Part shown: piece by piece, positions 1 through 34,958 of the stretch
How positions within the stretch are numbered: the first letter of the stretch is position 1
Layout of the letters: each line of letters starts with the position of its first letter
Virus record (IMG/VR): IMGVR_UViG_3300031726_000668
Location: 1 to 34,958 of that record
Direction: 5' to 3' (one strand)
Length of the DNA: 34,958 nt
DNA from: a virus
The notes under the pieces: model-generated
What the model saw: only the letters and a program-made list of their open reading frames with translations
Told to the model about the DNA's origin: nothing
Databases searched by the model: none
Program-made: the position numbers and the translations under genes

Positions 1-1
1 C

Positions 2-73
2 TCCGACGCGACCTCCGCCGCGACCGAAGCCGCGACCGACGCCGCGACCGAAGCCGCGACCCGAGACGCGACC
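2..73 (+). repeat. 12-bp tandem repeat array, left-hand part
   Basis: Six 12-bp units of the form gcgaccgaagcc/gcgaccgacgcc, encoding [24 protein letters not shown]. This is the continuation of the array at 34674-34958. The repeat probably caused the assembly to break here. Confidence 0.9.
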
Positions 74-811
74 CAGATCACGGCCTTCCTGCTCCGGTGC
101 TGCTCGCGCTGGTCGTATTTCTGGCAGGGCGGGAACCAGTGGTCTGCGTGGGCCTCCTACCTTTCATTTTTCCGGCATGTCGCAAAGCTCGATCTGCCCG
201 AGTACGCCCCCTTTGCGCATTGGGAGGATGCGGCGATCCACGCGGGGCCGCGCTTCATGCACGCGAAGTTCTGGATCGCGACGGGCTTCCCGATGGTCAT
301 CGGGCGCGACGAGGGCAACCGCTCGCACTCCGCCACCGGTCCCGCGATCGCATGGGCCGACGGGTGGGCCGTGTTCAATTATCACGGGATGAGCGTACCG
401 GCGGACCTCATCGAGCATCCCGAGCGCATCACGCTCGAGCGGATCCGCGGCGAGCTCAACGCAGAGATGCGTCGCGTGCTGATCGAACGTTACGGGCTCG
501 CTCGGTACGTCTCGGACTCCGGCGCAGAGGTGGTCCACGAAGACACAGACGCACTCGGCCATTCGAGGCGGCTACTACGCGCTGCAGTGCCGGGCGACGA
601 GCCCCTCACGCTGATCGAGCTCACAAACAGCACGCCCGAGCCCGATGGCTCGCACCGAATGTTTCACATCCGCGTTCACCCCGAGCTCCGACCGATCCCG
701 TTCGAGACGGGCGCGGAGTTCGGAGCGCCGCAGGCGATGACCACGCAGAACGCGGTCGCGAGCCTCTACGGGCTGCGCGGCGAGGAATACCACCCGGCGC
801 AGGAGACCTAG
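2..811 (+). CDS. DUF6745-type protein, C-terminal part (5' end at other window end)
   Basis: The reading frame is open from base 2 to the TAG at 809-811 and has no start here. It opens with six four-residue units of the type xAAT or xDAT, then a W/F-rich segment (FWQGGNQWSAWASYLSFFRHV), a conserved PEYAPF block, an HSATGPAIAW-DGWAVFNYHG block and a C-terminal LYGL-EEYHP block. I recognise this order as the C-terminal domain of DUF6745-type proteins, which are common in Myxococcota and actinobacteria and have no established function. The N-terminal part of the same gene begins at 34269 and runs off the right end in the same repeat. Three bases after the stop the next ORF starts, so it is probably cotranscribed with the HTH and integrase genes. 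Family assignment is from memory of the motif pattern; function is unknown. Confidence 0.75.
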   Translation, partial: SDATSAATEAATDAATEAATRDATQITAFLLRCCSRWSYFWQGGNQWSAWASYLSFFRHVAKLDLPEYAPFAHWEDAAIHAGPRFMHAKFWIATGFPMVIGRDEGNRSHSATGPAIAWADGWAVFNYHGMSVPADLIEHPERITLERIRGELNAEMRRVLIERYGLARYVSDSGAEVVHEDTDALGHSRRLLRAAVPGDEPLTLIELTNSTPEPDGSHRMFHIRVHPELRPIPFETGAEFGAPQAMTTQNAVASLYGLRGEEYHPAQET

Positions 812-814
812 GCG

Positions 815-1177
815 ATGAGCGCCGCGGTCTCGCCCCAGCTGCTCACGCGCGAGGCCGCGGCGCGCTTCCTCGGCGTCACGTCGAAATCGTTCACGCGGCA
901 CGTGCAGCCGCAGATCAACACCATCTACGTCGGACGCCGTCCGATGTTCGCAGCGAAGGACATCGAGCAATGGGTCGAAGACCGCAGGGATGGCGTCTCT
1001 ATCCAAAGCGCGGCTGGCTCTACGTCGCATTCACGTTTGCGGGCGTCGAGCACCGTATCGCCCTCGGTACGCGCGATCATGGCGAGGCTGGAAAGCTCGC
1101 CGCGAAAGAGTACGCCGAGGTTGTTTCCGGTCGACGGCGGCCGCTCCGGAAGCGGGGGCCCGCCCTCCTCGACCTGA
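815..1177 (+). CDS. HTH DNA-binding protein, excisionase-like (MerR/HTH_17 type)
   Basis: The N-terminal 55 residues (LLTREAAARFLGVTSKSF, then VGRRPMFAAKDIEQWVEDR) match the short helix-turn-helix plus wing of excisionase and HTH_17 proteins: a helix, 'AARFLGV' turn, recognition helix, and a basic beta wing ending in 'DIEQWV'. The ATG lies 3 bases after the stop of the DUF6745-type gene. From about residue 52 the frame overlaps the start of the integrase gene, and residues beyond about 60 are low-complexity Ser/Arg and probably carry no fold. Its position before the integrase suggests a recombination directionality factor. Alternatively, it and the integrase were once one polypeptide. The N-terminal domain is well supported; the role is inferred. 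Confidence 0.65.
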   Translation: MSAAVSPQLLTREAAARFLGVTSKSFTRHVQPQINTIYVGRRPMFAAKDIEQWVEDRRDGVSIQSAAGSTSHSRLRASSTVSPSVRAIMARLESSPRKSTPRLFPVDGGRSGSGGPPSST

Positions 1178-2037
1178 AGTTGCTTATCGCCGAATGGATC
1201 GATTCGCTCAACGGAGAGCTCGACGTGGAGACGATCAAGACCTGCGAGATCTACGGGCGCAAGTACCTCGGCTTCTTCAAGGAGGCCGACGCGCTCACGT
1301 CGGAGTCGATCGGAGACTACGTGCTCGCGCGGATGCGCGCGGTGACGCGGAAGACGATGCTGAAGGAGCGAACGTTCCTCCGCCGCTTCCTGCGCTGGTG
1401 CGTCTCGAAGCGGGTGCTCCCGAATGTTCCCGCCTTCCCCGAACTGCCCGCACCGTCGGCACTCGGCACGCGCTCGGGGAAGCAGCGCCTCAAGCCCGTC
1501 GAGATCACGCCGGCGGAAGCCGCGGAGATCCTCACGGCGCTCCCGAAGGAGTCGAAGCGGATCGGTGCACGGAAATGGCCTGTGCGCGCGCGCTTCGCGT
1601 TCGCGTGGGAGACGGGCCTGCGGCCGGAGACGGTCTCGCGCATCGACGTGCCGCGGACGTGGCAGCGCGGTGCGCGGGAGCTCGAGCTCCACGACGAGGA
1701 CGACAAGGCCCGCTACGGACGCATCCTGCCGATCACCGACGAGGCGGTGCGGCTGCTCCTCGAGGTCGCGCCGCCGGAGGGCGTGGTCTTCGGCGATCAC
1801 AATTTTTCGAAAGCCATCAAACGCGCAGCGAAGTCGGTTCTGGGGCCCTTCCGCGGCGCGCGCTTTGCCCCGTACGATTTCCGCCACGGGCGCGCGCAGC
1901 AGCTCGTCGACGAGACGGGCGACCTCGCCGGCGTGGCGTACGTACTCGGGCACAAGAGGCTGAGCACCACGGACCGGTACACGCGCGGCTCGCGTCGCGC
2001 GGCAGAGCGCGTGCTGCGCGGACGGAGGACGGCGTGA
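970..2037 (+). CDS. int: Tyrosine site-specific recombinase (integrase)
   Basis: 355 aa from ATG 970, preceded by GAAGGA with a 9-base spacer. The N-terminus (WRLYPKRGWLYVAFTFAG, residues 8-25) looks like an arm-binding or AP2-like beta domain, followed by a SAM-like core-binding region (about 70-155). The catalytic domain carries R218 in 'ETGLRPE', K246 in the beta-hairpin 'DDKARYGRILPI', 'YDFRH' (Y302, R305, H306), H328 in 'LGHKRLSTT' and the nucleophile Y337 in 'DRYTR'. Tyr in place of the first His of HxxR is common in phage integrases. The gene overlaps the upstream HTH frame by 208 bases. The attP-like tRNA fragment lies about 150 bases downstream, the usual arrangement for a tRNA-targeting phage. 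All catalytic residues are present, so it is likely functional. Confidence 0.95.
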   Translation: MGRRPQGWRLYPKRGWLYVAFTFAGVEHRIALGTRDHGEAGKLAAKEYAEVVSGRRRPLRKRGPALLDLKLLIAEWIDSLNGELDVETIKTCEIYGRKYLGFFKEADALTSESIGDYVLARMRAVTRKTMLKERTFLRRFLRWCVSKRVLPNVPAFPELPAPSALGTRSGKQRLKPVEITPAEAAEILTALPKESKRIGARKWPVRARFAFAWETGLRPETVSRIDVPRTWQRGARELELHDEDDKARYGRILPITDEAVRLLLEVAPPEGVVFGDHNFSKAIKRAAKSVLGPFRGARFAPYDFRHGRAQQLVDETGDLAGVAYVLGHKRLSTTDRYTRGSRRAAERVLRGRRTA

Positions 2038-2152
2038 TCGTTTTCCCCGGAAGGGATTGGCGAACAGCGGGTGGCGCTGCTGGGTCCCGGCTCGCCAGCC
2101 GGAAGACCGCTCGTCCGTTCAACTCGGACGCCGGGGGCTTGTTTTTCGGACC

Positions 2153-2346
2153 ATATCCGTACCCGAAGGGAGGAGACGATGCGAAACCGGGGTGACCGAC
2201 GGGGATTGAACCCGCGACAACTGGAGCCACAAGGCAGAACTCGAGCCGAATTCGGTAATAGTTACCGGCATCCGTCTGGATATCAACGGACCCTGACGGA
2301 CCAGGAAATAGCGGGTCGCACCAGCGAATCCGTACCGGGTCCGGAT
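2153..2346. repeat. Candidate integrase arm sites around attP
   Basis: Three copies of an ATCCGTACC-like motif flank the tRNA-like core: ATCCGTACCC at 2155-2164, ATCCGTCTGGAT (self-complementary ends) at 2270-2281, and the inverted pair ATCCGTACC...GGTCCGGAT at 2328-2346. Repeated short motifs on both sides of a core are expected for arm-type binding sites. The spacing and recurrence are seen in the sequence; the binding role is inferred. Confidence 0.5.
2189..2236 (-). other. attP: attP core: 3' half of a tRNA-His gene (anticodon loop to 3' end)
   Basis: Read on the minus strand, the segment gives an anticodon loop TTGTGGC (anticodon GTG, His), the stem strand TCCAG, variable bases TTGTC, a T arm GCGGG-TTCAATC-CCCGT and the acceptor strand CGGTCAC followed by C73. 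It closely parallels the 3' half of bacterial tRNA-His. On the other side of the anticodon loop the match stops: two of five anticodon-stem pairs are mismatched and no D arm follows. A 3' tRNA fragment next to an integrase gene is the hallmark of an attP that restores the host tRNA after integration. The CCA end is not fully encoded (CC then G). Confidence 0.82.
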
Positions 2347-2387
2347 ATTTCTCAGGCGCTCGCTGCGATGGCCCGGCGAGGTGTGTG

Positions 2388-2498
2388 GTGAGGCGCCGCA
2401 CCTCCCGCATCGCCGGTGCGCTCCTCGCGCTCGCGATCCACCTCGCCGCCATCTACGCGCTCGGGCGGACGCTCGCGCGTGAGGAGGCCGGGCGATGA
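2388..2498 (+). CDS. Small membrane protein (36 aa)
   Basis: GTG start with a 36-residue product: basic N-terminus (RRRTSR), one hydrophobic segment (about residues 8-25: IAGALLALAIHLAAIYALG) and a charged tail. The stop overlaps the start of the next gene as ATGA. The start overlaps the stop of a 70-codon frame through attP, also as GTGA. No family recognised. Codon pattern and tight overlap with following genes support it; function unknown. Confidence 0.5.
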   Translation: MRRRTSRIAGALLALAIHLAAIYALGRTLAREEAGR

Positions 2499-2614
2499 TC
2501 CGCCGCATCCTCTACCTCTTCGATCACCACACGGAGTTCGCCGTCATCGCGGCGGCGGTGCTCCTCGTGCTCGTCGACGTGCTCGCGCGCGTGCTGATCG
2601 CGGGGCTCCAATGA
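2495..2614 (+). CDS. Small membrane protein (39 aa)
   Basis: Starts at ATG 2495 inside the stop of the preceding gene (ATGA) and ends in another ATGA overlap with the DnaA-like gene. One transmembrane segment (about residues 14-36, FAVIAAAVLLVLVDVLARVLIAG) follows a short basic, aromatic N-terminus. No family recognised. Membership of a chain of coupled genes is the main support. Confidence 0.55.
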   Translation: MIRRILYLFDHHTEFAVIAAAVLLVLVDVLARVLIAGLQ

Positions 2615-2955
2615 GCACTATCGAGTTCGAAGAGTCGCAGTTCACGGGCACGACGCCGGACCGGACGTGCATCGGCGTCGCGCCGTTCGACCTCGACGCG
2701 CTGGTCCGCCGCATCGCGCGCGCGCATGGCGCGACTCCTACGGAGGTTCTCGGGCCGCGAAGGACGAAGCACCTCTGCGCAGCTCGTCGCGAGCTCTATG
2801 TCGCGCTCCGCGCAATAGGCTGGTCGTATCCGGCGATCGGCCGGTACGTGTCGCGAGATTACTCGACGGTGATGAACGCAGTGAAGCCGTGTCCCTCGAA
2901 GGAGGCGTGTCGCGCGCGCGCCAAGCTCCGTTGGGCGACGAGGGGTGAACCATGA
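2611..2955 (+). CDS. DnaA domain IV-like DNA-binding protein
   Basis: 114 aa. Residues 35-95 (DALVRRIARAHGATPTEVLGPRRTK, then AARRELYVALRAIGWSYPAIGRYVSRDYSTVMNAV) follow the pattern of the C-terminal DNA-binding domain of DnaA: a helix with 'IARAHGATPTEVLG', basic 'RR.K', a second helix 'ARRELYVALR', then the HTH ending 'RDYSTV', equivalent to the DnaA signature '.DHTTV'. No AAA+ domain is present, so it is a stand-alone domain, which is seen in some phages and elements. It may bind the phage origin or DnaA boxes, acting with the replication-initiator-like gene at 3445. Start and stop overlap neighbours by ATGA. The domain call is solid; the role is inferred. Confidence 0.75.
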   Translation: MSTIEFEESQFTGTTPDRTCIGVAPFDLDALVRRIARAHGATPTEVLGPRRTKHLCAARRELYVALRAIGWSYPAIGRYVSRDYSTVMNAVKPCPSKEACRARAKLRWATRGEP

Positions 2956-3116
2956 GTGCGCTCGTCGTCGGCGCGGTGCTCGGCTTCTGCGGCGCCGGTT
3001 GGGTCATCGCGTTCGCCGTGTGGGCGGTGAAAGGACGTGTCGAGCGGAGGCAGCCGATGGCGTTCGACGTCGAGATAGTCCGTCACGAGAATCCGCAGGC
3101 GTGGAGGCGATCGTGA
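2952..3116 (+). CDS. Small membrane protein (54 aa)
   Basis: ATG 2952 overlaps the previous stop (ATGA), and the stop overlaps the next GTG (GTGA). The N-terminal 25 residues (LVVGAVLGFCGAGWVIAFAVWAV) form one transmembrane segment, followed by a basic segment KGRVERR and a polar tail. No family recognised. It is the third single-span protein in this early operon. Confidence 0.55.
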   Translation: MSALVVGAVLGFCGAGWVIAFAVWAVKGRVERRQPMAFDVEIVRHENPQAWRRS

Positions 3117-3448
3117 GCAGCAGCGCCGCCCTCTTCGGCATCTTTCCGAATCTCCCTGCGGTCGTCTACGCGCCACTCGCCAAGACGCCTGCGCGCCTCG
3201 CCAAGACGCCTGCGCGCCGCCGCCAGCGTGGCGTCGGATGCGCAGAGATTCACCGCATGGTCGAGGGCGAGCGCGTCGGGCACTGCGTCGCCGTCTGCCA
3301 TCTCCGCCGCGTGACCGGAGACAACATCTGGGCAGTGAAATGCGACTGCGGCGCGTTCACGGAGAAGAGGGCGCACAACTTCCGCAGCGGGCGCGGCGGG
3401 ATGCACTGCGGGCATGGGTGCCCGCTGAAGACCGGAGGAGCTCGATGA
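3113..3448 (+). CDS. Cys/His-rich putative zinc-binding protein
   Basis: 111 aa from GTG 3113, coupled at both ends (GTGA and ATGA). The C-terminal half carries a treble-clef or zinc-ribbon-like spacing: C and H residues in 'GHCVAVCHLRR', then 'VKCDCGAF' and 'MHCGHGCPLK'. This resembles small phage zinc proteins in which a KCDCG knuckle precedes a second Cys/His cluster. The N-terminal part contains a perfect internal duplication LAKTPAR-LAKTPAR. Probably nucleic-acid binding; exact family not recognised. Confidence 0.6.
   Translation: MSSSAALFGIFPNLPAVVYAPLAKTPARLAKTPARRRQRGVGCAEIHRMVEGERVGHCVAVCHLRRVTGDNIWAVKCDCGAFTEKRAHNFRSGRGGMHCGHGCPLKTGGAR
3176..3217 (+). repeat. 21-bp tandem duplication inside a coding region
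   Basis: The 21-bp unit at 3176-3196 is repeated exactly at 3197-3217. It encodes LAKTPAR twice and keeps the frame. Confidence 0.9.
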
Positions 3449-4353
3449 GCTGGGGCAGGCTCGACGACAGTATGGCGTTCCACCGCAAGGTTCTCGCGGC
3501 GGGGAACGAAGCCGTGGGCGCGTGGGCGAGGATGATCTCGCAGTCGTGCTGCGAGCTCACCGACGGGCGCGTCGCACGCAGCACGGCACTCGCGATCGCC
3601 TCGACGAAGGCGCTCAAGCGCCTCGTGGACGCCGGGCTGCTGGAAACTCTCCCGAGCGGGGACTACCAGATCCATGACTTCCTCGATTGGAATCCGTCCG
3701 CCGATGACGTGAAGACGAAGAGGGAGCGCGACATCGCGCAACGCAAGGCGGCCGGCACCCGTGGCGCAGAGGCGAGATGGGGGCGGAAGCATGGCGAGCA
3801 GGATGGCGAGCCGCCATCACCGTCGCCATCGCGAACGCATAGCGAGTCGCCATCACGCTCGCCATCCGCGTCGGATGGATCCCGTACCCATCCCATCCCA
3901 TCCCATCCCATCCCGGAGGAGAAATCCCCCCTACCCCCCGTGAGCGAGAGGGGGGAAAACACGGGTGATAAACCATCGGAGACGACACGGGAGCAGGATT
4001 ACCAGCGCGCATACGAGTCCGGGATTCGGGAAGCACTCGGCCGTTCGTGGACGATGCCGGAGGCGCAGCGGCGTGACCTGCACCAGGCCCTCGTAGACTT
4101 CGCGAAAGACCCAAAAACGGGCGAGAAGCTTCGAGGGCCGCGCGTACTGCGTTGGCTCACGTTCCAGGCGAAAGAGCTCGTGCGCATTGTCGGCGAGAAG
4201 GGCGACGATCCGAAATTCTGGAGCTCGTACGGTCCGCGGGGAATGGTCCGAATGCTCAACGAGCTTCCGGAGGTGGACGAGCGGGAGAGCGGCGTAATCG
4301 TCCTGCGCGGCGCCGCGGGCTTCGAAGCGAGGCGGGTGCCCAATGGCGGATGA
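3445..4353 (+). CDS. Phage replication-initiator-like protein
   Basis: 302 aa from ATG 3445 (ATGA overlap). The N-terminal 80 residues (MSWGRLDDSMAFHRKVLAAGNEAVGAWARM..., 'ELTDGRVA', 'LVDAGLLE', 'YQIHDFLDWNPS') match the winged-helix N-terminus of phage replisome-organiser and DnaD-like proteins, which recruit host helicase or DnaA to the phage origin. The middle (about 95-175) is a Ser/Pro/His/Arg low-complexity linker made by short DNA repeats. The C-terminal 120 residues are helical and contain 'LRGPRVLRWLTFQAKELVR'. Downstream are zinc-binding and RusA-like genes, consistent with a replication module. No phage helicase or polymerase is visible, so host machinery is presumably used. Confidence 0.65.
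   Translation: MSWGRLDDSMAFHRKVLAAGNEAVGAWARMISQSCCELTDGRVARSTALAIASTKALKRLVDAGLLETLPSGDYQIHDFLDWNPSADDVKTKRERDIAQRKAAGTRGAEARWGRKHGEQDGEPPSPSPSRTHSESPSRSPSASDGSRTHPIPSHPIPEEKSPLPPVSERGENTGDKPSETTREQDYQRAYESGIREALGRSWTMPEAQRRDLHQALVDFAKDPKTGEKLRGPRVLRWLTFQAKELVRIVGEKGDDPKFWSSYGPRGMVRMLNELPEVDERESGVIVLRGAAGFEARRVPNGG
3887..3914 (+). repeat. Pentanucleotide repeat (CCCAT)5-CCC in a coding linker
   Basis: Five perfect CCCAT units plus CCC lie inside the linker of the replication-initiator-like gene and encode HPIPSHPIP. Because the unit is 5 bp, gain or loss of one copy shifts the reading frame. Confidence 0.9.
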
Positions 4354-4618
4354 AACCACGAGCCGGTGCGTGCTCTGCTCTCCGGTGTGCCTCTGCTCCG
4401 ACTGCGGGGGCCCCGCGATGCACTTGAGCATCCTGGGCGACGTTCTCTCCACGGGGCGCTGCCCGCGTTGTCACGCGCGCCGTGGAGCGCAGGCGGACGA
4501 GTGGTCGGAACGCAGGCAGCGCGCCGAGGATCGGAAACGCCAGGAGGTCACCCAGGCGCGCGAGCTCGAACTCCGCGAGCAGGAACAGCGGGCGACCGCG
4601 CGAAGGAGGTTCGAATGA
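4343..4618 (+). CDS. Small zinc-knuckle protein with coiled-coil tail
   Basis: 91 aa. ATG 4343 lies 11 bases inside the previous gene. Cysteines are paired as C9-x2-C12, C16-x1-C18-x2-C21 and C40-x2-C43 ('CPRCHARRG'), suggesting one or two zinc sites. Residues 50-90 are a highly charged helix (Glu, Arg, Gln) likely to form a coiled coil. The stop overlaps the next gene as ATGA. No named family recognised; probably a nucleic-acid-associated accessory protein of the replication module. Confidence 0.6.
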   Translation: MADETTSRCVLCSPVCLCSDCGGPAMHLSILGDVLSTGRCPRCHARRGAQADEWSERRQRAEDRKRQEVTQARELELREQEQRATARRRFE

Positions 4619-5001
4619 TCTCCGTGACCATCCCGCTCCGGACCGTGAGCGAAGCCAATCGACACGAGCATTGGCGCGCGCGGCAGAGGCGTGCGAAGGA
4701 GCAGCGAACGGCTGTGGTGTTGGTCCTCGCCGCCGAGTGGTTTCGCAAACTCGGGCACCGTCCCTATTGGACGCTGAAGTTTGGATACTTCGCTGGGTCC
4801 GATCTGATTGTGCAGCTCACGCGCCTCACGGCCCGGGAGCTCGACGACGACAACCTGCAAGGCGCGCTGAAGCATGTCCGGGACGGCGTAGCCGACACGC
4901 TCGGCATCGACGACCGCAATCCGCGCGTCACGTGGGAGTACGCGCAGGAGAGGGCGAAGGGCTACGCCGTGCGCATCGAGATCCGAAGGAGGGAAGCATG
5001 A
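4615..5001 (+). CDS. rusA-like: RusA-like Holliday-junction resolvase
   Basis: 128 aa from ATG 4615 (ATGA overlap). An N-terminal strand 'ISVTIPLRTVSEANRHEHW' is followed by a basic helix, a beta strand 'LIVQLTRLTARELDDDNLQGALKHVRDGVADTLGIDDRN' and a terminal strand 'YAVRIEIRR'. The acidic DDDN-Lxx-A-K-xxRDGVAD...DD pattern is the RusA signature, whose aspartates bind the catalytic metals. The length is close to E. coli RusA (120 aa). It would resolve branched DNA from replication or from the Bet/nuclease recombination system on the opposite strand. Confident of the family; catalytic competence is inferred from the aspartates. Confidence 0.75.
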   Translation: MISVTIPLRTVSEANRHEHWRARQRRAKEQRTAVVLVLAAEWFRKLGHRPYWTLKFGYFAGSDLIVQLTRLTARELDDDNLQGALKHVRDGVADTLGIDDRNPRVTWEYAQERAKGYAVRIEIRRREA

Positions 5002-5073
5002 TGTTCACGTTTGGATCGAGGTCGCGATGCTCATCGGCGTCGCCTACATGATTCTCGACGAGGCGGACGGCGA

Positions 5074-5160
5074 ATGAGCAGCAGGAAGAAGACGCGAACT
5101 GGAGACGCGATCTCAAGGTCCGGGCCATCGGGTGTCAAGGCTCGTTCGAGTCTCGGATGA
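5074..5160 (+). CDS. Very small basic ORF (28 aa)
   Basis: ATG 5074 to TGA 5160, 28 residues rich in Ser, Arg and Lys. The stop overlaps the next gene start as ATGA, which fits the coupled pattern of this operon. Upstream, 4998-5077 has a strong RBS and ATG but only a 17-codon frame. A different frame there reads a hydrophobic WIEVAMLIGVAYMIL segment, so a frameshift or sequencing error is possible. Low support. Confidence 0.3.
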   Translation: MSSRKKTRTGDAISRSGPSGVKARSSLG

Positions 5161-5657
5161 CCAGACCATGCTCAGTCTGCCAACACATCAAGCGGAAGGA
5201 GATCGAAAAGGCGATCTTGGTGGGCGGTCCGTTTCGGGACGTCTCGAAACGGTTTCTCGTGTCATCTTCATCACTTCACCGCCACGCGTCCCATATCACG
5301 AAGCTGATCGAGCGCCATCCGGCGGTGCGCGAAGCGATGAACATCGCGCGCGCGGAGGGGCTAGCCGCCGAGCTCGCGAACCTCTTCGCTGCGGCGACCA
5401 AGATCCTCGCCGAAGCGCAGGCGGCGAAGACGCGGGACCCGAAGATCGCGCTCGACGCGATCGCCCGGCTCACGAAGTTATTGGAGCTCGGACACCGCAT
5501 CGCCACGACTCCGATGCCGCAAGCGGAATGGCCCGAGGGAATTCCGAAGTTCGAGACCGCGGCGGACACGTTGGTTTGGGTGCGCACGGAGCTCATACCG
5601 CAGCTCGAAGCGCGCGCGGCAGAGGAAGCGATCACCGTACGAACGGAGCAACCATGA
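5157..5657 (+). CDS. HTH DNA-binding protein; candidate small terminase subunit
   Basis: 166 aa from ATG 5157. The N-terminus has CSVCQHIKRKEIEKAILVGGPFRDVSKRFLVSSSSLHRH: a CxxC knuckle, then a helix-turn-helix of the 'G.s.R.va.rf.vS.sSl.RH' type found in phage DNA-binding proteins. The remainder is helical (about 55-115), with an acidic C-terminal helix. It lies upstream of the large terminase gene but is separated from it by about 3 kb. No better small terminase candidate exists in the window, so this is proposed on the HTH and helical character alone. It could equally be a regulator. Confidence 0.55.
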   Translation: MTRPCSVCQHIKRKEIEKAILVGGPFRDVSKRFLVSSSSLHRHASHITKLIERHPAVREAMNIARAEGLAAELANLFAAATKILAEAQAAKTRDPKIALDAIARLTKLLELGHRIATTPMPQAEWPEGIPKFETAADTLVWVRTELIPQLEARAAEEAITVRTEQP

Positions 5658-5986
5658 CGAAGGGCATTGAGCGAGGTCAGGTCTTGGAGTTCACGCGCGC
5701 CGAGGTCGCGCGGGACGTGCAGGGGCTCTACGACGAGGCGGTGCGCGTCATCGTGGAAATGGAAGCGAAGATCCATCGGCTCGAGTCGGATCTCGAGGGT
5801 GCTCGCGCGGAGCGCGAGACGAGCGTGGCCTCGTTGCAGGCGGAGAACGCTCGGCTCACGACGGAGCTTGCAGGGGCTCGTGCCTTCGCGCAGGCGCGCG
5901 AGGAGGAGGCCGCAGACCAGGCGGACCTGATCGATCACCTTCGCGGCGTCGGCGACGCACCGATGCCGAAGGGAGACCTCTCTTGA
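5654..5986 (+). CDS. Coiled-coil protein of unknown function
   Basis: 110 aa, ATG 5654 in an ATGA overlap. Residues 20-95 form a long heptad-rich helix (VEMEAKIHRLESDLEGARAE and onward). There are no cysteines or membrane segments. The stop is overlapped by the TTG start of the next gene. No family recognised. Confidence 0.6.
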   Translation: MTKGIERGQVLEFTRAEVARDVQGLYDEAVRVIVEMEAKIHRLESDLEGARAERETSVASLQAENARLTTELAGARAFAQAREEEAADQADLIDHLRGVGDAPMPKGDLS

Positions 5987-6354
5987 GCGCGCGCGACGCG
6001 GCGAACCTACAAGACCTGCATCGGGACATAGGTCTCGAGCCGGAGGCGGTATACATGGTCAACGGAGGCCGGCACCCTCGAGCCTTTCGTATTCACGGCA
6101 CGACGCTCGTGCGAATCGTCGGATGGTGGCGATGGCTCCTGGCAGCGGTCTTCGGAGTACGCGGAGTGGCCATTCTCGAGCGAGGCACTGGCGCGGCGGC
6201 GCCGATGGTGCTCCTCGATTGGGAGACCTATTCGCGCCTGATGCTCGGCGCCCGACCCGAGTCTTTATCGAGTATCGGGTTGGACGAGGCGCCGGCCGAC
6301 ATGGCAAGGAACGAGGCGGAGCACGCGGGGCACGAGACCGGAGGGGCATTCTGA
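5983..6354 (+). CDS. Unknown protein with one hydrophobic segment
   Basis: 123 aa, probably from TTG 5983 (TTGA overlap). A polar N-terminus is followed by 'RIVGWWRWLLAAVFGVRGVAIL' (about residues 45-66), an aromatic-rich membrane or interfacial segment, then 'PMVLLDWETYSRLM' and an acidic tail. No family recognised. The next gene starts in a TGATG overlap. Confidence 0.5.
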   Translation: MSARDAANLQDLHRDIGLEPEAVYMVNGGRHPRAFRIHGTTLVRIVGWWRWLLAAVFGVRGVAILERGTGAAAPMVLLDWETYSRLMLGARPESLSSIGLDEAPADMARNEAEHAGHETGGAF

Positions 6355-6578
6355 TGGGCAAGGTTAGATCGCTACGAGAGAAGCAGGAGCAGAAGCAGGT
6401 TCAGGGGCTCGAGCACGACTTGCTACTGCTGCTCGTGAAGCGCGCCGGGCGCATCCGCGTGCAGGACTCCGAGCTCGCCGAGCTACGAGCGGGTGATGGC
6501 GTCGAGCTCACCGTGAAGGAAAAAGAGGTCGTGCTCGAGTTCCGGAGGGGCGACGCGCAGCCGCCGCTCGCGGGATGA
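6354..6578 (+). CDS. Small unknown protein (74 aa)
   Basis: ATG 6354 within TGATG. A basic N-terminus 'SLREKQEQKQVQGLEHDLLLLL' is followed by a short beta-like region 'GDGVELTVKEKEVVLEFRRG'. The C-terminal strand pattern recalls the product of 7024-7323 (RMTLVEEQNRIVFEFG), so the two may be distant relatives. Function unknown. Confidence 0.5.
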   Translation: MGKVRSLREKQEQKQVQGLEHDLLLLLVKRAGRIRVQDSELAELRAGDGVELTVKEKEVVLEFRRGDAQPPLAG

Positions 6579-7027
6579 CCATCCGCCGCGCCGTCGCCGA
6601 TGACCTCCGCTTCGTCCGCTCCGCGTGGCTATCGTCGTACGCATCGAGCGACTTCGCGAAGCTCCACACGCCGACGGACGTCTGGGCTCGGCGCGACGCG
6701 AGCGCCGAGTACTACCGCGGACAGCGCGAGCTAATCGAGGCCGTACTCGCGCGCTCCACGGTCCTAGTATCCGAGGAGCACCCCTCGATGCTCGACGCAT
6801 TCGCCTGCTTCGCGGGCCGAACGCTGCACTACGTATACGTTCGGCAGAGCGCACGAGGGCATGGGCACGCACGTGCGCTCTGCACTTCGGCGGGGCTCCT
6901 CGACGGGGCACCGGTCACGTACACACATCGCTCGCGCGGGCTTGTCGGAGGGCGGATCCCGCGTGCGTGGAAGTTCTCCGTCTTCGCTCTCCTGTTGTCG
7001 CCGAACGCCGGCGGAAAGGCTGCATGA
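6575..7027 (+). CDS. GNAT-like acetyltransferase-fold protein
   Basis: 150 aa from ATG 6575 (ATGA overlap). The N-terminus 'IRRAVADDLRFVRSAWLSSY' is the beta1-alpha1 pattern of a GNAT subfamily often found in phages. 'LHYVYVRQSARGHGHARAL' (residues 84-102) matches motif A, where Q/R-x-x-G-x-G/A binds the pyrophosphate of acetyl-CoA. It is slightly short, and the C-terminal half is divergent. The substrate is unknown; host-takeover or DNA/protein modification roles are possible. The fold call is good; activity is not shown. Confidence 0.7.
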   Translation: MTIRRAVADDLRFVRSAWLSSYASSDFAKLHTPTDVWARRDASAEYYRGQRELIEAVLARSTVLVSEEHPSMLDAFACFAGRTLHYVYVRQSARGHGHARALCTSAGLLDGAPVTYTHRSRGLVGGRIPRAWKFSVFALLLSPNAGGKAA

Positions 7028-7323
7028 TCATGGCTGATGTCCGATTGAAGTACGTCCGATTGGCGGACAACGTTTCGTTGAAAATGGGAAAGCTCGAACC
7101 GCGCGAGTACTTCCGCATCTTCGACAAGGTGAGGATGACCCTCGTCGAGGAACAGAATCGCATCGTGTTCGAGTTCGGCGACGACAAGAAGAGCGTTCAC
7201 GAGTCGCAGGTAAAACACGTCGAGTACTTCACGCCTGCGGAGCTCGACGCGGTTCTCGCGGCGGAACAGAAGGAGCGGAAGGAGCGGAACGTCGACGCGA
7301 AGAAGGCGGTGACGTCGCCGTGA
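7024..7323 (+). CDS. Unknown protein (99 aa)
   Basis: ATG 7024 in an ATGA overlap, with a second in-frame ATG two codons later. The product has alternating beta-like strands (VRLKYVRLADNVSLKMG, RMTLVEEQNRIVFEFG) and a charged helical tail (LAAEQKERKERNVDAKKA). No catalytic motif seen. The stop is overlapped by the next GTG. Confidence 0.5.
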   Translation: MIMADVRLKYVRLADNVSLKMGKLEPREYFRIFDKVRMTLVEEQNRIVFEFGDDKKSVHESQVKHVEYFTPAELDAVLAAEQKERKERNVDAKKAVTSP

Positions 7324-7685
7324 GAGGCATCCGAGAGCGCGTTGCGCTGCTGCGCGGAGCGGTAGGCCAGAGCGAGATCACGCTTTGGCCTACCTGCCTT
7401 CTTTGCACGACCGCGTCCTCCTCCCGCACGGTCGATGGATCCCCCATATGGATCCCGGTGGAGGGATACCGGCGCGATCCCCCGCCGGGGGAGTACAGCC
7501 GATCCGAGCAACGCGGATGCCGTGGGTACTTCGATATCCTAGCGGAATGCCACGGAGATGTGGCTGGCGCGCGCATCCACGTCCCCTACTGGTGGGGAAA
7601 TGCGCATGAGATGGCGGCGATTCGCGAGCTCATGTTTTTTGGACAGGATCGCTACCCCGACCACGGAATTGTGACCAGTATCTGA
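7320..7685 (+). CDS. Unknown protein (121 aa)
   Basis: GTG 7320 in a GTGA overlap. The product has a 'CLLC' pair, 'GYFDILAECHGDVAGARIHVPYWWG' and 'IRELMFFGQ'. It is the last member of the tightly overlapping early run that started near 2.4 kb. No family recognised. Confidence 0.5.
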   Translation: MRGIRERVALLRGAVGQSEITLWPTCLLCTTASSSRTVDGSPIWIPVEGYRRDPPPGEYSRSEQRGCRGYFDILAECHGDVAGARIHVPYWWGNAHEMAAIRELMFFGQDRYPDHGIVTSI

Positions 7686-7688
7686 ATC

Positions 7689-8186
7689 ATGAAGGTTTGG
7701 ACGCTCCTCCCGCTCCTCGCTCTCGGTTGCGCGCACGGCTCGCGCGTGCCTGGGGCCGTCGACGTAGAGGTCGACGCGCGCTTCGGGGACGCGCGCATCG
7801 ACGCGATCCGCGAGGCGCTCTCCTCGTGGGAGACGGCGACGGACGGAGCGGTCGTCTTCACGATGCGCGTGCTCCCGCCCGGAGATCTCGCGGATGCGGA
7901 CGGACGGATCGTGGTGCGAGACGAGGCGCCCGATTCGACGTGGCCAAGCATCTTCGGCTTCACGATGCGCGTGCCGCACGATCACAATGTGCGGACGTCA
8001 GTCCTGCTCCGAGATGATGTCGGCGTCGGCGTTTTCCAGATCTCGGCGACGCACGAGTTCGGGCATGCCCTCGGGCTCGACCACTACAACGGCCCGGAGC
8101 CCACGCTCATGTGCGCACGCCTCGTGTCCGACGCCCCGGTGCCGCAGCCGCGCGACGTCGTTGCGCTCTTCGATGCGTGGAAGTGA
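7689..8186 (+). CDS. Secreted matrixin-like metzincin metalloprotease (lipoprotein)
   Basis: 165 aa. The N-terminus MKVWTLLPLLALGCAHG is a short signal peptide with a lipobox-like ALGC, so C14 is probably lipidated. The catalytic site is H122-E-F-G-H126-A-L-G-L-D-H132, the full metzincin HExxHxxGxxH zinc motif, followed by M141 in 'TLMCARL' as a plausible Met-turn. The upstream 'IDAIREALSSWETAT' and 'IVVRDEAP' resemble matrixin-family beginnings. At 165 aa it is a minimal catalytic domain. It starts only 3 bases after the previous gene and precedes the packaging operon. It could be a lysogenic-conversion factor, a superinfection-exclusion protein, or help in envelope breaching. Family clear; role inferred. 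Confidence 0.85.
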   Translation: MKVWTLLPLLALGCAHGSRVPGAVDVEVDARFGDARIDAIREALSSWETATDGAVVFTMRVLPPGDLADADGRIVVRDEAPDSTWPSIFGFTMRVPHDHNVRTSVLLRDDVGVGVFQISATHEFGHALGLDHYNGPEPTLMCARLVSDAPVPQPRDVVALFDAWK

Positions 8187-8305
8187 TGGCTGCTCGGGAG
8201 GGTCATGAGTAGTCCGCAACCGCCGTAGCCGCGGCGGGTCTCGCAGAGCTTCTTCGCCCGCTCGCCGGGCTGCGCATCGCGCCGTCGATTCCGACGCTCG
8301 AAACG

Positions 8306-9799
8306 TTGCTCACGTCGTCGAGCTACTTCGGGCTCGCGACCGCGACGCCGCTTCAGCGCGCGATCTGCCGCATTGCGGACGGTGCGCAGCTCGCCGAACT
8401 CGCAGATCATCCGCATGTCGCGGCCGCGATCGGCGACGTCGCATCGCTCCCGGATCGCGCCCCTCGCCGCGTGCTGCTCCTCGCGGGCATCCGCGGCGGC
8501 AAGTCGATGCTCACCGCGGCGGGCGCGGTCCGCATGGCGCTCCGGTGCGACGTCTCGCGGCTCACGGCGGGAGAGATCCCCCGCGTGTCGTGCGTGAGCG
8601 TCCGTCTCGACCTCGCGGACGTCGTGAAACAGCATCTCGTCGGCGCGCTCCTCGCGCGCCCTGCGCTCCGCGCGCTGCTCCTCGACGAGCCGAAGGCGGA
8701 CAGCGTCCTCCTCCGACACCCGAGCGGGCGCCCCATCGAGGTCAAGGTCGTCGCCGGCACGCGCGCTGGCGCGTCGCTCGTCGCGCGGTGGAGCGCCGGC
8801 GTCATATTCGACGAGGCCCCGCGCATGGTCGGCTCGAGCGATGGCGTCGTAAACCTCGACGATATGCGCTCTGCAGTCGCCGGTCGCCTCCTCCCTGGCG
8901 CATGCATCTGGGAGATCGGGTCGCCGTGGGCCCCTTTCGGGCCGGTGTTCACGGCGGTGAGCGCGCACGAGGGGCGCCCGTCGCGTGACCTCGTCGTGAT
9001 CCGCGCGCGCGGGCCGTGGATGAATCCCGTGTGGTGGACGCCCGAGCGCGTGGAGGATCTCCGGACATCGGACCCCGCGGCGTACCAGACCGACGTGCTA
9101 GCGAACTTTGCGGACCCCGAGGAGGCGCTCGTTCCGCTTGCGACGATCGAAGCCTGCTCCAGGCCCGGGCTAGTCGAGCCGCACCACGAGGGGCACGAGT
9201 ACTGCGCCGCCATGGATCCGGGCACGCGCGGCAACGCGTGGACGCTCGTGATCGGGACGCGCCGCGAAGGGAAGCGGCACGTCGTGCGCGTCCGGCAGTG
9301 GGTCGGCTCGCGCGTCGCGCCGCTCGATCCGGGTGTCGTGCTCACCGAGGTCGCCGAGGAGCTCCGCGCCTATCGGCTCGACAGCTGCGAGACGGACCAG
9401 TGGAGCGGCGATGCACTCACGACGCTCGCGCGCGAGCGCGGCATCTCGCTCGTCATCTGGCCGGGCTCCGCGTCGGAGAACACTGACATGTACCTGGAGC
9501 TCGCGCGGCGCATGGCGCTCGGCGAGGTGGTGTTGCCGCCCGATCCGGTGCTGCGCGCGGACCTCCAGCGACTGCGCCGGCGCGTGACGCAGGTTGGCGT
9601 GCAGATCGTGCTCCCTCAGACGAAGGACGGGCGGCATTGCGACTACGCGCCGGCGATCGCCCGCGTGATCCGTCGCTACGTCGACGAGCCCAAGCCACCC
9701 CTGAAGCCCGAGGCGCAAGAGGAGCGCGAGACGTTCGAGCGCGCCCGCGCGCGCTTCGCCACGTCGCAAGAGCCGGCGCGGCGAAGGGGGTACCGGTAA
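8306..9799 (+). CDS. terL: Terminase large subunit (packaging ATPase/nuclease)
   Basis: 497 aa from TTG 8306. The ATPase domain has an atypical Walker A GIRGGKS (residues 61-67) and Walker B VIFDEA (166-171). The C-terminal RNase H-fold nuclease shows the expected acidic residues D304 (AMDPGT), D364 (CETDQWSGDA) and D446 (HCDYAPA). Length and motif order are normal for TerL. The same frame is open, with protein-like sequence, back to 8213 but has no ATG or GTG there; a well-placed ATG with GGGAGGG at 8205 is in a different frame. The true N-terminus is therefore uncertain and may be about 30 residues longer. Portal and scaffold genes follow, as in P22-like phages. Confidence 0.92.
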   Translation: MLTSSSYFGLATATPLQRAICRIADGAQLAELADHPHVAAAIGDVASLPDRAPRRVLLLAGIRGGKSMLTAAGAVRMALRCDVSRLTAGEIPRVSCVSVRLDLADVVKQHLVGALLARPALRALLLDEPKADSVLLRHPSGRPIEVKVVAGTRAGASLVARWSAGVIFDEAPRMVGSSDGVVNLDDMRSAVAGRLLPGACIWEIGSPWAPFGPVFTAVSAHEGRPSRDLVVIRARGPWMNPVWWTPERVEDLRTSDPAAYQTDVLANFADPEEALVPLATIEACSRPGLVEPHHEGHEYCAAMDPGTRGNAWTLVIGTRREGKRHVVRVRQWVGSRVAPLDPGVVLTEVAEELRAYRLDSCETDQWSGDALTTLARERGISLVIWPGSASENTDMYLELARRMALGEVVLPPDPVLRADLQRLRRRVTQVGVQIVLPQTKDGRHCDYAPAIARVIRRYVDEPKPPLKPEAQEERETFERARARFATSQEPARRRGYR

Positions 9800-9891
9800 A
9801 CAAGGGGCACGCCGTGCGGACAGCTTCACGGGTGTTCGGCAACGGCATCCGACACCGGGTGCTGATCCTGACATTCAACATCGCGGATGGC

Positions 9892-9940
9892 CATTGACTT
9901 CGTATAAACTTCATTGACTGCGCAAAAATGTCATGACACC
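9892..9940 (+). promoter_or_regulatory. AT-rich intergenic element with repeated CATTGACT
   Basis: The 149-base gap between terL and the next gene contains an unusually A+T-rich stretch. CATTGACT occurs at 9892-9899 and again at 9912-9919, 20 bases apart, with TATAAA at 9903-9908 between them and the palindrome GTCATGAC just downstream. The 20-base spacing suggests a tandem protein-binding site or a promoter for the structural operon. No perfectly spaced -35/-10 pair is present, so the role is tentative. Confidence 0.4.
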
Positions 9941-9948
9941 CCTAGAGC

Positions 9949-10221
9949 ATGGCTGACGCGGAGGGGACGCTGCGATCGATCGAGCTGATCGCCGACGTCT
10001 GCCGAGCGAAGGGCATCGAGCGGTGCGCCGTCCGCGGTGATGGGACGATCGAACTCGTGATGGGCGCGCTGCCTGCGCCGGCCGTAGAGCAGCCCGCGCG
10101 ACGCGCGGACGAATCGGACGACCAGCACCAGGCGCGCCTCGTTCTCGAGGCGAAGCGCGCGCGCTATCGTCGCATGCTTCGACGCGTCCTCACGGATGCG
10201 GAACTGGAGCAGATGCCGTGA
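9949..10221 (+). CDS. Small unknown protein upstream of portal (90 aa)
   Basis: ATG 9949. The N-terminal half looks beta/alpha ('IELIADVCRAKGIERCAVRGDGTIELVMG'), the C-terminal half is a charged helix (LVLEAKRARYRRMLRRVL). It overlaps the portal start by GTGA, so it is probably translated with it. Small proteins between terminase and portal are common in such phages; no family recognised. Confidence 0.6.
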   Translation: MADAEGTLRSIELIADVCRAKGIERCAVRGDGTIELVMGALPAPAVEQPARRADESDDQHQARLVLEAKRARYRRMLRRVLTDAELEQMP

Positions 10222-12140
10222 GCGATTCCGACGTCGCGCGCAGCTCCGCGAAGTGGTGGGAGGCTCCAAGGGAGCGCGTCCACGAGATCACCATTCCGCT
10301 CGTGCGCAAGCTCGAGAGCCGTCAGTCGCTGCGTCGGAAGATGAGCCTCTTCCACGCCACGCTCTACGCGGACATGCCGATCGCAGGGCTCGGCCCGTAC
10401 GCGTACACGAAGCTGAACACCGAGGAGGACGGCGCTCGGTTGAACGTCGTGAAGAGCGTCGTCGACTCGTGGGTGGCGATGGTGACGCGCCAGACACCGC
10501 GCCCGATGACGCTCACGAATGGCGGGACGTGGAGCCTGAAGAAGCTCGGCAAGGGACTCAACAAGTGGCTCGACGGCTCGTTCTCGTCGACGGGCGTCTC
10601 GACGAGCATCGGGCGCGCGTGCGCGCAGGATGCGGGCGTGTTCGGCACTGGCATCGCGAAGGTCTATGAAGACGTTCCCGGTGGGGACTGGAAACTCGCC
10701 GACGTAGCGGTGGATCGCTGCTTCGAGTGGGAATTCGCCGTCGACGATTCTGAGGCGCAGGACCCGCGCAACATCCGGAACCTGCACCATTCGAAATGGT
10801 ACGACCGCGACGTCCTGGCGGAGATGTTCCCGAAGGCGAAGCGCGAGATCCGCGACGCGAGCGCGCAGGACGACTCTTCCGAGTGGATCCAGGACACGGC
10901 CTCCAACCTGATCAAGGTCACGGAGAGCTACCACTTGCGCTCGTCTCGAGCGGCGGAGGATGGCGCACGCGCGGTCTGTATCCCGGGCAAGACGCTCGCG
11001 TTAGTCCCATGGGAGCTCGATCGCTTTCCCTTCGCCGTGCTGCGCCGGCAAGAGGCCCCGATGGGTTGGTACGGCATCGGCTTCGCGCAGGAGCTCCGCG
11101 GCATTCAGACGACGATCAACGAGATCCTACTCGCCTATGAAGAGGCAATGATCTTCTTCGCGCGCCCGAAGTGGATCGTGCCTCGCGGCGCGCACGTCTC
11201 GCGTGCGCACCTCGACGACCGCATCGGTTCCGTCGTCGAATTCGACGGCCCCGTGCCCCCCACCATGATGGCCGTCGCGGCGGTGATGCCGGGCGACGTT
11301 GTTCAGCTGCTCTGGCAGCTCTGGCAGCACGGCCACGAGTCGTGCGGCGTCTCGCAAATGTTCTCGTCGGGGCAGGTTCCGGCGGGGCTCAAGAGCGGCG
11401 AGGCGATCCGTCGGTACAACGACACGAGCAACGCGCGTCACTCGCCCTCGCTGAAGAACTGGGAGGCGTGGCACGTCGATATCGCGAACCTGATGGTGGA
11501 GTCGGGCCGGGCCATCGCAAAGAAAAATCCGAAGTATGCGACCGTCTACCAGGGCAAGCGGGAGCGCGAAATCGTGCTCTTCAAAAAGATCGATCCGGGA
11601 CGCGACAAGTTCAACCTGCAGACGTTCCCGGCGAGCGCGCTCTCATCGACGCCGAGCGAGCGACTCGAACAGCTCGACGAGCTCTATCAGCGGAAGCTGA
11701 TCGACGACTCTACGTTCCGCGTCCTCCTCGATTGGCCGGATCTCGAAGCGGAGTCGAATCTCGTCACCGCGCCGTACCAGATCGCCGAGAAGCTCATCGA
11801 GCGGTTCCTCGATGCCGAGGAGGACGAGGTCGATGCCGCGTACGTCGCGCCCGATCCGGACTGGCCGCTCGAGTACATCCGGGCGCGTGCGCAGTTTGCC
11901 GCCGCGATGGCGTTCCTCGACGACGCGCCCGAGCCCAACGTGGGGCTCCTTCACAAATTCGCGGACGCCTGCGATGCGCTGCTGAAAGCGAAGGCTCCCG
12001 CAAATACGAATGGCGCGCCGCCCGGGGCGATGCCGGGACCGGACGGAAGTCCGATGCCCCCGGTTCCGCCGGGACCAGGCGGGATGCCGCCCGGAGCGCC
12101 CCCGATGGGCGCAGGACTCCCGACCGCGATGGCGGCGTGA
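10218..12140 (+). CDS. Portal protein
   Basis: 640 aa from GTG 10218 (GTGA overlap). Size, position after terL and before scaffold/coat, and features such as 'RLNVVKSVVDSWVAMVTRQTPRP', 'GTGIAKVYEDV', 'GFAQELRGIQTTINEILLAYEEAM' and 'SGEAIRRYNDTSNARH' fit podoviral portal proteins, which form the dodecameric ring through which DNA is packaged and ejected. The long helical 'stem/wing' region is followed by a C-terminal 45-residue Gly/Pro/Met tail (PPGAMPGPDGSPMPPVPPG), probably disordered. There is no clear protease or fused domain. Confidence 0.88.
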   Translation: MSDSDVARSSAKWWEAPRERVHEITIPLVRKLESRQSLRRKMSLFHATLYADMPIAGLGPYAYTKLNTEEDGARLNVVKSVVDSWVAMVTRQTPRPMTLTNGGTWSLKKLGKGLNKWLDGSFSSTGVSTSIGRACAQDAGVFGTGIAKVYEDVPGGDWKLADVAVDRCFEWEFAVDDSEAQDPRNIRNLHHSKWYDRDVLAEMFPKAKREIRDASAQDDSSEWIQDTASNLIKVTESYHLRSSRAAEDGARAVCIPGKTLALVPWELDRFPFAVLRRQEAPMGWYGIGFAQELRGIQTTINEILLAYEEAMIFFARPKWIVPRGAHVSRAHLDDRIGSVVEFDGPVPPTMMAVAAVMPGDVVQLLWQLWQHGHESCGVSQMFSSGQVPAGLKSGEAIRRYNDTSNARHSPSLKNWEAWHVDIANLMVESGRAIAKKNPKYATVYQGKREREIVLFKKIDPGRDKFNLQTFPASALSSTPSERLEQLDELYQRKLIDDSTFRVLLDWPDLEAESNLVTAPYQIAEKLIERFLDAEEDEVDAAYVAPDPDWPLEYIRARAQFAAAMAFLDDAPEPNVGLLHKFADACDALLKAKAPANTNGAPPGAMPGPDGSPMPPVPPGPGGMPPGAPPMGAGLPTAMAA

Positions 12141-12155
12141 CGAAGAGGGGAAACC

Positions 12156-13169
12156 ATGGCGGATGAAATCGAAGGAGTGGTGACCGAAGCTGCGGCAGAC
12201 GAGCCGCCGGTGGATGCCGTTGCCGAGTCTAGTTCGGACGTGGAGCCCGGCTCCGGGGACGACGCGACGGGAGCCCCCCTTCCCGGCGCGGCGGTCGCGG
12301 AGCCGGATTCTGCGGCCGAGAAGGAGCCGGCGAAGGAGACAGAGGCGACGCCGAAGGAGAGCGCGATCGCGCGCGCGCTCCGTGCCCGCGAGGCCAAATT
12401 CGTTGAGCGTCAGACGCAGCAGGCGAAAGAGCGCGCCGAATGGGACGCGTACACCGAGAAGCTGAAGCCTCAGATTGCGGCATTCAATCAGGAGCGCGAG
12501 CTTGCGAAGGCCGATCCGTTCAAGTGGCTGGAGTCGGTGCACGGCATTCGCGAGGAGGATCTCGCGCGGCGCTGGATCAACGGTGGCGCGCCGTCGAAGC
12601 AGGAGCAGGAGCATCTCGCAAAGACGGCGGCGGAGAAGCGCCTCGAAGCGATCGAACAGGAGCTCGCGGCTGCGAAGGCAGAGAAGGCGCGGCGCGAGGA
12701 GGGCGACCGGCGCGCAGCTTCGCAAAAGGCTGCGGAGCAGAAGCTTCTCGGCATCTCGAAGCAGAACGCATCGAGGTACCCGCTCGCGGCGCGCCTCGCC
12801 GAGGCGGATCTCATCGAAGAGGCGAATCTCATCGCGGCGAGCTCGTCGGAGCCGCTGTCCTATGCGCAGGTGCTCGAGAAGATCGAGGCACGCGCCAAAC
12901 GTTTCGGGGGGGCCACCAGCGCACCGCCCCCCAAAGAGAGCGCGGCTCAAACCGCCACTAAGGGCACCGAGAAGCAAGGCCAAAAAGGGCAAGAGGCCGA
13001 AGCCGCGAAGAGCGGCGTGACCGCACCGACGCTGAACGGCAAGTCCGCTTCGCAGCGCACGTCTATGCCCAAAGACGACCCCCTCGCCCTCGATCCTGAG
13101 GAAGAGCGACGACGGCTCATCGCCGTCATCGACGACGTCAAGAAAGGGCGCAGTAGCGCAGCTGCGTAG
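12156..13169 (+). CDS. Scaffolding protein
   Basis: 337 aa from ATG 12156, preceded by AGAGGGGAAACC. The N-terminal 65 residues are acidic and disordered; the centre is a long charged coiled coil (about 65-240); the C-terminal region is Lys/Ala-rich with a final basic helix 'EEERRRLIAVIDDVKKG'. A charged helical protein between portal and coat with a basic C-terminal helix is the expected design of an internal scaffold such as P22 gp8. Assigned by position and composition. Confidence 0.75.
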   Translation: MADEIEGVVTEAAADEPPVDAVAESSSDVEPGSGDDATGAPLPGAAVAEPDSAAEKEPAKETEATPKESAIARALRAREAKFVERQTQQAKERAEWDAYTEKLKPQIAAFNQERELAKADPFKWLESVHGIREEDLARRWINGGAPSKQEQEHLAKTAAEKRLEAIEQELAAAKAEKARREEGDRRAASQKAAEQKLLGISKQNASRYPLAARLAEADLIEEANLIAASSSEPLSYAQVLEKIEARAKRFGGATSAPPPKESAAQTATKGTEKQGQKGQEAEAAKSGVTAPTLNGKSASQRTSMPKDDPLALDPEEERRRLIAVIDDVKKGRSSAAA

Positions 13170-13173
13170 CCAA

Positions 13174-13206
13174 CGCCGTCACCGGCGGGTGCGGGACCTC
13201 TCGCAC
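13174..13206 (+). promoter_or_regulatory. Two small hairpins between scaffold and coat genes
   Basis: The 51-base gap holds CGCCG-tcac-CGGCG (13174-13187) and GTGCG-n8-CGCAC (13189-13206), then GGAG and the coat ATG. There is no U-tract, so this is not a classic terminator. It may be an RNA processing or stability element that raises coat expression relative to scaffold. Confidence 0.4.
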
Positions 13207-13220
13207 TCACGGAGACGATC

Positions 13221-14483
13221 ATGGCAGCTCCCGGCGCCGCAACGACGGCAACGTCCGCGGCAATTCTCAAGACGAAATACACGCAGCCGAAGGTCTATTG
13301 GCTCGCGTACAAGAACAACCCCACCCTCGCCAACATCCGCAAGGATGAGACCTTCGACGGCGATTCGAAGGTCATCTCGATTCAGACCGAGGTTCCGCAG
13401 GGCGGCGGCGCGTCGATCGCGCTCGCGCAGACCAACGCGGCGCCTAGCATCTACAAGAAGTTCATCCTCCTTCGCGTTAGCGACTTCGGCGTTGCGCGCG
13501 TCACCGGCGAGGCCCTCAAGGCCGCGGAGAAGAACAGCGGCGCGCTGCTCAATCTCTGGCAGCGCGAAATGGATGGCATCATCCACACCGTCAAGCGGTC
13601 CGCTGCCATCCACATGCAGCGCGCTGGCACCGGCTCGCGTGGCCAGATCTCCTCTGGATCGAACGTCGCCTCGACCACGATCACCCTCGCCCTAACGTCG
13701 GACATCACGAACTTCGCCGTGGGGCTCACGCTCCAGGCCTCGGCGACGGACGGCGGCGCGCTGCGCTCGGCGGGTGCCACGATCGTGGTCACCGGCATCA
13801 ACCGCACGACGGGCACGCTCACCGCGGCCGGCAACTGGTCCGCCGCGATCGCGGCGATCGCCGCGCTCGACTTCCTCGTCCGCAACGGCGACGGCGCGGC
13901 GGGCTCGACAAACCTCATGATCACCGGGCGCGGGGGCTGGATCCCTGCGGCGGATCCATCGGCGACGCTCTTCTTCAATCTCGATCGCACGTCAGACATT
14001 ACTCGCCTCAGCGGGTGCCGTCTGAACGCGGCCGGGATGCCCATGCAGGAGGCTTTGCAAGAGGCCACTGCGCAGGTCCAGGTCGAGGGCGCGGATAACG
14101 ATCTCGTCGCGTACATGCATCCGCGCGACCGCGCAAACTTCGCCAAGGAGCTCGGCTCCAAGGTCCAGTACACGCGCGTCGAAGCGAAGGTAAAGGGTTC
14201 CGAGGCGCGGATCGGATTCAGCGCGATCAAGCTCGAGACGGACAGCGCGTCCGTCACGATCATGGCGGACCTCAACGTCCAGCGCGGGACCGTGTTCCTC
14301 GGCGATCCGGAAACGGAGACGCTCGAGACGCTCGGCCCGGCGCCGCAGATCCTCGACTTCGATTCGAACGAGTTCCTTCGGGTGACCAACGACGACTCCT
14401 ACGAGGTTCGCGTTGGCTACTACGGGAACTACAGCAACGCGGCGCCCGCGTTCTGGAACAACATCTCGAACTTCGGACTGTAG
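13221..14483 (+). CDS. Major capsid protein
   Basis: 420 aa from ATG 13221 with GGAG 10 bases upstream. It directly follows the scaffold gene. Conserved-looking parts include 'NPTLANIRKDETFDGDSKVISIQTEVPQGGG', 'FGVARVTGEALKAAEKNSGALLNLWQREMDG', a beta-rich central insertion (about 145-235) and 'DNDLVAYMHPRDRANFAKELGSKVQ'. The pattern of an N-terminal arm, a spine-helix region and late A-domain strands fits an HK97-fold coat protein. It has no cysteines and no visible N-terminal delta domain, because a separate scaffold is present. Confidence 0.88.
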   Translation: MAAPGAATTATSAAILKTKYTQPKVYWLAYKNNPTLANIRKDETFDGDSKVISIQTEVPQGGGASIALAQTNAAPSIYKKFILLRVSDFGVARVTGEALKAAEKNSGALLNLWQREMDGIIHTVKRSAAIHMQRAGTGSRGQISSGSNVASTTITLALTSDITNFAVGLTLQASATDGGALRSAGATIVVTGINRTTGTLTAAGNWSAAIAAIAALDFLVRNGDGAAGSTNLMITGRGGWIPAADPSATLFFNLDRTSDITRLSGCRLNAAGMPMQEALQEATAQVQVEGADNDLVAYMHPRDRANFAKELGSKVQYTRVEAKVKGSEARIGFSAIKLETDSASVTIMADLNVQRGTVFLGDPETETLETLGPAPQILDFDSNEFLRVTNDDSYEVRVGYYGNYSNAAPAFWNNISNFGL

Positions 14484-14492
14484 GCCGTCGCC

Positions 14493-14909
14493 ATGATCCG
14501 AGGCGGAAACGATGTCTTCAGCCGGCAAGGCTCTTTGTGGCTCTTCTACGCCCAGTTCAACGGGCGAGGAGCGTCCAACGGAGCCTGCGCGCCCATCCTC
14601 CGCGCGGACGGAGGTCAGCTCTGCAAGGATCTGACGTTCACCCGCACGGGCGCCGGGCTCTACACGCTCCAGCACGTGCCGCCCGCGCCGTCCGCCGTGA
14701 ATCAAGGCTTCCCTTCGATTCTCAGCGTCCTCGGCGCGCTGCGCTCGGCGGCGTTCACGCTCGCGCAGTTCACGCCCGGCGTTTACACGCCGTCGACGGG
14801 CACGATCACGATGAAGATCACCACGCCGTCGACGGCCGCGGCCTATGACCCGGTGAACGGCGAGACCATCGAGCTCCTGCTTTCGATCGCGAATTCGGTG
14901 GTGCCGTAA
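14493..14909 (+). CDS. Putative capsid decoration or head-associated protein
   Basis: 138 aa from ATG 14493, nine bases after the coat stop. Predominantly beta-type sequence with Gly, Thr and Pro ('FTRTGAGLYTLQHVPPAPSAVNQGF', 'TPSTGTITMKITTPST') and 'GETIELLLSIANSVV' at the end. A small beta protein just after the coat gene suggests a decoration/cement protein, but no family was recognised. The stop overlaps the next start (TAATG). Confidence 0.5.
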   Translation: MIRGGNDVFSRQGSLWLFYAQFNGRGASNGACAPILRADGGQLCKDLTFTRTGAGLYTLQHVPPAPSAVNQGFPSILSVLGALRSAAFTLAQFTPGVYTPSTGTITMKITTPSTAAAYDPVNGETIELLLSIANSVVP

Positions 14910-15112
14910 TGCCTCTCGACGTCGAGATCTATCCGTCCTCCTCCGGCTCGTCGAAAGACGTGACGGAGGAGGACAAGGGCTCTCACGAGGCGTGCATCGA
15001 CGCCATGCACCGGCTTCTCCTCGCGATCGAGAAGAAGGATCCGGAAGCGATGCATGAGGCGCTCATGCTCCACGAATCCGTCTGCGAAGACGAAGGCGCG
15101 GAGGAGGCGTAG
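14909..15112 (+). CDS. Small acidic protein (67 aa)
   Basis: ATG 14909 in a TAATG overlap. The Ser-rich start is followed by one amphipathic helix pair ('EACIDAMHRLLLAIEKKDPEAMHEALMLHESV') and an acidic end. Small helical proteins of this type often lie between coat and connector genes. Function unknown. Confidence 0.6.
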   Translation: MPLDVEIYPSSSGSSKDVTEEDKGSHEACIDAMHRLLLAIEKKDPEAMHEALMLHESVCEDEGAEEA

Positions 15113-15115
15113 GCC

Positions 15116-15799
15116 ATGAGGCTGCGGCAGCTCTCCGATTTGCAAAACGACGTCCTCGTCCTCCTCGACGAGGTTGGATCGGGGAAGCCTGCCGAGGCCG
15201 ATCTCACCGAGCCGCTGAATCAGGCCTGGGCGAAGCTCTATCGCCGGATCACCAACGCCGGCGAGCACTACTACCTCGCGCTAGCGAACTTCTCGACGTC
15301 GGGCGGGACGAACGACTATCCAGTCCCGTCGGATTACCTCAAGACCGTAGGGCTCGACGTGCAGATCTCGGGAACGCAGTTTTTCCCCGCGCATCGCATG
15401 CAATTCGAGCAGCGTAACGATTACCAGCTTTCGGATTGGTCATGGCCGCGACGCATTCTCTATGACATCTGGGGCCAGACGGTTCACTTCGTGCCCACGC
15501 CCGGCGGAGCCTTCAACTGCCGTCACTACTACTACCCGGCACCGCTCCGGATGACGGCGCCCAGCGACTCGATCGACGGCATCGACGGCGCCGAGCTCGC
15601 GATGGTGTATCTCGCCGCCGCGAACGCCGCGCTCTCGCTCGAGCAATGGGAGATGGCGGACCGGCTCGAGGCGAAGGTTGCAGCGGAGTGGGCGGAGATC
15701 GAGATGGGCATTCGCGACCGCAACGTGGGCGAGGCGCCCATGGCGCGCGTCGTTCGCGGGAGGCCGGCGACGCGCGGCTTCCGGACGTGGTGGCGCTGA
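15116..15799 (+). CDS. Head-tail adaptor (P22 gp4-like)
   Basis: 227 aa from ATG 15116. The N-terminal helix 'LRQLSDLQNDVLVLLDEVGSG', 'LTEPLNQAWAKLYRRI', then a beta region 'YPVPSDYLKTVGLDVQ' with 'YDIWGQTVHFVPTPGGAFNCRHYYYPAPLRM', and a helical end 'ELAMVYLAAANAALSLEQWEMADRLEAKVAAEWAEIE' fit the adaptor proteins that sit under the portal (P22 gp4, T7 gp11). The position between coat and the large nozzle gene agrees. The C-terminal basic tail (RVVRGRPATRGFRTWWR) may contact the portal. Confidence 0.78.
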   Translation: MRLRQLSDLQNDVLVLLDEVGSGKPAEADLTEPLNQAWAKLYRRITNAGEHYYLALANFSTSGGTNDYPVPSDYLKTVGLDVQISGTQFFPAHRMQFEQRNDYQLSDWSWPRRILYDIWGQTVHFVPTPGGAFNCRHYYYPAPLRMTAPSDSIDGIDGAELAMVYLAAANAALSLEQWEMADRLEAKVAAEWAEIEMGIRDRNVGEAPMARVVRGRPATRGFRTWWR

Positions 15800-16254
15800 T
15801 GGCGACCTTCGTCGACTACTCGCAGCCGGTGGACCCGCGCACGGGCAACCGGCCGACCCTCAACGGGCCGCGTCCGAATTTCGGGCGAGAGCGCGCGGAT
15901 GAACTGAACGTGAAGGAGATCGCTCGAATCCTCAACAGCGTTCAGGACAACATCTACGACCTCCTCCGCGCGGCGATCGATCTGCCTTTCGGGGGCCCGT
16001 CCACGTACCTGAAGAACGTCCCATTCGTGAGCGGGACAAACGTCTCGATCGACCACCGGATTCCCGTCGCTCCGGCGCGCGGTGCGCCCGGAATCGGCGT
16101 TACCGTCGCCGACACGCCCGCGCAGATCCGCGCGCAGGTGCTCCACAAAAGCGCATTCGGTGACGTGCGCGTCGTCTCGGCCGACACCCGGACCATCACG
16201 CTCGTCAGCAACGCGAACCTGACGGCCGATGTCCTGCTTTGGGTGGTCCCGTGA
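15799..16254 (+). CDS. Unknown structural protein (151 aa)
   Basis: ATG 15799 in a TGATG overlap with the adaptor gene. An N-terminal helix 'ERADELNVKEIARILNSVQDNIYDLLRAAI' is followed by a beta-rich half ('VSADTRTITLVSNANLTADVLLWVVP'). Wedged between the adaptor and nozzle genes, so probably a connector, tail or head-completion protein. No family recognised. Confidence 0.55.
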   Translation: MATFVDYSQPVDPRTGNRPTLNGPRPNFGRERADELNVKEIARILNSVQDNIYDLLRAAIDLPFGGPSTYLKNVPFVSGTNVSIDHRIPVAPARGAPGIGVTVADTPAQIRAQVLHKSAFGDVRVVSADTRTITLVSNANLTADVLLWVVP

Positions 16255-19200
16255 GCGACGCGGCGCTCATCCAAATCCCGATGTCTGGAGGCATCGACGA
16301 ATCGTTCGACGACCTGCGCACGCCCGCGGGCCGGATGCGCACGTGCTCGAACGCGGTCTTCCCTTCGACGAACAGCATCGCGAAGCGCGGCGGATTCGTC
16401 CCCGTGCCGCTCGTCGACACGGCGGGCGCGAACATCGCGCAAGTCAAGAAGGTCCAAGGTGCCGGCGACGTACCGCTCTGCTTCGCGGTTGGCACCGGCG
16501 TGGCGAACGTCTACGGCCGGTCCTCGGCGGCGAGCCGATGGGTGAACCACGGGCGCGTGCCGACGTGCATCGCGACGCGACAGGACCTCACGACCGGATT
16601 CAGCGCCCCGATCCAAGTGGTCTCGAGCTCCTTCCTCGGGCAACCGATGGCGTTCGACGTCGCCGACGCGAATGGCCTGCGCTGCGTCGTCTGGGCGCAG
16701 AACGGGACGCAGGCGCAGGGTGGGGGGTATTTCGCCGTGGTGCTCGACGCCATGACTGGCGAGGCCGTCACGCCGACGATCCTGGTCGACCCGGTGACGA
16801 CGACGACGACGACCCCGAACGCGCTGATCCGGGTCATCGGTACCGGGACAGCGTTCTTCGTCGTGTACCAGACTACGGGTCAGCACTTTTCGCGCAAATA
16901 CGACACCACGACACGCGCTTGGGGGGCCTCGACCGGCGTCGGATTTGTGTCGTCAGGCGATTGGGCCTTCGACGTCTGCGCGAACGTGGGAAGCGGCAAC
17001 GGCGATTGGATCTTCTGCTGGCACGACCGGACCGCGAATCAGATCAAGGTCCAGCGCTTTGATTCGACCGGCTCGAGCGCGACGGCGCAATTTGCGGTAG
17101 GCGCGACGACGGCGGGCGCGAATTACTCCGTCGCGGTGCGGTGCACGTCCGGTGAAGTCTGCTGGGTCGCCTTCGTGCGCACGGGCATCGGTGCGGGCGT
17201 GCAGAACGGATCCACGGCCACGCATAACCCGAGCACGATGGTGCAGATCTCGGCGCCCGTCGCGACCATCCTCGGCATTACGACGGGCCTCGACACGGTC
17301 ATCGGCATCGAGCGATTCAGCTCCGTCTGGGCGCTCGTCACGATGGGCGGGACGGGGATGGGGCTCGTCTGGGCGATCGTCTCGAGCGCGACGCAGCAGG
17401 TCGCCGGATTCCCGGCAACGACGAGCGGGCTCAGCGACAATGACATGCGTTGGACGCCAATCTCCAAGCCATTCGTCGGTCCGAATGGCCGCGCGTACAT
17501 CATGGTGCTCGACGAGAACGCCTTCGCCGCCTCGCAAGTTTTGCTCGAGCTCTCGACGAGCAACGCGTCGATCTACGCGCTCCCTGCGGCGTCAGTGACC
17601 GCGCGCGCGGCGATCAACAACACGACGCAGTCATTCGCGCATCTGCGCTCCGTCAACATCGCCTCCCCCGGTGACTACACCGCGACAAAGTTCGTGACGC
17701 TCGGCTTCGCCGTGAACAGCCAGGGCACGACGGGCATCACCTGCATCACCTTCGACTTTGCACACCCAGGCATCTACCAGGCTGTCACGCTCGGACAATC
17801 CACGTACGTCACCGGCGGATGCCTGTCTTGCTATGACGGCCAGCGTAATTGCGACTACGGCATGCTGACGTACGCGTCGAAGCCGACGTTCGTCTCGTCG
17901 AGCACCGTCGGAGGGCAGCTCGGCCAGCACGTCTACCACTACATCGTCGTGACCAGATACCGGAACGCGCGCGGGGAGCTCGTGCGCTCATTGCCTCCGA
18001 CGTTCGATCCATTCGCCGTCGACTTCACGGCGAGCGGCACGGTCGCGAATCAGGTGACGATGGCGATTCACCAGATCACCATCGCGCAGACGAAGCAGGA
18101 TCCCCCGGTTGGAGGCGTCAGCGGCGGAAACCAGATCATCCACGAGATCTACAGGACGGGGTACACCGGCGCGATCGAGGGCCCGTATTACCTATGCGGC
18201 GTTGTCGCGAATCAGCTCACCGTGGGGCGCGTGAATTTCACGGACCTGATGTCCGACGGAGAGCTCACGGGGGGCACGAAGCCGATCCTCTACACGGTGG
18301 GTAACGCGCTCGAGTGGAATCAGCCTCCGTCGACGCGGTTCCTCGCCACGCACAACCAGCGGCTCTTTGCCCTCGTCGACGAAGGGAAGGTCATCTGGTA
18401 CTCGACGGCCGCGGTCACCGGCGAGTGTCCGCGCTTCAATGATCAGTTGAAGCTCTCGATCCCCGGCGGAGATGGCGACTTGACCGCGCTCGCGAGCTTC
18501 GACGGGCGTCTCTACGCGTTCACGCCGCGCGCGATGTTCGTCTTCAGCGGCGACGGGCCAAACGACACTGGCGCCGCGGAGTCGTGGAGCGCGCCCATAC
18601 GGCTCCCCTTCGGAGTCGGATGCATCGATCCGCGCTCGGTCGCAGTGACGCCAATGGGCGTGGCCTTCCTGTCCGCGAAGGGCGTCTACCTCCTCGACCG
18701 ATCCGGAGACTGCAAATGGCTCGGTGAGCGGTTCCAGCGGACGCTCGCGACCTATCCGGTGGTGACTAGCATCCTCTGCTCCGAAGCGGACGGGCTTATC
18801 CTGTTCTGCCTGCGCGCGAGCGATACGCCCGGCGCGCCCGGCATCATCGTCGTTTGGGACTACCGACACGACTGCTGGGCAACGTGGAACGTCGCGACGG
18901 ACGCGAGCACTAGCGGAGCGATGAGCGCCGTTGTCGTGGGGGGCGAGATCTACGCGCAGTTTCTCGCCAGCAACATCGTGACCTCGACGATCACGAAATA
19001 CACGCCGAAGACGTACGCCGACGCGACCGCCGCGATCGTGCCGCAGCTGCTCGTCGTTACGGGATGGGTCACGCCGGCGGACCTCCAAGGGTACGCGCGG
19101 ATCGCGCGCGTGCTCATCCTCGAGCGAAGAATCTCCGCGCACACGCTCGAGGTCTCTTCCTTCGTCGACTACGGCCAAGCGGATAAGGACGTCGTGTTCT

Positions 19201-19397
19201 CCGACGGACAGATCAACACGACGTTCCCGGGGCAGGTGCGCTTCACGCCGATCCGGCAGAAGTGCGAGTCGATCAGCATTGCGCTCGCCGACGTCGCGAG
19301 CGGCAGCGGTGCCGGGCCCGTCCTCGAAGGGCTGCTCTTCAAGGTCCGCCTGAAGCGCGGCGAATACAAGCACATCAAGACCGGACAAGGAGCGTAG
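16251..19397 (+). CDS. Tail nozzle/stabilisation protein (P22 gp10-like, T7 gp12-like)
   Basis: 1048 aa from GTG 16251 (GTGA overlap; a TTG at 16239 is also possible). The start 'IPMSGGIDESFDDLRTPAGRMRTCSNAVFPSTNSIAKRGGFVPV' has the 'N..f...g.l.kR.Gf' pattern at the beginning of podoviral nozzle proteins. The rest is almost entirely beta, with repeated blocks ending in 'FAVGTGVANVYG', 'LFALVDEGKVIWYSTA', 'LTALASFDGRLYAFTPRAMFVFSGDG' and 'VWDYRHDCWATWN', typical of a beta-propeller. The nozzle extends the adaptor and gates DNA exit. Longer than P22 gp10 (472 aa), closer to tubular protein B. Assignment by pattern and position. Confidence 0.75.
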   Translation: MSDAALIQIPMSGGIDESFDDLRTPAGRMRTCSNAVFPSTNSIAKRGGFVPVPLVDTAGANIAQVKKVQGAGDVPLCFAVGTGVANVYGRSSAASRWVNHGRVPTCIATRQDLTTGFSAPIQVVSSSFLGQPMAFDVADANGLRCVVWAQNGTQAQGGGYFAVVLDAMTGEAVTPTILVDPVTTTTTTPNALIRVIGTGTAFFVVYQTTGQHFSRKYDTTTRAWGASTGVGFVSSGDWAFDVCANVGSGNGDWIFCWHDRTANQIKVQRFDSTGSSATAQFAVGATTAGANYSVAVRCTSGEVCWVAFVRTGIGAGVQNGSTATHNPSTMVQISAPVATILGITTGLDTVIGIERFSSVWALVTMGGTGMGLVWAIVSSATQQVAGFPATTSGLSDNDMRWTPISKPFVGPNGRAYIMVLDENAFAASQVLLELSTSNASIYALPAASVTARAAINNTTQSFAHLRSVNIASPGDYTATKFVTLGFAVNSQGTTGITCITFDFAHPGIYQAVTLGQSTYVTGGCLSCYDGQRNCDYGMLTYASKPTFVSSSTVGGQLGQHVYHYIVVTRYRNARGELVRSLPPTFDPFAVDFTASGTVANQVTMAIHQITIAQTKQDPPVGGVSGGNQIIHEIYRTGYTGAIEGPYYLCGVVANQLTVGRVNFTDLMSDGELTGGTKPILYTVGNALEWNQPPSTRFLATHNQRLFALVDEGKVIWYSTAAVTGECPRFNDQLKLSIPGGDGDLTALASFDGRLYAFTPRAMFVFSGDGPNDTGAAESWSAPIRLPFGVGCIDPRSVAVTPMGVAFLSAKGVYLLDRSGDCKWLGERFQRTLATYPVVTSILCSEADGLILFCLRASDTPGAPGIIVVWDYRHDCWATWNVATDASTSGAMSAVVVGGEIYAQFLASNIVTSTITKYTPKTYADATAAIVPQLLVVTGWVTPADLQGYARIARVLILERRISAHTLEVSSFVDYGQADKDVVFSDGQINTTFPGQVRFTPIRQKCESISIALADVASGSGAGPVLEGLLFKVRLKRGEYKHIKTGQGA

Positions 19398-19399
19398 CG

Positions 19400-20554
19400 A
19401 TGCCTGCTGTCGACGAGAGCGGAGACCTCTTCCAGGGCGCCTACGGGCCTCGCTATGGCGCGGACCAAGGGACGATCGACGATTACAGGAAGTGGAACTC
19501 GACGTCGGGGGACGGCGCTCCGCCGCAATATGGCGGAGCGCCCGGCGGCGCCGCGAGCGTCGCGAACACGTACGGCTCGATGGCTGCTCGCGCGGACCAG
19601 CGCGCCGGCGTGCAGGCCGACCTTGGGAATGCGAACCAATCGCGCGATCTCGGGATGCAGTCGCGCGGGCAGTCGCAGGATTCGCTCGGCCTGATGCGCG
19701 ATGCCGCGTACGGCAAGACGCCGAGCGCTGCCGAGAATATGATGCATCAGGGCACCGTCGACTCGATAAGCGCGCAGATGGCCATGGCCAACAGCGCGCG
19801 CGGGGGCGGCGCCAACATCGCGCTCGCGAACCGAAACGCGGCGAGCGCCGGGCAGCAGATGCAGATGCAAGGCGCCAATCAGGGGGCGACGCTGCGCGCG
19901 CAGGAGATGGCGACCGCGCGCGGGCAGTACTCTCAGGCGGCGCAGGCGCAGCGCGCGCAGGACCTCCAGGCGCAGGGCCTCGACGCGCAGACCGCCATGC
20001 AACAGGCCGGGCTCGAGGCGCAGCAGCGCGCGCTCAATGACCAGACCGCGCTCGGCTACTCGGGGCTAGCGTCGGACACGATGCAGGCGCAGCTCGGAGC
20101 CGACACCTCGGCGTTTCAGTCGATGACCGCGCAGGAGACCGAAAGGCGGAAGCAGGAAGCCGAGAACAAGCGCGCGATGATCTCCGGCGTCGCCGGGTTG
20201 GCGGCATCGATGGGTGGCGCCGCGGCAATGTTTAGCGACGAACGTCTCAAAGCCGATCTGAAATCGGACGGGAAGGAGATCGACGACTTCGCGCGCTCGC
20301 TCGAGCCGTACTCCTACGCCTACAAGGAGAAGCGACACGAGCCGTCGTCGAATCCGAGCGGTGGCCGGTATCTCGGGATCCTCGCGCAGAACGTCGAGAA
20401 GACGGATGCCGGCCGGCGCATCGTGCGCGAGACGCCAGAAGGCAAGGCGATCGAGATCGCTCCGATGGTCTCCGCGCTCGCGGCGACGGCCGGGCGCCAA
20501 CAGCAGCGCATCGACGAGCTCGAGAGCCTGCTCTCTCATGGGAGACGGCGATGA
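19400..20554 (+). CDS. Internal/tail protein with C-terminal S74 self-cleaving chaperone domain
   Basis: 384 aa from ATG 19400. Residues 105-255 are Gln/Ala/Met-rich helix, like podoviral internal (ejection) proteins; 'AMISGVAGLAASMGGAAAMF' (259-278) is hydrophobic. From S279, 'SDERLKADLKSDGKEI' begins a Peptidase_S74 domain: S279-D280 with K284 and K288, then 'YSYAYKEK', 'GGRYLGILAQNVEK' and a closing coiled coil 'AATAGRQQQRIDELESLL'. S74 domains act as intramolecular chaperones of trimeric fibres and cut themselves before the Ser. Here the domain is attached to a non-fibre-like N-terminus. It could also be a short tail appendage. Confidence 0.8.
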   Translation: MPAVDESGDLFQGAYGPRYGADQGTIDDYRKWNSTSGDGAPPQYGGAPGGAASVANTYGSMAARADQRAGVQADLGNANQSRDLGMQSRGQSQDSLGLMRDAAYGKTPSAAENMMHQGTVDSISAQMAMANSARGGGANIALANRNAASAGQQMQMQGANQGATLRAQEMATARGQYSQAAQAQRAQDLQAQGLDAQTAMQQAGLEAQQRALNDQTALGYSGLASDTMQAQLGADTSAFQSMTAQETERRKQEAENKRAMISGVAGLAASMGGAAAMFSDERLKADLKSDGKEIDDFARSLEPYSYAYKEKRHEPSSNPSGGRYLGILAQNVEKTDAGRRIVRETPEGKAIEIAPMVSALAATAGRQQQRIDELESLLSHGRRR

Positions 20555-22119
20555 CGATGCCTGCCCTCTCCGACGAGGAGAACGCGCGCCTCTATGCGCA
20601 GGCGATGGCGCGCGGCTACGCGCCGCCCGCGCCCGCAGCACCCGCCTCGGCACCGCTCGACGCGGGGCTCGCAGCGCTTCAGAACCCGCAGCCTGCGGCG
20701 CCGCAGCGACCCATGAGCGCGGGGATGGATCTCTCTGCGATGCCCCCATCGTCGCTCTCGAATGCGCACACGAAGCCGCCGGGCTGGTCCGACCCTACGC
20801 GCGCGCTCGCGCCGGAGCAGACGGTCGGCTACTCCGGCCCCCCGCCAGGCGCCGGCATGGCGCCGCAGAGCGCGCCGCCGCAGCCTGCGATGCTCTCGAC
20901 CACGACAGGCGGCGCTAGCACGCAGAAGGGGATCAAGCTCTCCGAGCAGACGAAGCGCGCCGAGGCGGACATGTTCCGCGCCGGCGAGCGCGAGGCAAAG
21001 CTGCAGGAAGAGGGGCAGCCGAGGGTCCAGGGCGCGCGCGTCGCCGGGATGAACGCCGAGATCGAAGCGATGCAGGCGAGCAATGCCACGGCGCAAAGGC
21101 AATCGGACGAGCATGCCGCGAAGCTCGCGGAGAAGCGCGCGGCGCTCGACGCGATGAACGACGACATCGCGAACGAGAAGGTCGATCCGGGTCGGTGGTT
21201 TCACGACGCGAGCGTCGTGCAGAAGATCGGCGCGGTGATCGCGATGGTCGCCGGGGGATTTCAGGGCGGCTACTCGCATACTCCGAATGAGGGCGCGAAG
21301 CTCGTGCGCGGGCTCATCGACGATGATGTCGCTGCGCAGCGGGACAACATCCAATCCAAGCGCGCCGCGGTCGCGGAAAAGTCGAAGCTCTATGACATGA
21401 CGAAGACCGCGTTTCACGACGAGACGGAGCGGAGCGCAGCGGCGCGGCTCGGCGGCCTCGCGGTCGTGCAGAAGCAGGCGGATCTCGCGCTCACCGTGGC
21501 GTCGGACCCGCTCGAGCGGGCGAAGATCGAGGCGATGAAGCGCGACGTCGCGAAAGAACAGATGCAGCTCGGCGCGCATCTCGACTCGCTCACGGCGGAT
21601 AAGACCACGACACACTCGTCCACGACGTCGGCGCCGAATCCGGCGGCGGGTGCGAGCGTCGTCGATCCGAAACTGCTCGTCACGGGACCCGATGGGCGGC
21701 AGTTCGTCGCCAACACCGAGACCGAGGCAAAGACGCTACGTACGCAGTCCGCAGCGACGTCGAACATTCAGGCGAACATCGATAAGGCGCTCCAGCTGCG
21801 AAAACAGATCAGCCTCACGAGCCCGCTCGAAGCTCGGAATGTCGTCAAGCAGCTCAAGTCGCTCCAGGCCGAAACCGCGCAACTCGTCACCGTGCAGCGC
21901 GGGCAGGGCGCCATGTCGAAGGGCGATCAGGAGGTTGCGGATCAGGCGGTCGGCGCGATGGTTCCGGACATTTTCGACCAGCTCGGCATGGGCGCGAGCG
22001 AGAAGGTGCTCGAGTCGACGCGCACGCGCTTCTTGGAGCAGTTCGATCGCGCCGCCGCGTCGCAGTCTGGGGGCCGCCCCTGGACACCACCCGCGCCGCA
22101 CGCCGGAGGACGCCGGTAG
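20551..22119 (+). CDS. Putative internal virion/ejection protein
   Basis: 522 aa from ATG 20551 (ATGA overlap). The N-terminal 125 residues are Pro/Ala-rich and disordered; then long helices (about 130-215), a glycine-rich hydrophobic segment 'VVQKIGAVIAMVAGGFQGGY' and more helix to the end. Long Ala/Gln/Glu-rich helical proteins with one membrane-active segment, encoded between nozzle and tail genes, are typical of ejection proteins (P22 gp7/gp20 type) that form a DNA conduit across the envelope. No sequence family recognised; assigned by position and composition. Confidence 0.6.
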   Translation: MTMPALSDEENARLYAQAMARGYAPPAPAAPASAPLDAGLAALQNPQPAAPQRPMSAGMDLSAMPPSSLSNAHTKPPGWSDPTRALAPEQTVGYSGPPPGAGMAPQSAPPQPAMLSTTTGGASTQKGIKLSEQTKRAEADMFRAGEREAKLQEEGQPRVQGARVAGMNAEIEAMQASNATAQRQSDEHAAKLAEKRAALDAMNDDIANEKVDPGRWFHDASVVQKIGAVIAMVAGGFQGGYSHTPNEGAKLVRGLIDDDVAAQRDNIQSKRAAVAEKSKLYDMTKTAFHDETERSAAARLGGLAVVQKQADLALTVASDPLERAKIEAMKRDVAKEQMQLGAHLDSLTADKTTTHSSTTSAPNPAAGASVVDPKLLVTGPDGRQFVANTETEAKTLRTQSAATSNIQANIDKALQLRKQISLTSPLEARNVVKQLKSLQAETAQLVTVQRGQGAMSKGDQEVADQAVGAMVPDIFDQLGMGASEKVLESTRTRFLEQFDRAAASQSGGRPWTPPAPHAGGRR

Positions 22120-24753
22120 ATGCCCGAGGAGTCGCGAGACCTGATCGCGCTGTCGCGTTCTCTGAAGCCCGAGAAGGCTCCGGAGCCGACGAGCACCGTC
22201 CAGGTCTACGACAAAACGACCGGGCTCACCTCATGGGTGCCCCCGGAGGAGGCGCAGGCGCGATTCCAGGCGGGCGAGGTCAATCTCTCTGGGGTCAAAC
22301 CGATCTCCGTCTCCACGCCCGACGGCGCCGTATCGACCGTAGACCCTGGGCATATCTCCGATGTCCTCGCAAAGGGGGCCTCGCTCATCTCGGACGAGGA
22401 CCGCCACGCCGAAGAGCTCCGGCAAGAGTACAGCGGCGGCAAGGGAATGGCCGTCGCCGGCGGCGCCGGCCTCGCGCGCGGGCTTTCCCTCGGCGTCTCG
22501 GATGCGGCGCTCCCCGATACGTGGAAGGAGGCGGTGCAGACCTCGAACGAGCTCCACCCGTTCGCGCGGACCGTCGGCGAAGTCGGGGGTATGGCGCTCG
22601 GCGCTGCCGCGGTACCAGGCGCGGGCCTCGGCGCGCTTGCGGAGGAGGGCGGAGCGGGACTCCTCGCGCGCGCGACGAGCGGCGCGGTGACGAAGACGGC
22701 GACGGGCCTCGGGGCGCGCGCGCTCGCGCGCGGCGTGGCGCTCGGCGCGCGAGGGGGCATCGAGGGGGCCGAATTCGGTCTCATGAACACCCTGTCGGAA
22801 CAGGCGCTGTCGCAACAGCCGGCAGACCTGACGGGAGAGAAGATCGTGGCCGGGATGGGTACCGGTGCGCTGTACGGCGCGCTCGGCGGCGCGGTCATTG
22901 GCGCGGGAACGGAGACGCTGGCGACGGGGATCCGCGAGGGGTCGAAGCGGCTCGCTCCCTATCTCGAGAAGCAGGCTGATCAGGCGATGTGGAGGGACAT
23001 CAACAGCGGGATCTCGCTCACCAAGCAGGCGATGAAGCGCGTCAAGGGCGGGACAGAGACGCTCGGGCGCGTCGCGCGCGACGTCGGCTTGGACGATCCA
23101 TGGCTCTCCGTCGAGGAGCAATTTGCGAAGGCGGCGGAGGCGAAGGAGGGGGTCGGCAAGGAGATTGGGGACCTCTACAGGCAGAGCGGAGCAATGGGCA
23201 ACCCGAAGGACCTGATGGGGCGCCTCGACGAAATGATCGATGAGGTTCGAAAAGACGCGGGCCGCGAAAACGTCGTCGCAGGGCTCGAGAAGTATCGGGA
23301 CAGCCTGCGCGAGAAACTCTATGCGAGCGCGCGCGGCGTCGAGGCCGCGGCTGCGACGCCGCAGGAGATTTCGCTCGAGGCCGCGGAGCGCGACATGGTT
23401 GCGAAGGGCGCAAGCGAAAGCGAGCTCGCAGACATCCGGAAGATCCGCGAGACGCTCCGCGAGGCGCGCTTGAATGCGACGAAGGAGGAGATGGGCGCGG
23501 CGATCAACGAGCATCGCCTGCCGCTCGCCGACCTCTGGGAGCAACGCCGCGCGCTCGGCCGGCTCGTCTACGACGAGAGCCGCGTCCTCGACGCGAAGGG
23601 GAAGACGGACGTTCTGCGGCAGTTCTATGGGACGTTCGGCGATTACCTCGCCGACACGGGCGAGGAAGCCGCGCGCGCCGCCGGCAAGGAATTCGCCGCG
23701 CCGCTCCGCGCTCTAAATTCGAAGTTTCAGGCGCTGTCGCTCATCCACGACAGCCTCGAAACGAAGGTTGCGCGTGGGCTCACAAACCGTGTCTTCTCGC
23801 TCACCGACACGATCGCGGGGAGCGCCGGCGGAAGCGCGGGTATCGGCGCCATCGTGGCGGGACATCCGCTCGCCGGCGCTGTCTCGCTCGCCGCCGGGCC
23901 GCTCCACCGATTCGTGCGGGAGCGCGGGCAGAGACTCGCGGCGTACGCGCTCGGCCACGTTGGGGGGCTCGAGGCAGTCTCCGCGCACGTCGCGCAGGTC
24001 GACACGGCGATCGAGCGTGCGGTGACCGACTACGTGGAACGCGGCACACCGCGGATCTCCGGCATCTTCCCGACGCATCAGGAAGCTCTCCCCGAGGTCG
24101 CGCGCGAGGAGCGCACCGAGGAGAAAATGGAAGACCGGTTCGCCTCGCGCGCCGGCGCCGTGCGCGAACTCGCGCAGCACCCGGATCTCGGCGGCGCGGC
24201 GGATCAGCACCTGTCCGCGATCGCGAAGGACGCCCCGGACGCCGCGCGCGAGGCATCGTCCACAATCCAGCGCGCGGTCTCGTACCTTTCCAAGGAGCTT
24301 CCGCCAGCGGCGCACCTCGACCCGCTGCGCCCGGGGCTAGAGACGCCCCCGAGCCGCTCGGAGATGGCGCGCTGGCTGCGGAAGGAACGGGCCGTCGACG
24401 AGCCGCTCACGGTCATCCACGACCTCCGCGCGGGCCGACTCGATCCCGACACGATCGCCGCTGCGCGCGAGGTCTACCCGAAGATCTACGCCGACGTGCA
24501 GAAGCGCGTGCTGATGCAGATGCAGGAGACTGCGCGTCCAATCTCCCGACAGGAGCGCCTCCAGCTCGGCGAAGCGTTCGGTATCGCGACGACGCCCGCG
24601 CTCGCGCCCGACGGTATCGCGCGCAGGCAGCAGGCCTACGTCGCCGCGCAGAAGGACCAGGCGGGGCCGGCGTCGCGCCGGCGCTCCGGGAAGCTGTCGC
24701 AGGCATTCGGCCTCGCGTCGGCGAGCGAAAGCCTGGAACGAGGAGAAGAGTAG
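22120..24753 (+). CDS. Large putative ejection protein
   Basis: 877 aa from ATG 22120, adjacent to the previous stop. The N-terminal 80 residues contain 'VQVYDKTTGLTSWVPPEEAQARFQAGEV', a motif seen at the start of several podoviral DNA-transfer proteins. Residues about 105-270 are rich in Gly/Ala membrane-active helices ('GGMALGAAAVPGAGLGALAEEGGAGLLA', 'GALYGALGGAVIGAGTETLATG'). Another such stretch is near 575-600 ('GSAGGSAGIGAIVAGHPLAGAVSLAAGPL'). The remainder is charged coiled coil. This is likely the largest of three ejected proteins (compare P22 gp16). No lytic enzyme motif was seen. Confidence 0.65.
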   Translation: MPEESRDLIALSRSLKPEKAPEPTSTVQVYDKTTGLTSWVPPEEAQARFQAGEVNLSGVKPISVSTPDGAVSTVDPGHISDVLAKGASLISDEDRHAEELRQEYSGGKGMAVAGGAGLARGLSLGVSDAALPDTWKEAVQTSNELHPFARTVGEVGGMALGAAAVPGAGLGALAEEGGAGLLARATSGAVTKTATGLGARALARGVALGARGGIEGAEFGLMNTLSEQALSQQPADLTGEKIVAGMGTGALYGALGGAVIGAGTETLATGIREGSKRLAPYLEKQADQAMWRDINSGISLTKQAMKRVKGGTETLGRVARDVGLDDPWLSVEEQFAKAAEAKEGVGKEIGDLYRQSGAMGNPKDLMGRLDEMIDEVRKDAGRENVVAGLEKYRDSLREKLYASARGVEAAAATPQEISLEAAERDMVAKGASESELADIRKIRETLREARLNATKEEMGAAINEHRLPLADLWEQRRALGRLVYDESRVLDAKGKTDVLRQFYGTFGDYLADTGEEAARAAGKEFAAPLRALNSKFQALSLIHDSLETKVARGLTNRVFSLTDTIAGSAGGSAGIGAIVAGHPLAGAVSLAAGPLHRFVRERGQRLAAYALGHVGGLEAVSAHVAQVDTAIERAVTDYVERGTPRISGIFPTHQEALPEVAREERTEEKMEDRFASRAGAVRELAQHPDLGGAADQHLSAIAKDAPDAAREASSTIQRAVSYLSKELPPAAHLDPLRPGLETPPSRSEMARWLRKERAVDEPLTVIHDLRAGRLDPDTIAAAREVYPKIYADVQKRVLMQMQETARPISRQERLQLGEAFGIATTPALAPDGIARRQQAYVAAQKDQAGPASRRRSGKLSQAFGLASASESLERGEE

Positions 24754-24755
24754 CC

Positions 24756-25190
24756 ATGCCGCGATGGGAAGAGATTGAAGTGTTCGTGCCGGCTCCGCGC
24801 GTGAATGGCGCAACGCTGTCGCCGCCGGACCCGCGAGGGTGCCGATGCGTCGCGGCGACGACGACTGTTTCACATGTGCGACTGGATAATGATGTGCTCC
24901 AGCAGCCGCCGGACGGCGCGAACGCCGCCGGGGTGGCCATGCTGGGCTACAACATGATCCGCATCTTCGCGGACGGCGATGACCTCTGCGTGATCTTCGA
25001 CGCGGCGGGTACGGCTGCACCGGATCCTGCGGCGAACAGCACGGCGGCCAGCTGCGAGATCATCCCGAAGGGGCAATTCATCGACTACATGGTCTCGGCC
25101 ACGTTCGACAAATACATCAACGTCCGCTCACGCGCGAGCGCGGCGCAGATGCGGTATCGAATCTCCGCGCCCCTCTCGAGCCAGAAGTAG
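24756..25190 (+). CDS. Unknown structural protein (144 aa)
   Basis: ATG 24756 two bases after the previous stop. The sequence is mostly beta-type with Gly/Asp turns ('MIRIFADGDDLCVIFDAAGTAAPD', 'FIDYMVSATFDKYINVRSRASAAQMRYRISAPL'). It has the look of a small virion surface or tail protein, somewhat like the product at 14493, but no family was recognised. Confidence 0.55.
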   Translation: MPRWEEIEVFVPAPRVNGATLSPPDPRGCRCVAATTTVSHVRLDNDVLQQPPDGANAAGVAMLGYNMIRIFADGDDLCVIFDAAGTAAPDPAANSTAASCEIIPKGQFIDYMVSATFDKYINVRSRASAAQMRYRISAPLSSQK

Positions 25191-25198
25191 AGCGTGTG

Positions 25199-26014
25199 AT
25201 GCTATCCACGCTCTTCACCCCCTCACCGCGCGGCACACGCCTCATCTCGCCGGAGGACTGCGTCCAGGCGATGGGCCGTCGCCGCACGCTGCGCGCGAGC
25301 CGGCGCAGCGGCCCCAACGCGTCATCGAACACGTTCCTTCCGACGCAGCTTGCGAACCTCCTCCTTTGGACGCGCGGCGACCTCGGGATCACGCTCAACG
25401 GGAGCAACGTCAGCGCGTGGGCCGATCAAAGCGGGAATGGGAACCACCTTGTCCAGGGCACGGCGCTCAACCAACCGCTGTACGTCGCCTCCGACGCGGC
25501 CTACGGCGGCAAGCCTTCCCTAACGTGGGACGGGTCTACGTCGTCTATGCACACGACAGGGACGGTCACACTCGGCCCCGGCACGTATATTTTCGCCGTC
25601 AAAAACACGACGGCATCCTCATACTTCGCCGTCTTTCAGAATGATTCTACCGACTACCTATTCGCAAGTACGGGACTCTCCTCGTTCGTCTCGAGAAGTG
25701 CCGTGAGTTGCACGGCGAACCTAGGAGCGGCATGGGGCGTAAACGCCTCCCCTAGAACCATCGTCAGGACATTCGACGGAACGGTGGCTGGACATACCAT
25801 CCGCGCGAATGGTGTTGACCTGGGTGCTACCACCGCGGGGTCGCCGCCGGGGACAGGCACGACTGCCCAAACGTTGTTTGTTGGCAGCAATCATACGCCC
25901 GCGCTCTTCCTGACGGGGTCATTCGCGGAATGTATCGTCTACGGTCGAGCGCTGTCGGTTCCGGAATTGCAACAGGTTGAAGCATATATTCGAACTAGAT
26001 ACGGGTACTACTGA
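25199..26014 (+). CDS. LamG/concanavalin-A-like tail protein, candidate receptor-binding protein
   Basis: About 271 aa from ATG 25199 (GTG 25196 is also possible). After a basic N-terminal segment, residues 60-270 show the LamG/ConA-like pattern: 'LLLWTRGDLGITLNGSNVSAWADQSGNGNHLVQ', 'GGKPSLTWDGSTSSM', 'GPGTYIFAVKN', and a final 'GSFAECIVYGRALSVPELQQVEAYIRTRYG', typical of a jelly-roll sugar-binding domain. Such domains occur in tail spikes and receptor-binding proteins. Base composition from about 25560 on is visibly less GC-rich than neighbouring genes, suggesting recent exchange. Fold call good; receptor role inferred. Confidence 0.75.
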   Translation: MLSTLFTPSPRGTRLISPEDCVQAMGRRRTLRASRRSGPNASSNTFLPTQLANLLLWTRGDLGITLNGSNVSAWADQSGNGNHLVQGTALNQPLYVASDAAYGGKPSLTWDGSTSSMHTTGTVTLGPGTYIFAVKNTTASSYFAVFQNDSTDYLFASTGLSSFVSRSAVSCTANLGAAWGVNASPRTIVRTFDGTVAGHTIRANGVDLGATTAGSPPGTGTTAQTLFVGSNHTPALFLTGSFAECIVYGRALSVPELQQVEAYIRTRYGYY

Positions 26015-26373
26015 TGAACGCGTTTATCTTTGTCGCTGCGACAGACGCGCAGTCTACGCAGTCCGATTGTGATACGAGGCTCGGCTATCCGAAGCCCGGC
26101 GTCGATATCGGAGGAGGCGTGCATGCGCCCCCTGCGCAGTCGTCAACGGTCCACGAGGCGCCGGTGCTAAAACATAGAACGCTGACTCAATGGGCGTTTC
26201 TGTCGACGCCCAACGTGCAGGCGATCCTCCCCACGGTGAAGGCTGATCTGCCGGCGGTGACCATCGGCACGGCCACCGCACTGGATGCGACGTGGAACGA
26301 TGCAACCCCAGCAGATTCGGTCGTAGTCGCAGCAGCGTTGCCTGCAGCCCAAGACATCACGTCAGGAGCCTAG
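26014..26373 (+). CDS. Unknown protein, possible tail accessory (119 aa)
   Basis: ATG 26014 in a TGATG overlap with the LamG gene. It begins 'MNAFIFVAATDAQSTQSDCDTRLGYPKPG' and has beta-like segments 'LTQWAFLSTPNVQAILPTVKA' and 'TATALDATWN'. Coupled to the receptor-binding candidate, so it may be a partner or chaperone. No family recognised. Confidence 0.5.
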   Translation: MNAFIFVAATDAQSTQSDCDTRLGYPKPGVDIGGGVHAPPAQSSTVHEAPVLKHRTLTQWAFLSTPNVQAILPTVKADLPAVTIGTATALDATWNDATPADSVVVAAALPAAQDITSGA

Positions 26374-26375
26374 CC

Positions 26376-26699
26376 GTGGACATCAACGTCATCGCCTCGA
26401 TCATCGCGTGCGGCGTGACTCTTCTGGGGTGCGCAATAACGACGGGGACGATCGTGTGGCGCGGCGGGCGCCAGACCGAGCGCATCGAGACCGCGGTCGC
26501 CCTCATCGAGAAGCACGAGGTGAAACTCGAGATCGTCGGCCGCATCCCGCTCCTCGAACGCGGGCAGCAGCAGCTCGAGCACATCGTGAGCCGCATGCAA
26601 TCGGACCACGCTGCGCTCCGCGCGCGCCTCGACGAAACACGCGATCGGGCCATCCGCGCGGAGATGGCCTCACAACATGACCTCGGAGGTGACTCGTGA
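26376..26699 (+). CDS. Membrane-anchored coiled-coil protein, possible i-spanin or holin accessory
   Basis: 107 aa from GTG 26376. One N-terminal transmembrane segment (VIASIIACGVTLLGCAITTGTIVW, about residues 5-28) is followed by a basic boundary and a long coiled coil (35-105). This is the layout of inner-membrane spanins and XhlA-like holin partners. A holin-like gene and a lipoprotein gene follow directly, supporting a lysis role. Assignment by architecture only. Confidence 0.55.
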   Translation: MDINVIASIIACGVTLLGCAITTGTIVWRGGRQTERIETAVALIEKHEVKLEIVGRIPLLERGQQQLEHIVSRMQSDHAALRARLDETRDRAIRAEMASQHDLGGDS

Positions 26700-26881
26700 C
26701 GCTCGATTGGAGACTCGTGAGTTTGGCCGTGCTCTTCGTGCTCGGGGCGCTCGCGCTCCTCACGTTGCTCGCGCTGAAGGGGCTCGTAGCCGGGGCGCTC
26801 GTAGCGTCCGCGGCGACGGGCGCGATTGGATGGTTCACGGGCTGGATCTCGAAGCAGCCCAAGAAGGATGGTGCGCCGTGA
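26696..26881 (+). CDS. Putative holin
   Basis: 61 aa from GTG 26696 (GTGA overlap). Two hydrophobic segments (about residues 7-27, LVSLAVLFVLGALALLTLLAL, and 29-48, LVAGALVASAATGAIGWFTG) and a short lysine-rich C-terminus (KQPKKD). Small size, two spans and position in front of the endolysin fit a class II holin, which makes the hole that releases the endolysin. Next gene starts in a GTGA overlap. Confidence 0.6.
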   Translation: MTLDWRLVSLAVLFVLGALALLTLLALKGLVAGALVASAATGAIGWFTGWISKQPKKDGAP

Positions 26882-27102
26882 AGATGCTGATGACCTGGAT
26901 ACTCCTGATGCTCGCCGCGCTCGTGCTCAGCGCGTGCCCCTCGCCGTCGAAAACGGCGCTCAGCGCTGCGGCCGACGCCGACTACCTCGCGGAGCAGCTC
27001 GCGTGCGTGGACCAGGCAGGGACGCGCGACCAGGCCACGGCGTGCCGCAATGCCGTCAAAGCTCGCTGGGCGGCGAACGCCGCGGACGGGGGCGCGCGGT
27101 GA
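26878..27102 (+). CDS. Small lipoprotein, possible o-spanin
   Basis: 74 aa from GTG 26878 (ATG 26884 is also possible). The signal peptide 'MLMTWILLMLAALVLSAC' ends in a good lipobox (LSAC), so a lipoprotein of about 55 residues is expected. It has two further cysteines (ACVD, ACRN) that could form a disulphide. With the TM/coiled-coil protein at 26376 it would make a two-component spanin that fuses inner and outer membranes, implying a Gram-negative host. Inferred from architecture. Confidence 0.6.
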   Translation: MKMLMTWILLMLAALVLSACPSPSKTALSAAADADYLAEQLACVDQAGTRDQATACRNAVKARWAANAADGGAR

Positions 27103-27257
27103 GCCCGCTCGACGTTCTGCGGCTCGTCGCGCGCGTGCTCGAGTGGGCCTTGCCCTTCGTCCCCTCCGGCGAGCTCGCGGCGCACCTCAGCGTGACGGCG
27201 CGGAAGATCGACGACGCCATCGCCGACCTCGCGCAGGCCGCGAAATTCGGATCGTGA
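27099..27257 (+). CDS. Small amphipathic protein of lysis cassette (52 aa)
   Basis: GTG 27099 in a GTGA overlap. Two amphipathic helices ('LDVLRLVARVLEWALPFV', 'LAAHLSVTARKIDDAIADLAQAAKF') and no clear transmembrane span. No family recognised; its place between lipoprotein and endolysin suggests a lysis or regulation role. Confidence 0.45.
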   Translation: MSPLDVLRLVARVLEWALPFVPSGELAAHLSVTARKIDDAIADLAQAAKFGS

Positions 27258-27267
27258 GGAGCCGCCC

Positions 27268-27360
27268 ATGGATCTCCTCAAGCAACGGGTCGGGTGGGCA
27301 TGCGCAGGCGCTGCGGCGATGGCGCTGCTCGCGGCGCTCGTGAATTGGTGCTCGCCGTGA
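27268..27360 (+). CDS. Tiny membrane protein (30 aa)
   Basis: ATG 27268 with GAGGAG eight bases upstream. 'VGWACAGAAAMALLAALVNWC' forms one transmembrane span after a short basic N-terminus. The stop overlaps the GTG start of the endolysin gene. Possible second holin or antiholin; function not established. Confidence 0.45.
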   Translation: MDLLKQRVGWACAGAAAMALLAALVNWCSP

Positions 27361-28019
27361 GCGCGCTTCTACCGCCGGAATTCTGGCCGGTGTTCGTCGC
27401 CGGCTGCGCGCGGCTCGAGGTGGATCCGGTGGAGCTCCTCAGCGTCGCCGCGAACGAGAGCGGGTGCGACCCGCGCGCGTGGAACGCCGGCGGGCGCGCG
27501 GCCGGACTATTCCAGATGACACCCGTGGCCGCGCCCGGCATGGGTTGGGACCCGCACGACACGCACGCGTTCTGCGCGCTCTCCGCCGTCGACCAGTGGC
27601 CGTACTGGGAGCGGTATTTTCGTCCACACCGGGGCCGGCTCGTCTCGCGCGCAGCGTGCTACCTCTGCACGTTCCTGCCGGCGCTCCTCGACCTAGCGGG
27701 CGAGCCGGACGCGCTCCTCTGCTCGCGCGACGGGCGCACGCACGCCTCGCAGGCGTTCGCGCGCTCGCAGGTGATCTCCTGGTACGAGGGCAATCGGGGC
27801 TTCGACCGCACGCGCACCGGGGAGATCCACGTGCGCGACCTCACCGCGGCGATCGACCGCTCGACGCTCGCCCTCGGCGGCGTGTGGAGCGATTACGTCG
27901 CCGCGATCCACCGCGAGCAGGCGCTCCGCGACACGAATCCGGACATCACCGACGGGGGCCGCGATCGGCCCATCTACGTCGTGCCGGAGCCTCCGGATCG
28001 CGATCCGGAGGCTGCGTAA
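27357..28019 (+). CDS. Lytic transglycosylase-type endolysin
   Basis: 220 aa from GTG 27357 (GTGA overlap; other in-frame starts lie up to 20 codons upstream). Residues 26-60 carry the SLT/lysozyme-like signature 'ELLSVAANESGCDPRAWNAGGRAAGLFQMTP': catalytic E34 in 'ANES' and the 'GLFQM' loop at 50-54. The middle has 'WPYWERYFRPH' and 'CTFLPALL'. There is no signal peptide, so release depends on a holin. The final 20 residues are Asp/Pro-rich. It cleaves peptidoglycan at the end of the lytic cycle. Last gene of the rightward late operon. Confidence 0.85.
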   Translation: MSALLPPEFWPVFVAGCARLEVDPVELLSVAANESGCDPRAWNAGGRAAGLFQMTPVAAPGMGWDPHDTHAFCALSAVDQWPYWERYFRPHRGRLVSRAACYLCTFLPALLDLAGEPDALLCSRDGRTHASQAFARSQVISWYEGNRGFDRTRTGEIHVRDLTAAIDRSTLALGGVWSDYVAAIHREQALRDTNPDITDGGRDRPIYVVPEPPDRDPEAA

Positions 28020-28087
28020 CCTCTCAATCGGACCCGCAAGCCGGGGCACTACCCCACACCGCCCAGGCGCCCAGATTCGTTAGTGCG
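28020..28087. other. Convergent intergenic region, no clear terminator
   Basis: Between the rightward lysis operon and the leftward early operon. Only a weak hairpin GGGG-cacta-CCCC (28043-28055) is seen, without a U-tract on either strand. Confidence 0.4.
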
Positions 28088-28315
28088 TCACCGGGCCGAG
28101 CCGACATGTGCCTGCGAGGCCGATCGCGATTCGGAAGCGGCGTAGGCCGCGACAATCAAGCGCTCGACGATGGCGCTCTTCGGCTCGCCGGTGGCGACGC
28201 TCAGCAGCAGCAGTTTCGCGCGCGCCTCGTCGGAGAGCGTGACCTGCACGCCGCGACGCTTCCGCGCCTCCGCTGGCGTGGAGTACCAACGCGAGGCTTT
28301 CGGGTTGCTGCTCAT
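28088..28315 (-). CDS. Ribbon-helix-helix DNA-binding protein
   Basis: 75 aa. After a basic N-terminus, residues 20-60 read 'RRGVQVTLSDEARAKLLLLSVATGEPKSAIVERLIVAAY': a beta strand (GVQVTL), helix A, the 'GEPKSAIVERL' turn and helix B. This is the Arc/CopG fold, which binds DNA as a dimer. It is the last gene of the leftward operon, and its ATG is immediately upstream of the previous TAA. It could repress an early or late promoter, perhaps one of the palindromes in this window. Confidence 0.8.
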   Translation of the reverse strand: MSSNPKASRWYSTPAEARKRRGVQVTLSDEARAKLLLLSVATGEPKSAIVERLIVAAYAASESRSASQAHVGSAR

Positions 28316-28316
28316 G

Positions 28317-28490
28317 TTATGCGACCCCGCGCCCTTTCGTGATCGCGTCTAACTCGCGGATGGTCTGAGCCTCGTCCGCCACGCGCTCGGCGGGGCTCAT
28401 GGCCTCGTGAGCATCGCGCATCATCGCGTAGAGCTCGCCGAGCGTTGCCGGATTGCCGAGCCTCACACGAGCCGCCTCGTCGCCACCCAT
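28317..28490 (-). CDS. Small unknown protein (57 aa)
   Basis: ATG (complement of 28488-28490) to TAA 28317-28319, with GAGGGGA seven bases upstream. The product MGGDEAARVRLGNPATLGEL... continues with 'AMSPAERVADEAQTIREL'; it is helical and acidic. Clear RBS and coding character support it. No family recognised. Confidence 0.55.
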   Translation of the reverse strand: MGGDEAARVRLGNPATLGELYAMMRDAHEAMSPAERVADEAQTIRELDAITKGRGVA

Positions 28491-28523
28491 CGCCGAGTCC
28501 CCTCACGGTCATTTTTGCCGCGC

Positions 28524-28727
28524 TCACGACTGCGCCCGATGCTCGCGATACCACTCGATCGCGCCTACAAGAGCCGCCTCGGTGACGTCGGTGACGTCGT
28601 GCTGCTCCGCGTTGCACGCGGCGGCGGCTGCGTACGTGTCGGGATCAGCCAATGCCTCGTCCCATTCGCCCGCCGAATCGATCCAGTCGTACGCGGCGCG
28701 GAACCGCTCGGCGAGCGGCGCGCTCAC
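28524..28727 (-). CDS. Small acidic unknown protein (67 aa)
   Basis: GTG start overlapping the stop of the upstream gene (GTGA). Asp/Glu/Ala-rich helical protein with aromatic residues ('AERFRAAYDWIDSAGEWDEAL', 'LVGAIEWYREHRAQS'). Strongly acidic small proteins of phage early operons are sometimes DNA mimics or inhibitors, but nothing specific is visible. Confidence 0.6.
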   Translation of the reverse strand: MSAPLAERFRAAYDWIDSAGEWDEALADPDTYAAAAACNAEQHDVTDVTEAALVGAIEWYREHRAQS

Positions 28728-28906
28728 GACTGCACCTCAGAGCGCCCCGCCACGATCAACGCGTCGAGCTGCATCTGGAGTTTGCGCGCCTTTGCTCGGA
28801 ACGCCGACGCCTGACGGTACTGCTCGCGATCCTCACACCCCCATGCCACCTCGTCCAGGCTAGCAATCTCGACAACCAACGCTGCAATTTGCTCTCGGAT
28901 CGTCAT
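28724..28906 (-). CDS. Small helical unknown protein (60 aa)
   Basis: ATG with a strong GAGGAGGA Shine-Dalgarno in the leader. The product is a helical hairpin ('IREQIAALVVEIASLDEVAWG', 'YRQASAFRAKARKLQMQLDALI'). It is preceded by the third, divergent copy of the leader element. No family recognised. Confidence 0.6.
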   Translation of the reverse strand: MTIREQIAALVVEIASLDEVAWGCEDREQYRQASAFRAKARKLQMQLDALIVAGRSEVQS

Positions 28907-28990
28907 CGTCTCATCCTCCTCGCGACTTGATCGCGTTCGCGCCCCTGGTTAGAGGAGCGCGACCGCGAGGGACTAATCAGCCTACCGAGT
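28907..28990 (-). promoter_or_regulatory. Leader element, divergent copy
   Basis: On the minus strand this starts GTAGGCTGATTAGTCC and ends GTCGCGAGGAGGATGAGACG before the ATG, paralleling the leaders of the 29111 and 29752 genes at both ends but with a longer central insert able to fold. It suggests a duplicated and diverged 5' leader. Confidence 0.4.
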
Positions 28991-28994
28991 CCAC

Positions 28995-29111
28995 CTACGC
29001 ATTCTCTGCCGCGATCGCATCGTCGATCTCCTCTGCGGTCGGCTCTTCAACCCACCCTTCCGGACTGAGCTTGCCGATGCAGTGCGCCGGAATCGTCAGC
29101 ATCTTGTTCAT
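28995..29111 (-). CDS. Small unknown protein (38 aa)
   Basis: ATG with GAGGAGGG nine bases upstream. The product begins 'MNKMLTIPAHCIGKLSPEGW' and ends with an acidic helix 'EEPTAEEIDDAIAAENA'. Too short for family recognition; the strong RBS inside a conserved leader supports it. Confidence 0.55.
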   Translation of the reverse strand: MNKMLTIPAHCIGKLSPEGWVEEPTAEEIDDAIAAENA

Positions 29112-29152
29112 CGTCTCACCCTCCTCGTCAGCGCCTGACAACAATCAACCTA
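29112..29152 (-). promoter_or_regulatory. Leader element with hairpin next to Shine-Dalgarno (copy 2)
   Basis: Minus-strand sequence GTAGGTTGATTG, then hairpin GTCAG-gcg-CTGAC (29127-29139), then GAGGAGGG and the ATG. It matches the leader of the 29752 gene nearly base for base at both ends. The hairpin abuts the ribosome-binding site, so it may control translation or mark a processing site. Confidence 0.55.
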
Positions 29153-29441
29153 CAGGGTCAAACCCGCGCGCAAACGCGATCTCACGAGCCTGGTACTCGG
29201 CGAGCGTACGCGTGGGCCAGTCCGCCCCGGACGCGAGTTCCTCGCCTGTCCGCGGGTCGATACACACCGCGCGAAATTGACCCTCCGGCGTGCCCTTTCC
29301 GACGCACTCTGCCAGCGTCTTTGGCCCGTTCGCAAACGCCACGTTTCGCCGTGCGATCGCCTCGATCTGCTCGTCGGTCCAGCCCCCGCCCGCAGCCCGC
29401 AGGCGCGAGACCTCACGCTCATAATCCTGCCGTGCGCTCAT
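29145..29441 (-). CDS. Unknown protein (98 aa)
   Basis: ATG overlapping the stop of the 29752 gene (ATGA). A helical N-terminus ('QDYEREVSRLRAAGGGWTDEQIEAIARRN') is followed by 'VCIDPRTGEELASGADWPTRTLAEYQAREIAFARG'. No catalytic motif seen. Its stop lies inside the conserved leader of the next gene. Confidence 0.6.
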   Translation of the reverse strand: MSARQDYEREVSRLRAAGGGWTDEQIEAIARRNVAFANGPKTLAECVGKGTPEGQFRAVCIDPRTGEELASGADWPTRTLAEYQAREIAFARGFDPVG

Positions 29442-29752
29442 CGCGCCCCCTTCTCTGCGGCGAGGCGGGCCCGCGTAGTCTCAGCCTTCGCGCTCAGGTC
29501 GGCCTTCATCGCCTTTGCCAACGCCTTGATCTGCTTCGCGTCGAGCGCGCCTTCGACCTCACGGACGACGACGTTGCCCGTCCGCGAGTCGCGAAGCTCC
29601 GCGCTCACGACCCATTCGCCGGCCTGGCCTGCGAAATCGAACCGCGCATCCGCCCTCAGCGGCTCTTTGAGCGTGGTCACGAACGCGCTGAGCCCACCAG
29701 CGACAAGCGCGGACTTCACTTGCATCGCCGCGTCAACCGTTGAAAAAGCCAT
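29438..29752 (-). CDS. Unknown protein (104 aa), first gene after internal promoter
   Basis: ATG with GAGGAGGAGGG upstream. The product has an alpha/beta start ('AAMQVKSALVAGGLSAFVTTLK'), a beta sheet ('GEWVVSAELRDSRTGNVVVREVEG') and a long basic helix ('DAKQIKALAKAMKADLSAKAETTRARL'). No family recognised. It is the first gene of an operon driven by a promoter with a palindromic operator. Confidence 0.6.
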   Translation of the reverse strand: MAFSTVDAAMQVKSALVAGGLSAFVTTLKEPLRADARFDFAGQAGEWVVSAELRDSRTGNVVVREVEGALDAKQIKALAKAMKADLSAKAETTRARLAAEKGAR

Positions 29753-29770
29753 TTTCTTACCCTCCTCCTC

Positions 29771-29787
29771 GTCAGCGCCTCGCTGAC
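29771..29787 (-). promoter_or_regulatory. 5' leader hairpin (copy 1)
   Basis: GTCAGCG-agg-CGCTGAC (minus-strand sense), a perfect 7-bp stem located at the predicted transcript start and directly followed by GAGGAGGAGGG. Repeated in modified form at 29127-29139. Confidence 0.6.
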
Positions 29788-29794
29788 ACCAATC

Positions 29795-29822
29795 AATCTA
29801 ACACTGCGTACGCAGTCGTCAA
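29795..29822 (-). promoter_or_regulatory. Internal leftward promoter with palindromic operator in its spacer
   Basis: Minus-strand TTGACG (29822-29817), a 16-base spacer and TAGATT (29800-29795). The spacer holds the perfect 14-bp palindrome ACTGCGTACGCAGT (29803-29816). A repressor bound there would block RNA polymerase. Predicted start is near 29788, at the leader hairpin. The surrounding 29753-29841 contains no gene. Confidence 0.65.
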
Positions 29823-29841
29823 CAGGGCAGACGAAAATAGA

Positions 29842-30069
29842 TTATCGGCGCGCCCGCTCGCGCAGCTGTCGATCGAGCCTGTCCTCGGCTAGCACGGCGA
29901 GGGTGAAGCGCGTCTCGACCTCGATCGCGAGGTCCGTCCAGACCGTCGAAGGGTCGGACGCGAGGCGCTCCAGCTCGGCGCCCCAGAGGCGGACGCCCGA
30001 GCGGATTCGCGCTTCGGAGATCAGATCGCGTTTCGCAGGCTCGAGCACGATGATGCGATCGGGCCTCAT
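29842..30069 (-). CDS. Small unknown protein (75 aa)
   Basis: ATG overlapping the upstream stop. The product begins 'MRPDRIIVLEPAKRDLISEA' and has 'VRLWGAELERLASDPSTVWTDLAIEVETRFTLAVLAEDRLDRQLRERARR'. Helical with a basic C-terminus; no family recognised. Last gene before the internal promoter region. Confidence 0.55.
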   Translation of the reverse strand: MRPDRIIVLEPAKRDLISEARIRSGVRLWGAELERLASDPSTVWTDLAIEVETRFTLAVLAEDRLDRQLRERARR

Positions 30070-30386
30070 CGGGACGGCTCCTTGAGCGCGCGGATGCGCG
30101 CGAACGATCGCCCTCGCTCGAGAAGGGCATCCAGCGTCAGGCGCGCCCGGTGGCCGCCGTCGCGCACGACTGCGTTCGGATGCGCCGTGCCGTAGAAGTG
30201 AAGTACCTTCATCGCGTCGACGGCGATCGACTCGATGACCATCCTCTCCGCGTTTGCGTCGGCGACCTCCTTGCGGAGCGCGGCGAGCTGCTCGTCCAGA
30301 ATGTCCGGCCCGGCGCCGCCGCATCGCCTGTCGTGGCAAGCCGGGCAGCGGTCGTCCAGGCCGTCGTGATCGGGCTCCTCGCTCAT
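30066..30386 (-). CDS. Cys-containing coiled-coil unknown protein (106 aa)
   Basis: ATG in an ATGA overlap with the upstream gene. 'DDRCPACHDRRCGG' near the N-terminus (CxxCH-x3-C) may bind zinc; a coiled coil 'ILDEQLAALRKEVADANAERM' and a helical C-terminus follow. It fits small accessory proteins of recombination operons; function unknown. Confidence 0.55.
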   Translation of the reverse strand: MSEEPDHDGLDDRCPACHDRRCGGAGPDILDEQLAALRKEVADANAERMVIESIAVDAMKVLHFYGTAHPNAVVRDGGHRARLTLDALLERGRSFARIRALKEPSR

Positions 30387-30628
30387 GCTCCCCGCCTTTC
30401 CCTTACGACCTTCGCGCGCGCCGCAGCGCGCACCCGGACCTCCGACGCGTAGTCCCTGAGCCCGACAAGCGCGGGCGATTCCGTCGCCGGCGCGCGCTCC
30501 GTCGGGCGCGTGTCGGGCGCGTAGTCCTCGTCGGTGTCGTCGAGCGCCGCCGACGAGAACCGTGCCCAGTCCTCCGCGCTCTCGACCGCGACGAGCGCGA
30601 ATTGCGAATCGGCAAACAAGAGCTTCAC
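30383..30628 (-). CDS. Small unknown protein (81 aa)
   Basis: GTG start overlapping the stop of the nuclease gene (GTGA). A short beta start '[21 protein letters not shown]', an acidic middle (DDTDEDYAPDTRPTE) and a basic C-terminal helix (RVRAAARAKVVRERRG). Coupled to the nuclease gene; possible regulator or partner. No family recognised. Confidence 0.5.
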   Translation of the reverse strand: MKLLFADSQFALVAVESAEDWARFSSAALDDTDEDYAPDTRPTERAPATESPALVGLRDYASEVRVRAAARAKVVRERRGA

Positions 30629-31749
30629 GCGGCCCGTCCCCTCTTCGCCTTCGCGGCTGCGACGACCTTGATTCCCGCGCCCTCGCGCGCCGTGGTGACG
30701 CAGAGGGCAAGCTGCTCGTCCGTCGCGCCGGCCTCGCGCGCGAGTTGCTCCACGGCCTTGCTCGAGACGCGCGAGACCGTGCGGTACGTGTGTTCGAGTC
30801 GCGAGCCGTCGGAAAGCGTGCGGCCCTCCTCGCCGACGTATTCACCGACCGCGCCCTTGAGCATTCCAAGCACCTTCTCAGCGGCGCGCACGCGCGCCAG
30901 GATGTCCGCCGCGTGGTCCGGCGACTGGATCGTGAGCGTCAGTGGAAGGTTCCCGCGCCGCCGCACGAGCGCGTCGGCGGGTACGAGCGCTTCGGCCTCG
31001 GCGATGTCTTGTTGCTTCGCCAGGCAAAACGGGAGGTGCGGGCAGTAGCGATCCGCGCACCACTCACCCGGCGCCGGCTGCGCGTCGTGGATGCTCTCGA
31101 GCGACGTGCGGATCTCCTCCGCGACCGCGACGAGGCTCCACTCGTCGAGCCACTGCACGATCGTCGAGACGCGCGACTCGTCGACGATGATCGTGCGAAT
31201 GCGCGCGCGGTCCACGCCGTACGCGCGGCATGCGGCGAGCGCGAGCCCAGAGAGCTGCGACGTCGCGTCCTTGACGTCTACGCCGACGCGGACCTTGAGG
31301 TCGTCGATCGCGACGAATGCGCCGTCGTCGTCGAGACCCATGCAGACGAGATCCGCGCTCCCGCAGACCTCGTGGTCCGCGATGCCGTGCTTCGCGCGCC
31401 ACTCGGGCAGCGCGTAGAAGCGCGGTGGCGCGTCCGGGAGAGGCGTGATCTCGCGCCCCTTGTCCGCCTCGGCGTCATACGCGTAGACAGCCTGCGCGCG
31501 CATCCCGACCACGTAATTGTCGTCGAGCCACGCGCGCGCGACGCGCCACATCGCTTGCGCGCGAGGGTCGTCGAAGATGGCCGGGCCGGGATTCTTTCCG
31601 CCGGTGCGGATGTAGTTCGCGAAGGGCGCATCGATCTCGTTTCCGAGCGCGGCGTACTCGCTCGTCGGATCGTGCCACTGCGCGTGCGTGCGCGCCCACG
31701 CACCGCAGTGGAAAAGGAGCGCAAGCTTGGAGAGGGTCACACGGGTCAC
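30625..31749 (-). CDS. PD-(D/E)XK nuclease of Cas4/RecB type with Fe-S-like cysteines
   Basis: 374 aa from GTG 31749, overlapping the Bet stop (GTGA). The nuclease core shows 'ALGNEIDA' (E38), '[10 protein letters not shown]' (D133), '[10 protein letters not shown]' (D149/D150 and K152) and Q165 in '[11 protein letters not shown]', i.e. motifs I-IV of the RecB/Cas4 superfamily. One N-terminal cysteine (C15, 'LFHCGAW') and three C-terminal ones (C231-x4-C236-x5-C242, '[13 protein letters not shown]') repeat the Cas4/AddB arrangement for a 4Fe-4S cluster. It likely provides the exonuclease that makes single strands for the Bet protein. The C-terminal 110 residues are helical. Confidence 0.85.
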
Positions 31750-32681
31750 GAGATCACCCCCTCTTGCTCGCGCAACGCCGCTTCCGCCGCGGCGTCCTCT
31801 TCAGCGCGCGCGATCACCTCGGCGCAAAGCGCGACGGCTTCGGTGTAGTGCCGCTGCAGCGTCGACTTCAGCGCCGCCGCAAGCGGTGACTTCGCGACCT
31901 CCTCCGCGACTGCAGCGAGCGTCGCGTGGTCGCCGGCCGTCGCGGCCTCGCGCATCCGCGTCGAGAACTCGCGCGCGACGTCCGCCGCCTTGCGCGTGCG
32001 GGGTGCGCCCTCGACGACGGCGGCGGGCGCGTCGTTCGCCGGCGCGGGTGCAGGACGCGATTCCACGGCTTCACGTCGCGTAGCGCGGTCGAGCGGCTTC
32101 ACCGAGGGCGCCGGCACGGGCTCGTCAGCCTGCGCCATCTCGTCGGAGGTGTAGAGCCCGGAGAGATCCTCCGGGAACGCCTTCCGAAGCGCCAATGCCT
32201 CGGCGCACTTCGCGATCATGACTTCCGGCATTTTGAGCCAGAGCTGCTCACCCGCATATGATGCGAACCGCGCGATACCCCAGAGGGGCTCTCGGAAGCC
32301 CTTGCGAAGTACGCCGACCTTCGACGCGGCGGGCGACCTGTTCTCGAGCCAGACCTCCTTCCAAAGGCCATCGGCGCCGCACCAGAACGGGCCGATCTGC
32401 CCTTCGTACTCGCCGGTGCGCTGCGCGATTACGCGAAAGCCGTCGATGCTCGTCTGATGCGCGACCTTGTATCCCTGCGAACGCTTGTCGAAGCGGCGGA
32501 TCGCGTAGATCTGCTTCCGGAACGGATCGAGCTTCGACCGCTTGCACACCTCGACGAACAACGAAAACTCACCGTCGGTGAGGTCCGTCGCGACCGTGCG
32601 CTTGAGCAGATCGAGCTGCTCCCGCGAATACTCCGCGGCGAGCGGCGACGCGCTCACGACCTGGAGAGCCGCCGCGCTCAC
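31746..32681 (-). CDS. bet: Bet/RecT-family single-strand annealing protein
   Basis: 311 aa from GTG 32681, overlapping the upstream gene by GTGA. The N-terminal domain (about 15-200) has the Red-beta/Bet pattern: '[28 protein letters not shown]', '[28 protein letters not shown]', '[11 protein letters not shown]' and '[36 protein letters not shown]'. The C-terminal 100 residues are a Pro/Ala linker and a helical region, variable in this family. It anneals complementary strands during phage recombination; its partner nuclease is the next gene. Family call is strong. Confidence 0.93.
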
Positions 32682-32860
32682 GACAGCGCCCCGATCTCGA
32701 GACGAATCGTCACGTCGCGCGCCGACTCCAGCTCGCCGTCGCATGGCGCGCACGTGACAAATTCCGTCCCGTCGAAATCGAGCGGAACGGGCACCCGCTC
32801 GACGCCGCAGACGTCGCACGGGACCAGCTTGATCGTGTCCTCTTCGCCAACTTTCACCAT
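32678..32860 (-). CDS. Zinc-ribbon protein, first gene of the leftward early operon
   Basis: 60 aa from ATG at 32860, chosen because GGAGG lies seven bases upstream; a longer frame to 32899 would start inside the operator. Two CxxC pairs (CDVC near residue 15, CAPC near 37) frame a '[17 protein letters not shown]' beta hairpin, a minimal zinc ribbon. Overlaps the bet gene by GTGA. Possibly nucleic-acid binding; role unknown. Confidence 0.65.
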
Positions 32861-32875
32861 GTCACGCCTCCAGTG

Positions 32876-32910
32876 TTCAGAATCATGAATCTGAATCATG
32901 GTGACGTCAA
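32876..32910 (-). promoter_or_regulatory. Leftward early promoter with operator A
   Basis: Minus-strand TTGACG (32910-32905), a 17-base spacer and CATGAT (32887-32882). The -10 lies in the centre of the 20-bp inverted repeat TTCAGA-N8-TCTGAA at 32876-32895. The same repeat recurs at 33502-33521. A repressor here would shut off the recombination operon. The region 32861-32938 has no gene. Confidence 0.75.
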
Positions 32911-32938
32911 GAGGCCGCCTCGAGAAAACCGATCAAGA

Positions 32939-33463
32939 CTACGGATGTCGCTTTTTCGCAACGCGAGCAACGCCTCGCGGCGCTTCACGCTTTGCTCTCA
33001 TTAGCAAATCACCAGCATCACGACGAAGGTCGGCAACGGGCCGGTCCGATGACCGCAATTGCTCGATAAGCCTCAAAGCCTCTTCGTATATGGCGCGCTC
33101 TGTCACGGAAAGCTCCTTCCCGGAAGCGAGCCACGGTAGCGCTACTCTCTTATGCCCAGCAAGGCGCTCTAGAAGAGGGGAGAGATCCGCAGAGGGGTCC
33201 CCCTCAATAGCCTCTGCGATCGAGTGCAAATCAGACACCTCGACGCCGAGGGATAACGCAACACGCTCGGCTACGGTCTTCCCTACACCGAGGGTTCCCT
33301 GTCGTATTTGCGTCACATTTGATCTGGCGACTTTGAAGATCTCGTCAGCGAGGACCGCGTCCGTCCGGCCCGTCGCCTTCGATGCTTCGATCAGGCGCGC
33401 AACGAACTTGGTGAGCGGGTCGTCCTTCGGCACGGTACCCGGCGTACCAGATTCTGAATTCAC
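32939..33463 (-). CDS. XRE-type phage repressor (CI-like)
   Basis: 174 aa from GTG 33463. Residues 16-80 form an XRE helix-turn-helix ('PLTKFVARLIEASKATGRTDAVLADEIFKVARSNVTQIRQGTLGVGKTVAERVALSLGV'), the typical N-terminal domain of lambda-type repressors. The rest is helical ('LPWLASGKELSVTERAIYEEALRLIEQLRSS') and ends in a basic tail. There is no S24/LexA-like autoprotease domain (no Ser-Lys pair), so induction must work differently from lambda. The gene lies between operator A and operator B and its start codon sits between two TTCTGAA half-sites, so autoregulation is likely. Confidence 0.8.
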   Translation of the reverse strand: MNSESGTPGTVPKDDPLTKFVARLIEASKATGRTDAVLADEIFKVARSNVTQIRQGTLGVGKTVAERVALSLGVEVSDLHSIAEAIEGDPSADLSPLLERLAGHKRVALPWLASGKELSVTERAIYEEALRLIEQLRSSDRPVADLRRDAGDLLMRAKREAPRGVARVAKKRHP

Positions 33464-33472
33464 TTTTCTGAA
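33452..33472 (-). promoter_or_regulatory. Degenerate operator at the repressor start codon
   Basis: TTCTGAA occurs at 33452-33458 and 33466-33472, 14 bases apart (start to start) as in the full operators but in direct orientation. The GTG start codon of the repressor lies between the copies. Possible low-affinity autoregulatory site. Confidence 0.5.
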
Positions 33473-33490
33473 TCCGGCGGTCGATTCCCC

Positions 33491-33521
33491 TTGCCGGTTT
33501 TTTCAGATTCATTATTCTGAA
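33491..33521 (+). promoter_or_regulatory. Rightward early promoter with operator B
   Basis: TTGCCG (33491-33496), a 16-base spacer and TATTCT (33513-33518) form a possible promoter for the Cro-like gene. The inverted repeat TTCAGA-N8-TCTGAA (33502-33521) covers the spacer and -10. The predicted start lies within a few bases of the ATG at 33527, so the transcript may be leaderless; no Shine-Dalgarno is visible. Confidence 0.65.
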
Positions 33522-33526
33522 TAGCC

Positions 33527-33742
33527 ATGACGGGCTCCGAACTGTTCGCTCAATACATCGAGGCCAAGTGTGGGACGCGGCTGGCGGCTGCGTACGAACT
33601 GGGGGTGTCCGTCTCGACGGTGCACTACTGGCTCACGTCGTCGTCGCCACGCGTGAGTCACCGGAAAAAGATCGCGAAATGGTCGAGGGGTGCGATCGGA
33701 CCGGACGTTCCGTGGCGCGAAGCGAAAGGGCAAGCGGCGTGA
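33527..33742 (+). CDS. Cro-like HTH regulator
   Basis: 71 aa from ATG 33527, divergent from the repressor. 'SELFAQYIEAKCGTRLAAAYELGVSVSTVHYWLT' is a YdaS/Cro-type helix-turn-helix ('AAAYELGVSVSTVHYW' as turn and recognition helix). Its ATG follows operator B by five bases. It likely antagonises the repressor at the same operators and heads the rightward transcript that includes the DUF6745 module and integrase. Confidence 0.78.
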   Translation: MTGSELFAQYIEAKCGTRLAAAYELGVSVSTVHYWLTSSSPRVSHRKKIAKWSRGAIGPDVPWREAKGQAA

Positions 33743-33766
33743 AGGTCCTAGTCGGAGGTTCACGCG

Positions 33767-33789
33767 GCGCAGCATAGCGATCGCTGCGC
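33767..33789 (+). promoter_or_regulatory. Hairpin between the cro-like gene and the DUF6745 module
   Basis: GCGCAGC-n9-GCTGCGC, a 7-bp perfect stem in the 98-base gap after the Cro-like gene. No U-tract follows, so it may be an attenuator, an antitermination site or an mRNA processing site rather than a simple terminator. Confidence 0.45.
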
Positions 33790-33840
33790 GTCGCGAAAGG
33801 TGCACAGGCATTCAGGGCACGAAGGACGAAGGAGAGGCAC

Positions 33841-34227
33841 ATGGCGAAGAAGACGACAGTGGCGAAGGCGATGTACCGACAGGGGGACGTTCTCCTGGTC
33901 CGCGATGACGGGCTGAAGGCGGGGAAGGAGATCACGCCGCAGGGCGGGCGCGTGGTGCTCGCCATCGGCGAGACCTCGATGCACTGCCACGCAGTGGATG
34001 CGTCGAAGGCGAAGCTCTTCGAACTCGCGCAGGGTGAGGAAGGCGTTGAGGCGGCGATCGACCGGTGCCTGGAGATCCTCACGGCGGCGACGGTGCGCGT
34101 CGAGTCGACGCAGACGCGCGCGCATCAGGACGAGCGGCACACGCCGATCGAACTGCCTCCGGGCAAATACCGCGTGCGCGTCATGCGTGAGTACCACCCG
34201 AGCATGATCCGCTCGGTCGAGGACTGA
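33841..34227 (+). CDS. Small His-rich protein paired with the DUF6745-type gene
   Basis: 128 aa from ATG 33841, preceded by AAGGAG. Signature blocks are 'YRQGDVLLV' (12-20), 'GGRVVLAIGETSMHCHAV' (35-52), and 'HQDERHTPIELPPGKYRVRVMREYHP' (95-120). H48, H50, H95, E98 and H100 are placed like a metal site of a small beta-barrel (cupin-like) protein; that is inference. I recall homologues with the pattern 'QGDVLL...GE.TGHaH...HeEH..i.lp.G.Y.V..QReY' next to DUF6745 genes in bacterial chromosomes. The next gene is 41 bases downstream, so the two form a unit. Function unknown. Confidence 0.7.
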   Translation: MAKKTTVAKAMYRQGDVLLVRDDGLKAGKEITPQGGRVVLAIGETSMHCHAVDASKAKLFELAQGEEGVEAAIDRCLEILTAATVRVESTQTRAHQDERHTPIELPPGKYRVRVMREYHPSMIRSVED

Positions 34228-34268
34228 GCGTTCGTCGGGCAACCACAATCGCGAAGAGGGGAACGACG

Positions 34269-34958
34269 ATGAGATCAAAAACGCTCTACACGCTGACCGA
34301 CGAACACCGCGCGCAGCTCGCGCCGTGGCGGGACAAATGGATCGCTAACGCTCTGCGGACAACGCCGCAGACGGACGAGGATCGGACGAAGGCGCGGACC
34401 GCGATCCGTGGGCTCTACACGGCGGCGAAGCTCCCAGTGCCGGAGCGCGACGTGTTCGTCGCGTCGCCGATTACCGGCGCGATCGCGGCGTCGGTCGCGG
34501 CGGGAGTGTGGTGGATCCGAGACCACCAGGGCGTGGCTCGCAAGCTCTTCGGCGTCATCCCCTCGGAAGCGCAGATCCGGGGCTCAATTGCGGCGGCCTG
34601 CGCGATTGCCGTAGCGCGCGGCATGTCGGCGGTCCGACATGAACCGCTCCCCCCGGTGCCGGAGATCGTTGCCGACGCCGCGACCTACGCCGCGACCTAC
34701 GCCGCGACCTCCGACGCGACCGACGCCGCGACCGAAGCCGCGACCTACGCCGCGACCTCCGACGCGACCCGAGCCGCGACCGACGCCGCGACCCGAGCCG
34801 CGACCTACGCCGCGACCGAAGCCGCGACCGACGCCGCGACCGACGCCGCGACCGAAGCCGCGACCTACGCCGCGACCGACGCCGCGACCCTAGCCGCGAC
34901 CGAAGCCGCGACCCGAGCCGCGACCTACGACGCGACCCGAGCCGCGACCGACGCCGCG
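34269..34958 (+). CDS. DUF6745-type protein, N-terminal part (runs off the window)
   Basis: ATG 34269 with GAAGAGGGG upstream; open to the window end (230 codons, no stop). The N-terminus '[58 protein letters not shown]' matches the start of DUF6745 proteins ('W...W...al.t.p.......a...lY...glp.P...v...SP'). Residues up to 135 are an Ala-rich helical domain, followed by at least 23 four-residue repeats. The rest of the gene is at 2-811. Joining the two window ends directly would shift the frame; 2 more bases, or 2 plus multiples of 12, would restore it. Confidence 0.75.
34674..34958 (+). repeat. 12-bp tandem repeat array encoding xAAT units, right-hand part
   Basis: About 23.75 units of a 12-bp repeat (core GCGACC plus a variable codon and GCC), encoding D/Y/E/R/S-A-A-T tetrapeptides. 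The first position varies (D, E, Y, R, L, S); the A-A-T positions are nearly fixed, apart from a few 'SDAT' and 'YDAT' units. The array continues at 2-73. Repeat number in the real genome is uncertain. Confidence 0.95.

Follow-up and report, generated by a model that had tools for sequence, protein, structure and literature searches.

The window analysed here, the whole 34,958-nt stretch of the IMG/VR virus record IMGVR_UViG_3300031726_000668, carries a tyrosine integrase gene and the gene of a small helix-turn-helix (HTH) protein on one side of a short segment that corresponds to the 3' half of a tRNA-His gene. This segment starts at 2188, 150 nt past the integrase stop at 2037, and is convergent with the integrase gene. 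On its other side lie genes for a DnaA-like HTH protein, a replication initiator, a RusA-like resolvase, a terminase and a P22/SU10-like portal (Table 1). With a PF00589 domain and the conserved R, H/R, H and nucleophilic Y, represented by R218, R305/H306/R308, H328 and Y337, all invariant among four relatives (integrase alignment A1), the integrase fits the tyrosine recombinase family as judged from its sequence. The small HTH protein may act as an excisionase; it has weak matches to phrog_597 (DNA binding, E 2.3e-5) and phrog_66 (excisionase, E 2.2e-4), and it is kept upstream of the integrase, at 38–44% identity, in the three related viral records L003 to L005. The DnaA-like protein, encoded at 2611–2955 (+) between the attachment site and the replication initiator, is also small and has the C-terminal HTH domain of DnaA without its ATPase domain. 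No near-identical nucleotide match was found when the first 20 kb of the window were compared with 50,697 phage records. Another IMG/VR record, IMGVR_UViG_3300031232_000481 (9195 bases), encodes six proteins (terminase to g16239) that are 99.7–100% identical to those of the window and is, on the strength of these proteins, a fragment of the same virus.

Table 1. Coordinates of the integrase gene, the attachment core and associated features in the window
Feature	Position	Strand	Basis or remarks
Small HTH protein, candidate excisionase / recombination directionality factor	815..1177	+	Overlaps integrase start
Tyrosine integrase gene, 355 aa	970-2037	+	PF00589 E 1.4e-10 (over 180-339); phrog_1 integrase E 1.9e-27
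Candidate arm-type integrase site ATATCCGTACCCG	2153..2165	+	Integrase side of core; ATCCGKACC motif
Putative attP core, 3' half of tRNA-His(GUG)	2188..2232	-	Exact match to Labilithrix sp. MAG JAHBWD010000036.1 tRNA-His
Core segments	in order 2232->2188	-	Anticodon loop TTGTGGC (positions 32-38, GTG anticodon); 3' anticodon strand TCCAG; variable loop TTGTC; T arm GCGGG-TTCAATC-CCCGT; acceptor strand CGGTCAC; discriminator C73; then CCG
Overlap region of 7 bp predicted for strand exchange (anticodon loop TTGTGGC)	2226..2232	-	Homology break point; analogy with class-A sites
Candidate arm-type sites, inverted pair CCGTACC/GGTCCGG	2326..2348	.	Far side of core; conserved block ACCGGGTCCGGATAT

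Read on the minus strand from 2232 to 2188, the core is TTGTGGCTCCAGTTGTCGCGGGTTCAATCCCCGTCGGTCACCCCG, and it occurs exactly once in the window. It runs from anticodon-loop position 32 to C73 and includes 3 nt of 3' flank, giving 45 nt in total, and the block of identity with the host gene has abrupt edges on both sides, at the first base of the anticodon loop and 3 nt beyond C73. The preliminary description had placed a 48-base core at 2189–2236; its reading of this DNA as a tRNA-His 3' half holds, while its limits have to be moved to those of the identity block. The parts that it named, from the anticodon loop, TCCAG and TTGTC through a full T arm to the acceptor strand, are all present together with C73, and homology is indeed lost at the anticodon stem: the shared block opens with the loop, and bases 2233–2236 read TGCC on the tRNA strand as against TGGA in the host. 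These four bases are non-homologous, and the two that agree are best taken as a chance agreement. The 5' half of tRNA-His is absent from the window, which is why ARAGORN called no tRNA at the core, and an Rfam cmscan of the window gave no hit, which is unsurprising for half a tRNA. The exact core was found in no other viral contig record.

A counterpart in a host genome was located by scanning 84,980 bacterial and archaeal species genomes with a 42-nt exact pattern, for which the sole match was the contig JAHBWD010000036.1 of a Labilithrix sp. metagenome-assembled genome (MAG), the genus name being that given by its submitter. The matched gene (L002, 755–829, minus strand) is a complete, uninterrupted tRNA-His(GTG) and is identical to the core at 45/45 nt; by its sequence it is an empty attB. 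Among 183 Polyangiales genomes surveyed, eight came within two mismatches of the core, and the match was exact only in the Labilithrix MAG. Labilithrix is placed in the Polyangiales, Myxococcota, and from this match the likely host order of the phage is Polyangiales, with a host near Labilithrix. It had been suggested earlier that the core, once sought in host genomes, should match the 3' half of a tRNA-His gene and so reveal both the integration site and the host, an idea that would fail if no tRNA-His gene matched. Such a gene does exist, in the form of a single intact and unoccupied site, and the prediction of site and host gains support from this match, from the adjoining integrase, from the cores of related phages and from the tRNA junctions of more distant relatives.

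The closest integrases in IMG/VR are those of L003, L004 and L005, with 51–52% identity to that of the window. All three records carry a tRNA-His 3' half at the 3' end of the integrase gene, antisense, in the same orientation and with the same start at the anticodon loop, and their cores are like that of the window at 36, 39 and 40 of 42 nt. There are small differences in layout, as homology in the three relatives reaches another two or three bases (GGA) into the 5' anticodon strand, where the window reads CC and its homology starts at the loop itself, and the integrase reading frame ends a few nucleotides inside the core in L003 and L005, about 12 nt before it in L004 and 150 nt before it in the window. 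The L004 core equals the tRNA-His of the Polyangiales genome G070 over 42 nt, while those of L003 and L005 each differ by one mismatch from other Polyangiales tRNA-His genes; each phage core thus tracks a different host variant of the gene. In the integrase tree the four proteins form one clade (support 100/97), and their relatives in the tree adjoin tRNA-Leu, tRNA-Lys and tRNA-Arg genes. We consider it an even chance that this clade represents a recurring means of attachment, specific for tRNA-His, in a group of Polyangiales phages not yet described, with cores of about 42 nt that would follow the host closely enough to assign genus or species.

The arrangement suggests how integration would proceed. 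The integrase would pair the attP core with an attB formed by the 3' half of the host tRNA-His gene, and strands would be exchanged within the 7-bp anticodon loop, joining the host 5' half to the phage-supplied 3' half in an intact hybrid tRNA-His next to the integrase gene, while the displaced host 3' half would mark the far end of the prophage. The tRNA half carried by the phage would in this way allow insertion into a tRNA-His gene without breaking it. Cleavage is predicted to fall within 2226..2232 by analogy with other tRNA attachment sites, among which crossover at the anticodon loop is one of the recognised sublocations (PMC4383910). Integrase overlaps are usually 7 bp long with a flanking dyad (PMC8371274), and the arrangement of TTGTGGC agrees with this, being flanked by the imperfect inverted repeat CTGcc/TCCAG, whose attB counterpart is the anticodon stem CTGGA/TCCAG. 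Arm-type sites are proposed as candidates at 2153–2165 and 2326–2348. The ATCCGKACC motif, which was picked after the fact, has three copies in the window that flank the core and all lie within 120 nt of it, and the block ACCGGGTCCGGATAT aligns across all four attP regions and is partly invariant. Since the density of local repeats around the core is not unusual for a GC-rich genome, the case for these arm sites rests mainly on conservation in the four phages.

Bacterial chromosomes hold more distant relatives of this system. Integrase relatives occur in 32 of the 183 Polyangiales genomes, many of them adjoining tRNA genes, and terminase relatives in 25. No prophage of the window's integrase clade was found at tRNA-His, either in these 183 genomes or among 377 genomes drawn from the phylum, so that integration by the phage itself is something we infer. 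An intact tRNA with an orphan 3' half as the flanks of an element is nevertheless seen both in distant integrase relatives, at tRNA-Leu, and in other elements, at tRNA-His. G090 has about 9.8 kb, including the gene of a 39%-identical integrase, between an intact tRNA-Leu(GAG) and an orphan 3' copy whose first bases, CTTGAGG, are the anticodon loop. G123 encodes a 33% identical integrase about 150 nt from the tRNA and convergent with it, like the attP of the window, and here too an intact tRNA-Leu(GAG) is paired with an orphan 3' half that is homologous from the anticodon loop on. The repeat at tRNA-Lys in G138 is limited to the portion made up of T-arm and acceptor, and the sublocation therefore varies among distant integrase relatives. 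No tRNA adjoins L010 and L011, the closest of the chromosomal integrases (45%), and the terminase-bearing Polyangiales contigs contain neither a tRNA-His nor a related integrase. In L016, L021 and L028, the tRNA lies downstream of the integrase relative in the same direction and is not convergent with it, which misfits the simple 3'-half layout.

In four further genomes (G056, G073, G133 and G141), an intact tRNA-His is accompanied by an orphan 3' half that starts at or just before the anticodon loop. No relative of the window's integrase was detectable in the stretches fetched from them, and they therefore show only that other elements use the tRNA-His site. A tyrosine-recombinase-like reading frame in G133 (L065, 6962–8632, minus strand) sits at one end of a stretch of about 80 kb between the intact tRNA-His and the orphan half; it overlaps the orphan half near the 3' end of the frame or of the half, which recalls the attP inside the integrase gene of phage Mx8. 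In G141:C19 (L067, 2207–13444) the intact tRNA-His and the orphan half are 11.2 kb apart and mark a small integrated element; a simple search for motifs picked up no tyrosine recombinase within it.

Sequence identity with the host gene, the position beside the integrase gene, the recurrence of the core in related phages and the unoccupied site in the host combine to make us highly confident that 2188–2232 is the attP core of a podovirus-like, temperate phage that infects Polyangiales, an order of the myxobacteria, which are predators living in soil, and that this core would recombine with the 3' half of tRNA-His. Phages can carry tRNA fragments, and a chance resemblance or a transduced fragment without attachment function would sit easily with the lack of an observed junction of this integrase clade in the two genome sets. 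Such an origin is highly improbable for an exact match of 45 nt when dinucleotide shuffles give an expectation of zero copies, even allowing three mismatches. It would also have to account for the same fragment, with the same orientation, break point and position next to the integrase gene, in three phages whose integrases are only 51–52% identical, and for the match of each phage core to a different host variant.

The two contig ends are not exact repeats of each other, as might be the case if the window were the end of an integrated prophage and the core an attL or attR. This is very unlikely: phage genes flank the core on both sides, which identifies it as attP, and no tRNA 5' half accompanies it. 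In addition, one 12-nt coding repeat (GCGACCGACGCC-like) is common to the two ends (34672–34958 and 7–73), which is what a circular genome opened within a repeat should show. The genome is for this reason probably circular and cut in the repeat, where it is perhaps also miscollapsed; a reading frame with a DUF6745 domain opens the window and one with the repeat closes it, out of frame by one. The only ARAGORN call in the window, a tRNA-Pro at 34844–34936, sits in this low-complexity repeat and is probably false. Extremely improbable is a tRNA-dependent lysogeny in which integration breaks the host tRNA gene and a phage tRNA gene replaces it (PMC10865867). That system shares a tRNA-overlapping attB and a tyrosine integrase with the present one, but its homology is about 10 bp, whereas the 45-nt core of the window restores the whole 3' half, and the window contains no credible phage tRNA gene and no tRNA-His gene.

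For an uncultivated phage whose first 20 kb had no nucleotide match among the phage records, the reading of the core as attP provides an integration site that can be tested and the order to which the host probably belongs, and it is in this host assignment that its main value lies. To our knowledge, few phages have been described for the Polyangiales, and the integrase-attP cassette could serve as the start of an integration vector for this order.

Among phage genomes, the only related integrase found in the 50,697 records is that of Caudoviricetes sp. MW202476.1 (Manatee Spring), with 32% identity, in a different setting, a 77-kb genome annotated as a siphovirus. The Myxococcus phage Mx8 is likewise a temperate myxobacterial phage with a site-specific integrase, but its attP lies inside the integrase gene, the 3' end of which is altered on integration (PMC6070905), whereas the core of the window is located outside the gene and past its stop. 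The attP sites of mycobacteriophage Int-Y systems have a common core of 30–45 bp with a tRNA 3' half (PMC10865867) and agree with that of the window in core length and content and in having flanking arm-type sites, for which the window offers candidates, while the host phylum differs. The closest correspondence is with the class A sites of the Islander collection of 2083 islands, the anticodon-centred tRNA attachment sites of tyrosine integrases (PMC4383910, citing Williams 2002). As in these, the element carries a tRNA 3' half including its 3' end, homology extends from the anticodon loop, here from position 32, to the 3' end, an intact tRNA would be restored and the integrase adjoins the site. 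We therefore see no difference in kind: the core is an ordinary class-A tRNA attachment site that follows a well-known strategy, newly exemplified by this integrase clade, by tRNA-His as its target and by a phage of the Polyangiales, and what is added is the link to a phage not assigned before and to the order from which its host probably comes.

Follow-up and report, generated by a model that had tools for sequence, protein, structure and literature searches.

A phage gene for a predicted lipid-anchored metzincin protease in an exchangeable envelope-protein slot

Why would a phage carry, directly ahead of its packaging genes, a gene for what appears to be a small, lipid-anchored zinc protease? 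The question is raised by a 165-aa open reading frame at 7689..8186 (+) in the window, by which we mean the whole stretch of DNA analysed here, 34,958 nt, which is the whole of IMG/VR virus record IMGVR_UViG_3300031726_000668 (G000). Besides this ORF the window encodes an integrase (97-2037), a DnaA-C-like protein, a replication initiator, terminase, portal, an internal-virion-like protein, an S74 protein, an SLT transglycosylase, an exonuclease and RecT. Because the window is a virus record in full, and an integrase is found in it along with genes for replication, packaging and lysis, the metzincin gene is phage-borne, as the original prediction had supposed. The phage itself is probably tailed and temperate. 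The expected placement between early and packaging genes also holds, as the ORF follows the early genes and lies directly before the terminase large subunit gene, the next gene 3' (8306..9799, +; phrog_2, E 1.3e-9).

Several other features of the record deserve mention. A 179-aa protein encoded at 2416-2955, near the replication initiator, has the DnaA C-terminal DNA-binding domain and no ATPase domain match. A likely lysis cassette at 26292-28019 comprises a one-TM coiled protein, a 61-aa two-TM holin-like protein, a short lipoprotein that is possibly the outer spanin, and the SLT transglycosylase. A 12-bp tandem array occupies both ends of the record (34672-34958 and 7-73), its two parts out of register with each other; one of its frames translates as xAAT repeats, with variation largely restricted to the codon that opens each unit (D, E, Y, S, R or L). 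Since the array is found at both ends, the assembly probably broke inside a single array, and the genome is probably circular or permuted. A tRNA-Pro called by ARAGORN at 34844-34936 was considered as an integration site and rejected as spurious, as it falls inside the array.

The metzincin gene (ATG start, 165 codons plus stop) was found at exactly the predicted coordinates, with the complete zinc site HEFGHALGLDH at residues 122-132 (8052..8084, +), identical to MMP-9 over 11 residues. The general motif HExxHxxGxxH occurs once in the window over six frames, where the mean expected by chance is 0.0067, as estimated from 300 second-order Markov sequences of window length and the same trinucleotide make-up. 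The N-terminus reads MKVWTLLPLLALGC, and the layout is MKVWTLLPLLALG-C, a short linker, and then the domain carrying the zinc site, with TLMCA after it; the Met-turn candidate proposed at the outset is thus confirmed as TLM, with Met141 (8109..8111, +) nine residues past His132. G+C by codon position (0.73/0.47/0.85) is gene-like, as in the adjoining phage genes. Upstream lies a gene for a 121-aa protein (7320..7685, +), and the metzincin ATG is found three bases past its stop in the same frame, with TGA-ATC between; this spacing suggests that the two genes may be translationally coupled. Inside the 121-aa gene, at 7361-7394, is a 14-pair stem-loop with a T-rich tail that is terminator-like, of which 0.8 would be expected by chance.

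What kind of protease would this be? The original prediction had staked itself on a matrixin-like fold, and AlphaFold2, run with a 25-row alignment (A2, described below), returned a confident matrixin-like model (pLDDT 86.8, pTM 0.81) consisting of the signal helix, a strand, a helix, four strands, the zinc helix (113-127) and a C-terminal helix (154-164). The top PDB match in Foldseek is karilysin (E 1.0e-6, TM 0.61), and pairwise alignment with VIA-align gave Z 14.9 to MMP-11 (138 residues aligned, 3.4 A) and Z 14.6 to bacterial karilysin (134 aligned, 2.8 A). The model matches MMP catalytic domains from residue 16-21 through 165, and nearly the whole mature chain would be one catalytic domain, because the alignments to MMP-11 and karilysin span residues 16/20-165. 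All three metzincin-clan features examined are found: the zinc motif HEXXHXXGXXH/D, the Met-turn and, in the predicted structure, the two-subdomain fold. Matrixins in the strict sense (M10A) have a Ser after the third zinc His. Here Tyr133 takes its place; the Peptidase_M10 (PF00413) match, although its E-value is 9.8e-5, scores 22.7 bits, 1.3 below the curated cut-off of 24; and no space is left for a prodomain that confers latency through a cysteine (or aspartate) switch, as Cys14 would be the first residue of the mature chain. Lacking these three features, the protein falls outside the strict matrixins and is best described, on the strength of the model, as a metzincin whose domain is matrixin-like.

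The lipobox-like signal that had been noticed passes a strict PROSITE-like pattern, and the N-terminus has the charged n-region, hydrophobic core and lipobox Cys of a bacterial lipoprotein. Residues 1-13 (7689..7727, +) are the predicted signal peptide and Cys14 (7728..7730, +) the predicted lipidation site, from which export and lipidation of the protein appear likely. In E. coli, the residue at +2 governs sorting of lipoproteins to the outer membrane. The Ala at +2 here would indicate outer-membrane retention if the E. coli rule is also that of the host. The only other lipobox ORF on the + strand of the window lies within the lysis cassette, and none adjoins the metzincin gene.

Insight into the position of the gene comes from relatives of the phage (L017, L018, L139 and L141), which were found via portal and capsid searches. 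With the window and L002, a 9-kb contig with terminase and portal identical to those of the window, they form a lineage of six records, and the position is visible in three of them: L002 starts immediately 3' of the metzincin gene, at window 8192, L018 and L139 both start inside the terminase gene, and L140, being the same contig as L017, was counted once. In L017 and L141, two genes mark the site on its upstream side: that for the 121-aa protein (42% and 30% identity in L017 and L141, respectively) and an acetyltransferase-like gene (6575..7027, +; 43% and 31%), whose GNAT matches are weak, sub-threshold and confined to the L017 copy. What follows these markers differs. In L017 it is a lipoprotein-like gene of 105 aa (7472-7789), ~570 bases further on and ending just before the terminase; in L141 it is one of 109 aa (5774-6103), with a histidine phosphatase gene after it. 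A lipoprotein-like gene therefore fills 3/3 visible slots, and the three are mutually unrelated. The L017 and L141 proteins are not metzincins and match no Pfam family at cut-off, and a search of the five related records with the A2 profile found no metzincin; the same profile recovered 5/5 positive controls, which were not independent as each holds a metzincin from A2. Because two relatives hold different, unrelated lipoprotein-like genes at this site and no metzincin, the metzincin occupies an exchangeable envelope-protein slot. Of the three slot proteins, that of the window alone satisfies the strict lipobox pattern (background 15/820 other ORFs); those of L017 and L141 pass only a pattern relaxed by one residue post hoc (background 18/820).

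How unusual is such a gene among viruses? Secreted matrixin-like proteases had been thought rare in phages, and this part of the original prediction did not survive. A DNA pattern for the zinc motif identified at least 120 loci and at least 124 ORFs in viral contigs, some of which may be bacterial or eukaryotic-virus sequence, and 78 of the 124 listed ORFs have a Met 5-14 residues past the third His, against a background of 16%. Clear phage genes adjoin three small metzincins: in L120 a Holliday junction resolvase gene overlaps by 4 bases and a portal gene lies on the opposite strand, in L102 a helicase gene overlaps by 4 bases, and in L058 the neighbor is a terminase gene. Rarity is contradicted as well by two annotated phage proteins with the same predicted fold (A0A4Y5FGF2 of Lactobacillus phage 3-521 and A0A6J5P205 of an uncultured Caudovirales phage) and by a metzincin of Listeria prophages, as described in the available part of the report on it (PMC8235301).

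The closest relative among the matches listed is the L120 protein, a viral-contig lipoprotein (33% identity in the alignment, 35.9 bits). Whole-protein searches with the window metzincin found no relative in phages and no confirmed relative in viral contigs; no close relative was found among plasmids (one weak Corynebacterium M57 match) or genomes (14 distant matches, all across or near the zinc site), and no PHROG matched, members of the 25-protein set matching only three unnamed PHROGs. Of the 25 rows of A2, 24 came from the motif scan and were hand-picked from the 124 ORFs with a preference for small, lipobox-bearing or similar ones, so that conservation of the zinc residues in A2 is no evidence. 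Each of the 25 proteins has a Peptidase_M10 match with E no higher than 0.01, and Trp47 in the first helix (7827..7829, +), which lies outside the search pattern, is invariant in 25/25. That the zinc site is kept in homologues, as the original prediction needed, holds in the one examined homologue that was reached by profile and not by the zinc motif, a second L058 protein outside the motif-scan matches: it reads HELGHAMGLDD, then ALM, with Asp as third ligand. The L058 record has its two metzincin genes near the terminase (oriented 2119-2613 and 3433-3945). L138 has two tandem overlapping metzincin genes (5488-6679), one with a clear lipobox. In L026 (oriented 6915-8322) a metzincin with a lipoprotein-like N-terminus lies directly 3' of two lipoprotein-like genes, by analogy possibly a protease-inhibitor cassette like mtz-tim.

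Among the matches listed, a lipobox is present in 13/51 small viral-contig metzincins compared to 14/692 other ORFs (Fisher p 1.6e-9), counting non-overlapping ORFs of 100-270 aa; ORFs overlapping a longer frame, including those of L102 and L058, fell out of this count. Such counts depend on the pattern, as a stricter first filter passed 18/124 listed viral ORFs and missed several whose sequences, on inspection, resemble lipoproteins (e.g., L026 and L100). The enrichment implies that envelope anchoring or export recurs in small viral metzincins. Metzincins are usually secreted enzymes that act on outside proteins, and part of the enrichment therefore reflects export in general. The genes sit in varied positions, so that no single role is implied, and a steady association with terminase was rejected (phrog_2 terminase in 9/25 records, mostly far off). 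The presence of similar genes in unrelated viruses suggests viral use of proteases to reshape the host-cell surface.

As to what the protein does, we infer its activity, substrate and benefit alike. The reading we favor, as a tentative one, is that the lipid-anchored protease modifies the envelope of the host, with exclusion of competing phages as the most likely benefit. On this view the accessory gene would encode a metzincin-clan zinc endopeptidase that lacks a prodomain and has a matrixin-like catalytic domain. After export the product would receive a lipid at Cys14 and be retained at the outer membrane; there the anchored enzyme, active without a prodomain, would cleave a single host envelope protein or a small number of them, and the infected cell or lysogen would lose or alter a receptor, such that competing phages are excluded. 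We rank superinfection exclusion first among the possible benefits, a lysis aid second and lysogenic conversion third. Exclusion comes first because the lipoprotein-like gene in the slot changes from phage to phage and because there are precedents in Llp of T5 and Cor of T1 and phi80, which the available part of one account describes as phage exclusion lipoproteins (PMC9586334); since Llp and Cor are small lipoproteins of this sort, rapid exchange of such genes in the slot fits. The case is weakened by the one studied phage-associated metzincin, Listeria Mtz, whose effects, according to the accessible text, concern lysis and the cell wall and not exclusion (PMC8235301).

Mtz enhances lysis and virion release when co-expressed with Tim, as stated in the same text, and so lends support to the main rival, in which the window metzincin would be an envelope-weakening protease that eases lysis through cleavage, late in infection, of an envelope or lipoprotein target. 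Also in its favor is the location immediately 5' of the packaging genes, a position at which the gene could plausibly be transcribed late. We nevertheless place it on the unlikely side, as the lysis cassette, with its own two-TM holin-like protein, lipoprotein and transglycosylase, is ~18 kb away, the neighbors of the metzincin gene are the 121-aa protein and terminase with no Tim-like (TIMP-like) lipoprotein gene adjoining, and the relatives' slot retains a lipoprotein-like gene, not a protease. A role as an outer-membrane spanin was rejected given the same distance and because the phage, with a lipoprotein in its own lysis cassette, would not need the metzincin as one.

It is also conceivable, but unlikely, that the protein serves lysogenic conversion unrelated to phages, the anchored protease degrading, for example, prey, matrix or competitor proteins on behalf of the lysogen. 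The integrase and the usual action of metzincins on outside proteins are consistent with this, and the Asp/Ala/Pro-rich linker of the L141 slot protein, presumably of a type associated with myxobacterial lipoproteins, would fit a predatory host; a lipid anchor, however, restricts the reach of the enzyme. That the gene is a recently captured host gene without phage function is improbable, for although matrixins occur in bacteria and no metzincin was found in the phage's relatives, the ORF is intact, phage-like in composition and packed three bases after the upstream gene, a lipoprotein-like gene is present in 3/3 phages with a visible slot, and the best match is the viral L120 protein (35.9 bits, compared to 22.6 for the best of 13 bacterial metzincin ORFs, a small, motif-selected set).

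If exclusion is indeed the function, it is tempting to speculate more broadly, although we regard the generalization as doubtful, that phages maintain, ahead of their packaging genes, a slot in which lipoprotein genes are exchanged, that some fill it with an anchored metzincin that shaves receptors, the anchor confining a prodomain-less enzyme in what would be exclusion by proteolysis, and that this class of protease has been taken up independently by many unrelated phages. The recurrence of such an enzyme among viral genes lacking annotation would bring a class of genes of unknown function within reach of testing, and Glu123 offers a simple catalytic-dead control. Phage metzincins are already known; what appears to be new here is the stand-alone form with its predicted lipid anchor and its exchange in one slot with other lipoproteins. 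Neither was found among the matches listed in the mainly open-access literature on phage metzincins, matrixins and M10 proteases, where, by title and abstract opening, only PMC8235301 treats a phage metzincin.

The window protein resembles karilysin of Tannerella forsythia and the MMP catalytic domains (M10A) in predicted fold, zinc motif and Met-turn, but differs in leaving no space for a prodomain, in its predicted lipid anchor, in Tyr for Ser and in its sub-cut-off Pfam score. The annotated phage M10/Zn proteases A0A4Y5FGF2 and A0A6J5P205 are alike in fold but only 16-18% identical to it. With Llp, Cor and the Streptococcus protein Ltp, reportedly also a phage exclusion lipoprotein, it shares being a phage-encoded lipoprotein, as predicted here. 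T5 Llp acts by receptor binding, with no protease domain mentioned in the available part of the source (PMC9586334), whereas the window protein has a full protease domain, and an anchored protease in such a slot would amount to enzymatic remodeling of the host surface instead of binding. Finally, like Mtz of the Listeria mtz-tim locus and prophages, it is a small phage-associated metzincin exported, by prediction, from the host cell. Mtz, as far as the accessible text of PMC8235301 goes, carries a standard Sec/SPI signal, is partnered by the lipoprotein Tim and, in prophages, often lies downstream of holin-lysin; the window protease, in contrast, has no partner in view, lies upstream of terminase and bears the lipobox itself.

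Follow-up and report, generated by a model that had tools for sequence, protein, structure and literature searches.

A two-gene DUF6745 module in the switch-integrase interval of a phage, shared with bacterial chromosomes

DUF6745 (PF20530) is a catalogued family without a described function, and phrog_27831, the phage protein family to which the small partner described here is related, carries no annotation and is likewise of unknown function. The STM4011-4015 cluster (NF038073, NF006067, NF038074 and NF038076) often adjoins bacterial relatives of this gene pair. A search of open-access text by term returned no papers on DUF6745 and two that touch incidentally on STM401x genes, and neither the open-access papers searched nor PADLOC hold a described system corresponding to the pair, in agreement with the original prediction that it was undescribed. 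The pair is provisionally placed far from any known system. The DNA analysed (the window), a viral record, comprises 34,958 bases, and the two co-directional genes occupy its switch-integrase interval (Table 1). The phage is not itself an STM4011-4015 member, as it has neither an STM4014 nor a radical SAM gene.

The small gene and the DUF6745 gene are separated by 41 nt on the same strand, with AGGAGAGG placed close 5' of the ATG of the small-partner ORF (33841-34227) and AGAGGGGAA preceding the ORF at 34269-34958. The location originally proposed for the pair, between a cro-like gene and an integrase, was confirmed in the window by the phrog_35 ORF on one side and the excisionase-like ORF and phrog_1 integrase on the other. 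It does not extend to the carriers in general: among 50 viral records, counting the window, no more than 17 gave a PF00589 integrase match, and a temperate lifestyle as the general rule for carriers is not supported by these sequences.

Table 1. Features of the DUF6745 module and its surroundings in the window.
Feature	Position	Strand	Remarks
Small partner, 128 aa	33841..34227	+	ATG start; relative of phrog_27831
DUF6745 gene, 5' half (N-terminal domain and array start), 230 aa	34269..34958	+	Open at contig end
DUF6745 gene, 3' half	2..811	+	PF20530 match spans 182-808
Tetrapeptide array, ~24 units X-A-A-T, X = D/Y/E/R/S	34662..34958	+	12-bp DNA period
Array end, DUF6745 gene	2..85	+	
Cro/repressor-like ORF flanking module	33527..33742	+	phrog_35
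Divergent ORF, presumed repressor	32939..33463	-	Position only; without PHROG match
Excisionase/HTH-like ORF downstream of module	815..1177	+	phrog_597 and phrog_66, weak
Tyrosine integrase, start codon uncertain	about 955..2037	+	phrog_1 E 1.4e-27; PF00589

Viral contigs scanned with the window proteins alone gave no matches and an alignment of bacterial relatives was required; the viral and bacterial collections were therefore scanned with an alignment of the bacterial small proteins. The adjacency counts rest on our own HMMs, including a purpose-built and iterated one for DUF6745, and on six-frame ORFs, and the bacterial set consists of the best 80 of 544 relatives, which biases it to close ones. 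The same pair proved to be widespread in phages and in bacterial chromosomes, as originally stated for the latter, and the HMM check of adjacency proposed at the outset revealed a near-obligate association from the small-gene side. A same-strand DUF6745 gene accompanies the small gene in 62/62 viral loci and adjoins it, again on the same strand, in 78/80 bacterial loci (best 80 of 544 relatives), the exceptions being L085, which lies at a contig edge, and L091, one apparent orphan. Chance adjacency is ruled out by these counts. In about a dozen viral loci DUF6745 is placed upstream of the small gene, the order being flipped and the pair kept, and in Microcystis phages one gene stands between the two members. 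The gap between them has a median of about 0 nt and is within 60 nt in 109 of 123 cases, these lengths being lower bounds because each was counted to the closest start codon possible. None of the viral and bacterial loci examined showed the small protein and DUF6745 naturally fused. The distances of the two proteins are correlated (Mantel r of 0.77 for all loci, 0.94 for bacterial and 0.62 for viral ones; p about 5e-4), which, at the level of sequence distances, shows co-inheritance and not contact. As for L091, its small gene (about 1894-2202) is followed downstream by a large opposite-strand ORF that is unrelated and bears a short SGKM repeat of its own.

In the opposite direction, PF20530 matches served as the starting point and the small gene was sought within 1.5 kb of them. 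It was found in 29/30 Streptomycetaceae loci (the remaining one at a contig edge), 8/11 loci of the Actinomycetota sample, 2/4 planctomycete loci and only 6/23 cyanobacterial loci; DUF6745 without the small gene thus comprises 17/23 cyanobacterial loci, above all paralogues, plus a few other genomes. It follows from these counts that the small gene is far more dependent on DUF6745 than the reverse. The family itself is uncommon, being found in 11 of 396 Actinomycetota genomes, as against 70 of 150 Streptomycetaceae. Residue differences between paired and unpaired DUF6745 proteins were considered as a clue to an interface and discarded, given that the paired cyanobacterial loci L162 and L168 have unpaired-type sequence and the difference therefore follows clade. 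A Calothrix genome (L124) holds 13 DUF6745 matches, several of them interrupted by internal stops, which suggests that the family has expanded and decayed there.

A closer view of the small protein shows that phrog_27831 matches it over nearly its full length (residues 9-128 to profile positions 8-124, E 2.9e-10), the window protein differing from the profile by M47 in place of Gly and by two extra residues inserted within the second His pair. It had been called His-rich, a label that overstates its His content; what stands is a set of four conserved histidines, which are retained among relatives and fall in the window protein into two pairs, H48/H50 (HxH) and H95/H100. Residues G15, D16, E44, H48, H50, H100, G108, E117 and D128 are invariant or nearly so in the family, which also keeps a QREY-like segment and a C-terminal Asp. 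The AlphaFold2 model is all-beta, with a pLDDT of 83. No Pfam family covers the small partner, and it does not look like a cupin-type metal protein: comparison with the PDB by fold and by sequence gave nothing at E below 0.001, and no Pfam cupin domain was matched among 95 relatives. The nearest viral model in a BFVD fold search is an uncultured phage protein (E 8.7e-6). A weak resemblance was also seen to proteins of the Acidianus and Sulfolobus rod-shaped viruses, which are archaeal rudiviruses (E 0.013 and 0.061).

The assignment of the C-terminal part of the larger protein to DUF6745 is borne out by a PF20530 score of 142.3 bits against a gathering cut-off of 27, while the N-terminal domain and the tetrapeptide array of the window member fall outside that model. 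The C-terminal half was predicted by AlphaFold2 with a pLDDT of 87.5, and its first element is a long helix that covers the array remnant of the window. Fold and sequence searches of the PDB gave no significant solved structure similar to this half or to the small protein. Among relatives the C-terminal domain is constant and the N-terminal half is swapped, the latter being LRR-type in many bacteria or consisting of an N-terminal domain with MORN-like hairpins, to which the phage proteins add the long tetrapeptide array. Both LRR-type and repeat-type DUF6745 are accompanied by the small gene, so that the C-terminal domain is the shared part. One viral contig (L017, 34929 bases) matches PF20530 three times: a tandem pair follows the small gene, and the third match lies close to the other end.

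Repeats with a period of 4 residues, or in a few cases 3, that extend over at least 28 aa are present in 51/62 viral loci vs 0/80 bacterial ones (best 80 of 544), a comparison in which LRR-type members are over-represented on the bacterial side and the viral rows of L044, L063 and L074 derive partly from frames adjoining DUF6745 instead of the DUF6745 frame. A Nocardia plasmid copy (L009) carries a period-4 array as well. Near the pair of L063 (5347-6445) several short frames likewise bear period-4 arrays and seem to be distinct from the DUF6745 frame. The usual unit is X-[A/D]-[S/Q]-[V/L], where X is mostly Gly, Arg or Trp across phages; in the window X is Asp, Tyr, Glu, Arg or Ser and is followed by A-A-T. 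Array length differs among phages. The variation is concentrated at the first base of X, with a mean nucleotide entropy of 1.45 bits, vs 0.33-0.87 at the other eleven columns. Within one large array the Arg residues at X are encoded by AGG or CGG, not both, as read by eye from the codon tables, which would fit a reshuffling of a few founder units; ongoing hypermutation of the arrays or a diversity-generating element is not favoured on the same ground. Near-identical units differing at one main residue recall TAL-effector-like modular arrays, but the phage units are of 4 residues and without sequence relation to them, and the likeness is by analogy only.

The array is also the place at which the gene is divided in the window, the 12-bp tandem repeat running over 34672-34958 and being taken up again at 7-73. 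From the sequence we infer that ORF 34269-34958 and the frame at 2-811 are one gene cut inside this repeat, as originally proposed. The continuation is reached by inference because joining the end directly to the start breaks the frame and the window ends share no overlap; a loss of 2 nt together with any whole number of 12-nt units would bring the halves back into frame. The proposal gains from eight other, longer viral contigs, each of which breaks off within this gene and has the missing C-terminal half at the opposite end in matching orientation (L018, L028, L034, L047, L048, L065, L067 and L071), and with these the window fits a circular or circularly permuted genome that may have been opened at its own repeat. 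In total, 18 of the 62 viral loci found via the small protein hit a contig edge inside a frame matching our DUF6745 models; in one of them (L044) the frame consists of repeats only, so the match may be false. The left edge of L022 falls within the array, and in L024, L030, L049 and L060 the other DUF6745 half was looked for and not found.

The bacterial neighbourhoods bear on what the pair may do. Genes of the STM4011-4015 type, which NCBIfam named in one representative locus and which were assigned elsewhere by clustering, lie beside the pair in 37/80 bacterial loci (best 80 of 544) that span Planctomycetota, Actinomycetota, Chloroflexota, Methylobacterium and Deinococcus, and annotated plasmid records show the pair again in this context. 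This context would agree with the pair being the substrate, or a substrate with its escort protein, of a protein- or peptide-modifying pathway made up of the STM4011-4015 enzymes (radical SAM, ATP-grasp, hydrolase), the phage copy then tapping or saturating the host pathway. We hold this to be possible but unlikely: a VWA gene is found instead in 27 of the same best 80 loci, with a single overlap, neither neighbour is present in 17, none of the 50 viral records contains STM4014, and a radical SAM match is lacking in the window record. Nor was any recurrent neighbour common to phages found, be it STM4011-4015, VWA or other, and this, together with the same pair in bacterial chromosomes beside metabolic-looking genes and the position of the window pair far from the head and packaging genes, in the switch-integrase interval, makes a virion-associated or structural pair highly improbable, even though the long helix predicted over the array remnant and the variable array length between phages would suit a length-variable spacer.

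The data do not discriminate among defence, exclusion, regulation and modification, the roles first suggested for the pair. A toxin-antitoxin or anti-phage defence pair, by which prophages would act against competitors, would agree with two small, mobile, co-directional genes adjoining the lysogeny switch in the window and with the swappable recognition half. It is nevertheless distinctly unlikely, since the PADLOC models gave no match to the pair at E 0.1 except one weak one inside a repeat array, Pfam and NCBIfam reveal no toxin-like domain in either protein, and most carrier records have no integrase match. That the genes are linked passengers without a joint function, in keeping with their unknown function and with DUF6745 being able to occur alone, is very unlikely, given that over many phyla and diverse phages the genes stay adjacent and their residues are conserved, with gene order flipping but the pair not being lost.

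The reading that we prefer, and to which we give an even chance, is that the pair works as a single functional module and that its two products probably associate in a complex, with a small metal-binding beta protein and a DUF6745 scaffold bearing a swappable recognition half. The small protein would be a compact beta protein in which the HxH and H-x(2-4)-H pairs probably bind a metal ion. The constant C-terminal domain of DUF6745 would probably be the part that works with it, and the interchangeable N-terminal half may act in target recognition or as a scaffold for the target. The bacterial complex would serve the enzymes encoded next door, either the STM4011-4015 radical-SAM/ATP-grasp cluster or the VWA protein; in phages it would be carried alone, without the bacterial enzymes, as a non-structural accessory that may act on the host in the infected cell or lysogen. 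A bolder form of this module, which we regard as doubtful, is a new system of two unseen folds, a metal-binding partner and a scaffold that swaps an LRR or tetrapeptide recognition half, where the G/R/W and A/D units of the phage arrays would be reshuffled by repeat recombination, changing what is bound.

The phage arrays break assemblies, with the result that at least nine records, the window included, look linear although, to judge by their ends, the genomes would be circular or circularly permuted. As a near-obligate pair found in many bacterial phyla and in diverse phages, and having neither a solved relative nor a PADLOC model, the DUF6745 module constitutes a clean target for discovery.
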